Source of the DNA: Isoptericola sp. AK164 | Lineage (GTDB): Bacteria > Actinomycetota > Actinomycetes > Actinomycetales > Cellulomonadaceae | Direction of reading: 5' to 3' | DNA length: 64,000 nucleotides | Assembly: GCF_029643425.1 (NCBI RefSeq) | Contig: NZ_CP119106.1 | Span: 2,232,001-2,296,000, forward strand | Shown: in pieces, positions 1 to 64,000 of the stretch | Layout: each line of letters starts with the position of its first letter | Position numbering within the stretch: position 1 is the first letter of the stretch | Made by a program: the position numbers and the translations under genes | The notes under the pieces: generated by a model | Told to the model about the DNA's origin: nothing | Database searches by the model: none | Seen by the model: only the letters and a program-made list of their open reading frames with translations

Positions 1-1922
1 GAGAAGCCCAGCACGGAGCCTCGCGGGCTGCCGCCGTGCGCGCCGCGGGCGCCGTCGGCGATCTGCCCGGTGCGGGTCAGGGCACGGCGGTGGTGGTGCA
101 GCTCGGCGGGGTCGTCGACGCACACGTGGTCGTAGCGCCGCGCGAGCCGGTCGGCCAGCCAGCCGCCGAACGGCCCGGCCTTGATCTCCAGGCGACCCGG
201 CAGCGTGCGCGGGTCGGCGTCGTCACCCATCGGCCGATGGGTGGGCACACCTTCGAAACGCAGCCGGCGGCGCAGCGGCACGGTGTCGATGGCGGCCCGG
301 AAGTCGGCCAGCCGGTCGGCGTCGACGAGCAGCGTCGTGGCGAACCCGCCGAGGGCCAGGCCGATGGCGTCGCGCCAGGGTTCGTACTCGCCGCGCACCT
401 CGAGCAGCTCGCCGACGAACGGCAGCTCGTCGGTCCCGAGCCCGGCGGCCTCGGCCAGCGCGACCCGGGCGGCGTGGTCCTCCGCCGAGACGTTGCCCCG
501 GCGGCGGGACAGCGAGGCGGCCTCCTGCTCCAGGCGGGCCAGCCGCTGCTCGGCGTCGGTCACCGCCTGCCGCGCGCCGTACACCGCGTCCTCGAGCTCG
601 GCCGCCCGCTCGGTCCGCTGCTCCACGAGCTCGCGCGCGGCGCGGTGCACGCGGTCCAGGTCGCGCCGCGAGGACACCGACTCCTCGAGCACGGCGAGCG
701 GGGTGTCGAGCCCGGCGCGGGCGGTGCGCACCTGCGCCAGCTCCTCGGTGCGCCGCCGGACCTCGCGCTCGGCGGCCTCGATCGCGTCGCCGCCCGAGCG
801 CCGCAGGGCGGCACGGGTCTCCTCGAGGTCGGACTCGGCGGTGGCGATCCGCGCCGCGGCCGCCGTGCGCCGCTCCTCGGCCGCCCGGTGAGCCGTCCGG
901 TTGACCTCCTCCTCGGCGCGGACGAGCGCGAGCCGGCGCCGGTCGCGCCACACCGCGAACGGCGTCGTCCCCGCGGCGGGTCCGCTCCCGGTCACGCCCA
1001 GCGTGTCCAGCAGGGCGACCGAGTCCTCGGCGTCGTCGATCCGCTCGCGCAGCTCGACCATGGGCCGCAGCACCTCGACCTGGCGGGTCGCGGTGAGCAT
1101 CTCGCTGCGGACGGCGCTCAGCTCGTCGAAGTGCTCGACGGCACGGTCGGCGACCTCGAGCGTCTCCGGCTCGGTGAGCACCATCGCCTTGTACAGCGCG
1201 TCGACGGTGGTGATCGCCTGACCGGCCTGGATGCGGCCCAGCAGCTGCATCGCCTTGTGGCCGTCCCCGGCCGCGCCGATGCCGAGCGCGGCGTGCAGCC
1301 GGGTGGCGAAGGCGATGTCGGTGTCGAACGGGGTGAGCCCGGCCTCGGTGAGGCCGCCCCGGGCGAACCGGCCGGCGGCCAGGGGTTCCAGCGCGCGCAG
1401 GTCGAACGCGCCGTCGGCGGTGGCCCGCACGACGACGCACTCCTCGTTGCGGGTCGCGCCACGCGGCACGTACCAGGCCCGCAGGGCGGTGAAGACCTCG
1501 CCGGACTGGTCCGTCCAGGACATCGCGATCGCCGTCCAGGTGTCCACGCCGTCGCCGCGCAGCACCTGCTCGCGGCTGGTGGCGCCGTCGGCCCGCGAGT
1601 CGTCGAGCTTGCCGCGCGCGTAGGACAGCACGTTGCGCTGCTCGCGCCCTCGTGCCCGACCGGCCGCGGCGCCGTTGGAGGCGCCGTTGAACGGGGTGGT
1701 GTGGCTCATCATGAGCGCGATGTAGGCGTCCAGCAGCGTGGACTTGCCCGAACCGGAGGCGCCGGACAGCAGCGTCGCGCGCGCGGAGAACCGCACCTCG
1801 TGGTGCCCGTGGTAGCCGCCCCAGTTGACGAGCTGCATCGAGGTGGCCGTCCACTGGCGGCCGTCCGAGGCGGCGGGGATGAGCCCGAACAGCGAGTCGC
1901 TCATGCGGGCCGTCGACGTCAT
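1..1922 (-). CDS. jetC: Wadjet ATPase JetC (SbcC/MukB-like), 3' part off the window
   Basis: Open frame from ATG at 1922 that runs off the left edge, so about 640 N-terminal residues are visible. A P-loop GASGSGKS lies near residues 54-61, in the context ATLLSGASGSGKSTLLDAY. The part toward the edge is rich in Ala, Glu, Arg and Leu in heptad-like spacing, as in the coiled-coil arms of SMC-like proteins. Position directly after jetA and jetB (2 bases after the jetB stop) identifies it as JetC, the SMC-like motor of Wadjet, which in known systems extrudes DNA loops so that the JetD nuclease can cut small circular plasmids. JetD and the JetC C-terminus (signature, Walker B) should lie further left. 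Long plus-strand frames across it are shadows. Confidence 0.85.
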   Translation of the reverse strand, partial: MTSTARMSDSLFGLIPAASDGRQWTATSMQLVNWGGYHGHHEVRFSARATLLSGASGSGKSTLLDAYIALMMSHTTPFNGASNGAAAGRARGREQRNVLSYARGKLDDSRADGATSREQVLRGDGVDTWTAIAMSWTDQSGEVFTALRAWYVPRGATRNEECVVVRATADGAFDLRALEPLAAGRFARGGLTEAGLTPFDTDIAFATRLHAALGIGAAGDGHKAMQLLGRIQAGQAITTVDALYKAMVLTEPETLEVADRAVEHFDELSAVRSEMLTATRQVEVLRPMVELRERIDDAEDSVALLDTLGVTGSGPAAGTTPFAVWRDRRRLALVRAEEEVNRTAHRAAEERRTAAAARIATAESDLEETRAALRRSGGDAIEAAEREVRRRTEELAQVRTARAGLDTPLAVLEESVSSRRDLDRVHRAARELVEQRTERAAELEDAVYGARQAVTDAEQRLARLEQEAASLSRRRGNVSAEDHAARVALAEAAGLGTDELPFVGELLEVRGEYEPWRDAIGLALGGFATTLLVDADRLADFRAAIDTVPLRRRLRFEGVPTHRPMGDDADPRTLPGRLEIKAGPFGGWLADRLARRYDHVCVDDPAELHHHRRALTRTGQIADGARGAHGGSPRGSVLGF

Positions 1923-1924
1923 GG

Positions 1925-2620
1925 TCACGCGATCTCCTGCGTCTCGTCGGGACGGTGGTCGGTGCCCGCGTCGGCACCGTCGGCGGCACCGGTGCCTGTG
2001 CCGCGCAACCACGCGGTGAGCTCGCGCAGCCGGTCCACGGGCAGCAGGATCTCCACCACCGCGCCCACGCGGTACCGCCCCGTGGCGACCTCCTCGAGCA
2101 CTCGCTCGCGCACCAGCGCGGCGACGGCGTTCTCGATCTCGCGGTGCCGGGCGGCCAGGTTCGTCTCGTCGTGGGCGAGGAACCCGAGGGCGTAGTCGGT
2201 CATCTCCTCGGCGTCCACGTAGGCGGCGGGGTGCCCGGCACCCTGCTCCTGGTGGTACCGGTTGCGCACGTAGAGCATGAGCAGCGTCTCGACCCGCTTG
2301 AACGGCTCGTCGCGCAGCAGCACCGGGATCGCGAGCCCGTCGGACCGGACCTGGCGCTTGTAGGCGATCTCGTAGTCGCGGTCCACCACGAGCTCGACGA
2401 ACAGGTCGTGCAGCCGCGAGGACAGCACCTGCTGGTGGGCCAGGAGCGCCGTCCACTCGGCCGGGTGCTCCGCGGCGGACAGGTAGCGACGCTGCATCAC
2501 GAGCGCCAGCACGCGACGGGCCTCGAACGGCAGCACGCCGCTGTCGCCGGCGAACAGCGCGGCGTCGTCGTCCTCGATCGCGGCGGTCTCGACGAAGGTG
2601 CCCTCGCCGGCGTCAGTCAT
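1925..2620 (-). CDS. jetB: Wadjet subunit JetB (DUF4194, MukE-like)
   Basis: 231 aa from ATG at 2620, overlapping the end of jetA by 8 bases and ending 2 bases before jetC, so translation is probably coupled. The sequence matches the DUF4194 pattern: an N-terminal segment (FEARRVLALVMQRRYLSA), a central TLLMLYVRNRY helix, and a winged-helix-like C-terminal half ending in a charged tail. In Wadjet, JetB is the small MukE/kleisin-associated subunit that sits with JetA on the JetC ATPase heads. The assignment rests on family resemblance plus the jetA-jetB-jetC order. Confidence 0.82.
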   Translation of the reverse strand: MTDAGEGTFVETAAIEDDDAALFAGDSGVLPFEARRVLALVMQRRYLSAAEHPAEWTALLAHQQVLSSRLHDLFVELVVDRDYEIAYKRQVRSDGLAIPVLLRDEPFKRVETLLMLYVRNRYHQEQGAGHPAAYVDAEEMTDYALGFLAHDETNLAARHREIENAVAALVRERVLEEVATGRYRVGAVVEILLPVDRLRELTAWLRGTGTGAADGADAGTDHRPDETQEIA

Positions 2621-4175
2621 CGGTCCTCCTGATCGGGGTGCGGGGCAGCACGAAGTCGCGGGTGGTGCCGTCGGCGCGGGTGGCGGTGACCCGCTCCAGC
2701 CCGTCGGCGGGCACGTCCCCGGTGCGGGGGGCCTCCGGTGGCGACGCGGCCGCGGCGTCGTCGGCACCGGGGCGGCCGCCGTCGACGGCCAGGTCCAGGT
2801 AGCCGAGCAGCTCCACCGGCCGGCGCAGCGCCGCCGGGCCGTCGGAGAAGACCGCCCCGACGGTGCTCGGCGCCGTCAGCCCGGCCAGCCGCGCCGCGAG
2901 GTCCTGGTGGCTGGGGCCGCCCATCGCCCGCAGCTCGTCGATCGCCCCGTCCGGGTCGTCGGTGTCCTCGGGCGCCCACGGGTCGAGCTGCTCGGGCGGT
3001 GTCTCGGGACGCAGGTCGTGCAGGGTGGTGCGCAGCCGGCCCGGCACGGCACGCTCGAACCAGCGCAGCGGCTCGACCCGGGCCGCCCGGCCGCTGGCCG
3101 GGAACCAGTCCGCCATCGCCGCGGTCGCCTCGCGCAGGGCGCTGTCGACCTCGCGGTCGCGCAGTGGGTTGTGGTGGCGGATCTGCGCGGTCACGGTCCG
3201 CGAGACGCGGGCCTGCGCGGCGAGCACGACCTCGATGGCCGTGACCAGCTGCGACCGCAGCCCCTGCAGCGCGTTCCGCTGCGCCACCGGCAGGTCCACG
3301 GCGAACGGGTGCTCGAGGATCTCGCGCACGCGCTGCTCCAGGGAGTCCAGGAGCTCGGGATCGCCGAGGAGCTCCATCGCCCCGGCGAACGCCCGGCCCT
3401 CGGTGGTGCTGTCGAGCAGGTTCTCCGAGGCGTCGAGGTACTCCGCGACCACCACGCCGGTGGACCGGTCGTCCTGACGCAGGCGGGTCACCAGGTCGCG
3501 CTGCAGGACGGTCAGCGACTCCGCCACGCGGGCGAAGTCGGCGGGCAGCTCGCGCACGAGGAACAGCAGGTGGTCGTACTGCTCGCCCAGGCGCTCCTCG
3601 GCGACGGGCTCCACCTCTCCCCCGGCCTCGAGGCGCGCGAGCTCGCCCTGCGCCTCGTCGATCCGCGCGCGCAGCCGCCGCATGCGGGCCTCGCGGTCCG
3701 GGTAGGCGTCCCGGGCGAGGTCGTCGAGCGCGACGAGCAGCGTCCGGATCCGGGACTCGCTGACCAGGCCCCGGCCGCCCTGGGTGCGCGCGACGACGTC
3801 GAGGGCCTCGGTGGCGTAGCTGGAGAGCTGGTACCGCTCGGCGCCGCCGTCGTCCAGGGACCGCACGAGCCAGCGCTCGCGCACCCACCGGGTGCACAGC
3901 ACGCGCGCGGGCTCGTCCGGCACCCGGGGTGCGCCGGACGCCGCCGGCGCACCGCCGTCGTCCCGGGCGGCACGGAAGCCGTCCAGCAGGTCGTCCACCT
4001 CGACGTGCAGCTGCTCGGTGGCGACCGTCGGGCGGTCCGGGGTGAACACGCAGCGCAGCACGGCGACCACCAGGGGCGCCTCGGCCTTGTGCAGCAGCCC
4101 GAGCGTGGGGGCCGCGAAGGCGCGCTCGATCCCGGCGAGCGCCCCGGCCAGGCGGGAGCCAGGTGTCGACGCCAC
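2613..4175 (-). CDS. jetA: Wadjet subunit JetA (DUF3375, MukF/kleisin-like)
   Basis: DUF3375-type protein. The family-like N-terminus begins around LAGALAGIERAFAAPTLGLL, with a following LVVAVLRCVFTPDRPTV segment, a helical middle (residues ~180-330) and a low-complexity Ala/Pro tail. In Wadjet it is the kleisin-like bridge of the JetABC condensin complex. The start is uncertain. An ATG at 4286 would overlap the leuS stop by 14 bases and add 37 residues that look unlike the family, so the GTG at 4175 (520 aa) is preferred; neither has a well-spaced ribosome-binding site. The 8-base overlap with jetB supports one operon. Confidence 0.82.
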   Translation of the reverse strand: MASTPGSRLAGALAGIERAFAAPTLGLLHKAEAPLVVAVLRCVFTPDRPTVATEQLHVEVDDLLDGFRAARDDGGAPAASGAPRVPDEPARVLCTRWVRERWLVRSLDDGGAERYQLSSYATEALDVVARTQGGRGLVSESRIRTLLVALDDLARDAYPDREARMRRLRARIDEAQGELARLEAGGEVEPVAEERLGEQYDHLLFLVRELPADFARVAESLTVLQRDLVTRLRQDDRSTGVVVAEYLDASENLLDSTTEGRAFAGAMELLGDPELLDSLEQRVREILEHPFAVDLPVAQRNALQGLRSQLVTAIEVVLAAQARVSRTVTAQIRHHNPLRDREVDSALREATAAMADWFPASGRAARVEPLRWFERAVPGRLRTTLHDLRPETPPEQLDPWAPEDTDDPDGAIDELRAMGGPSHQDLAARLAGLTAPSTVGAVFSDGPAALRRPVELLGYLDLAVDGGRPGADDAAAASPPEAPRTGDVPADGLERVTATRADGTTRDFVLPRTPIRRTDD

Positions 4176-4272
4176 CTCAGACGCCGGGCCTGTCGCGCCG
4201 TCCGAGCCTGCAGTTCCGCGCCCGCCGCGTGCCTCGCTGCGCTCGGCCCCCTGCCTCTGCTGCACCTCCGGC

Positions 4273-7266
4273 TCAGACGACGACATTCACCAGCTTCGGC
4301 GCCCGGACGATCACCTTGCGGATCTCGGCGCCGTCGATCGCCCGCATCACGTTCGGCTCGGCCAGGGCCGCCGCCGTCAGGTCGTCGTCGGAGATGTCGG
4401 GCGACACCTCGACGCGCCCGCGCACCTTGCCCTTGACCTGCACGACGCAGGTCACCGTCTCGGCGACCAGGTACTCGTCGCGGGCCTCGGGGAACGGCTC
4501 GCGCGCCAGCGACGCGGTGTGCCCGAGGCGCTCCCACAGCTCCTCGGCGATGTGCGGCGCGATGGGCGCGACCATGAGCACCAGCGGCTCGACGGCGGCA
4601 CGCGGCACGCGGTCCAGGGCCGTCAGGTGGTTGTTGTAGGTGATGAGCTTGGCGATCGCCGTGTTGGGCCGCATGCCCTCCATCTCGGCGCGCACGTCCG
4701 CGATGGTGCGGTGCAGCGCCTTGAGGGTGTCCGGCGCGGGCTCGTCCTCGGTGACCACCGGCGACCCGTCGGTCTCGTCGACGACGTTGCGCCACAGCCG
4801 CTGCAGGAACCGCTGCGAGCCGACGACGTCCCGCGTGTTCCACGGCCGGGACAGGTCCAACGGGCCCATCGCCATCTCGTACACCCGGAAGGTGTCGGCG
4901 CCGTACTCGGCGTACATGTCGTCGGGGGTGACGACGTTCTTCAGCGACTTGCCCATCTTGCCGTACTCGCGCTCGACGGCCTGGCCCTGGTAGGTCCACC
5001 CGGCCTGCTCGTCACCCTGGACGTCGGCGGCGGGCACGTAGGCACCGCGATCGTCGGTGAAGGCGTAGGCCTGGATGTAGCCCTGGTTGAACAGCTTGCC
5101 GAACGGTTCGCGGGAGCTGACGTGCCCCAGGTCGTGCAGGACCTTGTGCCAGAACCGCGCGTACAGCAGGTGCAGCACGGCGTGCTCGACGCCGCCGACG
5201 TACAGGTCGACGCCGCCGGCCGGCCCGGAGGTGTCGTTGTGCCGGGGGCCCATCCAGTACCGCTCCAGCGCCGGGTCGACCACGGGCCGCTCGCCGTCGC
5301 CCTGGTCGTCGGTGCCCCAGGTGGGGTCCAGGTAGCGCAGGTAGTACCAGCACGACCCGGCCCAGTTGGGCATGGTGTTGGTGTCGCGGCGGTACTGCTG
5401 CGGGCCGTCGCCCAGGTCCAGGGTGACGTGCACCCAGTCGTCGTTGCGGCCCAGCGGCGCCTCCGGCTCGGAGTCGCGGTCGTCCGGGTCGAAGGTGCGC
5501 GGCGCGTAGTCCGGCACCTCGGGCAGGTCCACGGGCAGGCGGTCACCGGGGATGGCGACGGCGCGGTCCTCGGCGTCCCAGAGGATCGGGAACGGCTCGC
5601 CCCAGTACCGCTGGCGGCTGAACAGCCAGTCGTTGAGGCGGTAGGTGGTCGTGCCCCGGCCGGCGCCCTTCTCCTCGAGCCAGGCGATGATCCGCGCCTT
5701 GGCCTCGGCCACGCCGAGACCGTCCAGGGAGATCTCGTCGTTCGACGAGCGCACGGTGACGCCGTCGCCGGTCCACGCGCCCTCGTGCCCCTCGGGCAGC
5801 CCGCCGGCCGGCTCGACGGTGTGCACGATCGGCAGCTCGAAGGCCTCGGCGAAGGCGTGGTCGCGGTCGTCGCCGCCGGGCACGGCCATGATCGCGCCGG
5901 TGCCGTAGCCCATCAGCACGTAGTCCGCCGTGAAGACGGGGACGGTCTCGCCGTTGACCGGGTTGACCGCCAGGTGACCGGTGAACACGCCGGTCTTCTT
6001 GCCGGCGTCGGCCTGCCGCTCGACGGCGGTCTTGGCGGCCGCCTCGCGACGGTAGGCGGCCACGGCCTCCACCGGGGAGGAGTGCCCGCCGGTCCAGACC
6101 GCGCGGGTGCCGTCGGGCCAGCCGGCCGGGACCTCGTCCAGCAGCGGGTGCTCCGGGGAGACCACCATGAAGGTCGCGCCGAACAACGTGTCGGGCCGGG
6201 TGGTGAACACCTCGATGGCGGCGCCCGCGCCGGCGGCGTCGGCGTCCGCGTCACCCGCACCGACGACGTGGAAGGTCACGTTGGCGCCGGTCGAGCGGCC
6301 GATCCAGTTGCGCTGCATCGCCTTGACCTTGTCGGGCCACTCGATGAGCTCCAGGTCGTCGACCAGGCGGTCCGCGTAGGCGGTGATCCGCATCTTCCAC
6401 TGGCGCAGGTTCTTGGTGAACACCGGGAAGTTGCCGCGCTCGGAGCGTCCCTCGGCGGTGACCTCCTCGTTGGCCAGCACGGTGCCCAGGCCGGGGCACC
6501 AGTTCACCGGGGAGGAGTCGACGTAGGCCAGGCGCTGGGCGTCCAGGACGTCGCGCTGCTCGGGCTCGCTCAGCGTGGACCACACGGCGCCGCCGGTGTT
6601 GTCGCCGTCGTGCCCGGGCACGGGCCGGGTCCCGGCCGCCAGCTCCGCGCGCAGCTCGGAGATCCGGCGGGCTCGGCCGCGCTGCGTGCCGCCGTCGACC
6701 GGCTCGGCGTCGGCGTCGTACCAGGAGTCGAAGATCTCCAGGAAGATCCACTGCGTCCAGCGCACGTAGTCGTCGTCGATGGTGGCGAAGCTGCGGCGCG
6801 GATCGTGCCCCAGCCCCATCCGGCGCAGCTGGCGGCGGTAGGTGACCATGTTGCGCTCGGTCACCAGGCGGGGGTGCTCGCCGGTCTGCACGGCGTACTG
6901 CTCGGCGGGCAGGCCGAAGGCGTCGAAGCCCATGGCGTGCAGCACGTTGTCGCCGCACATCATGCGGAAGCGGCCGACGACGTCGGTGGCGATGAACCCG
7001 AGCGGGTGCCCCACGTGCAGCCCCGCCCCCGAGGGGTACGGGAACATGTCCATGATGAAGAAGGGCCGTCCGGCCGGCTCGGCCCCGTCGGGACCGGTGA
7101 GCTCGCCGGTGGGGTTCGCGGCGTGGAACGTGCCGCGCTCCTCCCACCGGTCCTGCCAGCGCAGCTCGATCTCCTGCGCGAGGGCCGGGGTGTACCGGTG
7201 CTCGGGCTCGTCGGGGCGCTGCGGGGCGGCGGACAGGTCAGTGGTGTCGGCGTTGGGCGTGCTCAC
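4273..7266 (-). CDS. leuS: leucyl-tRNA synthetase
   Basis: 997-aa class I aminoacyl-tRNA synthetase charging tRNA-Leu. The HIGH-type motif is HVGHPLGF near residue 80 and the KMSKS-type motif is KMGKS in [12 protein letters not shown] near residue 765. Between them lies a large connective/editing domain with a [12 protein letters not shown] segment (CP1 editing site). Slightly longer than typical (~950 aa) because of insertions around residues 195-240 and 330-350. GTG start at 7266 has no Shine-Dalgarno; a TAGACT hexamer lies 7 bases upstream, suggesting a leaderless mRNA. The Wadjet genes follow on the same strand. Confidence 0.97.
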
Positions 7267-7273
7267 CCGGGCG

Positions 7274-7279
7274 AGTCTA
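7274..7279 (-). promoter_or_regulatory. candidate -10 element of leuS
   Basis: TAGACT on the minus strand, separated by 7 bases from the GTG of leuS. This spacing places the transcription start at or next to the start codon. No convincing -35 hexamer is seen. Confidence 0.45.
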
Positions 7280-7361
7280 CCGGCCGGGACGCTCGGGCCC
7301 CGTCCGGTTTCTCACGGTCCGGGCGACGGCCGCCGGGCTGCCCGCGGGCCGACGGAGCCCC

Positions 7362-7988
7362 TCAGAAGGAGGCGACGAGCGGCGACCCGACGGCGAGGAG
7401 CAGCCAGGCGACCGCCACGACGTAGCCGATGACGAGGATCACGCCGCGGTAGCCCAGGACGAGGCGACGCAGCCCCTCCCCGACGCGCAGGTGCCCCTCC
7501 TGCACGGTGTGCACGACCTGGTACCACAGCAGCGGCCACATGATCGTCCACACGACCATGCAGGCCGGGCAGAGGGCGACGAGCACGGAGAAGCTCGTCC
7601 ACATCAGGAAGAAGACCAGGAGCTGACCGAGCACCGTCCCGCCGAGCAGCCACAGGTGGTACCACCGCGGCAGCCGCGCCCCGGCGAGCAGCACGACCCC
7701 GCTGGTGATCACCACGGGGAAGGCGGCCACACCGATGAACGGGTTGGGGAAGCCGAGCAGCGCCCCCTGCCAGGACTCCATGGCGATGCCGCAGTCGAGG
7801 AACAGGTTGATCGAGCAGGACGTGACCCGGTCGGGGTCCTGGAGCTTGAGGATCCTCTCGACGGCCAGCCACATCGCGCCGCCGAAGCCGACGGCGCCGA
7901 GCACGACGAGCAGTGTGCCGTAGGTGCGGTCCGCCAGCGGGCGGGGCTGTGCGACGGCCGGTGCGCCGTCGACGGTTGTCTCGGTCAC
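7362..7988 (-). CDS. vitamin K epoxide reductase (VKOR) family membrane protein
   Basis: 208-aa integral membrane protein with about five hydrophobic helices. The VKOR redox centre CPAC lies in VALCPACMVVWTIMW, and the loop cysteines and Ser are in SCSINLFLDCGI. Bacterial VKOR homologues re-oxidise periplasmic disulfide-forming DsbA-like proteins using quinone. The GTG start at 7988 overlaps the stop of the upstream MFS gene by 4 bases (GTGA), so the two are translationally coupled. No DsbA-like thioredoxin domain is fused or adjacent, so the partner must be encoded elsewhere. Confidence 0.88.
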   Translation of the reverse strand: MTETTVDGAPAVAQPRPLADRTYGTLLVVLGAVGFGGAMWLAVERILKLQDPDRVTSCSINLFLDCGIAMESWQGALLGFPNPFIGVAAFPVVITSGVVLLAGARLPRWYHLWLLGGTVLGQLLVFFLMWTSFSVLVALCPACMVVWTIMWPLLWYQVVHTVQEGHLRVGEGLRRLVLGYRGVILVIGYVVAVAWLLLAVGSPLVASF

Positions 7989-9208
7989 GGGGTGACGGTA
8001 TCGCACCCCTCGGCCGCCGGCGCCGGCCGGGTCGTGCGCAGGGACACGAGCACGATCAGCAGACCCACCACCGTCAGGCCCAGCCCGGCCCAGGCCGGGG
8101 CGACGTACCCCCAGCCACCGGCGATGACGAGCCCGCCGACGAAGGCGCCGCCGGCGTTGCCCACGTTCAGCGCCGAGTGGCACAGTGCCGCGCCGAGGGA
8201 CTGGGCCCGCGGGGAGAGGTCCATCAGACGCGTCTGCATCGCGATCCCGAGCACCTGCGAGGTGACCCCGAGGAGGAACAGGCCCAGCACGGCCCCCACC
8301 GCGCTGGTCGCGGTCAGGGCGAACAGCACGAGGGACAGGCCGGTGGCGACGTAGCCGCCGAGCAGGGTGCCCAGCACGGACCGGTCGGCGAGCCGGCCGC
8401 CGAGCAGCGTGCCGACGGTCATCCCCACGCCCATGACGGCGAGCACCCACGGCACGGCGCTCTCGCTCATGCCGGACACCCGCGTGACCGTGGGCGCGAC
8501 GTAGGTGTAGACGGCGAACAGCCCGCCGAACCCGATCGCACCGCCGACGAACGCGACCCACAGCGGACCGTTGGCGAGCGTCCCCAGCTCCTGGCGGACG
8601 CTGGTCGGCACCGGCCCCTGCTCGGGCACGAAGCGCCACAGCCCGAGCAGCGTGATGCCGCCCAGCACGCCGATCAGCACGAACGCGACGCGCCAGCCGA
8701 AAGCCTGCCCGACGGCGGTCGAGAGCGGGACGCCGACCACGTTGGCCACGGTCAGTCCCGTCATCATCATCGCCACGGCGTGACCGCGCCTCCCGGGGCC
8801 GGCGACCGCCGCCCCGACGGCGGCCCCGACGCCGAAGAAGGCGCCGTGCGGCAGCCCGGCGAGGAACCGGCCGGCGACCAGCCACTCGATGCTCGGCGCG
8901 GCGGCGGAGAGGACGTTCGCCACCGTGTAGGCGCCCATGAGCACCAGCAGGAGCCGACGCCGGGACATCCGGGCGGCGGCCACGGTCAGCAGCGGCGCGC
9001 CGGCGACGACGCCGACGGCGTAGGCGGTGATCGCGTGGCCGACGACGGGGTCGCTCGCCTGCAGGTCCGCACCGATCTGGGGCAGCAGCCCCATCGTGGC
9101 GAACTCGGTGGTGCCGATGGTGAAGCCGCCGAGGGCCAGGGCGAACAGGGCTTGTCCGGCACCGAGGGCCGGGCGTCCCGTGGTGGGTCGGGGTGGCGCG
9201 ACGGTCAC
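7985..9208 (-). CDS. MFS transporter, DHA1-type efflux permease
   Basis: 407 aa with 12 predicted hydrophobic helices. The first helix carries TTEFATMGLLPQIGADL, typical of the DHA1 drug/sugar efflux branch (YdhP, AraJ, Cmx relatives), and the loop 2-3 motif reads GAPLLTVAAARMSRRRLL. Two GTG codons are possible starts (9214 and 9208). The second is chosen because the AGAGG sequence stands 8 bases before it and only 2 bases before the first. It overlaps the VKOR gene by 4 bases and follows mntR by 73 bases. Substrate cannot be deduced. Confidence 0.85.
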   Translation of the reverse strand: MTVAPPRPTTGRPALGAGQALFALALGGFTIGTTEFATMGLLPQIGADLQASDPVVGHAITAYAVGVVAGAPLLTVAAARMSRRRLLLVLMGAYTVANVLSAAAPSIEWLVAGRFLAGLPHGAFFGVGAAVGAAVAGPGRRGHAVAMMMTGLTVANVVGVPLSTAVGQAFGWRVAFVLIGVLGGITLLGLWRFVPEQGPVPTSVRQELGTLANGPLWVAFVGGAIGFGGLFAVYTYVAPTVTRVSGMSESAVPWVLAVMGVGMTVGTLLGGRLADRSVLGTLLGGYVATGLSLVLFALTATSAVGAVLGLFLLGVTSQVLGIAMQTRLMDLSPRAQSLGAALCHSALNVGNAGGAFVGGLVIAGGWGYVAPAWAGLGLTVVGLLIVLVSLRTTRPAPAAEGCDTVTP

Positions 9209-9281
9209 GTTCACGTCCTCTCGAAACGATTCGACGGCGCCACGCAGCTCACGTGGGCACGTCGTCGGGGATGCCCCCACC

Positions 9282-9980
9282 CTACGCGCGGACCACCCGC
9301 ACGCGCGAGGCCGCGAGGTGGCCCAGGTCGACGGCCACGGCACCGGCGGGCCCGGTCCAGGTCAGGGAGAGCGTACCGGCGTAGTCGCGACGCTCCACGA
9401 CGGTCACCTCCACGTCGAGCTCGAGACCCAGGTCCGCGAGGTAGCGCAGCGCGTCGGGGTCGGCGTCGGAGATCCGCGCCACGACGCCCCGCTCCCCCTC
9501 GGCCAGGTCCTCGAGCGGGACCGCGTCGGGGCGGACCACCCGGCCGTCCGCCGTGGGGATGGGGTCGCCGTGCGGGTCGCGGACGGGGTGCCCCAGCCGG
9601 GCGTCGATGCGCTCGACGAGCAGGTCCGAGACCGCGTGCTCGAGCACCTCGGCCTCGTCGTGCACCTCGTCCCAGCCGTAGCCGAGCTCACGCACCAGCC
9701 AGGTCTCGAGCAGCCGGTGTCGACGCACCATGGTCAGGGCGTGCCGACGGCCCTCGTCGGTGAGCCAGACCCCGCTGTACGGCTCGTGCCCGAGCAGGCC
9801 CTGCGCCGTCAGCCGGCGCACCGTCTCCGACACCGTGGACGGCCCGACGCCCAGGCGGTCGGCGAGCAGGCCGGTGGTGACCCGTTCGTCGCTCCACTCC
9901 TGCGCCGACCAGATCGCCTTGAGGTAGTCCTGCGCCACCGGGGTCAGATCGGCCGGCCGGGTGGTGTCGGTGTCGTTCAC
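9282..9980 (-). CDS. mntR: manganese-responsive DtxR-family repressor MntR
   Basis: 232 aa: N-terminal winged helix (residues ~10-70, recognition helix near GPSTVSETVRRL), dimerisation/metal domain (~75-140) and C-terminal SH3-like FeoA domain (~165-232). Aligned by eye with IdeR/DtxR, Met10 is replaced by Asp (in AQDYLKAIW) and Cys102 by Glu (in HDEAEVLEHAVS). That is the Asp/Glu ligand set of Mn-selective MntR, and the sequence resembles the mycobacterial MntR. So it probably senses Mn(II), not Fe(II). GTG start at 9980 with TAGGCT 6 bases upstream suggests a leaderless mRNA. No Mn transporter gene is adjacent. Confidence 0.85.
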   Translation of the reverse strand: MNDTDTTRPADLTPVAQDYLKAIWSAQEWSDERVTTGLLADRLGVGPSTVSETVRRLTAQGLLGHEPYSGVWLTDEGRRHALTMVRRHRLLETWLVRELGYGWDEVHDEAEVLEHAVSDLLVERIDARLGHPVRDPHGDPIPTADGRVVRPDAVPLEDLAEGERGVVARISDADPDALRYLADLGLELDVEVTVVERRDYAGTLSLTWTGPAGAVAVDLGHLAASRVRVVRA

Positions 9981-9986
9981 ACCCGA

Positions 9987-9992
9987 AGCCTA
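9987..9992 (-). promoter_or_regulatory. candidate -10 element of mntR
   Basis: TAGGCT on the minus strand, 6 bases before the GTG start of mntR and with no Shine-Dalgarno between, as expected for a leaderless actinobacterial transcript. Confidence 0.45.
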
Positions 9993-10001
9993 CGTGGTGG
10001 G

Positions 10002-11711
10002 TCAGGGCGCGAGCGGCCCCTCGGGGCTCGGCGAGGGGGACGGTTCCTGGGTGCTCCCGCCGTCCGGCGGGTCCTCGAGCTCCAGCGGGGTCGCGACGGG
10101 CGACGCCTCGGGGCTCGGGGTGACCGGGGCGGCCTCCGGCGCCGCCGTCGGCTCGAGCTGCCCGACCGCCGGCACGACCTCGGGCACCGGCTCGCGGTCG
10201 TGCACCGTGGCCTGACCGGCCGGGTTCACGGAGACGACCTGGACGTCCAGCACCCGGCCGTCCTCGGGGTCGAACCGCAGCAGCGTCATCTCGGCGGTCC
10301 CGCGCAACGGGCCGACGGTCGCCTGCCCGGAGGCCGCCCCGGCCGTGCTGGCCGACACGTAGCGGATCCCCTGGCCGACCTGCACGGGCCCGGCCCGCCG
10401 GTGGGTGTGCCCCGAGACCTGGAAAGGCACGCAGCCGGACTCCAGCGCGGGGTCCCCGACCACGGGAGTGTGCACCAGCAGCAGGTCGACGTCGCCCTCC
10501 GTGCAGGCCGTTGCGGCCAGCTCGGCGGCCTGCTCGGCCGGGGTGCGCTCGCGCGCCACGGTCGTGCCCTCGCCGATCCGGGTCTCCAGGACGTCCCGGT
10601 CGCCGAGGATGCGCACCCCGGACGCCTCGACGACGGACCCGTCGAGCACCACCTGACCGTGCGCGGCCTCCTGGGCGGAGGTCAGCACCGAGTCGTGGTT
10701 GCCGTCGGCGACGATCATGGGCACGTCGTCGGGCACGGCGGCCGCGAAGGAGTCCACGCACGCCTTCTCGACGGCTGTGCCGTTCATCGTCGTGTCCCCG
10801 GCGTTGAGCATCACGTCCGTGCCGGACAGCTCCGCGGTCGACCGGATCAGCGGCGACATGCCGGTGTTGCAGTGCAGGTCGGAGACCACGAGCATCGTCA
10901 CCGCGTCCTCGGGCACCGGAGAGGCCGCCCCGAGGTTGGTCCGCACGGCGTCACGGATCTCCCAGGCGCGCCACGCGTCGTGCAGGTCGTCGTCCGCCGC
11001 GGCGTAGAACGCCTCGTTCTCCTCGTACAGCTCCAGGAGCTGGCCCCCGTAGGTGTCGACCACGGACGCCAGGCGCCCGGTGATGCGCGCTCCTTCCAGC
11101 GCGGTCCCCGCGAACACCTCGGACGCCGGGCGCCCGGCCCGCGGCGGCGTCACGTCGGCGGCGACCAGGGTCGACCCGACGACCCCGACCACGACGGCCC
11201 CGGCAGTGAGCTGCCAGGTGCGCGGGGCCAGCGTCGCGGAGAGCTCGTCGCGACGCCGGGGCCCGAGCAGCAGCCGCACGCCCCAGGCCGCGAGCGCCAC
11301 CACGACGAGGGCCCCCACGGTCCGGCGCGCCGCCGAGGCGACCAGGGCCCAGGTGACGGCATCGAAGGTGATCTGGGGGCTGTCGTAGAACTGGAGGTAG
11401 CGGTCGAGGTCGCCGACCAGCTTGTCCAGCGTCGAGGCGTCGTCGACCGCGGTCAGGTCGGCGGGGATCTCCTGGACGGTGACGTCCACGCCGAGGCCGA
11501 GCGGGAGCGGCGAGTCGATCTCGAGGGTGCCCAGCGGACCGAGGTCGGTGACCACGAGGCCGTCGGTGTCGACCTCGTAGACGGCCTCGTGCGGGCCGAG
11601 GTTGAGCTCGGCGGACGCGGTCGTCACGCCGTACACGACGCAGGCGACCACGGCCGCGGTGACCACGAGGGTCCAGCGCAGCCAGCGGGGCGGGGTACGG
11701 CGTTCGGTCAT
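10002..11711 (-). CDS. membrane-anchored metallophosphoesterase
   Basis: 569 aa. N-terminal hydrophobic helix (residues ~8-30), an extracytoplasmic stretch, two further hydrophobic segments (~130-150 and ~180-200), then a calcineurin-like phosphoesterase domain. The motifs appear in order: SDLHCNTG (~275), NAGDT (~305), ADGNHDS (~325), VHTPVVG (~420) and SGHTHRR (~435). These supply the bimetal ligands. The C-terminal 60 residues are Pro/Glu/Ser-rich and probably disordered. ATG at 11711 is preceded by GGATGGGG. It lies 21 bases upstream of mntR on the same strand. Substrate unknown; the topology suggests activity on the outer face of the membrane. Confidence 0.82.
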   Translation of the reverse strand: MTERRTPPRWLRWTLVVTAAVVACVVYGVTTASAELNLGPHEAVYEVDTDGLVVTDLGPLGTLEIDSPLPLGLGVDVTVQEIPADLTAVDDASTLDKLVGDLDRYLQFYDSPQITFDAVTWALVASAARRTVGALVVVALAAWGVRLLLGPRRRDELSATLAPRTWQLTAGAVVVGVVGSTLVAADVTPPRAGRPASEVFAGTALEGARITGRLASVVDTYGGQLLELYEENEAFYAAADDDLHDAWRAWEIRDAVRTNLGAASPVPEDAVTMLVVSDLHCNTGMSPLIRSTAELSGTDVMLNAGDTTMNGTAVEKACVDSFAAAVPDDVPMIVADGNHDSVLTSAQEAAHGQVVLDGSVVEASGVRILGDRDVLETRIGEGTTVARERTPAEQAAELAATACTEGDVDLLLVHTPVVGDPALESGCVPFQVSGHTHRRAGPVQVGQGIRYVSASTAGAASGQATVGPLRGTAEMTLLRFDPEDGRVLDVQVVSVNPAGQATVHDREPVPEVVPAVGQLEPTAAPEAAPVTPSPEASPVATPLELEDPPDGGSTQEPSPSPSPEGPLAP

Positions 11712-11768
11712 CGTGTCCCCATCCTGACACCCTGCGGCGACTGTCCCGCACACCGCCGTCCGGGGACG

Positions 11769-13325
11769 TCAGGAGGTCGCGCGGCGCAGCGTGGTCAGCG
11801 CGATCGCGGCGGCGCCGAGCACCGCGACGAACCCGATGACGGAGGTCGTCACCACACCGCTGCCGAACGCCGCGTGCGCAGAGCCGAGCAGCGCGCTCGC
11901 CTGGTCGGCGGGCAGGTCGGCGGCGACGTTGGTCGCCCCGCCGAGGGTCTCGGCCGCGCGGGCCGCCTCGGCCGGCGTGACGCCGTCGGGCACCCGGACG
12001 GCCGCGTGGTACGACGCCGTGAGGATGCCGCCGAGCACCGCGGTGCCCAGGACCGCCCCGACCTCGTACGCGGTCTCGGAGATGGCCGAGGCCGCACCCG
12101 CCTTCGCCGCCGGCACGGTGGAGACGATGAGGTCGTTGGAGATGGTCTCGGCCATCCCGACCCCGAGCGCGAGCACGACGAAGGCGACGGCGATCCACCC
12201 GGCCTCGCCCCGCCCGGCCACGAGGGCGGTGACGAGGTAGCCGGTGGCCGACACGCAGAGCCCGGCGGCCACGATGACCGCGGGCCGGACACGACGGACG
12301 ATCCGCACGACCGACAGCCCCGCGACGACCGTGGTGATCGTGCCCGGCACCAGGACGAGACCGGCCTGCACCGGGGAGAGCCCGATGACGAGCTGCAGGT
12401 CCTGGGAGACGAAGAACAGGAAGCCGACGAGCGCGAACACCGACAGCAGGTTGACCAGCACGCTGCCGGTGAAGGCGGCGTGCGTGAACAGCCGGACGTC
12501 GAGCATCGGGTCGGGCCGGCCCAGCTGACGACGGACGAACACCGCCCCGATCCCGAGGCCGACGGTGAGCTCGGCGAGCCCCAGCAGGTCACCCTTGGCG
12601 AGCGTCTTGATGCCGAGGACCACGGCCAGCATGGCCGCCATGACGAGGACGACGGAGAGCGGGTCGACCCGTCCCGGCGCGGGGTCGCGGGACTCCGGGA
12701 CGAAGATCGGGGCGAGGATTCCGAGCAGCACGAGCACAGGGACGGCCAGAAGGAACACCGACCCCCACCAGAAGTGCTCCAGCAGCACGCCGCCGACGAT
12801 CGGCCCGACGGCGGAGCCGGCCGCGAAGGCGGAGGCGAAGACGGCGATGGCGAGGCGTCGCTCGGCGCGGTCGGTGAAGACGTTGCGCAGCAGCGACAGG
12901 GCCGACGGCATGAGCATGGCCCCGAAGAAGCCGAGGGCGGCGCGGGCGACCACGAGCGCACCGGCGCTGGGCGCGAAGGCCGCGAGGGCGGACACGGCCG
13001 CGAAGCCGACGGCGCCGGTCAGCAGCAGGCGACGCCGTCCGACGCGGTCGGCGACCGAGCCCATCGGGACCAGGAGCCCGGCGAGCACCAGCGAGTAGGC
13101 GTCGACGATCCAGAGGAGCTGGGTGCCGCCGGGTTCCAGCGCCGCGGAGATCTGCGGCAGCGCGAAGCTGAGCACCGTGTTGTCGATGGACACCAGGAGC
13201 ACCGGCAGCATGAGCACGGCGAGGGCGATCCACCGCCGGACCGGGGACGTCACGGTCGCGCCGGGAGCCGGCGCCGGGGTGGGGTTCGTCGTCGAGGAAG
13301 CCGGTGCCGTGAGGATCTGAGCCAT
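11769..13325 (-). CDS. MFS multidrug efflux pump, DHA2 (14-helix) type
   Basis: 518 aa with about 14 hydrophobic helices. The DHA2 motif near the N-terminus reads LVSIDNTVLSFALPQIS, followed by LLWIVDAYSLVLAGLLVPMG, RVGRRRLLLTGAVGFA (motif A) and a motif C-like GSAVGPIVGGVLLEHFWWGSVF. This pattern fits the EmrB/QacA/SmvA group of proton-driven drug exporters. ATG at 13325 has AAAGG upstream. It is divergent from a TetR-type regulator with a palindromic operator candidate between them, a common arrangement for an inducible efflux pump. Ligand unknown. Confidence 0.88.
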   Translation of the reverse strand: MAQILTAPASSTTNPTPAPAPGATVTSPVRRWIALAVLMLPVLLVSIDNTVLSFALPQISAALEPGGTQLLWIVDAYSLVLAGLLVPMGSVADRVGRRRLLLTGAVGFAAVSALAAFAPSAGALVVARAALGFFGAMLMPSALSLLRNVFTDRAERRLAIAVFASAFAAGSAVGPIVGGVLLEHFWWGSVFLLAVPVLVLLGILAPIFVPESRDPAPGRVDPLSVVLVMAAMLAVVLGIKTLAKGDLLGLAELTVGLGIGAVFVRRQLGRPDPMLDVRLFTHAAFTGSVLVNLLSVFALVGFLFFVSQDLQLVIGLSPVQAGLVLVPGTITTVVAGLSVVRIVRRVRPAVIVAAGLCVSATGYLVTALVAGRGEAGWIAVAFVVLALGVGMAETISNDLIVSTVPAAKAGAASAISETAYEVGAVLGTAVLGGILTASYHAAVRVPDGVTPAEAARAAETLGGATNVAADLPADQASALLGSAHAAFGSGVVTTSVIGFVAVLGAAAIALTTLRRATS

Positions 13326-13382
13326 GGGGAGGCCTTTCACAGCACACGACGGCCAGGGCGACGCGTCGCGTCGGACTTCTGC

Positions 13383-13396
13383 ACCGTCTAGTCGGT
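13383..13396. promoter_or_regulatory. candidate TetR operator between the MFS pump and its regulator
   Basis: Interrupted palindrome ACCG-N-CTAG-N-CGGT in the 102-base divergent intergenic region. It lies 57 bases from the pump start and 31 bases from the TetR ATG, well placed to repress both. Palindromes with CTAG at the centre are typical of TetR/AcrR operators; the pairing here is inferred. Confidence 0.5.
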
Positions 13397-13427
13397 ACAG
13401 TAACCTTTCCGCCGGTAGGGTGCAACC

Positions 13428-13959
13428 ATGCCTCCCCCCACCCGCAGCACGCGCCAAGGTGCTCCAGGCGTTCACCGACCTGCTCGTCACCTCCGGCGAA
13501 CGGTCGGCCACCCTCGACGCGGTCGCCGACCACGCCGGCGTCTCCAAGGGCGGGCTGCTGTACCACTTCGGCTCCAAGGACGCCCTCGTCGACGGGCTCG
13601 TGGAACACCTGACCGCGCTCATCGCCGCCGACGTCGCCGCGATGCGGGCCGACCCCGAAGGCCCGGTGCACTACCTGCTCCGTACGTCGTCGGACGTCGG
13701 CAACGAGTTCGACCGCACCTATCTCGCGGTGGCCGAGCTCGCCCGCGGCGCCTACCCCCGCGCCCGCAGCGCGCTCGACGCCGCCGAGCAGGCGTGGACG
13801 GACACCGTGGCCGAGCAGGTGGGCGACGACGCCCTCGCGCGGACCGTCGTGCTGCTGTCGGACGGCATCTACCACCGCGCCTCGCTGGGCGCGGCTCCCC
13901 CGCCCCTGGAGGAGCTGCTCGCCCTGGTGGAGCGTCTGCGGCGACCTGCCGCGTCCTGA
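13428..13959 (+). CDS. TetR/AcrR-family repressor with an apparent 1-base frameshift near the start
   Basis: The protein has a TetR DNA-binding N-terminus (VLQAFTDLLVTSGERSATLD, then DHAGVSKGGLLYHFGSK) and a ligand-binding C-terminal half. The best start, ATG at 13428 with GGTAGGG 7 bases upstream, is one base out of frame with this body. Reading from it gives MPPPTRSTR and then leaves the TetR frame, whereas the body is read from frame 13429. Skipping one C, either in the C6 run (about 13432-13437) or at the CGCC near 13450, fuses ATG to the body. Without a shift, the nearest in-frame start is GTG at 13420, which has no spaced ribosome-binding site. It is either a sequencing error, an inactive gene or a weak alternative start. 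Divergent from the DHA2 pump it probably controls. Confidence 0.75.
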
Positions 13960-14005
13960 CCGGGACCGCCGGCCCGGGCGTGCGCCGTCGGCCGGTCCTG
14001 CGCCG

Positions 14006-14797
14006 TCAGCCGGTCTTGCGCTGGGCGGCCACCGACCGCCGCAACGCCTCCATGAGGTCGACGACCTCGGCGCCCTCGCCCTCCGGCTGCTCGCCGAACG
14101 TCTCGGCCGCGTCCATCGTGTCGCCCTTCTCGATCTTCGCGTCGATGAGCTGCCGCAGCTGGGCCTGGTACTCGTCGGTGTACTCCTCGGGCGCGAAGTC
14201 CGCCTCGTAGGCGGACACCAGCTGGGCGGACATCGCCAGCTCCTTGTCGCTCACCGAGGTCGACCCGTCCAGCGCCGGGAACTCCGCGGCGCGGATCTCG
14301 TCGGCCCACAGCAGCGTCTGCAGCGTCAGGACCTCGTCCCGCACCCGCAGCGCCGCCAGCCGGGTGCGCTGGCGCAGCGCGAACTTCACGATGGCGGTGC
14401 GGTCGGTCTCCTCCAGGGTGCGCCGCAGCAGCACGTACGCCTTGGGGCTCGTCGAGTCCGGCTCCAGGTAGTACGTCCGGTCGAGGAGGATCGGGTCGAC
14501 CTGGTCGCTCGGCACGAACTCGACGACCTCGATCTCCCGGTTCGACTCCGCCGGCAGGGCCGCGAAGTCCTCCCGCGTCAGCACCACCACGTGCTCGCCG
14601 TCGTCGTAGGCCTTGTCGATGTGCTCGTACGGGACCGTCTCGCCGCACACCTCGCACACGCGCCGGTAGCGGATCCGTCCGCCGTCGGCGTCGTGCACCT
14701 GGTGCAGCGACACGTCGTGGTCTTCGGTGGCGCTGTAGATCTTCACCGGGACGTTCACCAGACCGAACGTCACGGCGCCCTTCCAGATCGCCCTCAT
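14006..14797 (-). CDS. ku: Ku, DNA end-binding protein of NHEJ
   Basis: 263 aa beginning MRAIWKGAVTFGLVNVPVK, the highly conserved bacterial Ku N-terminus, so the ATG at 14797 is preferred to the GTG one codon earlier. The Ku core runs to about residue 235 with CEVCGETVPYEHI and LLRRTLEETDRTAIVKFALR. The C-terminus is short and mildly basic (RRSVAAQRKTG). Bacterial Ku forms a homodimer ring on double-strand ends and recruits LigD, encoded about 1.3 kb away on the opposite strand. An 18-base direct repeat (13981-14016) covers the gene's end. Confidence 0.95.
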   Translation of the reverse strand: MRAIWKGAVTFGLVNVPVKIYSATEDHDVSLHQVHDADGGRIRYRRVCEVCGETVPYEHIDKAYDDGEHVVVLTREDFAALPAESNREIEVVEFVPSDQVDPILLDRTYYLEPDSTSPKAYVLLRRTLEETDRTAIVKFALRQRTRLAALRVRDEVLTLQTLLWADEIRAAEFPALDGSTSVSDKELAMSAQLVSAYEADFAPEEYTDEYQAQLRQLIDAKIEKGDTMDAAETFGEQPEGEGAEVVDLMEALRRSVAAQRKTG

Positions 14798-14836
14798 CAC
14801 CCCATGGTCACGCGGGCGGTCACCGGACGCGACCGG

Positions 14837-15058
14837 TCAGCCGAGCAGCCCCAGCAGGCCGACCACGCCCACCAGCACGCCCAGGAGCAGGGACACCCCC
14901 ACGAGCACGGCGTGCACCGTGTAGAAGCGGGTCGGGCGGCCGGCGTCGTCGCGGGACCGCGGGTCCTTGGTCACGCGTCGCCAGAACTGCGGCCACACCA
15001 CGAGGTTCCACACGGCGGCGACGAGCAGGACGACGGACCAGGCGACGGGGATCTCCAC
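14837..15058 (-). CDS. small SCO4848-family membrane protein
   Basis: 73 aa from GTG at 15058: one hydrophobic helix (residues ~5-22), a basic loop with WPQFWRRVTKDPRSRD, and a second helix at the C-terminus (VLVGVSLLLGVLVGVVGLLG). Length, the VWPQFWRR motif and two-helix topology match the conserved actinobacterial SCO4848 family, whose role is unknown. It lies between ku and the SGNH hydrolase on the same strand. A longer frame continues upstream but is a shadow of the hydrolase. Confidence 0.72.
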   Translation of the reverse strand: MEIPVAWSVVLLVAAVWNLVVWPQFWRRVTKDPRSRDDAGRPTRFYTVHAVLVGVSLLLGVLVGVVGLLGLLG

Positions 15059-15129
15059 GGCGCCGAGTATCGCACTCCCGGCGCGCGGGCGGCGCGCCCG
15101 TCGGCACGCCGCCCGCGGCCCCTCGCGGC

Positions 15130-16005
15130 TCAGCTCCCGAGCGTCGCCAGGACGGCGTCGGCCATGCCGGCCTCGCCGCGGGCGTTCGGGTGCAGCGGCA
15201 CCACCCCGGACCCCTCGAGCAGCGGCTCGACCCACCGCGTCCCGGCCCCGGAGCACGCGTCGCGCCCCTCGCTGACGACCGAGAGGTCGACGAACACCGC
15301 CCCGGTCTCCCGTGCGGCGCGCTCGAGCACGTCGTTCAGCGTGGCCTGCAGGTCGCGCAGGTAGGGCACGTCCCCGCGGGCGAAGGGCAGCTCGGGGTAG
15401 CACCCGACCTGGGGCGGGAGCAGCCACGGGTAGCCCACGACCACGACGTCGGCCCGCGGCGCCCGGCGCTGGACGTCGACGAGCGCCTGCCGCACGGCAG
15501 GATAGGTCCGCTGCTCGACCCGGTCGACGAAGTAGTCGCCGTAGACGTGCTCGCACGGGCTGCCGTACCCGCGGGTCAGGCCGCCCAGCGACCCGCACGC
15601 CAGGATCGCCCCGCTGAAGACGTCGTTGTCGTTCCCGCCGATGGTGACGGTCACCAGGTCCGTCTTCCTCGTGACCGCGTCGAGCTGGGCCGGCACCCGC
15701 CGGTACTGGCGGTCGTACAGGTCGGCCGTCTCGGCCCCGCCGCAGGTGACGTCGGTGAGGTCGGCACCGAGCGCGCCGGCGACGAGCTTCGGGTAGTTGC
15801 GCGTGGCCCGGAGGCACCGGGGCGGCGCCGACGGGTCGAGGGGCAGGATGCCGGAGCCGGCGGCGTACGAGTCCCCCAGGGCGACGTACTCGTCGGGGGG
15901 CGGAGCCGCCGTCGCCGCGGGGGCGGAGACCAGGGTCGCGAGGCCGACGGCCAGTGCCGTGACCCAGGCCGTGGGACCACGACGTGCCCGACGCGATGCG
16001 TTCAT
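15130..16005 (-). CDS. secreted SGNH/GDSL hydrolase (esterase)
   Basis: 291 aa. A Sec signal peptide (basic MNASRRARRG, hydrophobic core, Ala-rich cleavage region near residue 34) precedes an SGNH domain. Blocks: I ALGDSYAAGSG (nucleophile Ser), II CGGAETADL (oxyanion Gly), III TIGGNDND (oxyanion Asn), V PLHPNARG (catalytic His). Several Cys suggest disulfides, as in the Streptomyces secreted esterase/lipase. Expected to hydrolyse lipid or acyl esters outside the cell. ATG at 16005 follows AAGGAGCTG. Divergent from ligD across 129 bases. Confidence 0.9.
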   Translation of the reverse strand: MNASRRARRGPTAWVTALAVGLATLVSAPAATAAPPPDEYVALGDSYAAGSGILPLDPSAPPRCLRATRNYPKLVAGALGADLTDVTCGGAETADLYDRQYRRVPAQLDAVTRKTDLVTVTIGGNDNDVFSGAILACGSLGGLTRGYGSPCEHVYGDYFVDRVEQRTYPAVRQALVDVQRRAPRADVVVVGYPWLLPPQVGCYPELPFARGDVPYLRDLQATLNDVLERAARETGAVFVDLSVVSEGRDACSGAGTRWVEPLLEGSGVVPLHPNARGEAGMADAVLATLGS

Positions 16006-16134
16006 GGGACAGCTCCTTCGCCGTTCGTGCCGCAGATGCTCGACACCGAGCACCGTGGAGAGTCTCGGACCGACGGACCGCACTCGCACGCCTTGCGCGC
16101 TGCGCGTCGCCCCGGGCACCGCCAGGATGGGCTC

Positions 16135-18597
16135 GTGAGCCCGCAGGCCCAGCGCGTCACGGTGGCGGGCCGCACCCTGTCGCTGACCAACCTCGACAAG
16201 GTGCTCTACCCCGCCACCGGCACCACGAAGGGCGAGGTGCTGCAGTACCTCGCCACGGTCGCCGACGTCCTGATCCCGCACGCGGCGCACCGACCCGCCA
16301 CCCGCAAGCGCTGGCCCGACGGCGTCGAGGGACAGTCGTTCTTCCAGAAGAACCTCGACGCCTCCACCCCCGACTGGGTGCCGCGGCACACCATCCGCCA
16401 CCGGCACTCCGTCAACGACTACGTCCTCGTCGACGACCTGGCCACGCTCACCTGGCTCGGTCAGACGGCGACCCTGGAGATCCACGTGCCGCAGTGGCGG
16501 TTCGGGCGCACCGGCGACCCGCTGCCGCCGGACCGGATGGTGCTCGACCTCGACCCGGGCCCCGGGGTCGGGCTGCCCGAGTGCGCGCAGGTCGCCCGCT
16601 GGGCCAGAGAGATCGTCGCCGGGATGGGTCTCGACCTGCTGCCGGTGACCAGCGGGTCCAAGGGACTGCACCTGTACGCGCCGCTGACGGGCCCGCACGG
16701 GACGCTCACCAGCGACGACGTCTCCGCCGTCGCCAAGGAGCTCGCCCAGCACCTCGCCACGGAGCACCCCGGCCACGTCGTGGCCGAGATGAAGCGGTCG
16801 CTGCGGACCGGCAAGGTGTTCGTCGACTGGTCGCAGAACAACGGCTCCAAGACCACGATCACCCCCTACTCCCTGCGGGGACGCGCGCAGCCGACGGTCG
16901 CCGCCCCGCGCACGTGGGACGAGCTCGAGGACCCCGACCTCCGCCAGCTCGACCACGCCGAGGTCCTCGAGCGGATCGGCCGCGACGGCGACCTGCTCGC
17001 CCCGCTGCTGGCCGGCCACCTGGACCGCCTGGAGCCCACGTCGGAGCACCTGGCGACCTTCGACCGGCTGGAGACCTACCGCGCCAAGCGCGACCCGGGA
17101 CGCACCCCCGAGCCGTTCTCCTCGGGCGCTGCACGCCCGGCCGACGCGGCGCCGCGGTTCGTGATCCAGGAGCACCACGCCCGCCGGCTGCACTGGGACT
17201 TCCGGCTTGAGCACGAGGGCGTCCTGGTCAGCTGGGCGCTACCGAAGGGCGAGCCCGCCGACCCCGACCAGAACCACCTCGCCGTGCAGACCGAGGACCA
17301 CCCGCTGGCCTACGGCGACTTCGAGGGCACGATCCCGGCCGGGGAGTACGGCGGCGGCGAGGTGACGATCTGGGACACCGGCACCTACGACCTCGAGAAG
17401 TGGCGCGAGGGCGCCGAGGTCATCGTCACGCTGCACAGCGAGCGCCGAGGGTCGCGGCGGCTCGCCCTGATCCGGACGGGAGGGCGCGGCGGTGACGACC
17501 AGCGGTCGTGGCTGATCCACCGCACCAAGGCCCAGCCCGGCGAGGCTGCCGTCGCGGGACCCACGCCGGCTCCGACAGATCCCGCCCGGGCGCCCCGCCC
17601 CATGCTCGCCACCAGCGCTCCCCCGGCCGAGCTGGCCCGGCTCGACCCGGCCGACTGGGCGTTCGAGGTCAAGTGGGACGGGTTCCGCGCGATCGCGGAG
17701 GTCCTGCCACCCGACGATGCTGCCGGCAGAGCCGGGGTCCGGCTCACGTCCCGCTCGGGTCGCGACCTCACGCCGACGTTCCCCGAGCTGCAGGCGCTGG
17801 GCGAGATGGTGCCGGCCGAGGAGCTGCCTCTCGTGCTCGACGGGGAGATCGTCGCCCTGGACGGGGACGCGCGGCCGAGCTTCCGCCGGTTGCAGCAGCG
17901 GGCCAACCTCGCCGCACCCCGCGACGTGGAGCGTGCCCGCCGACGGGTCGGCGTCGACCTCGTCCTCTTCGACGTGCTGCGAACCGCCGGCGTCGACCTG
18001 ACCGACCACCCCTACACGGAGCGGCGTGCCGCGCTGGATCGGCTGGTGTCGCCACGGCCCCCGGTGCACGTGCCGGCGGGGCTGGAGGGCACGGCCGAGG
18101 AGGCGATGGCCGAGTCCCGCCGGCTCGGGCTCGAGGGCGTGGTCGCCAAGCGCCGGCGGGCCGGGTACGCGGCGGGCCGCCGCTCGCGCGACTGGCTCAA
18201 GATCAAGCACGCCCCCACCCAGGAGGCGGTGGTGATCGGCTGGCGTCCGCTGCGGACCGGGACGCCGACCGAGGACCCTCGCTCGGCGGGAGGGCTGCTG
18301 CTCGCGCTGCCGTCCGGTGACGGCTGGCGGTACGTGGGGCGGGTCGGCACCGGGTTCTCCGACCGGGTGCGGCGCGAGGTGGTCACGCGGCTCGCCCCGC
18401 ACGAGCAGTCCGCACCGGCGACCGACGACGTCCCGGCGGCCGACGCCGTCGGCGCCCGGTGGGTGGCCCCCGCCGAGGTCGTCGAGGTCCAGCACGCCGG
18501 CTGGACCGGCGACGTCCCCGGCGAGGGCAGCCTGCGGCACGCCGTGTGGCGCGGCTTCCGGCCGGACTCGGCGCCCGACCGGGTGCGCGTGGAGTGA
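16135..18597 (+). CDS. ligD: LigD, multifunctional NHEJ polymerase-phosphoesterase-ligase
   Basis: 820 aa in the mycobacterial order Pol-PE-Lig. The polymerase/primase domain (~1-290) has LDLDPGPG (metal Asp pair), SGSKGLHLYAPL and FVDWSQNNGSKTT. The 3'-phosphoesterase domain (~340-490) has RRLHWDFRLEHEG and PAGEYGGGEV. The ATP-dependent ligase domain (~500-820) carries the nucleotidyl lysine in EVKWDGFRA (~residue 512) and a later GVVAKRRRAGY segment. It fills and seals ends held by Ku. GTG at 16135 is preceded by AGGATGGG. Ku is on the other strand beyond two unrelated genes. Confidence 0.95.
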   Translation: MSPQAQRVTVAGRTLSLTNLDKVLYPATGTTKGEVLQYLATVADVLIPHAAHRPATRKRWPDGVEGQSFFQKNLDASTPDWVPRHTIRHRHSVNDYVLVDDLATLTWLGQTATLEIHVPQWRFGRTGDPLPPDRMVLDLDPGPGVGLPECAQVARWAREIVAGMGLDLLPVTSGSKGLHLYAPLTGPHGTLTSDDVSAVAKELAQHLATEHPGHVVAEMKRSLRTGKVFVDWSQNNGSKTTITPYSLRGRAQPTVAAPRTWDELEDPDLRQLDHAEVLERIGRDGDLLAPLLAGHLDRLEPTSEHLATFDRLETYRAKRDPGRTPEPFSSGAARPADAAPRFVIQEHHARRLHWDFRLEHEGVLVSWALPKGEPADPDQNHLAVQTEDHPLAYGDFEGTIPAGEYGGGEVTIWDTGTYDLEKWREGAEVIVTLHSERRGSRRLALIRTGGRGGDDQRSWLIHRTKAQPGEAAVAGPTPAPTDPARAPRPMLATSAPPAELARLDPADWAFEVKWDGFRAIAEVLPPDDAAGRAGVRLTSRSGRDLTPTFPELQALGEMVPAEELPLVLDGEIVALDGDARPSFRRLQQRANLAAPRDVERARRRVGVDLVLFDVLRTAGVDLTDHPYTERRAALDRLVSPRPPVHVPAGLEGTAEEAMAESRRLGLEGVVAKRRRAGYAAGRRSRDWLKIKHAPTQEAVVIGWRPLRTGTPTEDPRSAGGLLLALPSGDGWRYVGRVGTGFSDRVRREVVTRLAPHEQSAPATDDVPAADAVGARWVAPAEVVEVQHAGWTGDVPGEGSLRHAVWRGFRPDSAPDRVRVE

Positions 18598-18600
18598 ACC

Positions 18601-19305
18601 TCACACCTCGCGGGCGTACACCACGGTGTTGTCGACGTAGTGGCCCCAGTCCGCGTCCCAGGCACCGCCGCAGGTGATGACCCGCAGCTCCGGGCCGTCG
18701 GTGTTGGCGTAGACCGCGCGCGTGGGGAACTCCCGCTTCGGGTACTGCTCGACGCGGTCGACGACGAAGGTCGCGGTCGACCCGTCGCGCCGGTCGACGT
18801 GGATCTCCTGGCCCGGCTGCATCTCCGAGAGGCGGTAGAACACGGACGCCCCGTTCGGGCTGTCGACGTGCCCCTCGATGACGGCCGGGCCGTCCTCGCC
18901 GGGCCGCGGCGACCCGTCGAACCAGGCCGCACGGTCGATGTCGTCCCCGGCGGGCACCTCGATCGTGCCGTCGTCGTTCAGCCCCAGGTGCAGCAGGTCG
19001 GAGTCGACGTCGATGGCCGGGATCCGGACCTGCTCGGGCAAGGCCGCACGCTCCTGCTGCTCCGACGTCTGCTCCGGCGCCGCCGAGGCCGTCGGCGCCT
19101 CCGACGTCGGCGCGCCGGAGGGTGTCGGGGCCGGGGCCGCCGAGGGGGCGGGGAGGGCCCCGCCGGCCGGGCCGCTCGGGCTCGGCGCCGCGGCCGGGAC
19201 CTCGCCCGGCCCGGTGTCCTGGTCGCCGAGCCCGACGGCGACCGCCGTCCCGCCGCCGAGCACCAGCCCGGCGGCGAGGACGACGGCCACGCGTCGGCGC
19301 CGCAT
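18601..19305 (-). CDS. class F sortase
   Basis: 234 aa: basic N-terminus, one hydrophobic helix (~6-28), a Pro/Ala/Ser-rich linker (~35-85) and a compact sortase domain. Catalytic residues: His in VIEGHVDS, Cys in LRVITCGGAWD, and Arg near the end in NTVVYAREV. This short actinobacterial type is classed as sortase F, a membrane transpeptidase that attaches proteins to the cell wall. Its ATG at 19305 shares a base with the stop of the upstream CHRD gene (TGATG), so the two are coupled and the CHRD protein is the likely substrate. It ends 4 bases from the convergent ligD stop. Confidence 0.88.
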   Translation of the reverse strand: MRRRRVAVVLAAGLVLGGGTAVAVGLGDQDTGPGEVPAAAPSPSGPAGGALPAPSAAPAPTPSGAPTSEAPTASAAPEQTSEQQERAALPEQVRIPAIDVDSDLLHLGLNDDGTIEVPAGDDIDRAAWFDGSPRPGEDGPAVIEGHVDSPNGASVFYRLSEMQPGQEIHVDRRDGSTATFVVDRVEQYPKREFPTRAVYANTDGPELRVITCGGAWDADWGHYVDNTVVYAREV

Positions 19306-20090
19306 CAGGACTCCTGCGTGCCGCGACGGCGGGCGAGCAGCCCGGCGCCGACGCCCGCACCGGCGAGCAGCGCGACGCCACCGGCCGTGATCAGGGCGCC
19401 CGGCTCGGCGCCCGCGGTGCTGCCGGTACCGGTCTGCACGCCACCGGCGGGCATCTCGTCCATCTGCGCGGCGTCGAGGATGCCGCACAGGGCCGGGTCC
19501 GTGGCCTCGGCGGGCAGCGACGGGTCGAGGTCCGACTCGGTGTCGCCGTCGTAGGCACCGCTGCCGTCGTAGTCCACACCGTGGACCACGAGCGCGACGT
19601 CACCGGCGAGGATGTTGTCGGCGAGGTCCTCGGAGACCTCGATCTCGCCGCGCTGGTAGTCGATGCTGCCGCCCTCGGCCGTGTCGAAGCGGTCCACGGC
19701 GAGCGCCGAGTCGCCGGACGTGTCGCCGGACGTGGTCAGCGAGAGCTGGACCGACCCGTAGGACGGCACACCCTCGGACGTGGTGATGGTGCCGGAACCG
19801 TCGGCGTCGTCGGCCTCGGTCGGGCACTGGTTGGCCGCGTCCGGGCCGAAGTGCAGGTGGGCGGCGTGCGGGCTGCCGGCGAGCAGCCCCGAGGCCGCGA
19901 ACTCGACCGTGAGGGTCGTGCCCTCGACCCAGACCATCGCGTCGCCGCTGCCGTCCACCCCGTTGAGGGGCACCGGCGTGAGGTCGCCGGACGCGGTGCC
20001 GTCGGCCGCGGCGGCCGGACCGGTGACGGCCAGCAGGCCGGCGAGCGAGAGGGCGGGCGCGGCGAGCGCTGCGCGGGTACGTGCCTTCAT
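19305..20090 (-). CDS. secreted CHRD-type protein with C-terminal membrane anchor, putative sortase substrate
   Basis: 261 aa. Signal peptide (residues ~1-29, ending PAAAADG); a CHRD-like domain (~35-205) with the His pair HAAHLHFGP and VALVVHGVDYDGSG; then a low-complexity linker (PAGGVQTGTGSTAGAEPG), a hydrophobic helix (ALITAGGVALLAGAGVGAGL) and an ARRRGTQES tail. The tripartite end resembles a cell-wall sorting signal, but no exact LPxTG is present; MPAGG or VQTG are candidates. ATG at 20090 follows GAAGGGAAC. Coupled to the class F sortase. Biochemical role of CHRD domains is unknown. Confidence 0.75.
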   Translation of the reverse strand: MKARTRAALAAPALSLAGLLAVTGPAAAADGTASGDLTPVPLNGVDGSGDAMVWVEGTTLTVEFAASGLLAGSPHAAHLHFGPDAANQCPTEADDADGSGTITTSEGVPSYGSVQLSLTTSGDTSGDSALAVDRFDTAEGGSIDYQRGEIEVSEDLADNILAGDVALVVHGVDYDGSGAYDGDTESDLDPSLPAEATDPALCGILDAAQMDEMPAGGVQTGTGSTAGAEPGALITAGGVALLAGAGVGAGLLARRRGTQES

Positions 20091-20231
20091 GATCGTTCCC
20101 TTCGTCCCGAGCCGCGACGTTCGCGGCTCATCGAGGGTTCGGAGCACCGGCGGGGGCGGATGGGTCGGGATCGTGATCCGTCTCGCAACGCGTGCCGGAA
20201 TGCCTGCCCGCGGCCCTCGGTTGCCCGGGGA

Positions 20232-21155
20232 ATGCGAGCAATCACCTACGCGAAGTACGGCAGCGCCGACGTCCTGGAGCTCACGGAGCAGCCCGACCCC
20301 CACCCCGGCGCGGACGCCGTGGTCGTCCGCGTGAAGGCGGCCTCGGTCAACCCCGTGGACTGGAAGGTGCGCGAGGGCTACCTCGACGGGCTGCTCGACA
20401 CCCAGTTCCCGGTGGTGCCGGGCTGGGACGTCGCCGGCGTCGTCGAGCAGGTCGGCCTGGACACCCCCGAGTACGCGGTGGGCGACGAGGTCTACGGCTA
20501 CGTCCGCAAGGACTGGGTCCACGGCGGCACGTTCGCCGAGCTGGTCTCCGCTCCGGTGCGGACGCTCGCCCCCAAGCCGTCGACGCTGTCCTTCGAGGAG
20601 GCGGCCGCGGTGCCGCTGACGGGTCTGACGGCCCTGCAGTCGATCCGCCGCGCCGGGGTCTCCGCGGGGCAGACGGTCCTCGTGCACGCCGCGGCCGGCG
20701 GCGTCGGGTCGTTCGCCGTCCAGATCGCGAAGGCCCGCGGTGCGCGGGTGATCGGGACCGCGAGCGAGCCCAACCACGACTTCCTGCGCGCGCTCGGCGC
20801 CGAGCCGGTCACCTACGGGGACGGTCTCGCGGACCGCGTCCGGGCCCTGGCGCCCGAGGGCGTCGACGTGGCGCTGGACTTCGTCGGCGGCGACGCCGTG
20901 GCGGCGAGTGCGGCTGCCCTGGCCCCCGGCGGCACGATCGCCTCGATCGCGGATCCGGCGGCACGCGACGAGCACGGCGGGCTGTACGTCTGGGTCCGCC
21001 CCTCGACGGACGACCTGGCCGAGCTCGGCGCCCTGATCGACGAGGGCACCGTCTCCGTCGAGGTCGCGGAGGTCTACGACCTGGCCGACGCCGCGGCGGC
21101 GCACCGGGCCAGCGAGACCGGCCACGTGCGCGGCAAGATCGTCGTGCGGGTCTGA
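20232..21155 (+). CDS. NADP-dependent quinone oxidoreductase-like MDR enzyme
   Basis: 307 aa of the zinc-free medium-chain dehydrogenase/reductase type. N-terminal GroES-like fold (MRAITYAKYGSADVLEL, VNPVDWKVREG), then a Rossmann NADP-binding motif AAAGGVGSFAVQIAK (~residue 150), and a family end ASETGHVRGKIVVRV. The zinc-ligand Cys/His set of alcohol dehydrogenases is absent. Probably reduces quinones or enones with NADPH. It is divergent from the CHRD gene and convergent with the siderophore-interacting protein. No clear Shine-Dalgarno is seen before ATG 20232. Confidence 0.85.
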   Translation: MRAITYAKYGSADVLELTEQPDPHPGADAVVVRVKAASVNPVDWKVREGYLDGLLDTQFPVVPGWDVAGVVEQVGLDTPEYAVGDEVYGYVRKDWVHGGTFAELVSAPVRTLAPKPSTLSFEEAAAVPLTGLTALQSIRRAGVSAGQTVLVHAAAGGVGSFAVQIAKARGARVIGTASEPNHDFLRALGAEPVTYGDGLADRVRALAPEGVDVALDFVGGDAVAASAAALAPGGTIASIADPAARDEHGGLYVWVRPSTDDLAELGALIDEGTVSVEVAEVYDLADAAAAHRASETGHVRGKIVVRV

Positions 21156-21222
21156 CGCCCGCTCCGGCGCACACCGTCGGTCCCGTCCCCCGCGGACGGC
21201 ACGATGCGGGCCGCGCCGCGAC

Positions 21223-22062
21223 TCAGGTCGCGGCGCGGCCGTGTCGCCAGTAGCCGGCGAAGTGCACGTGCGACTTGGGCACGCCCCGGTCGTTGACCAG
21301 GTGACGTCGGGTCCCGGTCGCCAGGCCGGACTCCCCGACGACGAAGGCGTACACCGAGCCGGCCGGGAACCGGGCCCCGCGCACGACCTCGAGCGCCGCC
21401 TGCCCCGGCACGGCTGCCGGGTCGGCCCGGTCCCGCTCCACCCACAGCAGGTCCACGCCGTCCGGCACCCGCACCTCCTGCCGGTCGTCGGCCGTCGGGA
21501 CCTCGACGATCGCCAGACCCCGCGCGTCCGCGGGCAGCGCCTCGCCGATGCCGGCGACGGCGGGCAGCCCGGTCTCGTCGGCGACGAGCAGCGTCCAGTC
21601 CGCGTCCTCGGGAGGGTCGTACCCGCAGCCCTGGTCGAGCATCCCGACGGTGTCGCCGGGACGCGCCGTGGCGGCGAAGGTCGTCGCCGGACCGCTGTGC
21701 TCGTCCGGGGTGCCGTCGTCGGACAGACCGTGCAGCACGAAGTCCACGTCGATCTCCGACAGCTCGGGCCGTGCGGCCCGGATGGTGTAGCTGCGTACCC
21801 ACGGCCGGCGCGAGCGCGGCGTGGCGAGGTACTGCGCGTACCAGCCGAGGCTCGAGGTGCGGGTGGGCAGCTTCATCGCGTCCTGGCCGGGACGCGGCAG
21901 GAACAGCCGGAACCACTGGTCGGCGCCCAGGCACGTGAGACGGCTCAGCTGCTCCCCGCCGAGGGTCACCCGGACGAGGTGCGGCGAGATCTGCTTGGTG
22001 GCCACGACCGAGGCCACGAGCACGTGTGGTTCGACGGGCCGGCGCCCGGGGTTGCTGCTCAT
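21223..22062 (-). CDS. siderophore-interacting protein (FAD-dependent ferric reductase)
   Basis: 279 aa of the SIP/ViuB family. N-terminal FAD-binding barrel with HLVRVTLGGEQL and the flavin motif RSYTIR, then a C-terminal NAD(P)H-binding half with LLVADETGLPAVAGI and the family end VPKSHVHFAGYWRHGRA. These enzymes reduce ferric siderophores in the cytoplasm to release iron. The ATG at 22062 lies 6 bases from an IdeR/DtxR-type box that contains its likely -10, so expression should be shut off by Fe(II)-loaded regulator. No siderophore transporter is adjacent. Confidence 0.9.
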   Translation of the reverse strand: MSSNPGRRPVEPHVLVASVVATKQISPHLVRVTLGGEQLSRLTCLGADQWFRLFLPRPGQDAMKLPTRTSSLGWYAQYLATPRSRRPWVRSYTIRAARPELSEIDVDFVLHGLSDDGTPDEHSGPATTFAATARPGDTVGMLDQGCGYDPPEDADWTLLVADETGLPAVAGIGEALPADARGLAIVEVPTADDRQEVRVPDGVDLLWVERDRADPAAVPGQAALEVVRGARFPAGSVYAFVVGESGLATGTRRHLVNDRGVPKSHVHFAGYWRHGRAAT

Positions 22063-22068
22063 CGCGAC

Positions 22069-22087
22069 CTAGGTTAGGCGAACCTCA
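22069..22087 (-). promoter_or_regulatory. IdeR/DmdR iron box overlapping the siderophore-interacting protein promoter
   Basis: 19-bp site with core AGGTTAGGC-GAACCT, matching 16 of 19 positions of the IdeR/DtxR consensus as I recall it (differences at positions 1, 12 and 18). The minus-strand -10 candidate TAACCT (22071-22076) lies inside it, 8 bases before the ATG. Bound regulator would block the promoter. The MntR-type protein at 9282-9980 has Mn-type ligands and is probably not the regulator. It may also affect the divergent DUF2599 gene, which starts 50 bases beyond the box. Confidence 0.8.
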
Positions 22088-22136
22088 CTCGCCGTGGCCA
22101 GCCCCGTCCGCCCGCCGGAACCCGCACACTGGACGG

Positions 22137-23021
22137 GTGCAGCCCTCCCCCGCTCCCCGCGGATTCCTCACCCCGGCCTGTGGCGTCGCGGTGGCCGTGG
22201 GCCTCGTCGTCGTGCTGGGCGCCTGCGGCCCGGACGCCGATCCCGAGGGCGCCGCAGGAGGCGCCGCGAGCGAGCCCTCGCCACCGGCGACCACGTCCCC
22301 TACCACGGACCCGACGACCGCGATGCCCGGCACCCCGGCGCCGTCGGCACCGTCCGCTGCCGGGCAGCATCTCCGCGTCGCGGCGGGCGACGTCGTCGTG
22401 GACCTCGCCGGCGACTGGCCCGAGGACTCCGCCCCACGGGTCGCGGGCACGGGGGCGTCCCGGACCGTGTCGACCGGGACCGGCGCGCTCCCGCTGACGT
22501 TCTCCGTCGACGGCGGCGAGCTCGTCCGGCACGCGGACGGGAGCGTCAGCGTGCTCGACGCCGACGGCGGGTCCCCGGTCGGGGGGCTGACGCGGCCCGA
22601 CGGCCCCGCCACGTTCCGGGACGTCGACCCGCAGCACCTGGAGCTCGTGGGCACTGCGGGCACTGCGGGCACCGACGACGACGGCGCGACGTCCGGCGAC
22701 GGTGCACGCGAGGAGGTGGGCACGGCCCTCGGCACCGCGGGCGTCGTCGACGCCACCTGGGGCGAACGGGAGGGCGGCCGGTCGCTGGCCGTCGACGCGA
22801 CGGACTGGGCCCGCTCGGCCGGGACCGCGGGCGTCGAGCTCGTCTGGGCGGAGCTGGTGGCCGCCGACCCGGAGGTCGACACGGCGACGATGCGCGACCA
22901 GCTCGTCTGCCACGCCCTGGGCGCCCCCGACAAGGCGACGTGGAACCTCGAGCCGTGGCGTCCCGACGTCGGGCTGGTCGCAGTGCTCGCGGCGCGCTGC
23001 AACCCCACCGACGAGGGCTGA
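22137..23021 (+). CDS. DUF2599 lipoprotein
   Basis: 294 aa from GTG at 22137. Type II signal peptide with lipobox LGAC (Cys near residue 31), then a Ser/Thr/Pro-rich linker (~35-75), a poorly conserved middle, and a C-terminal DUF2599 domain (~200-290). That domain has GRSLAVDATDWAR, MRDQLVCHA, KATWNLEPWRPDVGL and a terminal CNP; two Cys are likely disulfide-bonded. Function of DUF2599 is unknown. Divergent from the siderophore-interacting protein, sharing the iron-box region. Confidence 0.78.
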   Translation: MQPSPAPRGFLTPACGVAVAVGLVVVLGACGPDADPEGAAGGAASEPSPPATTSPTTDPTTAMPGTPAPSAPSAAGQHLRVAAGDVVVDLAGDWPEDSAPRVAGTGASRTVSTGTGALPLTFSVDGGELVRHADGSVSVLDADGGSPVGGLTRPDGPATFRDVDPQHLELVGTAGTAGTDDDGATSGDGAREEVGTALGTAGVVDATWGEREGGRSLAVDATDWARSAGTAGVELVWAELVAADPEVDTATMRDQLVCHALGAPDKATWNLEPWRPDVGLVAVLAARCNPTDEG

Positions 23022-23104
23022 GCCGGCGGCCGGCACGACCGGACGGCAGCGGCCCTGCGCCACCCCTCCTGACCGGGGAACGTGCAGCACGTCGACACAT
23101 CCGC

Positions 23105-23124
23105 AATAGAACATCTGTTCTATT
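23105..23124. promoter_or_regulatory. LexA/SOS-type palindrome upstream of the DUF222-HNH gene
   Basis: Perfect inverted repeat with 9-base arms AATAGAACA and TGTTCTATT around TC. It contains GAAC-N4-GTTC, the core of the Gram-positive/actinobacterial SOS box. It overlaps the probable -35 (TAGAAC, 23107-23112), and the -10 TAGTCT (23130-23135) ends 7 bases before the ATG. LexA binding here would block RNA polymerase until DNA damage. Confidence 0.8.
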
Positions 23125-23129
23125 TCTGG

Positions 23130-23135
23130 TAGTCT
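23130..23135 (+). promoter_or_regulatory. candidate -10 element of the DUF222-HNH gene
   Basis: TAGTCT, 17 bases after TAGAAC, which lies within the SOS-type palindrome, and 7 bases before the ATG. Confidence 0.5.
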
Positions 23136-23142
23136 ACCTGGC

Positions 23143-24675
23143 ATGACGCAGATGTCGGACCAGCCCTGGGGAGCATCACCCGACCAGATGCTCGCTGCGC
23201 TCCGACGCGCGACGCAGAGGGCCGTGGCGAGCCTCGATGCCGTCGGCTCTGCGGACGAGCACCCGGCAGATCTGGACGCGACGCTCGACGCCGTCGAAGC
23301 GGTACAGGCCGCCGTCAACACGCTCGAGGGGCTGCGGGCGGTGCTGGCCGACCGGCTCCGGCGGCAGGCGGACCGCTCCCCCGGCTCGCTCGTCGACACC
23401 GAGGACGCGATCGCCCGGCGGGCCGACGCCGGACGGCAGCGGGAGCTCGCGCTGCGTGCCGTCACGGCCGACCTCGCCACGTCCCTGCACGTCGGTGACG
23501 GCGCCGCCCGGCGCCTGCTGGACCACGCCACGACGCTGACCACCGTCGCGCCACGCACGGTACGCGCCGTCGTGGACGGCACGGTCTCCTGGCCGAAGGC
23601 CGAGATCCTCGCCCGGGAAATCGACGACCTGACCGTCGCGGAAGCGGCGCATGTCGAGGCGCGCGTGCTGCCGGTCGCCGCCACGTCGACGCCGGCTCAG
23701 CTCCGGTCGCGGGCTCGCCGCGCCCGGGAGGAGGCCCACCCGGTACCCGCCGACGTCCGCCACGCCGAGGAGACCTCGCGTCGCGAGGTCTGGCTCGATC
23801 CCGGGCGCGACGGCATGGCCTGGCTCACCGCGCACCTGCCGGCGCCGTTCGCCCACGCCGTCCACGACCGGCTGACCAGCACCGCGACTCGTCTCCGCTC
23901 GGAGGGCGACGACCGCAGCACGGGACAGCTGCGCGCCGACGTCCTGGCCGACCTGCTGCTCGACGACGGCACGCTCGACCGCGGTGTGCTCGGTGCCGAC
24001 GATCTCGTCGGATCCGTCGGAGCGCCGCGTCCCGAGGAGGCGCCCGGGCCGTCCGCTGCCGGGACTCCCCCGGTGCGCCCTGTCGGCGCACTCGCCCCGA
24101 TCGCCCGCGCGATCCGGCCACGGGTCCACCTCACCGTCCCGGTCCTGTCGTTGCTGGGCGTCGGCGACGCCCCGGCCAGCCTCGACGGCCGCACCCCGGT
24201 CGACGCCGAGACCGCCCGTGCGCTGTGCGCGCACGCCCCGTCGTTCCGACGCATCCTCACCGACCCCGAGACCGGCGCGGTGCTGTCGGTCGGCCGCTCC
24301 ACATACCAGGCGCCCGCCGACCTCAAGGCGATGCTCGCCGAACGGGATGCCACCTGCCGGTTCCCCGGTTGCGTCCGCCCGGTGTCGGGCACCGATCTCG
24401 ACCACACCGTGGCCTGGGCCGACGGCGGCACGACCGGTACCGACAACCTCGCCCACCTGTGCCGTCACCACCACGTGCTCAAGCACCAGACCCGGTGGAG
24501 GGTCCGCCAGCTCGGCGCCGGCCGGCTGCGATGGACCTCACCGACGGGGCGCGTCCACGAGACCGTTCCTCCCCTGCCGGAGACCACCCGGCACCGCGCA
24601 CCGCCGACGCCGCCTGCACTGCCGGCCCCGTCGCGAGCGCACGAGACCGCCGACCTGGGCCCGCCTCCGTTCTGA
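23143..24675 (+). CDS. DUF222 domain-containing HNH nuclease-like protein (13E12 type)
   Basis: 510 aa. The N-terminal three-quarters is a helical DUF222/13E12-type region. It is followed at about residues 400-450 by an HNH domain with CRFPGCVRP, LDHTVAWADGGTT, DNLAHLCRHHHVLKH, carrying the metal-binding His/Asn pattern. A Pro-rich tail follows. 13E12-family genes in mycobacteria belong to the LexA regulon, and a perfect SOS-type box stands in this promoter. ATG at 23143 has no Shine-Dalgarno and lies 7 bases after TAGTCT, suggesting a leaderless mRNA. Cellular role and DNA target are unknown. Confidence 0.88.
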   Translation: MTQMSDQPWGASPDQMLAALRRATQRAVASLDAVGSADEHPADLDATLDAVEAVQAAVNTLEGLRAVLADRLRRQADRSPGSLVDTEDAIARRADAGRQRELALRAVTADLATSLHVGDGAARRLLDHATTLTTVAPRTVRAVVDGTVSWPKAEILAREIDDLTVAEAAHVEARVLPVAATSTPAQLRSRARRAREEAHPVPADVRHAEETSRREVWLDPGRDGMAWLTAHLPAPFAHAVHDRLTSTATRLRSEGDDRSTGQLRADVLADLLLDDGTLDRGVLGADDLVGSVGAPRPEEAPGPSAAGTPPVRPVGALAPIARAIRPRVHLTVPVLSLLGVGDAPASLDGRTPVDAETARALCAHAPSFRRILTDPETGAVLSVGRSTYQAPADLKAMLAERDATCRFPGCVRPVSGTDLDHTVAWADGGTTGTDNLAHLCRHHHVLKHQTRWRVRQLGAGRLRWTSPTGRVHETVPPLPETTRHRAPPTPPALPAPSRAHETADLGPPPF

Positions 24676-24697
24676 CGGGCCGACGGGCGGCCACACC

Positions 24698-25705
24698 TCA
24701 CCAGCGCTGGCGCACGTCCTCGACCCACCCCTCGAGCCCGTCGACGAGCAGCCGTCCGCCGCCGTCGGTGACCACCGACCCCGACCAGCGGCCGAAGCAC
24801 TGGTCGGTCGCCGAGGCGAGGACGCCGAGGTTCGTCCGCGCGACCCGGTCGTGCCACGGGGTGAACGTCAGGTCGACCCGGTTCCCGATCACCTGCCAGG
24901 GCGCCATGTGGTCGGTCTCGTCGAAGGTCCAGTCGAGCTCGCCGTGGAGCTTGTGCAGCCGGCCGTCCACGAACACGCCGTTCTCGGTCGTGGGTCCTTG
25001 CAGCGTCCACGTGCCGCCGAGCTGCAGGCCCACGCCGTCCCGGAAGCCGACGCCCCACTGCCAGCGCACCGCGTACGGCCAGCGGCCCCGGCCGTGGTCG
25101 AGCACCGCCCACGCCCCGGCGCCGGCCCCGCCGCCGACCGGGTGCTCGACCCCGTCCACTCGCAGCATCCCGCGCACCGGCCGACCGACGTCCTTGACGG
25201 TGTACTGGAACCGCCGCTTCGACCACGGCACCACGACCCCCAGGACCTCGTGCCCGGCCGGGCGGTCCACGAGGACGTCGAGGCCGACGCGCGGCGTCCG
25301 GGCGCGCAGCCGGGTCGCCGTCCCGTCCCGGGACTCGTCCACGGCGACCGCGACCCGCCGCGTCCGCGAGCGCACGGGCCCCGTCCCGAGGGACGCCGGC
25401 AGGGACGCGGACCGGTTCAGCGGCACGATCACGACCTCGTCCAGCTCGCCCCCGGTGGCCCGGTCCAGCACGTACACCTCGTGCAGCGCGGCGTAGTCGA
25501 GGGCCGAGGTGGTCACGCCGACGACGTGCGTCGGCGTCACGAGCGCCCAGTACTCCCACCGCTTGTCCCGGCCGCGCCCCCGCAGCCCCCGGCCGATCCC
25601 GGAGGTGTCGTGCAGCGGCGCGCGCGTCCAGCCCACGGCCTCCGGGTTCAACGACCCGTCGGGGCGGCACAGCGCGACGGTGCGCGTGATCTCGTCCTCG
25701 GTCAC
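24698..25705 (-). CDS. DUF2804 family protein
   Basis: 335 aa, no signal peptide or membrane helix. Matches the DUF2804 layout: N-terminal GSLNPEAVGWTRAPLHD, then KRWEYWALVTPTHVVGVT, a basic FQYTVKDVGRP centre, and C-terminal WTFDETDHMAPWQV and TDQCFGRWSGSVV segments. Beta-rich, lipocalin-like composition. Function unknown. It follows the epimerase gene by 9 bases on the same strand and is probably co-transcribed with it. Confidence 0.78.
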   Translation of the reverse strand: MTEDEITRTVALCRPDGSLNPEAVGWTRAPLHDTSGIGRGLRGRGRDKRWEYWALVTPTHVVGVTTSALDYAALHEVYVLDRATGGELDEVVIVPLNRSASLPASLGTGPVRSRTRRVAVAVDESRDGTATRLRARTPRVGLDVLVDRPAGHEVLGVVVPWSKRRFQYTVKDVGRPVRGMLRVDGVEHPVGGGAGAGAWAVLDHGRGRWPYAVRWQWGVGFRDGVGLQLGGTWTLQGPTTENGVFVDGRLHKLHGELDWTFDETDHMAPWQVIGNRVDLTFTPWHDRVARTNLGVLASATDQCFGRWSGSVVTDGGGRLLVDGLEGWVEDVRQRW

Positions 25706-25714
25706 GGCGCGAGC

Positions 25715-26746
25715 CTAGCCGGGCCGCCCCCCGGTGTCCCCGAGGCCCGGCGCCCGCCCCAGCACCTCGACCTCCTCCGCCGCGGTCAGCCCCGTCACCG
25801 GGGCGTCCGGGTCCGCACGCAAGCGGTCCAGCACGTCGGAGGCGGTCTCCTCCACCGGACGCACCGACAGGCCCGCCGCGAGCGCCGGGCCCGGATCGTG
25901 CGCGAGCATCCCGTCGTAGGCCGGGCGCGGCAGCCACAGCGGCAGCGACCTCGGCCCGGCCCAGGGCCGCACGTCGAGCGCGGACAGCCGCTCGTCGTCG
26001 ACCCACCGCCACCGCGGGACGGCCCCGCACCCGCGGGCGACGGCGGCCAGCAGGTCCGCGATCGGGACGGTCGGACCGACGGCGTCGTACACACCCGCGG
26101 TCCGCCGCTCGGCGAGGTCGAGGACCCAGGCGGCGAGGTCGCGCACGTCGACCACCTGGACGATGGCCGACGGGTCGCCCGGCGCCAGGACGTCCGCTGC
26201 GGCGGCCTCGTCCGGACCGGCGTCGAGCACCCGCTGCATCCGCGCGGGCCAGTAGCTGAACCGCCCGGACGGGTCGCCGGGTCCGACGACGAGCCCGGGC
26301 CGCACGACGGCGGCGCTCGCGCAGCCGTCCAGCACCAGGCGCTCGCAGGCCACCTTCATCGCGCCGTACGCGTCGGGGTGGGCCGCGAGGTCGACGTCGT
26401 CCGGCTCGGGGTCGAGCAGCGGCCCGGCGCCGGGGCCGCCGGGATCGGCCGGATCGGCGTAGACGCTGACGGTCGAGACGAAGACCCGGTGCGCGTCGGG
26501 CCACGCCGCGACGGCCCGCCGCACGTGCGACGGGGTCCGCGCGACGTCGACGACGGCGTCGAACCGTTCGGCGGCGAGCCCGGCGGGCAGCGGCTCGGCA
26601 CGGTCGTGGACGACCTGGCGCACGCCGTCGGGCACGGTGCCGGACCGTCCGCGGTGCACCGCGACGACCTCGTGGCCCCGGGCGACGCCGAGGGCGGCGA
26701 CGGCGCGCGAGAGGAACACCGTGCCGCCGAGGACGAGCAGCCTCAC
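25715..26746 (-). CDS. NAD-dependent epimerase/dehydratase (extended SDR family)
   Basis: 343 aa. Rossmann motif LVLGGTVFLSRAV at the N-terminus (the GGTxFLG variant of extended SDRs), a Ser/Thr-rich active-site strand VFVSTVSVYAD, and the catalytic pair Tyr-x3-Lys in DAYGAMKVACE (~residue 135). C-terminal substrate region includes VVDVRDLAAWVLDLAE. GTG start at 26746 overlaps the MFS stop by 4 bases, so the two are coupled. Substrate (nucleotide sugar or another carbonyl compound) cannot be told. Confidence 0.82.
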   Translation of the reverse strand: MRLLVLGGTVFLSRAVAALGVARGHEVVAVHRGRSGTVPDGVRQVVHDRAEPLPAGLAAERFDAVVDVARTPSHVRRAVAAWPDAHRVFVSTVSVYADPADPGGPGAGPLLDPEPDDVDLAAHPDAYGAMKVACERLVLDGCASAAVVRPGLVVGPGDPSGRFSYWPARMQRVLDAGPDEAAAADVLAPGDPSAIVQVVDVRDLAAWVLDLAERRTAGVYDAVGPTVPIADLLAAVARGCGAVPRWRWVDDERLSALDVRPWAGPRSLPLWLPRPAYDGMLAHDPGPALAAGLSVRPVEETASDVLDRLRADPDAPVTGLTAAEEVEVLGRAPGLGDTGGRPG

Positions 26747-28092
26747 GAGACCTTCTCCGGCGCGGTGCGGGTGTCCCCGATGCCGACCATGCTGACCAGC
26801 CCTCCGGCGACGAGCAGCGCCGCGGTCACCAGGAGCGCCCGGTGGAACGACTCGACGTCCAGCACGCCGCCGAGGATGACGCCCGCGAACGCGATCACGA
26901 CGAGCCCGGCGACGCGGGAGACGGCGTTGTTGACCGCCGAGGCGATCCCGGCGTCCGTCGCCGGCACCGCACCGAGGATCGCGGCGGTCAGGGGGGCCAC
27001 CGTGATCGACAGCCCGAGGCCGAACACGAGGATGCCGGGCAGCACCTGCGTGAGGTACGTCGCCTGCTCGTCCATCGTCAGCATCAGCAGGAAACCGCAC
27101 CCGGCCACGACGGGGCCGACGGTCATGAACCAGCGGGCGCCGTACCGTCCGGCCAGCGTGCCGAACCGGGTCGACAGCGCCAGCATCGCGAACGTCGTCG
27201 GCAGCTGGGCGACCCCGGCGGCGGTGGCCGAGTACCCGGCGACCTGCTGGAGGAAGATCGTCAGGACGAACCCGCCGAACGCCAGCGCCCCGTACACGGC
27301 GAAGGTCGCCACGTTCCCCCACGCGAAGGTCCGCGCCCGGAAGAGGCGCAGCGGGAGCATCGGGTCGGGTGCCCGCCGCTCGACGACGACGAACGCGGCC
27401 AGCAGCACGGCGCCGACGACGACGACCGGCCACCACTCCTCGATGAGGCCCAGCACGGCGGCGGCCAGCCCCAGCGCGGCGAGGAGCGCCCCGGGGACGT
27501 CGATGCGGCGTCGGATCGTGACCTCGGCCTCGGGCACGCGGCGCAGCAGCAGCAGCGTGATCACCACGACGGGCACGTTGATCCAGAACACCCAGCGCCA
27601 GGAGATGAGGTCGACCAGCCCCCCGCCGACGAACGGTCCGACGATCATCGCCGTGCCGGTCCAGGCCGTCCAGCGGCCGATCGCGCGGCCCTGCTCCGGC
27701 CCGTCGAACGTCGAGATGATCAGCGCCAGCGAGCTCGGGACCAGCAGGGCGCCCGCGACCCCCTGCAGCAGCCGGGCGACGACCAGCACCGGTCCGGTGG
27801 GCGCCAGCGCGCACAGCACGGAGGCGACGGCGAACCCGACCAGCCCCCACAGCAGCACCCGGCGGCGGCCGTGAACGTCGGACAGCGACCCGGCCAGCAG
27901 GATGAAGGACCCGAGGGTCACCAGGTAGCCGTCGACCACCCACTGCTGCAGCGTCAGGCCGGCCTCGCCCGGTCCGCCGAGCTCGTCGGCGATCGCGGGC
28001 AGGGCGACGTTGACGACCGTCCCGTCGAGGAACGAGACGAACGAGGCGAGGATGGCGACGATCAGCACGCGCCGCTGCACCGCGGTGTCCAC
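26743..28092 (-). CDS. MFS transporter, DHA2 (14-helix) efflux type
   Basis: 449 aa with about 14 hydrophobic helices. DHA2 hallmarks: SFLDGTVVNVALPAIADEL in helix 1, QQWVVDGYLVTLGSFILLAG, DVHGRRRVLLWGLVGF (motif A) and GTAMIVGPFVGGGLVDLISWRWVFWIN (motif C followed by WRW). A probable drug/proton antiporter. GTG start at 28092, 36 bases from the divergent Eis-like gene. Coupled by GTGA to the epimerase, which is unusual for an efflux pump and might mean export of a modified compound. Confidence 0.86.
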   Translation of the reverse strand: MDTAVQRRVLIVAILASFVSFLDGTVVNVALPAIADELGGPGEAGLTLQQWVVDGYLVTLGSFILLAGSLSDVHGRRRVLLWGLVGFAVASVLCALAPTGPVLVVARLLQGVAGALLVPSSLALIISTFDGPEQGRAIGRWTAWTGTAMIVGPFVGGGLVDLISWRWVFWINVPVVVITLLLLRRVPEAEVTIRRRIDVPGALLAALGLAAAVLGLIEEWWPVVVVGAVLLAAFVVVERRAPDPMLPLRLFRARTFAWGNVATFAVYGALAFGGFVLTIFLQQVAGYSATAAGVAQLPTTFAMLALSTRFGTLAGRYGARWFMTVGPVVAGCGFLLMLTMDEQATYLTQVLPGILVFGLGLSITVAPLTAAILGAVPATDAGIASAVNNAVSRVAGLVVIAFAGVILGGVLDVESFHRALLVTAALLVAGGLVSMVGIGDTRTAPEKVS

Positions 28093-28116
28093 AGCGTCAC
28101 GCTACGCCCGCGCGGA

Positions 28117-28122
28117 TATCGT
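28117..28122 (+). promoter_or_regulatory. candidate -10 element of the Eis-like gene
   Basis: TATCGT ending 6 bases before the GTG at 28129, with no ribosome-binding site between; fits a leaderless transcript. -35 not convincing. Confidence 0.4.
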
Positions 28123-28128
28123 CGTGGC

Positions 28129-29346
28129 GTGGACCTCGACATCCGCCGCATCCCGTTCGACGACGCGGCCGCGTCCCAGCGGCTCCAGCACGAGGCGTTC
28201 GGCGGCGCCGCGTCCGCGCCGACGGCCGACGGGTGGCCCCCGGCCGGCTCCCGGCCGTGGGGCGCCTGGCTCGACGGCGAGCTCGCGGCCCGGGCGACGG
28301 TGCGCTCGTTCACCTCGTGGTTCCACGGCGCTCGGGTGCCGACGGCGGGGCTGGGAGGCGTCACGGTGGCGGCCGAGCACCGCGGTGCCGGACTGCTGCG
28401 TCCGCTGATGGACGCCGGGCTGGCCGACGCCCGCGACCGCGGGGCGACGGTGTCGACCCTGTACCCGTCCCCGGCGGGGATCTACCGCGGCCTGGGCTAC
28501 GAGATCGTGGGCTCCTACGACGAGGTCACGATCCCGCTGTCCGCCCTGGCCACGCTGCGCCGGCCGTCCGACGTCCGGACCCGGCGGGCGCGGGCGGCGG
28601 ACGTCCCGGCGGTCCGCGCGGTGTACGAGCGGTGGGCGGCCGCCCAGAACGGTCCGTTGACCCGGTCCGAGGCACCGTTCGCCCTGGAGGCCGACGAGAT
28701 GGTCGGGCCGGACGCCGACGACACGGGGGTCAGCCTCGCCGTCGACGCGTCCGACGGCACCGTCCTGGGGTTCGTGAGCTGGACGCGCGCGACCGGCCAC
28801 GACCGCACGACCGACCTCGAGGTCGACGACCTCGTGGCGCTCACCCCGGACGCCGCCCGGGCGCTGTGGTTCGTGCTGGGGTCCTTCGCCACCGTCGTGG
28901 GCGCGGCCCGCGTCTCGACGTCGGGCGCCTGGTCCGGGGCGGACGTGAGCCGCCTCGTGCTGCCCGACCACGTCGCCACGACGACGTCGCGCCCCTACAT
29001 GCTGCGACTGCTGGACGTCCCCGGGGCGCTGGGCTCCGCCCGCCTCGCCCCGCTGACGGCGCAGGTGCCCTTCGCGGTCCGAGACCCGCGCACCCCCGAC
29101 CTGGAGGGGTCGTGGCTGCTGCGGGTGCGCGACGGCGCCGTGGAGGTCGTCGCGGACGCCGCGCCCGCCGGGACGGCGACCGACCGACCGACCTTCACCG
29201 CCGGCGGGCTGGCTCAGTCGTACGCCGGGTCCCAGTCCTGCGCGAACCTCCGGCTGGCCGGGCACCTGCACGGGCCGCCGGAGCACGACGCGCTCTGGGA
29301 CGCGCTGTGGACCGGCCGCCCGGTGCACGTGCGCGACTACTTCTGA
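28129..29346 (+). CDS. Eis-like GNAT N-acetyltransferase
   Basis: 405 aa, the length of the Eis family (~400). N-terminal GNAT domain with acetyl-CoA motif GVTVAAEHRGAGLLRPLM and SPAGIYRGLGYEIVG, a second degenerate GNAT-like domain (~150-290), and a C-terminal sterol-carrier-like domain ending in VHVRDYF, where the terminal carboxylate acts as base in Eis enzymes. Eis proteins acetylate multiple amines of aminoglycosides and polyamines or lysines. Starts with GTG at 28129 without a Shine-Dalgarno. Divergent from the DHA2 pump; a role in drug modification is possible but unproven. Confidence 0.85.
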   Translation: MDLDIRRIPFDDAAASQRLQHEAFGGAASAPTADGWPPAGSRPWGAWLDGELAARATVRSFTSWFHGARVPTAGLGGVTVAAEHRGAGLLRPLMDAGLADARDRGATVSTLYPSPAGIYRGLGYEIVGSYDEVTIPLSALATLRRPSDVRTRRARAADVPAVRAVYERWAAAQNGPLTRSEAPFALEADEMVGPDADDTGVSLAVDASDGTVLGFVSWTRATGHDRTTDLEVDDLVALTPDAARALWFVLGSFATVVGAARVSTSGAWSGADVSRLVLPDHVATTTSRPYMLRLLDVPGALGSARLAPLTAQVPFAVRDPRTPDLEGSWLLRVRDGAVEVVADAAPAGTATDRPTFTAGGLAQSYAGSQSCANLRLAGHLHGPPEHDALWDALWTGRPVHVRDYF

Positions 29347-29367
29347 CCTGCGCGAGCAGACCCTCGC

Positions 29368-30117
29368 TCAGCAGGAGGCGGAGACGTCCTTGCGGTAGCC
29401 CAGGGCCCAGCAGAGCACGCCGACGTCCTGCCGGATCCCGTCGATCGAGCTGCGCAACCCGCTGAGCTCGCGACGCAGCGCGTCGACGTCCGCGACCGAC
29501 GGCGGCTCGGGGCCGGCGGACAGGTCGTTGCGCACCGTGGCCAGGTCGTTGCGCACGGTGCCGAGGCCGTCCTGCAGGTTCGTCTCGAGGCTGTCGATGC
29601 CGTTGGAGACCTCCAGCAGGCGCGTCTGCAGGTCGTCCATGCCGTCGATGCCCTCCTGCGGCATCCCGGTCCACGCCTCCACGCCGTCGACCCGCCCCGC
29701 CAGCGCGTCGACGGTCGCCGTGTCGGGCGCCTCGTCGACGGCGACGCGCAGCCGGGCGGCCTCGGCCTCGGCGACCTCGGTGCGCTGCACCGCGGCCTCG
29801 ACCTCGCCGGCGAGCTTGCGGTTCGCCGACCAGAGCATCGCCACCCCCAGGGTGGCCACCAGGGCCAGCACGAGCGCCGCGGCGATCAGCGCCGTCTGGA
29901 CCCGCGTCGCCGTCCAGACCGGCGTCGCCGGGCCGGGTCCGGGGCGGGCGGGCTGCGCTGCGGGCTGCGGTGCGGGCTGCGGTGCGGGCTGCGGTGCGGG
30001 CTCTGCGGGCAGGAGCGTCGCGACGGAGGTCATGGCACCGCTGCTCGGCTCGAGGCGACGGCGTGCGATCCGCCGACCGCCGTCCGGGCGGGGCGAAGCT
30101 CCCGGCGGGTACGTCAT
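29368..30117 (-). CDS. single-pass membrane protein with periplasmic coiled coil
   Basis: 249 aa, not assigned to a family. Cytoplasmic Pro/Ala-rich N-terminus with repeated PAPQ units (encoded by 12-base repeats), one membrane helix (~75-97, ALIAAALVLALVATLGVAML), then a long heptad-rich coiled coil (~98-235: ANRKLAGEVEAAVQ, TRLLEVSNGIDSLETN, ALRRELSGLRSSIDGI), ending with two Cys (LCWALGYRKDVSASC). ATG at 30117 is preceded by AAGGAG. It resembles generic envelope coiled-coil proteins; function unknown. Ends 21 bases from the convergent Eis-like gene. Confidence 0.75.
   Translation of the reverse strand: MTYPPGASPRPDGGRRIARRRLEPSSGAMTSVATLLPAEPAPQPAPQPAPQPAAQPARPGPGPATPVWTATRVQTALIAAALVLALVATLGVAMLWSANRKLAGEVEAAVQRTEVAEAEAARLRVAVDEAPDTATVDALAGRVDGVEAWTGMPQEGIDGMDDLQTRLLEVSNGIDSLETNLQDGLGTVRNDLATVRNDLSAGPEPPSVADVDALRRELSGLRSSIDGIRQDVGVLCWALGYRKDVSASC
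29961..29996. repeat. three 12-base tandem repeats encoding Pro-Ala-Pro-Gln
   Basis: Unit CGGGCTGCGGTG three times in a row with partial copies at both sides, inside the coding region of the coiled-coil membrane protein. It produces its PAPQ stretch, so repeat number may vary between strains. Confidence 0.8.
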
Positions 30118-30302
30118 CGCTCTCCTTCGCCCGACAGCACGGTCCTGACCTCATCGTCGCCGGTCGCCCCCGCCCGCACAAGAGATCGGGCGAAACCGCA
30201 GGCGAGAACGGTGCATGATCACCCGGCCGGCGTGCGGGTCGGTACGGTCACGGCCCGGGCTCGGTACGGTGGCTACAGGGACGCCGACCGGGAGGAGACC
30301 AC

Positions 30303-30968
30303 GTGCCCGGCTTTCGCGAGAGACTCCGCGACCTGCCGATGTTCCCCGACGGCCTGCCCGAAGGGCAGATCTCCGACCCGCACGCGGCGCCGCCCACCCC
30401 GCACGACCTGTTCACCGCGTGGTTCGACGACGCCGTGGCGGTGGGCGCCCACGCCCCGCACGCCATGACGCTGTCGACGGCCGGCAGCGGCGCCGTCGTG
30501 GACGCGCGCACCGTGCTGCTGACGGACCTCGACGCCGGAGGCTGGTGGTTCGCCGGTCACGCCACCAGCCCGAAGGGCCGCCACCTCGCGGAGAACCCGC
30601 AGGCCGCGCTGACCTTCCTGTGGCGCGAGGTCGGACGGCAGGTCCGCGTGGCGGGCACCGTGTCCTCGCACCCGGACGTCGGCGTCGAGGACTTCCGGCG
30701 CCGCTCCGACGCGTCGCGGGCGACGGGGCTGGTCGACCACCAGAGCGAGGTGCTCGACGACCTGGCCGAGCACCGGGAGGCGTGGGCCGAGGCGCTGCAG
30801 GAGGTGCGGGCGGACCCGCGGCGCGTCCCGTCCACGTGGACGGCCTGGCGGCTGTCCCCGTCCTCGGTCGAGTTCTGGCAGACCGGTGCCGGGACCGGTC
30901 AGACGCGCCTGCGCTACCGCCGGGGCACCGGGCCGACGGCATGGACCACGGAGCTGCTCTGGCCCTGA
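30303..30968 (+). CDS. pyridoxamine 5'-phosphate oxidase family flavoprotein
   Basis: 221 aa. PNPOx-like split barrel with AMTLSTAGSGAVVDARTVLLTDLDAGG, the FMN/substrate region FAGHATSPKGRHLAENPQAAL, FLWREVGRQVRVAGTV, and a C-terminal dimerisation part VEFWQTG...TRLRYRR resembling the PdxH end. It may be PdxH itself or a related FMN/F420-binding oxidoreductase; the EFWQ and LRYRR segments favour PdxH-like activity. GTG at 30303 has GGGAGGAG upstream. Stands alone before mqo. Confidence 0.75.
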   Translation: MPGFRERLRDLPMFPDGLPEGQISDPHAAPPTPHDLFTAWFDDAVAVGAHAPHAMTLSTAGSGAVVDARTVLLTDLDAGGWWFAGHATSPKGRHLAENPQAALTFLWREVGRQVRVAGTVSSHPDVGVEDFRRRSDASRATGLVDHQSEVLDDLAEHREAWAEALQEVRADPRRVPSTWTAWRLSPSSVEFWQTGAGTGQTRLRYRRGTGPTAWTTELLWP

Positions 30969-31023
30969 GTCGTGCCCTCACGACGGGCCGACGACGTGAC
31001 CTGCGCGGGCGCTCCGCGGGCGA

Positions 31024-31091
31024 TGTGACCTGCGTCACTCCAGGTCAGAGCGCCTGTGACGTTGCTCTCATTCTTTGTGACAGTTTTCACC
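31024..31091 (+). promoter_or_regulatory. three CRP/GlxR-type sites upstream of mqo
   Basis: Three TGTGA-N6-TCAC-like palindromes: 31024-31039 (TGTGA/TCACT), 31055-31070 (TGTGA/TCTCA) and 31076-31091 (TGTGA/TCACC). Their centres are 31 and 21 bases apart, close to three and two helical turns, so bound dimers would lie on the same face. The last overlaps the -35. Consensus is that of cAMP receptor proteins (CRP, GlxR). Repression is suggested by the overlap; the upstream sites might activate. Confidence 0.6.
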
Positions 31092-31104
31092 AACGTCTTA
31101 GCAT
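31075..31104 (+). promoter_or_regulatory. candidate mqo promoter (leaderless)
   Basis: -35 TTGTGA (31075-31080), 18-base spacer, -10 TAGCAT (31099-31104), then the GTG start codon 6 bases further. No Shine-Dalgarno exists before the GTG, so the mRNA probably begins at the start codon. Confidence 0.55.
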
Positions 31105-31110
31105 GGCCCG

Positions 31111-32679
31111 GTGACTTCGCGCGAAACCTCCCCCCGCCAGCAGCCCGCGGACGCCGTCGACGTCGTCCTCGTCGGCGGCGGCGTCATGAGCGCCACCCTC
31201 GGCACGCTGATCCAGCAGCTCGAGCCGACGTGGTCGATCCGGATCATCGAACGACTCGACGACGTGGCGCTGGAGTCGTCCAACCCGTGGAACAACGCGG
31301 GGACCGGGCACGCCGCGCTGTGCGAGCTCAACTACACGCCGGAGAGGGCCGACGGCTCGGTCGACATCACCAAGGCGGTGGCGATCAACGAGCAGTTCGA
31401 GACCTCGCGCGAGCTGTGGCAGCACCTGCTCGCCACCGGTCAGCTCGCCGACGAGTCGTTCGTCCACCGCACGCCGCACATGACCTTCGTGCGGGGCGCC
31501 GAGAACGTGGAGTTCCTGCGCCGCCGGTACGAGACCATGACGGCGCACCCGCTGTTCCGGGACATGGAGTTCTCCACCGACCGTGCCGAGATCTCGCGCT
31601 GGACCCCGCTGCTCACGGCCGGCCGGGACGCCGACGAGCCGATCGCCGCGACCCGCTCGGTCGCCGGCACCGACGTGGACTTCGGCAACCTGACCCGCCA
31701 GCTCGTCGACAACCTCGTGCGCCACGGCGCCGAGCTGCAGCTGCAGCACGAGGTCACCTCCCTGAAGCGGACCAAGGACCGCCGCTGGCGGCTCAAGGTC
31801 AAGGACCGTTCCTGGAACGCCCCGCGCCGCACCTCCACGGTCACCGCGCGCTTCGTCTTCGTCGGCGCCGGCGGCGGGGCGCTCCCGCTGCTGCAGGCGT
31901 CGGGCATCCCCGAGATCAAGGGCTTCGGCGGCTTCCCCATCTCCGGGGAGTTCCTGCGCACCGACAACCCCGAGGTCGTCGCGCAGCACCAGGCCAAGGT
32001 CTACGGCAAGGCCGACGTCGGCGCCCCGCCGATGTCGGTGCCGCACCTCGACACCCGCGTCGTCGACGGCAAGAGCTACCTGATGTTCGGCCCCTACGCC
32101 GGGTTCAGCCCCAAGTACCTCAAGAAGGGCAAGTACCTGGGTCTGATCACCTCGCTGCGCGCCGACAACATCACCTCGATGCTGGGCGCCGGGCTGAAGA
32201 ACATGGACCTGACCCAGTACCTGCTCGGCCAGCTCGCGGCGGCGCCGGAGTCGAAGTTCCACACGCTGCAGCAGTTCATGCCCCAGGCCCACCCCAAGGA
32301 CTGGGAGAAGATCACCGCGGGCCAGCGCGTGCAGGTCATCAAGCGCGACGCCGACGGCAAGGGCGTGCTCCAGTTCGGCACCGAGGTCGTCACGGCCGGG
32401 GACGGTTCCATCGCCGGACTGCTCGGCGCCTCCCCCGGCGCGTCCACCGCGGTCTCCGCGATGGTCGACGTGCTCGGGCGCTGCTTCCCCCAGGAGTTCC
32501 CGGCCTGGCGCGAGCAGCTCGCCGCGATGATGCCCAGCCTGGACGGTGTGCCGGCCGACGCCCGCGAGATCGACACGACGGCCAGCGCGGCCGACGAGCC
32601 CGCGGCCACCCTGCCGGAGCCGGTCGACGGCGTGCTGCCGGCCAGCGTCTACGAGTCGCAGGCCGACTCGCGGTCCTGA
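31111..32679 (+). CDS. mqo: malate:quinone oxidoreductase
   Basis: 522 aa peripheral membrane flavoenzyme oxidising malate to oxaloacetate and passing electrons to menaquinone. FAD-binding start DVVLVGGGVMSATLGTLIQ, family segments NPWNNAGTGHAALCELNYTP, VHRTPHMTFVRG, GGGALPLLQASGIPE and FGPYAGFSPKYLKKGK, and the C-terminal SPGASTAVSAMVDVLGRCFP. Length is normal with about 40 extra low-complexity residues at the end. GTG at 31111 lacks a ribosome-binding site. Preceded by three CRP-like sites; faces pntAB across a strong terminator. Confidence 0.97.
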   Translation: MTSRETSPRQQPADAVDVVLVGGGVMSATLGTLIQQLEPTWSIRIIERLDDVALESSNPWNNAGTGHAALCELNYTPERADGSVDITKAVAINEQFETSRELWQHLLATGQLADESFVHRTPHMTFVRGAENVEFLRRRYETMTAHPLFRDMEFSTDRAEISRWTPLLTAGRDADEPIAATRSVAGTDVDFGNLTRQLVDNLVRHGAELQLQHEVTSLKRTKDRRWRLKVKDRSWNAPRRTSTVTARFVFVGAGGGALPLLQASGIPEIKGFGGFPISGEFLRTDNPEVVAQHQAKVYGKADVGAPPMSVPHLDTRVVDGKSYLMFGPYAGFSPKYLKKGKYLGLITSLRADNITSMLGAGLKNMDLTQYLLGQLAAAPESKFHTLQQFMPQAHPKDWEKITAGQRVQVIKRDADGKGVLQFGTEVVTAGDGSIAGLLGASPGASTAVSAMVDVLGRCFPQEFPAWREQLAAMMPSLDGVPADAREIDTTASAADEPAATLPEPVDGVLPASVYESQADSRS

Positions 32680-32706
32680 CCCGGCCCGCCGCAGAGGCCA
32701 CGACGA

Positions 32707-32750
32707 CCGACGGCCCGGTGCTCCCCGCGGGGGGAGCACCGGGCCGTCGG
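32707..32750. terminator. bidirectional terminator between mqo and pntB
   Basis: Perfect 20-base-pair stem (arms 32707-32726 and 32731-32750) with a 4-base loop, placed between two convergent stops. No T-tract on either side, as usual for very GC-rich actinobacterial terminators. It should end both transcripts. Confidence 0.85.
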
Positions 32751-32764
32751 CGTCCGGCCGCCGG

Positions 32765-34171
32765 TCACAGCGACTGGATGATCCTCTCGATCTGGTCCTT
32801 GGCGTCCCCGAAGATCATCGCGGTGTTCTCGCGGAAGAACAGCGGGTTCTGCACGCCGGCGTAGCCGGTGGCCATCGACCGCTTGAAGACGACGACGTCG
32901 CGCGCCTGCCACACCTCGAGCACGGGCATGCCGGCGATCGGCGAGCCCGGGTCCTCCTGGGCGGCCGGGTTGACGGTGTCGTTGGCGCCGATGACCAGCA
33001 CCACGTCCGTCTCGGTGAAGTCCCCGTTGATCTCCTCCATGCCGAGCACGACGTCGTAGGGGACCTTCGCCTCGGCCAGCAGCACGTTCATGTGGCCCGG
33101 CAGACGGCCCGCCACCGGGTGCACGCCGAACCGCACGTCCACCCCGCGGTCCCGCAGCTTCTCGGTCAGGTCGGCCACCGGGTACTGGGCCTTGGCCACC
33201 GCCATGCCGTACCCGGGCACGATGATCACCGAGCGGGAGCGGGCGAGCTGCTCGGCGACGTCGGCCGCGTAGGTCTCCCGGTGCTCGCCGTCGACCCCGG
33301 CCGACGCCGGGGTGCCCGGCTCGGCGCCGAAGCCGCCGAGGATGACCGAGACGAAGGAGCGGTTCATCGCCTGGCACATGATGTACGACAGGATCGCGCC
33401 GGAGGAGCCGACCAGGGCACCGGTGATGATGAGCAGGTCGTTGCCCAGCATGAAGCCGGCCGCGGCCGCCGCCCACCCCGAGTACGAATTGAGCATCGAG
33501 ACCACGACGGGCATGTCGCCGCCGCCGATCGACGCCACGAGGTGCCAGCCGAGCGCCAGCGCGACGACGGTCATGAGCACGAGCGCGGTCAGCGCGGCGC
33601 CGTCGGCACCGGCGCCGGCCGCCGTGATGAACCAGGCCAGCAGCCCGGCCGCGGACACCACCATGGCGAGGTTCAGCCAGTGCCGTCCCGGCAGCATCAA
33701 GGGAGCCGACTTGATCCGGGCGGAGAGCTTGAGGTTGGCGACGATCGACCCCGTGAAGGTCACCGCACCGATGAGCACACCGAGGAACACCTCGACCAGG
33801 TGGACCGTGTCCGACTGCGGCTCGGTCAGGTAGGAGCCGTAGCCCACGAGCACCGCCGCGAGCCCGACGAACGAGTGCAGCAGCGCGATGAGCTCGGGCA
33901 TCTGGGTCATCTCGACCCGACGGACCCGCCAGGTGCCGACGGCGGCGCCGACGACGAAGACCAGCAGGATCAGGCCGGCCGTGACCTGCCAGGGGCGCTC
34001 GGAGCTCTCCAGGGCGAGGGCGACCGTGGCGACCAGGGCGAGGGCCATGCCGACCATGCCGAGGACGTTGCCGCGGCGCGCCGACTCCTGCTTGGACAGT
34101 CCCGCGAGCGAGAGGATGAACAGCACGCCGGCGACGACGTAGGTGGCCTGGACGGCCGAGAGCACGGTCAT
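32765..34171 (-). CDS. pntB: NAD(P) transhydrogenase beta subunit
   Basis: 468 aa. About eight or nine membrane helices (residues ~1-270) followed by the NADP(H)-binding domain III, with [54 protein letters not shown] and [17 protein letters not shown]. All are standard for PntB. The enzyme couples hydride transfer between NADH and NADP+ to proton entry, supplying NADPH. ATG at 34171 overlaps the pntA stop by 4 bases (ATGA), so the subunits are made together. Confidence 0.96.
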
Positions 34172-35769
34172 CGGGCCACCTCCCCGGTCGGCGCGGTCAC
34201 GTGCGGCGTGGGCGCTCCCTTGCGGAACATGCGGATCATGCGGTTCGCGACCAGGAAGCCGCCGAACACGTTGATGCTCGCCACGGCGGCCGCCACGACG
34301 GCCAGCCCCGTCACGAGCCAGTCGTCGACGCCGATCTGGAGCAGTGCACCGACGAGGATGATGCCGCTGATGGCGTTGGTCTGCGCCATCAGCGGGGTGT
34401 GCAGAGCGTGCGTCACGGCCGAGATGACGTAGAACCCGACGACGACCGCGAGGGCGAACACGGTGAAGTGGCCGACGGCGTCCGGCGGCGAGGCGGCGAT
34501 CGCCAGACCCCCGACCACGGCGCCCAGCCCGGCCAGGACGGTCCGGCGGCGCGACCGGAGACGGCGCTGCTCGGCGAGCTCCTCCGGGGTCGGCCCGGCG
34601 GCCGCCTCCGGCTCCTCGGCGGCCGGCGGCGCCGACGGCGCGGCCGAGACCTGGACCGGTGGCGGCGGCCAGAGCACCTCGCCCTCGCGGCAGACGGTCA
34701 TGCCGCGCACGACGACGTCGTCGAGGTCGACCACGAGCTGCCCGTCCTTGCCGGGCGTCATCAGGGTCAGCAGGTTGACGACGTTGGTGCCGAGCAGCTG
34801 CGAGGTGTGCTGCGGCATCCGTCCGGGAAGGTCGGTGTAGCCCAGGACGATCACGCCGTTGTCGCTGACGACGCGCTCCCCCGGCACCGTGAGCTCGCAG
34901 TTGCCGCCGCCCGGGGCGGCCAGGTCGACGATCACCGACCCGGGCTTCATGGCGGCGACCATCTCCGCGGTGATGGTGGTCGGGGCCGTGCCCCGCACCA
35001 GCGCTGTCGTGACGACGACGTCGGCGCCCGCGGACTCGGCCGCGTACATCGCCCGGGTCGCCGCCTCCTGGTCGGCCGTCAGCTCGCGGGCGTACCCGTC
35101 GCTGCTGACCTCCTGCGCGCTGCCCTCGGCCTGGACGAACGTCGCCCCGAGGGACTCGATCTGCTCGCCGACCTCGGGGCGGACGTCGAACGCCCGCACC
35201 TTGGCCCCCAGGGAGGAGGCCGTGCCGATCGCGGCCAGCCCGGCGACGCCGGCGCCGATGACGAACACGGTCGCGGGCGGCGTCGTGCCGGCCGCGGTCA
35301 CCTGGCCGGTGAACATGCCGCCGAACTCCTCGGCCGCCTCGATGACGGACCGGTAGCCCGCCACGTTCGACTGCGCCGAGAGCACGTCGAGCGCCTGGGC
35401 CCGCGAGATGCGCGGGACGGCGTCGAGCGCGAGGGCGGTCACGTGCCGCGCGGCGAGCGCCTCGACGAGCTCGGGGTGCATCGCCGGGGCGAGCTGGGAG
35501 ACGAGCACGGCACCGGGGCGCAGCAGGTCCAGCTCGGGCGGGGACGGCGCGTTGACGCACGTGACGACGTCGGACGCCCAGACCTCCTCCCGGCCGGCGA
35601 CCCGAGCCCCGGACTCGACGTAGGCCCGCGTGGGCATGGCCGCCTGGTCGCCGGCACCGTGCTCGACGAGCACGTCGTAGCCGAGCGCGGTCAGGCGCTG
35701 GACGGTCGCGGGGGTGGCGGCGACGAGCCGTTCACCGTCGCGCGACTCCCGGGGGACACCGATCTGCAC
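34168..35769 (-). CDS. pntA: NAD(P) transhydrogenase alpha subunit
   Basis: 533 aa. NAD-binding domain I (~1-375) with [18 protein letters not shown] at the start, [31 protein letters not shown] and [20 protein letters not shown]; a Pro/Ala/Glu linker (~385-420); then four membrane helices to the end, with [16 protein letters not shown]. It is the one-piece alpha subunit of the E. coli type, not the split PntAA/PntAB. GTG at 35769 is chosen over an upstream TTG because AAGGAGG stands 9 bases before it. Confidence 0.96.
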
Positions 35770-35858
35770 GGGTTCGAACCTCCTTCGGTCCAATACCCCT
35801 GCAACCTACCGGGTGCGACGGACCAGGACGAGAAGCGCCCGCACCCCGAGACGACGTC

Positions 35859-36314
35859 TCAACCGCCGTCGGTGACGGGAGCCGCGCAGGCACGGCCGTA
35901 CCGCGGATCGTGATCGGCGCCCCAGGCCACCGCGTCACGCACCGCACGGCGCAGCTCGTCGACGTCGCACCTGGACAGCCTCCGCAGCCGCAGGCAGTGC
36001 TTCCCGCTGTCCGCGCGGCCCAGTGACGGCGCGTACCGTTCGGGCAACGTGACGCCGTCACGCCGCGCCGCGACGTAGAGACTCACCCCATGCCTCTGCG
36101 GAGCCAGTCCCAGCAGGGGCCACACGCCGCTGCCGGAGGCTCGGCGCCACGGCATGCTGCCGTAGCCGATCATCGAGATCGACGGCCCGACGAACAGTCG
36201 CCGCTCGAGCTCCGGTGCCGCCGCGGCCACGAGACGGTCGACCTCCGCCAGGTCCGGACAGACGTCGGCCGAACGTTCGATCAGCTCGGCGATCGTGGTC
36301 GCCTCGACCTTCAC
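35859..36314 (-). CDS. DUF1801 protein (second of a tandem pair)
   Basis: 151 aa, soluble. DUF1801/YdhG-like pattern: MIGYGSMPWRR, then LLGLAPQRHGVSLYVAAR, and LGRADSGKHCLRLRRLSRCDVDEL. GTG at 36314 overlaps the stop of the preceding paralogue by 4 bases. The two proteins share the same motif order and are probably an old duplication. Function of the family is unsettled. It is the last gene of the transaminase-hydrolase-dehydrogenase operon. Confidence 0.72.
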   Translation of the reverse strand: MKVEATTIAELIERSADVCPDLAEVDRLVAAAAPELERRLFVGPSISMIGYGSMPWRRASGSGVWPLLGLAPQRHGVSLYVAARRDGVTLPERYAPSLGRADSGKHCLRLRRLSRCDVDELRRAVRDAVAWGADHDPRYGRACAAPVTDGG

Positions 36315-36745
36315 GGGTCCGCCCTGGGCACGTCGGCCGTCCGGCCGGCCCGCGCCAGCATCTCGCGCAGCACGGCGTCGTCGAGGTCGTCCAGACGGGT
36401 GAACGCGATGCTCGCCGCGCCCACCTTCGCGCGTCCGAGGCGGTCGGCGTAGGCCCGCGTGAGGTAGGCGCCGTCGGCGACGGCGTTGACGTACAGGCTC
36501 AGATGTCGCCTCTGCTGCGCCAGACCGACGAGGAACCACTCCACATCGGCACCGCGGGGTCGCGGCTGGACGATGTCCCCGTAGCCGACGATCGCCTGTT
36601 CCGTCCCACCCCAGAACACGCCCCGCCACAGGGTGCGGGAGAGTGCGGGCAGCATCTCTCGCACGACGGCGTCCGTGCGGACCATGTCGGGCGACACGTC
36701 GTCACCGGCCAAGAAGGCGTCGACGTCCTCCGTGGTGCGGTGCAC
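36311..36745 (-). CDS. DUF1801 protein (first of a tandem pair)
   Basis: 144 aa, soluble. Motifs as in its neighbour: AIVGYGDIVQPRPRG, WFLVGLAQQRRHLSLYVNAV, LGRAKVGAASIAFTRLDDLDDAVL; the GK(S/H)C element is replaced by GAAS. N-terminal extension MHRTTEDVDAFLAGDDV resembles the family's usual start. It begins 4 bases after the aldehyde dehydrogenase stop, so it is very likely co-transcribed with the catabolic genes, although no metabolic role is known for DUF1801. Confidence 0.72.
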   Translation of the reverse strand: MHRTTEDVDAFLAGDDVSPDMVRTDAVVREMLPALSRTLWRGVFWGGTEQAIVGYGDIVQPRPRGADVEWFLVGLAQQRRHLSLYVNAVADGAYLTRAYADRLGRAKVGAASIAFTRLDDLDDAVLREMLARAGRTADVPRADP

Positions 36746-36749
36746 CTGC

Positions 36750-38120
36750 TCAACCCCGCTTCGGACCGACCCACACCTGCTGGGCGTTGACGAACTCGCG
36801 GATGCCGTGCGGGCCGAGCTCGCGACCGTAGCCGGACCGCTTGACGCCGCCGCTGGGCAGCCGCGGGTCCGTCTTGACGATGCCGTTGACGGCGACCTGG
36901 CCGGCCTCGATCCGGCGGGCCATCGCCACGCCGCGCTCCGCCGTCGACCACACGCTCGCCGCGAGGCCGTACTCGGTGCGGTTCGCGATCGCGAGGGCCT
37001 CCTCGGCGTCGGCCGCCTCCATGACGACCATCACCGGGCCGAACGTCTCCTCGCGGCACGCGGTCATGCCCTCGACGACGTCCGCCAGCATCGTGACGGG
37101 GTAGAACCAGCCGTCCCCCGCGGGCAACTCGCCGCCGAGCACCAGCCGCGCCCCGGCGTCCACCGTCTCGCTGACCTGGCGGTGGAGCTCCGTGCGCAGG
37201 TCCTCGCGCGCGATCGGTCCGACGTCGGTGGTCTCCTCGGCGGGGTCCCCGACCGTCAGCCGCGCGAGGCGCTCGCGCAGCTTCTCGACCATCTGGGGGT
37301 AGACCGCGCTCTCGACGATGATGCGCTTGGCCGCGATGCAGGACTGCCCGGCGTTGATGATCCGGGACAGCGCGACCGTGTCCGCGGCGGTGTCCAGGTC
37401 GGCGTCGGCCAGGACCAGGCAGGGGTCCGACCCGCCGAGCTCGAGCACGGTGGGCTTGATCTCGGACGCCGCGGCGCTCGCCACCGCCGACCCGCCGCGG
37501 GCCGACCCGGTGAAGGAGACGGCGTGCACCCGCGGGTCGCGGATGACGGCCTCGACCTGTGGCGTCTCGAGCGGCAGGTGCTGGAAGACGCCCTCCGGCG
37601 CCCCGACCCGGGTGAACACGTCCGCGATGGCCGCGGCGCACCCCGGCACGTGCGGGTCGTGCTTCATCAGGCAGGTGTTGCCGGCCATGAGCGCCGGCGC
37701 CGCGAACCGCGACCACAGCCAGAACGGTGCGTTCCACGGCAGCACGCCCAGCACCGTGCCGAGCGGGAGGTGCTGCACGTAGCTCGTCGTGGCGTCGGAG
37801 GCGAGCACCTCGTCGGCCAGGTAGTCGGCACCGTGGTCGGCGTAGTGGTCGAAGCACAGGGCGGCCTTGGCGACCTCCCCGCGCGCCTCCCCGATCGGCT
37901 TGCCCATCTCCTCGGTCATCAGGGGGGCGAGCTCGTCGACGTGCTCGCGCAGGTGGGCGGCGACGGCGTGCAGCACCTCGGCACGCTCGGCGAAGGACCG
38001 GTCCCCCCAGCTCGGCGCGGCAGCGGCCGCGGCCGCGAGGATCTCCTCCACGCGCTCGGGTCCGGCCGGCTCGACCTCGCGGATGACCTTGCCCGTGCTC
38101 GGGTCGGTCGCAGTGAGCAT
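36750..38120 (-). CDS. NAD(P)-dependent semialdehyde dehydrogenase (DoeC/GabD-like)
   Basis: 456-aa aldehyde dehydrogenase. Proton-transfer Asn in LPWNAPFWLWSR, cofactor strand VSFTGSARGG, catalytic Glu in LELGGSDPCLV, nucleophile Cys in NAGQSCIAAKRI, and C-terminal EETFGPV and GGVKRSGYGREL. Closest to succinate-semialdehyde dehydrogenases, the group that also holds DoeC, which oxidises aspartate semialdehyde in ectoine breakdown. ATG at 38120 has GAGAGGAG upstream, 11 bases after the hydrolase stop. The context favours the DoeC role; succinate semialdehyde remains an alternative. Confidence 0.8.
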   Translation of the reverse strand: MLTATDPSTGKVIREVEPAGPERVEEILAAAAAAAPSWGDRSFAERAEVLHAVAAHLREHVDELAPLMTEEMGKPIGEARGEVAKAALCFDHYADHGADYLADEVLASDATTSYVQHLPLGTVLGVLPWNAPFWLWSRFAAPALMAGNTCLMKHDPHVPGCAAAIADVFTRVGAPEGVFQHLPLETPQVEAVIRDPRVHAVSFTGSARGGSAVASAAASEIKPTVLELGGSDPCLVLADADLDTAADTVALSRIINAGQSCIAAKRIIVESAVYPQMVEKLRERLARLTVGDPAEETTDVGPIAREDLRTELHRQVSETVDAGARLVLGGELPAGDGWFYPVTMLADVVEGMTACREETFGPVMVVMEAADAEEALAIANRTEYGLAASVWSTAERGVAMARRIEAGQVAVNGIVKTDPRLPSGGVKRSGYGRELGPHGIREFVNAQQVWVGPKRG

Positions 38121-38131
38121 CGACACTCCTC

Positions 38132-39391
38132 TCAGGCGACTTCGGGACGGATCGGGGTGGCCTGGCCGTGGCCCTCGGACGGTTCCTCGCCGGACTCGGC
38201 GTCGCGGACCCCGGCACGGGCGCCGGCCTCGGGCTTGACCGTGAAGTCCTCGTCCAGGGTGAAGAACGACTCGCAGCCCCGCGCGGTGACGTGGACCGTG
38301 TCCGAGATGCCGACGGTCTTGTCCCCGTCGACACCCCACATCCACGGGATGATGTGGAACGTCATGCCCTCGCGCAGGATCGTGGGGTTGCCCTGGTTGA
38401 GGCTGGCGATGTAGCCCTCGTCCCAGCTCGGCGGGAACGCGATGCCGATGGAGTACCCCGACCGCGTGATCAGCCGCGCACCGACGTGGTTGTCCGTGAT
38501 GATGCTGCGCACGATGTTGTCCGCGTCGGAGACCGTGATCCCCGGCCGGATGGCCTTCTTGACCTCGGCCAGCGCCGTCTTCATCCGGTGCTGGGCCGCC
38601 GCCATGGACGGCGACAGGTCGTCCAGCACGGCGGTGCGCATCATTGCCGTGTGGTACCGACGGAAGCAGCCGCCCACCTCGAGGAAGACGTGCTCGCCCG
38701 GCTGGACGACCCGGCCCTCCCAGGTGGCGTGGCCGATCATCGAGCGCGGACCGGAGGTGACGTACGGCATCACGGCCGGAAACTCGCCCCCGGCGCGGAA
38801 CATCGCGGCACTGATCTCGGCCGCGATGTCGTTCTCGGTCACGCCCGGCGCGCACGCCTCCAGACCGGCCTGCATGCCGACCTCGGTCGCGCGGGCGGCC
38901 CGGCGCATGATCTCGATCTCGGCCGGCGACTTGGTGACCCGGCCCTCCTCGACGATCCCGAAGCAGTCCAGGAGCCGCCCCTCGGTGAGCGAGGTGTGGA
39001 TGTAGTCCTGGTGATAAGCCGGGAAATAGTAGCTGTTGCGCTCGTAGCCGATGTCCTTGGTGTGGAGCCCGAATTCGCGCAGCGACTGCACGAGACTCTG
39101 AATGGCGTCCCCGGTGTCGGGATATGGCCGGGTCAGCTCGACCCAGGTGCGCGCATAGACGTTCGACTCCTCCATGCTGCGGGTGATCATGAAGGGTTCC
39201 TCGGTCAACGGAACCACGAGCGCCTGGAAGAACGAATACCCGGTGGTCTGATAATCGGTCAGATACATCAGATTCTCGGGATCGGTGATCACCACGGCGT
39301 CGAGGAGCCGATCGGCCATCCGTCGACGGAGATCGTCGAGCCGGCGCTCGTACTCCTCGAACGGGAACGTCATGTCGTCGCGCTGCTTCAC
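38132..39391 (-). CDS. doeA: ectoine hydrolase-like M24-fold protein (DoeA/EutD)
   Basis: 419 aa with a pita-bread (M24/creatinase) fold: N-terminal ERRLDDLRRRMADRLLDAVV, TDPENLMYLTDYQTTGYS, and in the catalytic half MIGHATWEGRVVQPGEHVFLE, EVGGCFRRYHTAMMRT, ISDTVHVTARGCESF. The metal-binding Asp pair of aminopeptidases is missing, as in non-metal creatinase-like members such as ectoine hydrolase, which opens ectoine to N-acetyl-diaminobutyrate. GTG at 39391 has GGAGG 5 bases upstream. A low-complexity 45-residue tail is unusual. The first third is less GC-rich than its surroundings. Confidence 0.72.
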   Translation of the reverse strand: MKQRDDMTFPFEEYERRLDDLRRRMADRLLDAVVITDPENLMYLTDYQTTGYSFFQALVVPLTEEPFMITRSMEESNVYARTWVELTRPYPDTGDAIQSLVQSLREFGLHTKDIGYERNSYYFPAYHQDYIHTSLTEGRLLDCFGIVEEGRVTKSPAEIEIMRRAARATEVGMQAGLEACAPGVTENDIAAEISAAMFRAGGEFPAVMPYVTSGPRSMIGHATWEGRVVQPGEHVFLEVGGCFRRYHTAMMRTAVLDDLSPSMAAAQHRMKTALAEVKKAIRPGITVSDADNIVRSIITDNHVGARLITRSGYSIGIAFPPSWDEGYIASLNQGNPTILREGMTFHIIPWMWGVDGDKTVGISDTVHVTARGCESFFTLDEDFTVKPEAGARAGVRDAESGEEPSEGHGQATPIRPEVA

Positions 39392-39422
39392 ACCGGCCTC
39401 CAGGTGGTCGGACGTCGTTACG

Positions 39423-40667
39423 TCAGGTGGTGCTGCGGACGGCCGAGGCGAGGATGTCGAGACCCTCGCCCAGGTCCTCGTCCGGGATCGTCAACGGCGG
39501 GATGAGCTTGAGGACCCGGCCCCCGGTCCCGCACGGACCGATGAGCAGACCGTCGTCGAAGCACTTCTTGGCGATGGCCTTGGCCAGGGCTCCGTCGCCG
39601 AGGTCGAGGCCCTGCATCATGCCGCGGCCGCGGACCTCGAAGCGTCCGTCCGAGCCCGCCGCGAGGTCGTCCAGGACCGCCGTCATGGTCTCGCGCTTGG
39701 CCGCGACCTGGTTCATCAGCTCGTCGTCGTCGAAGTACTCCAGCGCGACCCTGCCCGCCACGAAGGACAGCCCCTGGCCACGGAAGGTCCCGGTGTGCTC
39801 ACCGGGCGACCAGTGGGCGTCCAGCTCGGGCTTGTTGAGGTTCATGGCGATCGGCGTCCCGTAGCCGCCGAGGCCCTTCGCCAGCGTGATGATGTCCGGG
39901 TCGAGCCCCATGCCGTCGAAGCTGAAGTAGTTGCCGGTCCGTCCGCAGCCGGTCTGGATGTCGTCCACGATGAACAGGGCGCCCACGTCGTGCGCGAGGT
40001 GCTGCACCTCGCGCAACCACTCCGCGCTCGCCACGTGCACGCCGCCCTCGGCCTGGATCGTCTCGACGACGAAGGCCGCCGGCGGGAGCAGACCGCTGGA
40101 GGAGTCCTCCAGCAGCGCCCGGTAGTCCGCCAGCTGCTGGACGCCGCCGCCCGGAGCCGTCTCGAACGGCAGCCGCACGACGTTCTCCAGCGGGACGCCC
40201 GCGGCGGCGCGGAAGTAGTCGTTCGCGGTCAGGGCCAGCGACCCGAGCGTCATCCCGTGGAACCCGTTGCTGAACGCCACGACGTCGCGGCGTCCGGTCA
40301 CGCGCCGGGCGAGCTTGAGCGCGGCCTCGACGGCGTTGGTGCCCGTCGGTCCCATGAACTGCATCTTCATGGTCATGTCGCGCGGCTCGAGCACCGTGGC
40401 GGCGAACTTCTCGATGAAGTCCCGCTTCGTCGTCGTCGCCGTGTCGAGGCTGTGCGCGACGCCGTCGGCCTCGAGGAATTCGATCATCGCGCGCTTCATG
40501 CGCGGGTTGTTGTGCCCGAAGTTGAGCACGCCGGCGCCCGCGAAGAAATCGAGATAACTCCGTCCCGATTCGTCCACCTGACGGGCATTGGATGCCGAAG
40601 CAAAAACGGTCGGGTATGCCCGGCTGTAACCCCGGATCTCAGATTCCCACTTCTCGAACGCCTCCAT
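39423..40667 (-). CDS. diaminobutyrate-2-oxoglutarate transaminase-like (EctB/DoeD family)
   Basis: 414-aa class III PLP aminotransferase. It begins MEAFEKWESEIRGYSRAYPTV and continues FFAGAGVLNFGHNNPRM, FMGPTGTNAVEAALKLAR, FIVDDIQTGCGRTG, the PLP lysine in ITLAKGLGGYG and the EHTGTFRGQGLSFV segment; all match EctB/DoeD. It interconverts L-2,4-diaminobutyrate and aspartate semialdehyde. ectA and ectC are absent while a DoeA-like gene follows after 31 bases, so a catabolic (DoeD) role is more likely than ectoine synthesis. No clear ribosome-binding site at ATG 40667. Confidence 0.82.
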   Translation of the reverse strand: MEAFEKWESEIRGYSRAYPTVFASASNARQVDESGRSYLDFFAGAGVLNFGHNNPRMKRAMIEFLEADGVAHSLDTATTTKRDFIEKFAATVLEPRDMTMKMQFMGPTGTNAVEAALKLARRVTGRRDVVAFSNGFHGMTLGSLALTANDYFRAAAGVPLENVVRLPFETAPGGGVQQLADYRALLEDSSSGLLPPAAFVVETIQAEGGVHVASAEWLREVQHLAHDVGALFIVDDIQTGCGRTGNYFSFDGMGLDPDIITLAKGLGGYGTPIAMNLNKPELDAHWSPGEHTGTFRGQGLSFVAGRVALEYFDDDELMNQVAAKRETMTAVLDDLAAGSDGRFEVRGRGMMQGLDLGDGALAKAIAKKCFDDGLLIGPCGTGGRVLKLIPPLTIPDEDLGEGLDILASAVRSTT

Positions 40668-40740
40668 GGACCATATGTACGCGCCCCCCTCAGGGGGTGT
40701 CAAGCGGAACGGAGACGGCCACGTAACGGCTCTGTTTCCG

Positions 40741-41002
40741 CCAGATTCGGGGGGTCGGCGGCCCCCTGACGCCCGGCCCGCGCCGGGGGTTGGGCGGGGC
40801 GGTGCGGAGGGCCCGCGCGGGGGCCCGGCGGGGGCCCGGCGGGGGCCGGGCGGGGGCCCGGCGGGGACCCCGCAGGGACCGTTCAGGGGGTCCCCGCGAG
40901 GTGCGCCGGACGCGGTACCGGAACCCGGTCGCTGCGCCACCGCGCCACCGCGCCGCCGCGGCGCCGCGCCACCGCGCCGCCGCGGCGCCGCGGCGGCAGC
41001 AC
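40741..41002. repeat. GC-only low-complexity region with two sets of tandem repeats
   Basis: Noncoding stretch between the transaminase start and tRNA-Ala. About 40820-40866 holds four to five copies of an 11-12-base unit around CGGGGGCCCGG. 40947-40994 is two copies of a 24-base unit (ACCGCGCCGCCGCGGCGCCGCG plus two bases). The rest is G- or C-runs. No gene or promoter is recognisable; a frame read across it on either strand is Pro/Arg/Ala-rich noise. Prone to assembly error and to slippage. Confidence 0.7.
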
Positions 41003-41042
41003 GACGAAGGCCGGCCCACCGTGCGGTGGACCGGCCTTCGTC
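41003..41042 (-). terminator. terminator downstream of tRNA-Ala
   Basis: Hairpin with a nearly perfect 19-base-pair stem (arms start GACGAAGGCCGG and end CCGGCCTTCGTC, one G-T/C-A type mismatch) and a 2-base tip, starting 6 bases after the tRNA 3' end on the minus strand. No T-tract. Confidence 0.75.
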
Positions 41043-41048
41043 TGGAAG

Positions 41049-41121
41049 TGGAGCTGAGGGGACTCGAACCCCTGACCCTCTGCATGCCATGCAGATGCGC
41101 TACCAGCTGCGCCACAGCCCC
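41049..41121 (-). tRNA. tRNA-Ala (anticodon GGC)
   Basis: 73-base cloverleaf on the minus strand. Acceptor stem GGGGCTG pairs with CAGCTCC (one G-U). The anticodon stem TCTGC/GCAGA encloses the loop ATGGCAT, giving anticodon GGC, which reads GCC, a preferred Ala codon here. T-arm GGGGTTCGAGTCCCC is canonical. Discriminator base A; the following bases are CTT, so CCA is not encoded and must be added. No separate promoter was recognised between the hairpin at 41153-41181 and the gene. Confidence 0.96.
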
Positions 41122-41152
41122 GTGAACCCGACCCGAAGGTCTGATTCGTGGA

Positions 41153-41181
41153 GTTCTGAGGGGGCTTGCCCCCTCGAGAAC
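41153..41181 (-). terminator. terminator after the histidine phosphatase operon
   Basis: Inverted repeat GTTCT-GAGGGGGC-TT-GCCCCCTC-GAGAAC (one internal mismatch), 10 bases downstream of the histidine phosphatase stop and upstream of tRNA-Ala. It would end the obgE-to-phosphatase transcripts. Confidence 0.7.
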
Positions 41182-41190
41182 GTCGTTATC

Positions 41191-41877
41191 TTAGGCAGAC
41201 TTCGGCTCAGGTTCCAAATCCGCGTGCGGGCCCGCCTGCCAACGGTCCAGCGGGTAGCCGGCACCCACGTTGTGGGCGACGAGCCGCCAGCCCGGGACCG
41301 CTCCGGGAGCGGATCGGTGCAGGTGGGACCAGTGCACGTTGTGCATGCCGGAGATCCCGCGCCACGCCGTGGCGTCCAGCTCGAGCAGCCCGGTGATGGC
41401 CAACGAGATCGCCGCGCCGTGGGACACGACGACGAGACACTCGTCACCCTCGAGGCCCTCGGCGTGCTCGCGGACCGCCCCGGCCGTCCGCTCGGCGACC
41501 TCGACCTTCGTCTCGGCGCCGACGCCACGGGGCTCGCCGCCACGGCGCCACTCGGCGTGCTCGTCCGGCCAGCGCTCGGCGATCTCGTCCGCGGTCAGCC
41601 CCTCCCAGCGGCCGAACGACCGCTCGCGCAGACGCGGATCGGTCTCCACCGGCACGCCGACCAGCTCGGCGTAGGCCGCGGCGGTGTCCGCCGCGCGCCC
41701 GAGGTCGGAGGAGACGATCCGGGTGGCGCGGTGGGAGGTCACCAGCGCGGCCGCGCCCTGGGCGGCCTGCCACCGGCCCACCTCGTCGAGGGGGATGTCG
41801 ACCTGGCCCTGCAGCCGCATCGAGGCGTTGTAGGAGGTCCGTCCGTGCCGCAGCAGGACGACGGTGCGCGCGGTCAC
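41191..41877 (-). CDS. histidine phosphatase family protein (phosphoglycerate mutase-like)
   Basis: 228 aa. Phosphohistidine motif LLRHGRTSYN at the N-terminus, the RERSFGRWEGLTADEI segment, and the second catalytic His in VVVSHGAAI. Broad-specificity phosphatases of this kind sit directly after rsfS in many actinobacteria, sometimes named as phosphoglycerate mutase; a metabolite-repair phosphatase is more likely than glycolytic mutase activity. GTG at 41877 lies 4 bases beyond the rsfS stop. Confidence 0.88.
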   Translation of the reverse strand: MTARTVVLLRHGRTSYNASMRLQGQVDIPLDEVGRWQAAQGAAALVTSHRATRIVSSDLGRAADTAAAYAELVGVPVETDPRLRERSFGRWEGLTADEIAERWPDEHAEWRRGGEPRGVGAETKVEVAERTAGAVREHAEGLEGDECLVVVSHGAAISLAITGLLELDATAWRGISGMHNVHWSHLHRSAPGAVPGWRLVAHNVGAGYPLDRWQAGPHADLEPEPKSA

Positions 41878-41881
41878 CGCG

Positions 41882-42325
41882 TCACATCCCGCCGCGCAGG
41901 TGGATCGCGCCGTCCGAGCCGTCGTCGCCGAACTCGGCACGGGCCGCCGCGCCGTCGCCCCCGCGGGCGTCCGCGGGCAGGTCGAGGGCGGGGCAGTCCT
42001 TCCAGAGCCGCTCGAGGGCGTAGTAGACACGGTCCTCGGCGTGCTGGACGTGGACGACCACGTCGCCGAAGTCCAGCAGCACCCACCGGGCCTCGGCCTT
42101 GCCCTCGCGGCGGAGCATCTTGGCTCCCGCGCGGTGCATGGCCTCCTCGACGGCGTCGACGACGGCGACCACCTGACGCTCGTTCGTCCCGGAGGCGATG
42201 AGGAACACGTCGGTGAGCACCAGCTGGTCGCTGACGTCGAGGGCGATGATCTCCTGCGCCTTGCGCTCGGACGCGGCGCGCGCCGCGACCACCGCCAGCT
42301 CGACGGCGCGGTCCGTCGCGGTCAT
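41882..42325 (-). CDS. rsfS: ribosomal silencing factor RsfS
   Basis: 147 aa; DUF143/Oligomerisation fold with AARAASERKAQEIIALDVSDQL, FLIASGTNERQVVAVVDAVEE and the hallmark GKAEARWVLLDFGDVVVHV. It binds ribosomal protein L14 and blocks joining of the subunits when nutrients fall. A short Gly/Asp-rich tail (~120-147) follows the conserved core. ATG at 42325 overlaps the preceding gene's stop (ATGA). Confidence 0.95.
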   Translation of the reverse strand: MTATDRAVELAVVAARAASERKAQEIIALDVSDQLVLTDVFLIASGTNERQVVAVVDAVEEAMHRAGAKMLRREGKAEARWVLLDFGDVVVHVQHAEDRVYYALERLWKDCPALDLPADARGGDGAAARAEFGDDGSDGAIHLRGGM

Positions 42326-43545
42326 CGGGATCCTCCCGTCACGTTCGGTGGGCCGGCCGCCTCGGTCGTCTGCACCGTCGCGGACGCCTCCTCGGGGGCG
42401 AACTCGTCCGGAGGGCTGAGCACCAGGTTCCAGATCAGCAGGCCCAGGACGAAGGCGACCACGACGAGGATGATGTAGTGCAGCCAGGTGTACGACGGCT
42501 CGTGCTCGTCGTCCCAGTCGTCCTCGTCGTCCTCCACCAGCGGGGCGGAGGCGGCGGCCGGCGTCTGCCCGGCGAGTCCGCCGAACGGCGATCCGGACGA
42601 CGGCGGCACCGAGGCGGGTGCGGCACCCGTCGAGGTCGGCGTCCCCCACGGCAGGGCCGGAGCGTCGGACCCGCCGGTGCCCGGGGCCTGTCGGGTCGGT
42701 GAACCCGCGCCCGCCGAGGCGCTGGGCCAGGCCGGCGGGGGGGTCGAGCCGGCCGAAGCCTCGCTGCGAGCGGTCGACCCGGCGAACGGTGAGCCGGACC
42801 CGAAGGCCGACCGGCGACCGGGAGCGGATCCGTCGGACGGCGGCGGTGCCGGGGAGGACCCCGAGGGCGCCGACGTGGCCGGGCCGCCGGACGCGCCCCC
42901 GGACAACGGGGCGAATGGTGACCGCGGCGGTGTCGAGGGCGGGGCGTCGTGCGTCGCCGACGACGGGGCCGAGGGGGCCGACGGTGGCGAGGAGGCCGCC
43001 GGGGAGGTGGCCGGGGGCGTCGCGGGCGGCGCGTCGGCCGGCTGCCCGAACGCGCGGGCCGAGGTGCGTCGCGGAGCCGACGGGGGGCTCTCGGCCCCCG
43101 GGGTCGGGAAGCGGGGCGGAGCGGCCGGCGTCGGCTCCTCACCCGGGGCGCCGCCCGGGGTGCCGCCCTGGGTCCGCCGGACCGGTGTCAGGCGACCCGT
43201 CTCGTCCAGCCCGCGCACCCCGCCGGACGTGCTCGGCGGACGGACCGTCGGCGCCGGTGCGGGGGCCGGGGAGGCGGTGGACCGCTCGCGCAGCGCGCGG
43301 CGGGACGGCGGGGTCGGAGCGGGCCGGGCTGGCTCCCCTGCCCCGGGGGCCGGTGCCGGCGCGGGAGCCGGCGCCGGGGCGGGAGCGGGCGCCGGGGTCG
43401 GTGCACCGCTGCCGAACGCTGCGGGACCGGCGCCGGGGACCGGGGCGGATCCCGCCGACGGCGCGCTCTCCTGCGCGGCGGCCGCCGCGCGCTCACGCTC
43501 GCGGATCTCCCGACGTGTCAGCGGTCGGGACCTGTTGTCACTCAT
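42322..43545 (-). CDS. proline-rich single-pass membrane protein between nadD and rsfS
   Basis: 407 aa. N-terminal charged [15 protein letters not shown], an extreme Pro/Ala/Ser/Gly-rich region (~35-335) including a PAPAPAPA run, an acidic [14 protein letters not shown] patch, one membrane helix near the C-terminus ([20 protein letters not shown]) and a short outside tail. A similar disordered membrane protein occupies this slot in related actinobacteria; function unknown. ATG at 43545 overlaps the nadD stop by 8 bases. Composition makes similarity searches unreliable outside the last 90 residues. Confidence 0.8.
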
Positions 43546-44143
43546 CGAGACCTCGATACAGACCGTACTTGGCGATGTACTGGACGACGCCGTCCGGGAC
43601 CAGATACCAGACCGGCTGCCCGGCCGCGGCACGGCGGCGGCAGTCGGTCGAGGAGATGGCGAGCGCGGGCACCTCGAGGGTGGTCACGCCGTGGGAGGGC
43701 AGTCCGTCGACGGTGAGCGGGTGGCCCGGTCGGGTCACCGCCACGAAGTGGGCCATCGTCCACAGGTCCCCCGCGTCCTTCCACGTGAGGATCTGCTCGA
43801 TGGCGTCCGCCCCGGTGATGAAGTACAGGTCGGCGTCGGGGCGCGCGTCCTGCAGGTCGCGCAGCGTGTCGACCGTGTAGGTCAGACCGGGCCGGTCGAT
43901 GTCGGCGCGGCTCACCGTGAAGCGAGGGTTCGACGCCGTGGCGATCACCGTCATCAGGTACCGGTCCTCGGCCGGCGAGACCTGGGCGTCCTGCTTGAAG
44001 CTCGGCTTGCCGGTCGGGACGAACACGACCTCGTCGAGGTCGAGCAGCGCGGCCGCCTCGCTCGCCGCGACGAGGTGACCGTGGTGGATGGGGTCGAACG
44101 TCCCACCCATCACCCCGATCCGGGGTCGCGCCTGCTCGCTCAC
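43538..44143 (-). CDS. nadD: nicotinate-nucleotide adenylyltransferase
   Basis: 201 aa. Nucleotidyltransferase motif [12 protein letters not shown] at the N-terminus, [10 protein letters not shown] substrate loop, and [13 protein letters not shown] (the ISSTxxR motif) near residue 170. Makes deamido-NAD from nicotinate mononucleotide and ATP. GTG at 44143 chosen because the conserved core begins soon after; no strong ribosome-binding site. It follows the 50-residue membrane protein by 14 bases. Confidence 0.95.
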
Positions 44144-44157
44144 GTGCTGCGGCGGCT

Positions 44158-44310
44158 TCAGTGCTTGTTGTTCGCGTTGCGGAAGGCGTACGTCGCCAGC
44201 AGCGCGACGACGAATCCACCGAAGGCGAGCACTCCGAGCAGCACCGGCGAGATGACGAAACCGGAGTGCTCGACGGCCTCTTCGGCGGCAAGGACGGCGG
44301 TGTGCAGCAC
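44158..44310 (-). CDS. 50-residue single-helix membrane protein
   Basis: Short frame with GTG at 44310, preceded by GAGGAG 5-7 bases upstream, ending TGA at 44158-44160. The protein starts with an amphipathic acidic part ([17 protein letters not shown]), then one membrane helix (residues ~18-42, [20 protein letters not shown]) and a polar tail RNANNKH. It fills the space between proA and nadD, leaving only 14 bases to nadD, where small membrane proteins of this kind occur in other actinobacteria. Function unknown. Confidence 0.75.
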
Positions 44311-44367
44311 GGGTGCTCCTCAGTGGTGGTCCGGACGTTTCGCAGCACAGTCTCTCACGGCGCGGTG

Positions 44368-45699
44368 TCAGGGCCGTACGTGCCCGTCGCCGTGCACGAC
44401 CCACTTGGTGGTGCACAGCTCGGCCAGCCCCATCGGTCCGCGCGCGTGCAGCTTCTGGGTGGAGATGCCGAGCTCGGCGCCCATCCCGAACTGACCGCCG
44501 TCGGTGAAGCGCGTCGAGGCGTTGACCAGCACGGCCGCGGCGTCGACCTCCGCGACGAACCGCTCCGACGCCGCGAGGTCGTTGGTGACGATGGCCTCGG
44601 AGTGCCCCGAGCTCCAGGTGCGGATGTGGTCGATCGCCTCGTCGAGGGAGTCGACGACGCGCACGGCCAGCTCGGCCGCGAGGTACTCGGTGGCCCAGTC
44701 CGCCTCGGTGGCCGGCAGCACCTCGACGCTCTCGGGCGCCTGCCCCGCCGCCCGGTCGTCGACGTGCAGCACCACCCCGGCACCCCCCAGCGCCGCGAGC
44801 GCGGCGGGCAGGAACCGGTCGGCGACGTCGGCGTGCACCAGCAGGGTCTCGGCCGCGTTGCACACCCCGACGCGCTGGGTCTTGGCGTTCATGACGATGT
44901 CGACGGCCGTGGACACGTCCGCGGCCGCGTCCACGTAGACGTGCACGTTGCCGGTGCCGGTCTCGATCACCGGGACCGTGGACTGCTCGACCACGGTGCG
45001 GATGAGGTCGGCACCGCCGCGCGGCACCAGCAGGTCGACCAGACCGCGGGCCTGCATCAGCGCGACGCCGCCGGGGCGGCCGTAGCCGTCGATGGACTGC
45101 ACGAGGTCGGCGGGCAGGTCCCGGGACTCCAGGCCGCGGCGCATCACGTCGACGATGACGGTGTTCGACGAGGCGGCGGCGCTGCCGCCGCGGAGGATCA
45201 CGGCGTTGCCCGACTTCAGGGCGAGCCCGGCGGCGTCGACCGTCACGTTCGGCCGCGCCTCGTAGATCATGCCGACCACGCCCATCGGCACCCGCAGCTG
45301 CCGCAGCCGCAGCCCGTTGGGCAGGGTCTGGCCGCGCACGACCTCCCCGACCGGGTCGGGCAGGCCGGCCACCTCGCGCAGGGACGCGGCGATCGCCGCG
45401 ACCCGCTCGTCGGTCAGCGCCAGCCGGTCCAGGAGCCCCTCGCTCATGCCGCGCTCGCGCCCGCGGCTCAGGTCCTCGGCGTTGGCGGCCACGATCTCGC
45501 CGGACGCCGCCACCAGCGCGTCGGCCAGGGCGTGCAGCGCCGCGTCCTTGGTGGCGCGGGTCGCGGTCGCGAGGGTCCGGGAGGCCCGCTGGGAGCGGCG
45601 CGCGACGTCCTGCACCGCGGCCAGCACGTCGGCGTCCGGCTGCGGTCGCTGCGCGGGGCCGGGCGTCGTGGTGGCGGAGGGGTCGAACGTCGTGGTCAT
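44368..45699 (-). CDS. proA: gamma-glutamyl phosphate reductase
   Basis: 443 aa. Second step of proline synthesis (glutamyl phosphate to glutamate semialdehyde, NADPH). Family segments: [36 protein letters not shown], catalytic Cys in [17 protein letters not shown], and [13 protein letters not shown]-like [19 protein letters not shown] near the end. An N-terminal extension of about 25 low-complexity residues precedes the core. ATG at 45699, 10 bases after the proB stop. Confidence 0.97.
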
Positions 45700-45709
45700 G
45701 CGTTCGAGA

Positions 45710-46864
45710 CTACGACGACGCGGGCCGCGAGGACAGGCCGTTCCGCCCTTCGAGCACCAGGTCGTCGCGGTGGACGACCTCGCGGTCGTACCCCTCGCCC
45801 AGCTCGTCGCGCAGCGCGTAGGTGGACCGGCCGAGCAGCGCGGGCAGGTCGGCCGCGTCGTAGGCGACGAGCCCGCGGGCGACGACGGCGCCGTCCGGCG
45901 CCACCAGCTCGACGGGGTCGCCGGTCTCGAAGTGTCCCTCCACCCGGGTGATCCCGGCCGGCAGCAGCGAGGCCCGGCCGCCGAGGACCGCGCGCGTGGC
46001 ACCGGCGTCCAGGTGGAGCCGCCCCTCGGTGCGGGCCGCGTGCGCGATCCACAGCCGTCGCGCCGTCGTCCGCTTGCCGCCGGCGGCGAAGAACGTGCCG
46101 ACGTCGTCCCCGGCGAGCGCCGCGGCGACGTTGTCGGCGCAGGTCAGGACGACGGGCACGCCGTCCTGGGTGGCGATGCGCACCGACTCGAGCTTGGTCA
46201 CCATGCCGCCGGTGCCCACGGCGCTCCCCCGGGCCGTGACCTCGACACCGGCGACCTGGGACAGGTCGGCGACGTGCGAGATCCGGCGCGCGCCGGGCCG
46301 GCTGGGCGGGGCGTCGTGCAGGCCGTCCACGTCGGTGAGCAGCACCATCGCGTCGGCGCGCACCAGGTGGGAGACGAGGGCGGCGAGCCGGTCGTTGTCG
46401 CCGAAGCGCAGCTCGTCGACCGTCACCGCGTCGTTCTCGTTCACCACGGGCACGACGCCGAGCGCGAGCAGCTTCTCCAGCGACCGCTGCGCGTTGCGGT
46501 ACCGGGCCCGGCGCACGGTGTCCTCGGCCGTGAGCAGCGCCTGGCCGACCCGGATGTCGTGGGCGGCGAACGCCTCGCTGTACCGGGCCACGAGCTGGCC
46601 CTGGCCCAGCATCGCGCAGGCCTGCATGGTGGCCAGGTCGCGGGGGCGGGAGGTCAGGCCGGCCGGCCCGATCCCTGCGGCGATGGCCCCGGAGGTGACG
46701 AGCACGATCTCCTGGCCGCGGCGGTGGCAGGCGGCGAGCACGTCGACCAGCGCCCGCAGCGCGCCGAGGTCCAGGTGACCGTCGGCCCGGGTCAGGGACG
46801 ACGAACCGATCTTGACGACGAGCCGACGGGCGGCCGGCAGGGCGGAGCGGGACTGGGCGATCAC
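45710..46864 (-). CDS. proB: glutamate 5-kinase
   Basis: 384 aa. Amino-acid kinase domain (~1-260) with [35 protein letters not shown] and [18 protein letters not shown]-terminal PUA domain (~285-375). First step of proline synthesis and the site of proline feedback inhibition. GTG at 46864 lies 25 bases after obgE, so proB, proA and the downstream genes probably form one operon with obgE. Confidence 0.96.
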
Positions 46865-46889
46865 GCCCCCATCATCCCCGACCTCGCGC

Positions 46890-48413
46890 TCAGTCGTCGG
46901 AGGGGTCCGCCCAGTGACCGGCCTCGCGCTCGGTCCACAGCTCCTCGCGGGCGGCCGACTTGGCGTCCATGCGCTCGACGAAGTCGCGCCGCTTCTCGGA
47001 CCGCGTGGGCCGGTGGGTGTCCTCCAGGCGACGGTCGGTGCCGCGCGACCCGAGCAGCTCGGCCCCGGTGGACAGGGTGGGCTCCCAGTCGAAGACGACC
47101 GCGTCCTGCTCGGTGCCGATGCGGACCTCGTCGCCGGCGACCGCCCCGGCCTCGAGGAGCTTGTCCTCCACCCCGAGCTTGGCGAGGCGGTCGGCGAGGA
47201 AGCCCACGGCCTCGTCGTTGTTGAAGTCGGTCTGCCGCACCCAGCGCTGGGGCTTGCGCCCCTGGACGAGGAAGTACACGTGGCCCGTGGAGCCGTCGGT
47301 CCGACGCGTGACCGTGAACCCGGAGTCGTCGACGGCCTGCGGGCGCAGCACGATGCGGGCCGGCTCGGGCGGCGGCGCGGCGGCGCGGGCCCGGTCCACG
47401 AGGTCACCCAGCGCGAAGGAGAGCTCGCGCAGCCCCTCGTGCGAGGCGGTGGAGATCTCGAAGACCCGCAGCCCGCGTGCCTCCAGGTCGGGCCGGACGA
47501 ACTCCGCCAGCTCGCGGGCCTCGGGCACGTCGATCTTGTTGAGCACGACCAGCTGCGGACGCTCCGTGAGCGGGACCCGTCCGCCGGCGATGTCCAGGTC
47601 GCCCGCGTAGGCGGCGAGCTCGGCCTCGAGGACCTCCAGGTCGGTCAGCGGGTCGCGCCCGGGCTCGAGGGTGGCGCAGTCCAGCACGTGCACGATGACC
47701 GCGGTCCGCTCGATGTGCCGCAGGAACTCCAGCCCCAGCCCCTTGCCCTCGCTCGCGCCGGGGATCAGCCCGGGCACGTCGGCGACGGTGTAGCGCGTCG
47801 CGCCGGCCTGGACGACGCCGAGGTTCGGCACGAGCGTCGTGAAGGGGTAGTCGGCGATCTTGGGCCGGGCGGCCGAGATGGCGGCGATCAGGGAGGACTT
47901 GCCGGCGCTGGGGAAGCCGACCAGGGCGACGTCGGCGATGGTCTTGACCTCGAGCGTGACGTCGCGCTCCTCGCCGGGCTCGCCGAGGAGGGCGAACCCG
48001 GGGGCCTTGCGCTTCGGGGAGGCCAGCGCGCGGTTGCCGAGACCCCCGCGGCCGCCGGCGGCGACGACGAGCTCGGCACCGACGCCGACGAGGTCGGCCA
48101 GCACGGTGCCGTCGCGGTCCTTGACGACGGTACCGTCCGGCACGCTGAGGACGAGGTCCTCGCCCTGGGCGCCGTGCCGGTCCCCGCCCATGCCCTGGCC
48201 ACCGTTGGGTGCCTTGCGGTGCGGCGAGTGGTGGTAGTCGAGCAGCGTCGTCGTCTGCCCGTCCACGACGAGCCGCACGCTGCCCCCGTCACCGCCGTTG
48301 CCGCCGTCGGGCCCGCCGAGGGGCTTGAACTTCTCGCGGTGCACGGACGCGACGCCGTGCCCGCCGGATCCCCCGGCCGCGTGGAGCACGACTCGATCGA
48401 CGAAGCTGGCCAT
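46890..48413 (-). CDS. obgE: GTPase ObgE/CgtA
   Basis: 507 aa. Gly-rich Obg domain (~1-158; [30 protein letters not shown]), GTPase domain (~160-335) with [14 protein letters not shown] (G1), [16 protein letters not shown] (G3) and NKIDVPEA (G4), and an OCT domain (~350-435) with [21 protein letters not shown]. An extra basic/acidic C-terminal tail (~440-507) is typical of actinobacteria. Acts in 50S ribosome assembly and the stress response. ATG at 48413; separated from rpmA by a terminator hairpin. Confidence 0.96.
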
Positions 48414-48468
48414 GGGTAGATCCTCTCAGGAGGTCGTGCCCGGGCGCGCCGTGGCGCGGACGGACACG

Positions 48469-48507
48469 CACGAGGGGCGCACCCCACTCGGTGGTGCGCC
48501 CCTCGTG
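48469..48507 (-). terminator. terminator/attenuator between rpmA and obgE
   Basis: Perfect 15-base-pair stem (48469-48483 with 48493-48507) and a 9-base loop, 37 bases after the rpmA stop and 55 bases before the obgE start. It would end the ribosomal-protein transcript or let only part of it continue into obgE. Confidence 0.8.
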
Positions 48508-48543
48508 ACGGGAAGTGCCGGTCTGCTGCGGAGGTGCTCCGGC

Positions 48544-48801
48544 TCAGACCTGGGCGGCGACGATGTCGACGACCTTGCGGCCGCGACGCGTCGCGAAGGC
48601 GACCTCGCCGGCCGACAGCGCGAACAGTGTGTCGTCGCCGCCGCGGCCGACGTTCTCGCCGGGGTGGAAGTGGGTGCCACGCTGGCGGACGATGATCTCG
48701 CCGGCGTTGACCGCCTGGCCCGCGAAGCGCTTCACGCCGAGGGACTTGGCGTTGGAGTCACGACCGTTGCGCGAGGAGCTCGCGCCCTTCTTGTGTGCCA
48801 T
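48544..48801 (-). CDS. rpmA: 50S ribosomal protein L27
   Basis: 85 aa. [19 protein letters not shown], the standard L27 start whose flexible N-terminal tail reaches the peptidyl transferase centre, then [27 protein letters not shown]-type core. No N-terminal cleavage extension of the Firmicutes kind. 66 bases after rplU, same transcript. Confidence 0.98.
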
Positions 48802-48867
48802 CTCAGTCCTGCTTTCTGCTCAGTACGAAGAGTGTGGGGAACCGTGCGGGCGCCGGCCCGCCGGACG

Positions 48868-49176
48868 TCACTTGATACCGGTGACCTTCAGGCGGGTCAG
48901 CTGCTGACGGTGACCCTGCCGCTTCCGGTAGCCGGTCTTGTTCTTGTACTTGTGGATCGTGATCTTCGGACCCTTGGCGTCCTTGACGACCTCCGCGGTG
49001 ACCTTGACCTTCGCCAGCTTCTTGGCGTCGGTGGTCACGGTGTCGCCGTCCACGAGCAGGATCGCGGGCAGCTCGACGGTGTCACCGGCCGAGCCCTCGA
49101 GTCGGTCCGTGACGACGATGTCCCCGACGGACACCTTCTCCTGCCGGCCACCGGCCTTGACGATCGCGTACACCAT
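48868..49176 (-). CDS. rplU: 50S ribosomal protein L21
   Basis: 102 aa. [19 protein letters not shown], then [19 protein letters not shown] and the basic [21 protein letters not shown] end, all typical of L21. The ATG at 49176 gives the family's length. An ATG four codons upstream (49188) is equally open and nearer the AGGAGAG sequence, so MSINMVYA is a possible N-terminus. First gene of rplU-rpmA. Confidence 0.97.
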
Positions 49177-49347
49177 GTTGATGCTCATCTCTCCTGGTCT
49201 TGGTGCGCTCACCCGACGTCGGTCACCGGCTTGGTCTGGAACTCGCACCGCCGCGGCGGTGGAGTGCGGTGCGCCGAGGGCACACGGGACAGACGCGCTG
49301 ACAGCGCGCCGACGCAATACCTTACGCGACCCCCGGTCGGCGGACAA
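49177..49347 (-). promoter_or_regulatory. rplU promoter and structured leader
   Basis: Minus strand: -35 TTGTCC (49342-49347), 17-base spacer, -10 TAAGGT (49319-49324), giving a leader of roughly 135 bases. The leader contains the perfect 16-base palindrome CACCGCCGCGGCGGTG (about 49246-49261) and a second inverted repeat GCGCGCTG/CAGCGCG-like near 49294-49310. This long, structured 5' UTR may be an autoregulatory L21 leader; no described leader motif could be checked. Confidence 0.55.
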
Positions 49348-49421
49348 GTCCGGCGTCGCTCCGGCCGCGTGAGGTGGACCACGGACCTGCGGGCGGCGCG
49401 CGGTCGACGGACGATGGTCCC

Positions 49422-49997
49422 ATGAGCACGCCGGACGTCGTGGCGGACGCGATGCGCGCCGTCGACCGGCGCGGGTTCCTGCCGCGGGCGCAGCGGGCCT
49501 CCGCCGCGTTCGACCAGCCGCTGCCGATCGGCCACGACCAGACCTGCTCCCAGCCCTCCACGGTGGCCGCGATGCTGCGGATGCTCCGGGTGCCGCGCGG
49601 CGGTGACGTGCTCGACGTCGGCGCCGGGTCCGGGTGGACGACGGCGCTGCTCGCCCACCTCGTCGGCCCGCAGGGCGAGGTGCTGGGCGTGGAGCGGATC
49701 CCCGAGATCGCCGAGTGGGGCGCCGCGAACCTCGCGCGGGCCGGCATGCCGTGGGCCCGGCTGGTTCCCGCCCGCCCGGGCGTCCTGGGCGCCCCGCGAC
49801 CCGGCGGCTGGTCCCGCGTCCTCGTCTCGGCCGCCGCGGACCGGCTGCCCGAGGAGCTCGTGGACCAGGTCGCGCCGGGAGGCCGCATGGTGGTGCCGGT
49901 CCGGCACCGGATGGTCGTCGTCGACCGGGACGACGACGGCAGCGTGCGCACCGCCGAGGAGGGCACCTACAGCTTCGTGCCGCTCGTGGAGGACTGA
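49422..49997 (+). CDS. protein-L-isoaspartate O-methyltransferase-like protein
   Basis: 191 aa. SAM-dependent methyltransferase of the PCMT type: [20 protein letters not shown] (the conserved substrate-side segment), motif [31 protein letters not shown], and [15 protein letters not shown]. It repairs or marks isoaspartyl residues in the typical family; the actinobacterial short forms are less well characterised. ATG at 49422; the gene is divergent from rplU and its last 31 bases overlap the convergent thymidine kinase gene. Confidence 0.82.
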
Positions 49998-50575
49998 CCG
50001 GTCACCGTGCGGTGGGCGCGGCACCGAGCCTGGTAGGTCTCCGCTCCCCCGACGTACCCGGCCACCGTCGTCAGCGCGTCGCCGCCCGCGACCGCCCCCT
50101 CGAGGCGGACGTGGTACGCGGCGTCGCGACCGCAGACGGTGCACACGGCGGTCAGCCGCGTGACCGACTCCGCCAGCGCCATGAGGGACGGCAACGGTTC
50201 GAAGGGCCGGCCGTCGAACGTCACCGTCAGGCCCGCCACCACGACGTCGAGGCCGTCGTCGGCGAGGCCGGTGACGACGTCCACCAGCTCCGGACCGAGG
50301 AACTGCGCCTCGTCGACCGCCACCAGGACGGTCCCGGGCTGCAGGTGGCCGGGGATCTCGGCCGCGCGCGTCACCGCGCGGGACGCCACTGCCAGCCCGG
50401 TGTGGGAGGCGATGCGGCCCGGGCCGTGCCGGTCGTCCAGCGCGTGGGAGACCACCAGCACCTCGCAGCCGGCGATCCGTGCCCGGTCGACCCGGCGCAC
50501 GAGCTCGGTGGTCTTGCCCGCGAACATGGGCCCACCGATGACCTCGAGACGGCCGGGGGCTCGACGGTCGTCCAT
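49967..50575 (-). CDS. tdk: thymidine kinase (type II)
   Basis: 202 aa. P-loop [15 protein letters not shown] at the N-terminus, catalytic Glu in [12 protein letters not shown], lasso region [19 protein letters not shown], and structural zinc Cys in CTVCGRDA and QARCRAH. Salvages thymidine to dTMP. The 3' end overlaps the methyltransferase gene by 31 bases tail to tail. Confidence 0.95.
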
Positions 50576-50609
50576 GGCGACCAGTCAAGCACCCCGACCG
50601 TCCCGGCGC

Positions 50610-54224
<3,615 letters not shown>

Positions 54225-54540
54225 GGAGGGTGCTCCTGCTCTGCGGCGGCCGACCCACACCTGCCGGCCACCCCGGCGGTCGTCGGCGGCGGCAGCGCTG
54301 AGAAGCGCGCCGCCCGGACGGAAGTCTCGGTCGGCTGCAGCCCCACGACTTCGCGGACGCCAGGCGGCCGGGCCCTTCACCCCGGTCGCGGCACCGCGTG
54401 CGGACGCGGGAGCGGCGAGCTCGTCGATCTTCGGGGGATGTGGGCCCCGAAGGTCTCGATCCAGTATCGCACCCTTGGGGCCGTCCGATCTCCCCCGTCC
54501 ACCCACCGGCGTGGCGACCGTCACGTCGTGTCAGATCCGC
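54225..54540. other. long noncoding region between rne and cydA (rne leader)
   Basis: No gene seen. On the minus strand TGCGATACT (extended -10, hexamer at 54463-54468) could start an rne mRNA with a leader of about 230 bases, rich in possible stem-loops. Long RNase E leaders are used for autoregulation in other bacteria; this is an inference here. The plus-strand side leads into the Rex operators of cydA. Confidence 0.4.
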
Positions 54541-54543
54541 TTG

Positions 54544-54588
54544 ACTTGTGAATGCCTTCACGAGAAAGTCGTGAAAGTCTTCACAAGT
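54544..54588 (+). promoter_or_regulatory. two mirror-image Rex operators of the cydABDC operon
   Basis: Site 1 at 54546-54563 is TTGTGAA-N4-TTCACGA; site 2 at 54569-54586 is TCGTGAA-N4-TTCACAA. Each has one difference from the Rex consensus TTGTGAA-N4-TTCACAA, and the two differences are symmetric, so the whole 45-base block is itself an interrupted palindrome. A -35-like TTGACT (54541-54546) abuts site 1 and a weak -10-like GAAAGT (54564-54569) falls between the sites. Rex (NADH/NAD sensor) represses cydABCD in Streptomyces when NADH is low. Confidence 0.8.
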
Positions 54589-54695
54589 CGGTGACAGCGC
54601 CGCTCACCGTGCGGACCTGCGACGACGGTCCTACCGTCGAACCAGCCCAGCACACGGCGGCCTCTCTCCCCCTGGCCCGCATCGAAGGAGTCCAC

Positions 54696-56195
54696 GTGGA
54701 CGCTCTCGACCTGGCACGGTGGCAGTTCGCCATCACCACCGTGTACCACTTCATCTTCGTGCCGCTGACGATCGGGCTCGCCCCCCTCGTCGCGGGCATG
54801 CAGACGGCGTGGGTCGTCACGAAGAACGACCGCTGGCTGCGGCTGACGAAGTTCTTCGGCAAGCTGCTGCTGATCAACTTCGCCCTCGGCGTCGTGACCG
54901 GCATCTGGCAGGAGTTCCAGTTCGGCATGGCCTGGAGCGAGTACTCCCGGTTCGTCGGCGACGTCTTCGGCGCCCCGCTGGCCATGGAGGCGCTGGCCGC
55001 GTTCTTCGTGGAGTCGGTCTTCCTGGGCGTGTGGATCTTCGGCTGGGACCGCGTGTCCAAAAAGATCCACCTGGCCTCGATCTGGCTCTTCGCGCTGGCC
55101 ACCAACCTCTCGGCGTTCTTCATCCTGGCGGCGAACTCCTGGATGCAGCACCCCGTCGGCGTCATCTACAACGAGGAGACGGGCCGCGCCGAGATGGAGT
55201 CCATCTGGGCGGTGCTGACCAACAACACGCTGCTCGCGGCGTTCCCGCACACCATCACCGCCGCGTTCCTCACCGCCGGCACCTTCGTGACCGGCGTCGC
55301 CGCCTGGTGGATGGTCCGGCTGGCCCGCACCAAGAAGGCCGAGAACCTCGAGACCGCCCGGGACGTCTACCGTCCGGCCGTCCGGCTCGGCGTGTGGGTC
55401 ATGGTCGTGGCCGGGCTCGGCGTCATCTGGTCCGGCGACATCCAGGGCAAGCTCATGTACGAGCAGCAGCCCGGCAAGATGTCCTCGGCCGAGGCCCTGT
55501 GCGAGGGGACCGAGTCCGCCGAGTTCTCCATCCTCGCCGTCGGCCCGCTCTACGCCGGCTGCGAGGACGTGGCCCACCTCATCTCGATCCCCGGCGTGAC
55601 CAGCTACCTCGGCACCGGGGAGTTCTCCGGCGAGGACTCCTACCTGCCCGGCGTCTACGACGTCCAGGAGGAGTACTCCGAGCGCTACGGCGAGACCACG
55701 GCCGACGGCGAGGAGATCTCCTACACCCCGCCGTTGGCGATCACCTACTGGTCGTTCCGTCTGATGATCGGGTTCGCCGCGTTCTCCGTGGCCCTCGCCC
55801 TCGTGGCGTTCTGGCTGACGCGCAAGGGCAGGATCAGCGACAACGTCTGGCTCAGCCGGCTCGCGCTCCTGGCCATCCCCATGCCCTTCGTCGCGAACTC
55901 GTTCGGCTGGATCTTCACCGAGGTCGGGCGCCAGCCGTGGGTCGTGGCCCCCAACCCCACCGGCATCGACCAGGTCCGGCTGCTCACCGAGCGCGGGGTG
56001 TCCACCGCCGTGCCGGCGGGCGTCATCCTGACCTCGATGATCGTGCTGACGATCATCTACGCGATCCTGGCGGTGGTGTGGTTCCGGCTCATGCACCGGT
56101 ACGCGATCGAGGGCGTGCCCGACGTCGTCCGCGACGAGTCGCCGGAGGCGCAGGACCCCGACGACTCCGACCGCCCGCTGTCCTTCGCGTACTGA
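54696..56195 (+). CDS. cydA: cytochrome bd oxidase subunit I
   Basis: 499 aa, about nine membrane helices. Heme b595 ligand His near residue 18 (TTVYHFIFVPLTIGL), ANSWMQHPVGV (His ~152, heme b558), and GWIFTEVGRQPWVV after a periplasmic Q-loop of the short type (residues ~250-360, with PPLAITYWSFRLMIG following). Catalyses quinol oxidation with reduction of O2 to water at high affinity. GTG at 54696 with AAGGAG 7 bases before. First gene of cydABDC, under the Rex-type operators. Confidence 0.97.
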   Translation: MDALDLARWQFAITTVYHFIFVPLTIGLAPLVAGMQTAWVVTKNDRWLRLTKFFGKLLLINFALGVVTGIWQEFQFGMAWSEYSRFVGDVFGAPLAMEALAAFFVESVFLGVWIFGWDRVSKKIHLASIWLFALATNLSAFFILAANSWMQHPVGVIYNEETGRAEMESIWAVLTNNTLLAAFPHTITAAFLTAGTFVTGVAAWWMVRLARTKKAENLETARDVYRPAVRLGVWVMVVAGLGVIWSGDIQGKLMYEQQPGKMSSAEALCEGTESAEFSILAVGPLYAGCEDVAHLISIPGVTSYLGTGEFSGEDSYLPGVYDVQEEYSERYGETTADGEEISYTPPLAITYWSFRLMIGFAAFSVALALVAFWLTRKGRISDNVWLSRLALLAIPMPFVANSFGWIFTEVGRQPWVVAPNPTGIDQVRLLTERGVSTAVPAGVILTSMIVLTIIYAILAVVWFRLMHRYAIEGVPDVVRDESPEAQDPDDSDRPLSFAY

Positions 56196-56227
56196 GCGCC
56201 CGAACCTGAAGAGACTGGAGACCTGAC

Positions 56228-57277
56228 GTGGACCTCGCGATCCTCTGGTTCGTCATCATCGCCGTGCTGTGGACCGGCTACCTCGTGCTCGAGGGCTTCG
56301 ACTTCGGCGTCGGCATGCTGCTGTCGATCCTGCCCCGGGGCGACAAGGAGCACCGGGAGAAGGAACGGCGCGTGCTCGTCAACACCATCGGCCCCGTCTG
56401 GGACGGCAACGAGGTGTGGCTGCTCACCGCCGGCGGTGCGACCTTCGCCGCGTTCCCCGAGTGGTACGCCACGATGTTCTCGGGCTTCTACATCCCGCTG
56501 CTGATCATCCTCGTGGGCCTCGTGGCCCGCGGCGTCGCCTTCGAGTACCGCGGCAAGATCAACGACCCGACCTGGGCCCGCCGCTGCGACCAGGCCATCC
56601 AGCTCGGCTCCTGGATCCCGGCGGTGATGTGGGGCGTCGCCTTCGGCAACCTCGTGCGCGGCCTCCTGCTGGACGCCGACCACCAGTACGTCGGCGGCTT
56701 CTGGGCGCTGCTCAACCCCTTCGCCCTGGTCGGCGGCCTGACCACGCTGACGCTGTTCCTCCTGCACGGCGCCGTGTTCGTCTCGCTGAAGACGGACGGC
56801 GAGATCCGCGAGCGTGCGCAGCGCCTCGCCTCCGGTCTCGCGGTCACGGCGCTCGTCGTGGCCGGCGGCTGGGCGATCTGGGCGCAGGTCGCCTACTCGG
56901 CCACCTGGACCTGGGCGGCCGTCGCGGTGGCGGCGCTGTCGCTGATCGGTGTCGTGGCCGCGACCCGCGCCCGCAAGGAGGGCACGGCCTTCACGCTGTC
57001 GGCCGTGACCATCGTGGCCGCCGTCGTGCTGATCTTCGGCTCCATGTACCCCGACGTCATCCCCGCGCTCGACGGCGGCAACGCCCTGACCGTCGCGGAG
57101 GCCTCCTCGACGGACTACACGCTGACGGTCATGACGTGGGTGGCGGTGTTCCTCACCCCGGTGGTCATCGCCTACCAGGCGTGGACCTACTGGGTGTTCC
57201 GGCGCCGCCTGTCGACGAAGGACATCCCCGCCCCCGCGGGCCTGAGCTGGCAGAAGATCAAGGACGCGGCGTTCTGA
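56228..57277 (+). CDS. cydB: cytochrome bd oxidase subunit II
   Basis: 349 aa with about eight or nine helices. LWFVIIAVLWTGYLVLEGFDFGVGML at the N-terminus and GPVWDGNEVWLLTAGGATFAAFP are hallmark CydB sequences; later SMYPDVIPALDGG and the basic end. Partner of CydA, needed for the heme-bearing complex. GTG at 56228, 32 bases after cydA, with CTGGAG upstream. Confidence 0.97.
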   Translation: MDLAILWFVIIAVLWTGYLVLEGFDFGVGMLLSILPRGDKEHREKERRVLVNTIGPVWDGNEVWLLTAGGATFAAFPEWYATMFSGFYIPLLIILVGLVARGVAFEYRGKINDPTWARRCDQAIQLGSWIPAVMWGVAFGNLVRGLLLDADHQYVGGFWALLNPFALVGGLTTLTLFLLHGAVFVSLKTDGEIRERAQRLASGLAVTALVVAGGWAIWAQVAYSATWTWAAVAVAALSLIGVVAATRARKEGTAFTLSAVTIVAAVVLIFGSMYPDVIPALDGGNALTVAEASSTDYTLTVMTWVAVFLTPVVIAYQAWTYWVFRRRLSTKDIPAPAGLSWQKIKDAAF

Positions 57278-57278
57278 G

Positions 57279-58979
57279 GTGAGACCGCTCGACCCCCGGC
57301 TGCTCCGGCAGGCCCGGGCCGCCCGTTCCTACGTCCTGCTCACCACCGCCCTGGGTGCGGTCTCGGCCGCCCTGGTCGTGGTCCAGGCGTTCGCGATCGC
57401 CTTCGCGCTCGGACCCGTCGTGGTGGCCACCAGTCCCGGTGGCGACGGCGCCGTCGACCAGGCCGCGGTCGCCCGGTGGCTCGCCGTCCTGGCGGGTGCC
57501 GCCGTCGGACGCGCGGCGGTGGCCTGGGCGCAGGAGCGCTTCGGGCGCCGCGCCGCCACCGCGGTGGTCGCCGACCTGCGCGAGCAGGTCGTCGGCCACG
57601 CGGTCGCGCTCGGCCCGCGCCCGCCCGCCGGTGCGGCGCCGTCGGACGTCGCCACCCTGGCGACCCGCGGGCTGAACGACCTCGAGCCCTACCTGGTGCG
57701 GTTCCTGCCGCAGCTGCTGCTCACGGCGCTCGTCACCCCCGCCACCGTGCTCGTCGTGCTCGGGCTCGACTGGGTCTCCGCGCTGATCGCCGTCGTCACG
57801 CTGCCGCTGGTGCCGTTCTTCATGTGGCTCATCGGCACCATGACGGCCGGGACCTCCGAGCGACGGCTCGCGACCGTCGAGCGGCTCGGGTCGCAGGTCC
57901 TCGACCTGATTGCCGGGCTGCCGACGCTGCGGGCGTTCGGCCGCGAGCTCGGCCCGGCCGCCCGGGTCCGGACCCTGGGCGAGTCCTCGCGACGCGCCAC
58001 GATGGGCACGCTGCGGGTGGCGTTCCTGTCCGGCGCGGTGCTGGAGCTGCTGACCACGCTGTGCGTGGCGATCATCGCCGTCGGGGTGGGGCTGAGGCTC
58101 GTGCACGGCGGCATGGAGCTGGTCCCGGCGATCGCCGTGCTGGTGCTCGCGCCCGAGATCTTCCTGCCGCTGCGCCGGGTCGGGTCCGAGTTCCACGCGT
58201 CCACCGACGGGCTCGCCGCCACCCGGCGCGCCTTCGCCGTGCTGGACCTGCCGGTCACGGACGGCAGCACCGACGGCGAGCGCACCAGCGGTGCGGCGCC
58301 GACGGCCACCGGGCTCGCCGGGGGCACGCTCGTGCTCGACGACGTCACCGTCCGGGCACCCGGCCGCGACGTCGACGCCCCCGCGCACCTGTCCGCCCGC
58401 ATCGCGCTCGGCTCGGGCGAGCCCGGCGGCGGCCGGGTGGTCGCGCTGCGCGGACCGAGCGGGGCCGGCAAGTCGACCCTCGTGCTGCTCCTGCTCGGGC
58501 TGCTGCGCCCCGACCACGGCAGCATCTCCCCCACCCTGCCGTGGGACCAGGTGGCGTGGGTCCCCCAGCGTCCCGCGATCGGCCCCGGCACGGTGCGCGA
58601 CGTCGTCACCGACGGCCGCGAGGTCCCCTCGGAGACGTTGGCGGCGGCCGCGGCCACCACGGGCCTCGACGCCGTGCTCGCCGACCTGCCCGGCGGGTGG
58701 GACGCGCCCGTGGGGCTGGGCGGCGTCGGGCTGAGCGTCGGGCAGCGTCAGCGCCTCGCCCTGGCCCGGGCGCTGGTCGGCGCCGCCGACCGGCCGGTGG
58801 TCGTCCTCGACGAGCCCACCGCGCACCTGGACGCCCGGGGCGAGCAGGTCGTGCTCGACACCGTCAGGACCTGGCGGGACGCCGGCCGCACCGTGCTCGT
58901 GGTCGCGCACCGCGCGTCCCTGCTGGGCCTGGCCGACCAGGTCGTCGACGTCGAGGCCCGGGAGGTCGCCCGTGCCTGA
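57279..58979 (+). CDS. cydD: ABC transporter CydD (cytochrome bd assembly)
   Basis: 566 aa, fused exporter half: six membrane helices (~15-310) and an ATPase domain with Walker A GPSGAGKSTLV, signature LSVGQRQRLALARAL, Walker B VVVLDEPTAHLD. With CydC it forms the heterodimer that exports thiols (cysteine/glutathione in E. coli; heme-related in newer studies) needed for bd oxidase maturation. GTG at 57279 starts two bases after the cydB stop. Confidence 0.94.
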   Translation: MRPLDPRLLRQARAARSYVLLTTALGAVSAALVVVQAFAIAFALGPVVVATSPGGDGAVDQAAVARWLAVLAGAAVGRAAVAWAQERFGRRAATAVVADLREQVVGHAVALGPRPPAGAAPSDVATLATRGLNDLEPYLVRFLPQLLLTALVTPATVLVVLGLDWVSALIAVVTLPLVPFFMWLIGTMTAGTSERRLATVERLGSQVLDLIAGLPTLRAFGRELGPAARVRTLGESSRRATMGTLRVAFLSGAVLELLTTLCVAIIAVGVGLRLVHGGMELVPAIAVLVLAPEIFLPLRRVGSEFHASTDGLAATRRAFAVLDLPVTDGSTDGERTSGAAPTATGLAGGTLVLDDVTVRAPGRDVDAPAHLSARIALGSGEPGGGRVVALRGPSGAGKSTLVLLLLGLLRPDHGSISPTLPWDQVAWVPQRPAIGPGTVRDVVTDGREVPSETLAAAAATTGLDAVLADLPGGWDAPVGLGGVGLSVGQRQRLALARALVGAADRPVVVLDEPTAHLDARGEQVVLDTVRTWRDAGRTVLVVAHRASLLGLADQVVDVEAREVARA

Positions 58980-60726
58980 GACCCTGCGCCGCCGCGTCGC
59001 CCAGGACCCGCTGCTGCAGCTCGCGCCGCTGCTCGAGATCCGCTGGGGGCGCGTGGTCCGCGCCGTCGGCCTCGGCACCGCCACCCTCGTGTGCGCGATC
59101 GGGCTGGCCGCCGCCGCGGCCTGGCTCATCGCGCGGGCCTCGCAGATGCCGCCGGTGCTCACCCTCTCGGTCGCCACCGTCGGCGTGCGCGCCTTCGGCA
59201 CCGGCCGGGCGTTCTTCCGCTACCTCGAACGGCTCGCCTCGCACGGCGTCGCGCTGCGCGGCATGGCCGCGCTGCGCGCCAACCTGTACGACCGGCTCGC
59301 CCGCGGCGGCGCCGACGTCGTCGCCCTGCGCCGCGGCGACCTGCTCGCCCGGGTCGGGAACGACGTCGACGACGTGGGGGACGTCGTCGTGCGCGCGCTG
59401 GTCCCCGGCGGGGTCGCCGTGGTGGCGGGACTGGGCTCGGTGCTGCTGGTCGGGATCTTCCTGCCCGCCGCAGGGGCGGTGCTGCTCGCCTGCCTGCTGG
59501 TGACCGGGGTCCTGTCCCCCTGGCTGGCCTCGCGCGCGTCGGCGTCCGTGGAGCAACGCGGCGCCGAGGCCCGCGGCGAGGTCGCCGCCCGCACCCTGGA
59601 GCTGCTCGAGGACGGCCAGCAGCTCCGCGTCGCCGGCCGCCTCGCCCAGCGCACCGACGGCCTGCGGGCCGCCGACCGCCGCCTCGCGGCCGCCACGGAC
59701 GACGGCGCCCGCGTCTCGGGGCTGTCGGCGGCCCTCGAGGCCGGTGCCCAGACGCTGGCGGTGCTCGGCTGCCTGCTGCTCGGCATCCCGGCCGCGCTGG
59801 CCGGCGACCTGGCGGCGACCGAGCTCGCCGTCGTCGTCCTCACGCCGCTGGCCGTCTTCGAGGTGACCACGGCGCTGCCTGCCGCGGCGGTCCAGCTGCG
59901 GCGGTCCCGCGCGGCGGCCCGGCGGCTGGTGGACCTGCTGCCCGACGACGCACCGCCGCACCGCGAGCCCGAGGCCGCGCCCGCGCCGGACGGGACCCTG
60001 CTGGAGACCGCGGGCCTCACGGCCGGGTGGTCGTCGCCGAAGCCCGTGGTCGAGGACGTGGACCTGACGCTGCGACCCGGCACCGTCGTGGCCCTGGCCG
60101 GGGCCTCCGGCGTCGGCAAGACGACGCTGCTGCTCACCGCCGCCGGGCTGCTCGGGCCCGTGGCGGGCCAGGTGCGGGGCGAGGGCCTGTTCGTCGCCGA
60201 GGACGGTCACGTGTTCGGCACCACCGTGCTGGAGAACCTCCGGGTGGCCCGCGCCGACGTCACCGAGGCCGACGCCCGCGAGGCGCTGGCCGCCGTCGGG
60301 CTCACCGGCTGGCTGGACGGGCTGCCCGACGGGCTCGCCACCGGACTCGGTACGGGCGGCACCGACGTCTCCGGCGGCGAGCGCCGGCGGCTGCTCGTCG
60401 CCCGCGCGCTGCTGGCACCCCACCGGGTGCTGCTGGTGGACGAGCCCGCCGAGCACCTGGACGCCGCCACCGCCGACGCGCTGGTGGAGATGCTGGCCAC
60501 CCTCGCCCGCGGGACCGGGCGGGCCGTCGTCGTCGCCTCGCACCGCCTGACGCCGCTCGGGGCGGCCGCCGAGGTGCTGCTGCTCGGGCACGACCGCGGA
60601 GCCCCGGACCGTGCCGCGCAGGTCGTGGCCCGGGGCCCGCACGCCGCGCTGCTGCGCGACGTGCCGGAGTACCGCTGGGCGGCCGAGCGGGAGGCCGCCT
60701 CCGCGCCCGCGTCGGCCGGCCCCTGA
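58972..60726 (+). CDS. cydC: ABC transporter CydC (cytochrome bd assembly)
   Basis: 584 aa, fused exporter half. Membrane part (~30-290), then ATPase with Walker A GASGVGKTTLLLT, signature VSGGERRRLLVARAL and Walker B VLLVDEPAEHLD. The Q-loop region is shortened: after Walker A the sequence passes quickly to GHVFGTTVLENLRVA. GTG at 58972 overlaps cydD by 8 bases. Partner of CydD; end of the cyd operon. Confidence 0.94.
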   Translation: MPETLRRRVAQDPLLQLAPLLEIRWGRVVRAVGLGTATLVCAIGLAAAAAWLIARASQMPPVLTLSVATVGVRAFGTGRAFFRYLERLASHGVALRGMAALRANLYDRLARGGADVVALRRGDLLARVGNDVDDVGDVVVRALVPGGVAVVAGLGSVLLVGIFLPAAGAVLLACLLVTGVLSPWLASRASASVEQRGAEARGEVAARTLELLEDGQQLRVAGRLAQRTDGLRAADRRLAAATDDGARVSGLSAALEAGAQTLAVLGCLLLGIPAALAGDLAATELAVVVLTPLAVFEVTTALPAAAVQLRRSRAAARRLVDLLPDDAPPHREPEAAPAPDGTLLETAGLTAGWSSPKPVVEDVDLTLRPGTVVALAGASGVGKTTLLLTAAGLLGPVAGQVRGEGLFVAEDGHVFGTTVLENLRVARADVTEADAREALAAVGLTGWLDGLPDGLATGLGTGGTDVSGGERRRLLVARALLAPHRVLLVDEPAEHLDAATADALVEMLATLARGTGRAVVVASHRLTPLGAAAEVLLLGHDRGAPDRAAQVVARGPHAALLRDVPEYRWAAEREAASAPASAGP

Positions 60727-60804
60727 GCGACCCGGACGACCTCAGGGCCGGAACCGGGGTGGTCCCCGATGTGCCGGGACCCGCGGCTCCGTAGCGTCCG
60801 AGGC

Positions 60805-61716
60805 ATGATCAGGATCGACTCCCTCACGAAGCGCTACGGGGACCTCGCCGCCGTCGACGACGTCTCCTTCACCGCGTTCCCCGGACGGGTCACGGGCTTC
60901 CTCGGCCCGAACGGGGCCGGCAAGTCCACCACGCTGCGGATCCTCACCGGCCTGGCGGCACCGACGTCCGGCCGCGCCACGGTGCTGGGCCGGCGCTACG
61001 CCGACCTGCCCAACCCGGGGCTCGACGTCGGGGTGCTGCTGGACGCCTCGGCCCAGCACGGTGGCCGCACCGGCCGCGAGACCCTGGTGCTCGCCCAGCG
61101 CACCATGGGTCTGCCGGACGCCCAGGTCGACGCGATGCTCGACCTGGTGGGGCTCACCCGCACCGAGTCGCAGCGGCGGGTGCGCGACTACTCCCTGGGC
61201 ATGCGCCAGCGCCTCGGCATCGCCACGGCGCTGCTCGGCGACCCGCGCGTGCTGATCCTCGACGAGCCCGCCAACGGCCTCGACCCGGCCGGGATCCGCT
61301 GGATGCGGGACCTGCTGCGCGCCTTCGCCGACGACGGCGGCACCGTGCTGCTGTCCAGCCACCTGCTGGCCGAGATCGAGCTGGTCGCCGACGACATCGT
61401 CGTCATCGGGCACGGCCGCGTCGTGGCCTCCGGGGCGACGCACGAGCTCCTGGCGGCCTCCGGCACGCTGGTGCGCGCGCACGACGGCGAGGCGCTCGTC
61501 TCGGCGCTCGCCTCGGCGGGCTACCGCGCGACGCCGGGTGCCGACGGCGGGGTCGTCACCGACGCCGGCCCCGCCGACGCGGGTCGGGTCGCCTTCGCGG
61601 CCGGGCTGCCGCTCGTCGAGCTGCGGTCCGCCGACGGCACCGCCCTGGAGGAGATGTTCCTCGACCTGACCGCCGACGACCAGCGCGACCCGCACCCGAT
61701 CGGAGCCCTCGCATGA
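60805..61716 (+). CDS. ABC transporter ATP-binding protein, DrrA/CcmA type
   Basis: 303 aa. Walker A GPNGAGKSTTLRILTG, signature YSLGMRQRLGIATALLG, Walker B LILDEPANGLDPAG, switch His in LLSSHLLAEIELVADD, and a ~80-residue C-terminal extension with SADGTALEEMFLDLT, as in drug/bacitracin export ATPases. It pairs with the next gene, sharing ATGA. ATG at 60805 follows the cyd operon by 78 bases; no evident link with cyd. Substrate unknown. Confidence 0.9.
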   Translation: MIRIDSLTKRYGDLAAVDDVSFTAFPGRVTGFLGPNGAGKSTTLRILTGLAAPTSGRATVLGRRYADLPNPGLDVGVLLDASAQHGGRTGRETLVLAQRTMGLPDAQVDAMLDLVGLTRTESQRRVRDYSLGMRQRLGIATALLGDPRVLILDEPANGLDPAGIRWMRDLLRAFADDGGTVLLSSHLLAEIELVADDIVVIGHGRVVASGATHELLAASGTLVRAHDGEALVSALASAGYRATPGADGGVVTDAGPADAGRVAFAAGLPLVELRSADGTALEEMFLDLTADDQRDPHPIGALA

Positions 61717-62528
61717 CCACCCTGACCACCCCGCCCGCCGACGTCGTCGGCCGCTCCGGACCCCGGGCCGTGCCCCGGAACCGCATCCCCCGGACGCGAC
61801 TGGTCGACGTCGAGCTGCGCAAGCTGGTCGACACCCGGGCGAGCCGCTGGCTGCTCGCCGCGGTCCCGCTGCTGACCCTCGTCGTCGCCGCCGGGGTGAC
61901 GATCTGGGGAAGCGACGCCGAGACCGCCTTCGCGGCGCTGGCCACGACCAACCTCATGCCGCTGGAGCTCCTGCTGCCCCTGGTCGCCGTGCTCACCGTG
62001 GCCGGCGAGTGGAGCCAGCGGTCGGCCCTGACGACGTTCGCCCTCGTCCCGCGCCGGGGTCGCGTGGTCGGCGCCCAGGCCGTCGCGCTGGTGCTGGTCA
62101 CGCTCGCCGCGGCCGCCGCCGTGGTGGTGCTCAGCGCGGTCGGCACCGTCGTGGCGGCGCAGGTCCGCGGGATCGACGCCGTGTGGGACCTGGGCACGGG
62201 TCTGACCCTGCGCTCGGTGCTGGCCTACCTCGCGGCCGTGGCCGTCGAGTTCGTCGCCGCGGTGGCGATCCGCAGCACCGCGCCGGCGATGGTGGCCTGC
62301 CTCGGCTTCCTGTTCGTGGTGCCGATGATCTCGACCGTCGCCGCCGGGATGTGGTCCTGGTGGGCCGAGCACGGCGCCTGGTTCGACCTGAGCTGGTCGC
62401 TGGCCTTCCTCACCGCGCCGCAGATCACCGGCACGCAGTGGACCCAGGTGGGCACCTCGGCGCTGCTCTGGCTCGCGCTGCCGCTGGCACTGGGCCTGCG
62501 GCGGCTGCTGCGGGTCGAGATCCGCTGA
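61713..62528 (+). CDS. ABC-2 type permease
   Basis: 271 aa, six hydrophobic helices. RLVDVELRKLVDTRASRWLLA (the conserved amphipathic entry of ABC-2 permeases), then AGEWSQRSALTTFALVPRRGRVVGAQ in the coupling-helix region. ATG overlaps the ATPase stop by 4 bases, so they form one exporter. Not enough to assign a substrate. Confidence 0.85.
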   Translation: MTTLTTPPADVVGRSGPRAVPRNRIPRTRLVDVELRKLVDTRASRWLLAAVPLLTLVVAAGVTIWGSDAETAFAALATTNLMPLELLLPLVAVLTVAGEWSQRSALTTFALVPRRGRVVGAQAVALVLVTLAAAAAVVVLSAVGTVVAAQVRGIDAVWDLGTGLTLRSVLAYLAAVAVEFVAAVAIRSTAPAMVACLGFLFVVPMISTVAAGMWSWWAEHGAWFDLSWSLAFLTAPQITGTQWTQVGTSALLWLALPLALGLRRLLRVEIR

Positions 62529-62541
62529 GCGGACCGTCGCG

Positions 62542-63735
62542 TCACGGGGCGGGCGGCGCGACGGTGTCCGTGGTGGCCAGCAGGTAGCCGGAGTAGTCCG
62601 ACAGCACGATGCTGCCGGCGTCGGTCACGGCGACGGGCGCCACGAGGTCGCCGGTGCCCTCGGGGTCGTAGGCCTCCGCCACGTTCCCGGTGACGACGTT
62701 GTGCGCCCGCAGGGAGTCGCCGACCCGCAGGTAGACCAGCGCGCCGCTGACGCCCTCGATCGTGGTCTCCTGCGCGGTCGAGGTGGTCCACAGCTCGGTG
62801 CCCGCGGCGTCGAGCCCGCGCAGCCCGTCGGCGTCGACGGTGACGACGGTGCCGGTGGTCGGGTCGACGCCGACGTCGGTGAACCCGTCCGCCAGGACCG
62901 TGCCGTCGTCGAGGTCGACCAGCGCCTCCGAGGCCTCACCGGTGCGCAGCCGCACGGTGCCCGGGCCCGGTGACGGCTCGAGGGACGCCGTCACGGCCCC
63001 GGCCTCCCAGCCCTGGTCGGCGGTGTCGAGGCGCCAGCGGGCCTCGCCGTCCGCGGTGCGGGCGACGACCTCGTCACCGTCCCGGACGAGCACGGTGCCG
63101 CGGTGCTCCCCCAGCACCGACACGTCGGCCTCCAGCGTGACCGGCTCGCCGGTGTCGGCGTCCAGGACGACGCGCGACCCGGCCGCGTCCGCCGGCTCGG
63201 ACCCGCTCTCGGCGAACACCAGCCCCGGCCCGGCCGGCGGTCCGGGGACGTCGACCGGTCCCCAGACCGGCTCGCCGGTGCGCAGGTCGTAGGCCGTCGC
63301 GGTCGTGGACTCGGCCGCGGTGTCGGCCCCGGTGTCGGCCAGGACCGCGAGCGCCCGGCCTGCCGAGGTCGTCGTGACGGCGTGGCCGGTGCCGCTCGCG
63401 GGACGTTCGGCGCTCCACAGCGCCTCGCCGTCGGCCGCGACGGCGGTGAACCGCTGCAGTCCGTCGCGCTCGTCGACGCCCAGGGCGATGCCGTCGGCGG
63501 TCTGCGGGGCGGCGTCCCAGCCGGGGTCGACGAGGCGCACGGTGTCCACCTGCAGCGGGACGCGCAGCCCGTCGGTGTCGACGGCGGGCGGGGCCTCGAC
63601 GGCGGTGTCCGGGGTGCGCTCGATCGGTACCGTTGCGGCGTCGGGCGTCGCGGGGTCGTCGGTGCAGCCGGCGAGCACCAGGGCGGCGGTCAGCGGCCCG
63701 GCGAGCAGAGCGCCACGGCGGATCGGGGGCGTCAC
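62542..63735 (-). CDS. beta-propeller (PQQ-like) lipoprotein
   Basis: 397 aa from GTG at 63735. Lipobox LAGC (Cys ~24), Asp/Thr/Pro-rich linker, then repeated blades with Asp-Gly turns and Trp: TAYDLRTGEPVWGPVDV, VVLDADTGEPVTL, VARTADGEARWRLD, TVVTVDADGLRGLDAAGTELW. Quinoprotein-like repeat pattern; no PQQ enzyme residues identified. Perhaps a cell-surface sensor or assembly factor. Convergent with the ABC permease gene. Starts 4 bases upstream-overlapping the truncated gene at the edge. Confidence 0.72.
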   Translation of the reverse strand: MTPPIRRGALLAGPLTAALVLAGCTDDPATPDAATVPIERTPDTAVEAPPAVDTDGLRVPLQVDTVRLVDPGWDAAPQTADGIALGVDERDGLQRFTAVAADGEALWSAERPASGTGHAVTTTSAGRALAVLADTGADTAAESTTATAYDLRTGEPVWGPVDVPGPPAGPGLVFAESGSEPADAAGSRVVLDADTGEPVTLEADVSVLGEHRGTVLVRDGDEVVARTADGEARWRLDTADQGWEAGAVTASLEPSPGPGTVRLRTGEASEALVDLDDGTVLADGFTDVGVDPTTGTVVTVDADGLRGLDAAGTELWTTSTAQETTIEGVSGALVYLRVGDSLRAHNVVTGNVAEAYDPEGTGDLVAPVAVTDAGSIVLSDYSGYLLATTDTVAPPAP

Positions 63736-64000
63736 GAGGCCTCCTCGGTCTCGGGGGCGGCGGCCCGCTGGGCACGGGCCCGGTGGCGCGTCCAGACGAC
63801 GACCACGACCACGGCGACGACCAGCACGAGGGCGACGTCGAGGACGGGGTGCGCCAGCAGGGCGCCCTGACCCTGCAGCCAGGCCTGCGTGCCGACGGGC
63901 AGGAGCTCGGGCATCCCGACGAGCCCGTTGGTGACCCAGAACAGCACGCCGACCGCGATCAGCAGCAGACCGGTGACGATCGAGGTGGTGTGCAGCTCGC
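63732..64000 (-). CDS. membrane protein, C-terminal fragment, possibly CcdA-like
   Basis: 88 codons of an open frame entering from the right edge and ending at 63732. Two hydrophobic helices: SIVTGLLLIAVGVLFWVTNGL and VLDVALVLVVAVVVVVVW, then RHRARAQRAAAPETEEAS. The shape resembles the C-terminal end of CcdA-type cytochrome c biogenesis proteins, but the diagnostic part is outside the window. Its stop overlaps the lipoprotein start by 4 bases (GTGA), so the two are co-expressed. Confidence 0.5.
   Translation of the reverse strand, partial: ELHTTSIVTGLLLIAVGVLFWVTNGLVGMPELLPVGTQAWLQGQGALLAHPVLDVALVLVVAVVVVVVWTRHRARAQRAAAPETEEAS

Follow-up and report, generated by a model that had tools for sequence, protein, structure and literature searches.

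The window analysed here is a 64,000-nucleotide stretch (positions 2232001–2296000) of the single-contig chromosome (3,576,703 bases) of Isoptericola sp. AK164, where three genes form one operon-like array on the minus strand directly downstream of leuS (4273..7266, minus strand; Pfam leucyl-tRNA synthetase domains). The first, jetA (2613..4286 or 2613..4175, minus strand), encodes a kleisin of the DUF3375 type (the equivalent of MksF), which matches Pfam PF11855 with 366 bits and PADLOC JetA1 with E = 2.4e-165; it may start at a GTG (4175) or at an ATG (4286), the latter overlapping the leuS stop by 14 nt. The second, jetB (1925..2620, minus strand), encodes a KITE protein of the DUF4194 type (the equivalent of MksE; PADLOC JetB1, E = 2e-80), and the third, jetC (1..1928, minus strand), encodes an SMC ATPase (the equivalent of MksB) and is cut by the left edge of the window, the in-window part matching PADLOC JetC1 with E = 8e-263. 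The full jetC spans chromosome positions 2230560–2233928 and ends 1441 bases left of window position 1. The ends of jetA and jetB overlap by 8 nt (jetA stop 2615–2613, jetB ATG 2620–2618) and those of jetB and jetC by 4 nt (jetB stop 1927–1925, jetC GTG 1928–1926). A preliminary description of this DNA had read from it a jetA-jetB-jetC order with overlapping ends, placed directly after leuS on the same strand, and the coordinates and profiles agree with it on both counts.

The Jet-type identity of the proteins is confirmed by the profile search which that description had recommended, as all three match the PADLOC models JetA1, JetB1 and JetC1, while general SMC models score JetC under their cut-offs (MukB, 22 bits against 23; SMC_prok_B, 43.5 against 567). 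The nearest solved structures for JetC are themselves named JetC (8dk2 and 8as8; E 5.9e-75 for 8dk2 with an alignment profile as query), and those for JetA are named JetA (8q72, E 9.9e-14, and 8as8), while the window's JetB as a single query retrieved no PDB chain at E ≤ 0.01. The best named relative of JetC among the matches listed is from Isoptericola sediminis JC619 (92%). The Walker A motif GASGSGKST, the signature KSGGESQ and the Walker B motif FLDEA show no or almost no variation across 21 JetC sequences, and all are present in the jetC of the window. The array therefore carries JetA, JetB and JetC together, as Wadjet loci do, and by gene content it also holds homologues of MksB, MksE and MksF without MksG, the composition of a nuclease-free MksBEF.

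The preliminary description had taken the locus for a Wadjet that cuts small circular DNA, and had named the absence of jetD to the left of the window as a result that would refute it. In the sequence extended leftwards jetC comes to its end with no jetD next to it and no JetD remnant after it, and a profile search of the complete 3.58-Mb chromosome gave no JetD_C match at E ≤ 10, the JetD of Corynebacterium glutamicum being recovered as a control. The N-terminal domain of JetD (DUF3322) has one sub-threshold match in the genome (14.5 bits against a cut-off of 22; E = 0.05), which was rejected as jetD, as Pfam identifies the protein as a LuxR-type regulator with TPR repeats and finds no DUF3322 in it up to E = 0.1. 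By the test set beforehand, therefore, the locus is not a complete Wadjet, and the cutting activity ascribed to it is not supported. The gene that follows jetC is convergent and lies 19 bp after the jetC end; it shows weak Ig-like matches under curated cut-offs, and its product appears secreted by reading of the sequence. Beyond it, on the jet strand, lie a glycogen phosphorylase gene (glgP), degV and comEA, which are named by reading, without a profile.

The leuS-jetABC arrangement is present in 18 of 18 genomes of the genus (Isoptericola-like), where JetC is found in every genome and leuS adjoins jetA in every genome (in G016, which is split over two contigs, by its second contig). Comparison of the region downstream of leuS in related genomes, another check proposed earlier, thus gives a fixed leuS-jetA junction, and the gap between jetC and glgP is about 50–100 bp in nine of the 18. 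JetD_C occurs in four genus genomes (G001, G008, G012 and G015), and in the first three it lies in an additional, divergent jetABCD at another site. G015 is the only genus genome with a jetD after jetC in the leuS slot, and this JetD matches both JetD domains as well as PADLOC JetD1 (2.3e-74). Its JetC is just 52% identical, yet its LeuS (80%) groups inside Isoptericola, so that the slot looks like an in-place replacement by a full system. Of the suggested fixed barrier to plasmids in this lineage, the fixation is borne out (18/18), whereas the plasmid-cutting system, which has no jetD, is not.

Across the order, 396 genomes were searched, which contain JetD_C in 89 and a JetB relative in 142. 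Close matches to the JetB of the window make up 47 of the 150 JetB places listed; five are followed on their own strand by a JetD_C no more than 8 kb away, and the other 42 have none beside them. The latter lie in 42 genomes, 38 of which are without JetD_C at E ≤ 0.001, a count that may include loci at contig ends. With named genomes added, 130 loci were read and reduced to 110 distinct ones by dropping 18 duplicates and two loci without JetC (L086 and L083); JetD is present in 35, absent in 74 (six of which have less than 2 kb of sequence past jetC) and left as a remnant in one. Where present, JetD follows jetC at 72–318 bp between the aligned parts. The remnant, in Cellulomonas sp. URHE0023, consists of the last 45 JetD residues after jetC and is a deletion scar, the sole one among 75 stretches. 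The JetD-less complex also adjoins leuS in Luteimicrobium, Paraoerskovia, Jonesia, Timonella and others, and a full jetABCD occupies the leuS slot in Xylanimicrobium pachnodae as well. Among the first three predicted genes downstream of the 75 JetD-less loci no recurrent stand-in for JetD was found. The biggest clusters come from genes that border the leuS slot (17 glgP, 12 degV and a 10-member opposite-strand group), and the others have at most five members; one of four members looks by eye like a small P-loop kinase. A replacement effector after jetC was rejected on this ground.

JetC and JetD distances are strongly correlated over 30 JetD-bearing loci (r = 0.908; 0 of 2000 permutations as high), which indicates that JetD travelled with its JetC family and makes its absence most simply a loss; the absence in the Isoptericola locus is thus probably a loss too. 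The old JetD-less group comprises 24 loci from Isoptericola, Luteimicrobium, Paraoerskovia, Jonesia, Timonella and others, 22 of which have leuS in view, the other two being on short contigs. Its 13 representatives form one side of a branch in a 42-row mixture-model tree (support 94), whereas in the LG+G4 tree (99 rows) the group forms a grade, so that JetD may have been lost once or a few times. On the latter, a quick tree of 99 JetC sequences (11 of the 110 loci dropped), JetD presence changes 19 times, with 18 changes forced by starred branches, a count that does not separate loss from regain. Related loci have, in more recent times too, repeatedly lost JetD and perhaps regained it.

The old group differs from its relatives near the N-terminus of JetB, where the window has FVETAAIED and JetD-bearing relatives have FIx[PT][VIL]x[MA]E (x represents any amino acid). 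The latter pattern, which was written after seeing the sequences and counted with 13 far relatives of the 110 loci dropped, occurs in 27/27 JetD-bearing loci, 42/46 other JetD-less loci and 0/24 loci of the old group, which are one or a few clades and not independent; the stricter form FIx[PT]VxME occurs in 23/27, 40/46 and 0/24, respectively. At this position the JetB sequences of the old group begin with FV. As the peptide is kept in 42 of the 46 other JetD-less loci, either its conservation needs no JetD or those losses are recent, and as farther JetD-bearing relatives are without the pattern, its loss in the old group is not polarised. According to section 7 of a review (PMC10586767), the N-terminus of JetB bears a motif with which JetD makes contact. 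Equating the peptide with the published IFDR contact motif was rejected, as the JetB chains in the PDB do not align over the N-terminus; the two may be likened by position, and a link of the peptide to JetD docking may be supposed.

The JetABC genes are intact and under purifying selection. In seven leuS-locus pairs, three of which share species, dN/dS is 0.06–0.24 for JetA, JetB and JetC and 0.09–0.22 for LeuS, and it is 0.08–0.17 for GlgP in the six pairs having GlgP; JetA exceeds LeuS in six of the seven. The balance between subunits appears to have shifted, as seen in 34 path-disjoint pairs of species (the automatic, tree-based choice gave 35, one of which was dropped for having no JetA), where the JetA/JetC distance ratio is 0.65 in nine JetD-bearing pairs and 1.05 in 25 JetD-less pairs (p = 2.4e-4), a comparison that spans different taxa. 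Among the JetD-less pairs it is 1.29 in ten that are leuS-linked, including one outside the old group (L125-L111), and 0.87 in the 15 others, while the JetB/JetC ratio shows no difference between pairs with and without JetD (p = 0.73). This automatic choice supersedes a hand-picked set (11 JetD-bearing and 19 JetD-less pairs; p = 0.003). When pairs with a species common to another pair are left out, the median dN/dS of JetC is 0.205 in six JetD-bearing pairs and 0.097 in five leuS-linked JetD-less pairs (p = 0.017), and that of JetA is 0.098 and 0.157, respectively (p = 0.017). JetA is thus faster and JetC slower in the old leuS-linked JetD-less loci than in JetD-bearing systems. In C. glutamicum, MksG (JetD) is described as joining the complex through MksF (JetA) (PMC7083940), with which a relaxed constraint on JetA in JetD-less loci agrees.

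Taken together, these sequence comparisons favour, with a probability of roughly 60%, the reading that JetABC is a type I-like Wadjet motor which lost its nuclease JetD in the distant past and was retained as a non-cutting SMC complex resembling MksBEF, and they suggest a defence weapon turned into a non-cutting DNA organiser. The motor core would have been kept between leuS and glgP/degV-comEA after the loss of JetD, and JetC, JetB and JetA would still assemble an ATP-driven loop extruder whose extrusion, with JetD gone, may end in DNA compaction, tethering or help with segregation instead of cleavage, as P. aeruginosa MksBEF would lead one to expect. As ScpB is encoded in the same genome (158 bits, chromosome position 1706356) and is the component found of Smc-ScpAB, JetABC probably works beside Smc-ScpAB as a second SMC complex. 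Counting against a condensin reading, the full MksBEFG of C. glutamicum is reported to have no role in chromosome folding (PMC7083940).

Other readings of the same operon are less well placed. That JetABC still serves anti-plasmid defence with a different nuclease encoded elsewhere in the chromosome and acting in trans is unlikely: the operon is fixed and intact, and 3/18 genus genomes contain, besides it, an accessory full Wadjet that has a JetD of its own, but JetD_C is absent from its own genome and from 38/42 close-clade JetD-less genomes (among the matches listed), and nothing recurs in place of JetD in the first three genes downstream of the 75 JetD-less loci. A complete working Wadjet whose jetD was missed or misassembled is hardly credible. 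The full jetABCD in the same slot of G015, with its JetD1-type JetD (2.3e-74), and of X. pachnodae shows that such a locus can occur there, but the genome is a single contig without JetD_C, which already counts as refuting for this genome, the jetC-glgP gap of about 50–100 bp in half of the genus genomes speaks against a missed gene, and the same profile recovered JetD in 35/110 loci. Nor does a decaying remnant without present function appear at all probable, for although JetD is gone and the rate of JetA relative to JetC exceeds that of JetD-bearing systems, dN/dS stays at 0.06–0.24 in the seven pairs, JetC persists throughout the genus (18 of 18 species), and several other genera have the complex in this slot.

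Eukaryotic Smc5/6 acts on episomes by extruding them and silencing or compacting them. A restriction of small circular DNA without cutting, where JetABC extrudes, silences or compacts the circles, would accord with a motor conserved without its cutter and with the division of labour given in PMC10586767, where JetABC is described as the probable provider of shape and size sensing and JetD as the cutter; the stronger constraint on JetC than in JetD-bearing systems, however, looks less like an arms race, and this alternative is improbable as well.

Every stage of such a change is seen among relatives, from the full JetABCD through a JetD deletion with a scar and a JetD-less form with the usual JetB peptide to the leuS-fixed form, which has a changed JetB peptide, a faster JetA and a slower JetC. 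Only tentatively can this be taken as an immune system that was independently, and still traceably, converted to housekeeping work as an SMC complex or, in a bolder form, as a case where small DNA circles are silenced or compacted, but not cut, by JetABC alone, which would be a bacterial functional counterpart of Smc5/6. That Muk-like condensins may have arisen from plasmid-defence machines which shed their nuclease is an as yet unsettled idea (section 7 of PMC10586767), and the loci studied here are a natural series of related species differing in JetD which allows a direct test of it. Catalogues that call JetABC ‘Wadjet’ may also count nuclease-less complexes, as 42 of the 47 close-clade loci (among the matches listed, 396 genomes) are without an adjacent JetD_C. 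No description of a lineage-fixed, JetD-less JetABC in these actinobacteria was found in open-access titles and the beginnings of abstracts, a scope outside which most subscription papers and preprints lie.

Among known systems, Wadjet type I (JetABCD; E. coli GF4-3 and P. aeruginosa PA14) is alike in the JetA, JetB and JetC families, in gene order and in the nearest structures, while the Isoptericola locus differs in having no JetD, in its leuS/glgP neighbourhood and in a JetB N-terminal peptide unlike that of JetD-bearing actinobacterial relatives. Paenarthrobacter lasiusi has a ‘Wadjet’ entry of JetA, JetB and JetC only beside a complete type I system, and the source, as far as its accessible part goes, classes this entry as defence and says nothing on the absent nuclease (PMC11719660). 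MksBEFG/EptABCD of Corynebacterium and Mycobacterium is likewise an actinobacterial Jet system, that of C. glutamicum existing beside Smc-ScpAB, but the accessible descriptions give it the nuclease MksG/JetD and an action on plasmids (PMC7083940, PMC10123090, PMC10586767). The nuclease-free condensin MksBEF of P. aeruginosa is also a three-subunit, Muk-like SMC complex coexisting with Smc-ScpAB, where it is described as acting in chromosome organisation and segregation (PMC7485682), and according to the review it likely arose from JetABCD via JetD loss (PMC10586767); the Isoptericola complex, which is likened to it by gene content and not by MksB sequence, differs in being actinobacterial and apparently the product of an independent loss.

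Between jetC and glgP, to the left of the window, stands a gene in convergent orientation that matches Ig-like domains weakly (locus L002, 9744-10547); it occupies this interval in 6 of the 18 genus genomes and was not found there in the others. The same interval in Isoptericola sp. BMS4 contains a putative MFS transporter and a putative TetR-like regulator (locus L071, 3881-6267), both named by reading rather than by profile, and the leuS-glgP slot therefore tolerates insertions. In G015, an Isoptericola-like member of the genus, the slot is occupied by a complete, divergent jetABCD (locus L072, 3719-18612), apparently an in-place replacement of the JetD-less genes.

Six of the eight compared loci of family f6 (L082, L196-L199 and L201) carry jetABC without jetD in a conserved place with common neighbours, and these loci possibly represent a further lineage in which the JetD-less genes have become fixed. 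In the loci of another family of the order, f11 (L083 and L188-L195), jetA, jetB and jetC often lie apart, with as much as about 6 kb between them; JetD was not found in the 18-kb stretches. Directly 3' of jetC in Cellulomonas sp. URHE0023 (locus L130), JetD is reduced to its last 45 residues, which share 75.6% identity with the JetD of locus L121; this stretch is a JetD deletion scar.

Where JetD is present, the dN/dS ratios of JetC and JetD exceeded that of JetA in all seven pairs compared, reaching at most 0.36 for JetC and 0.53 for JetD, and these raised ratios may be the mark of conflict with plasmids.
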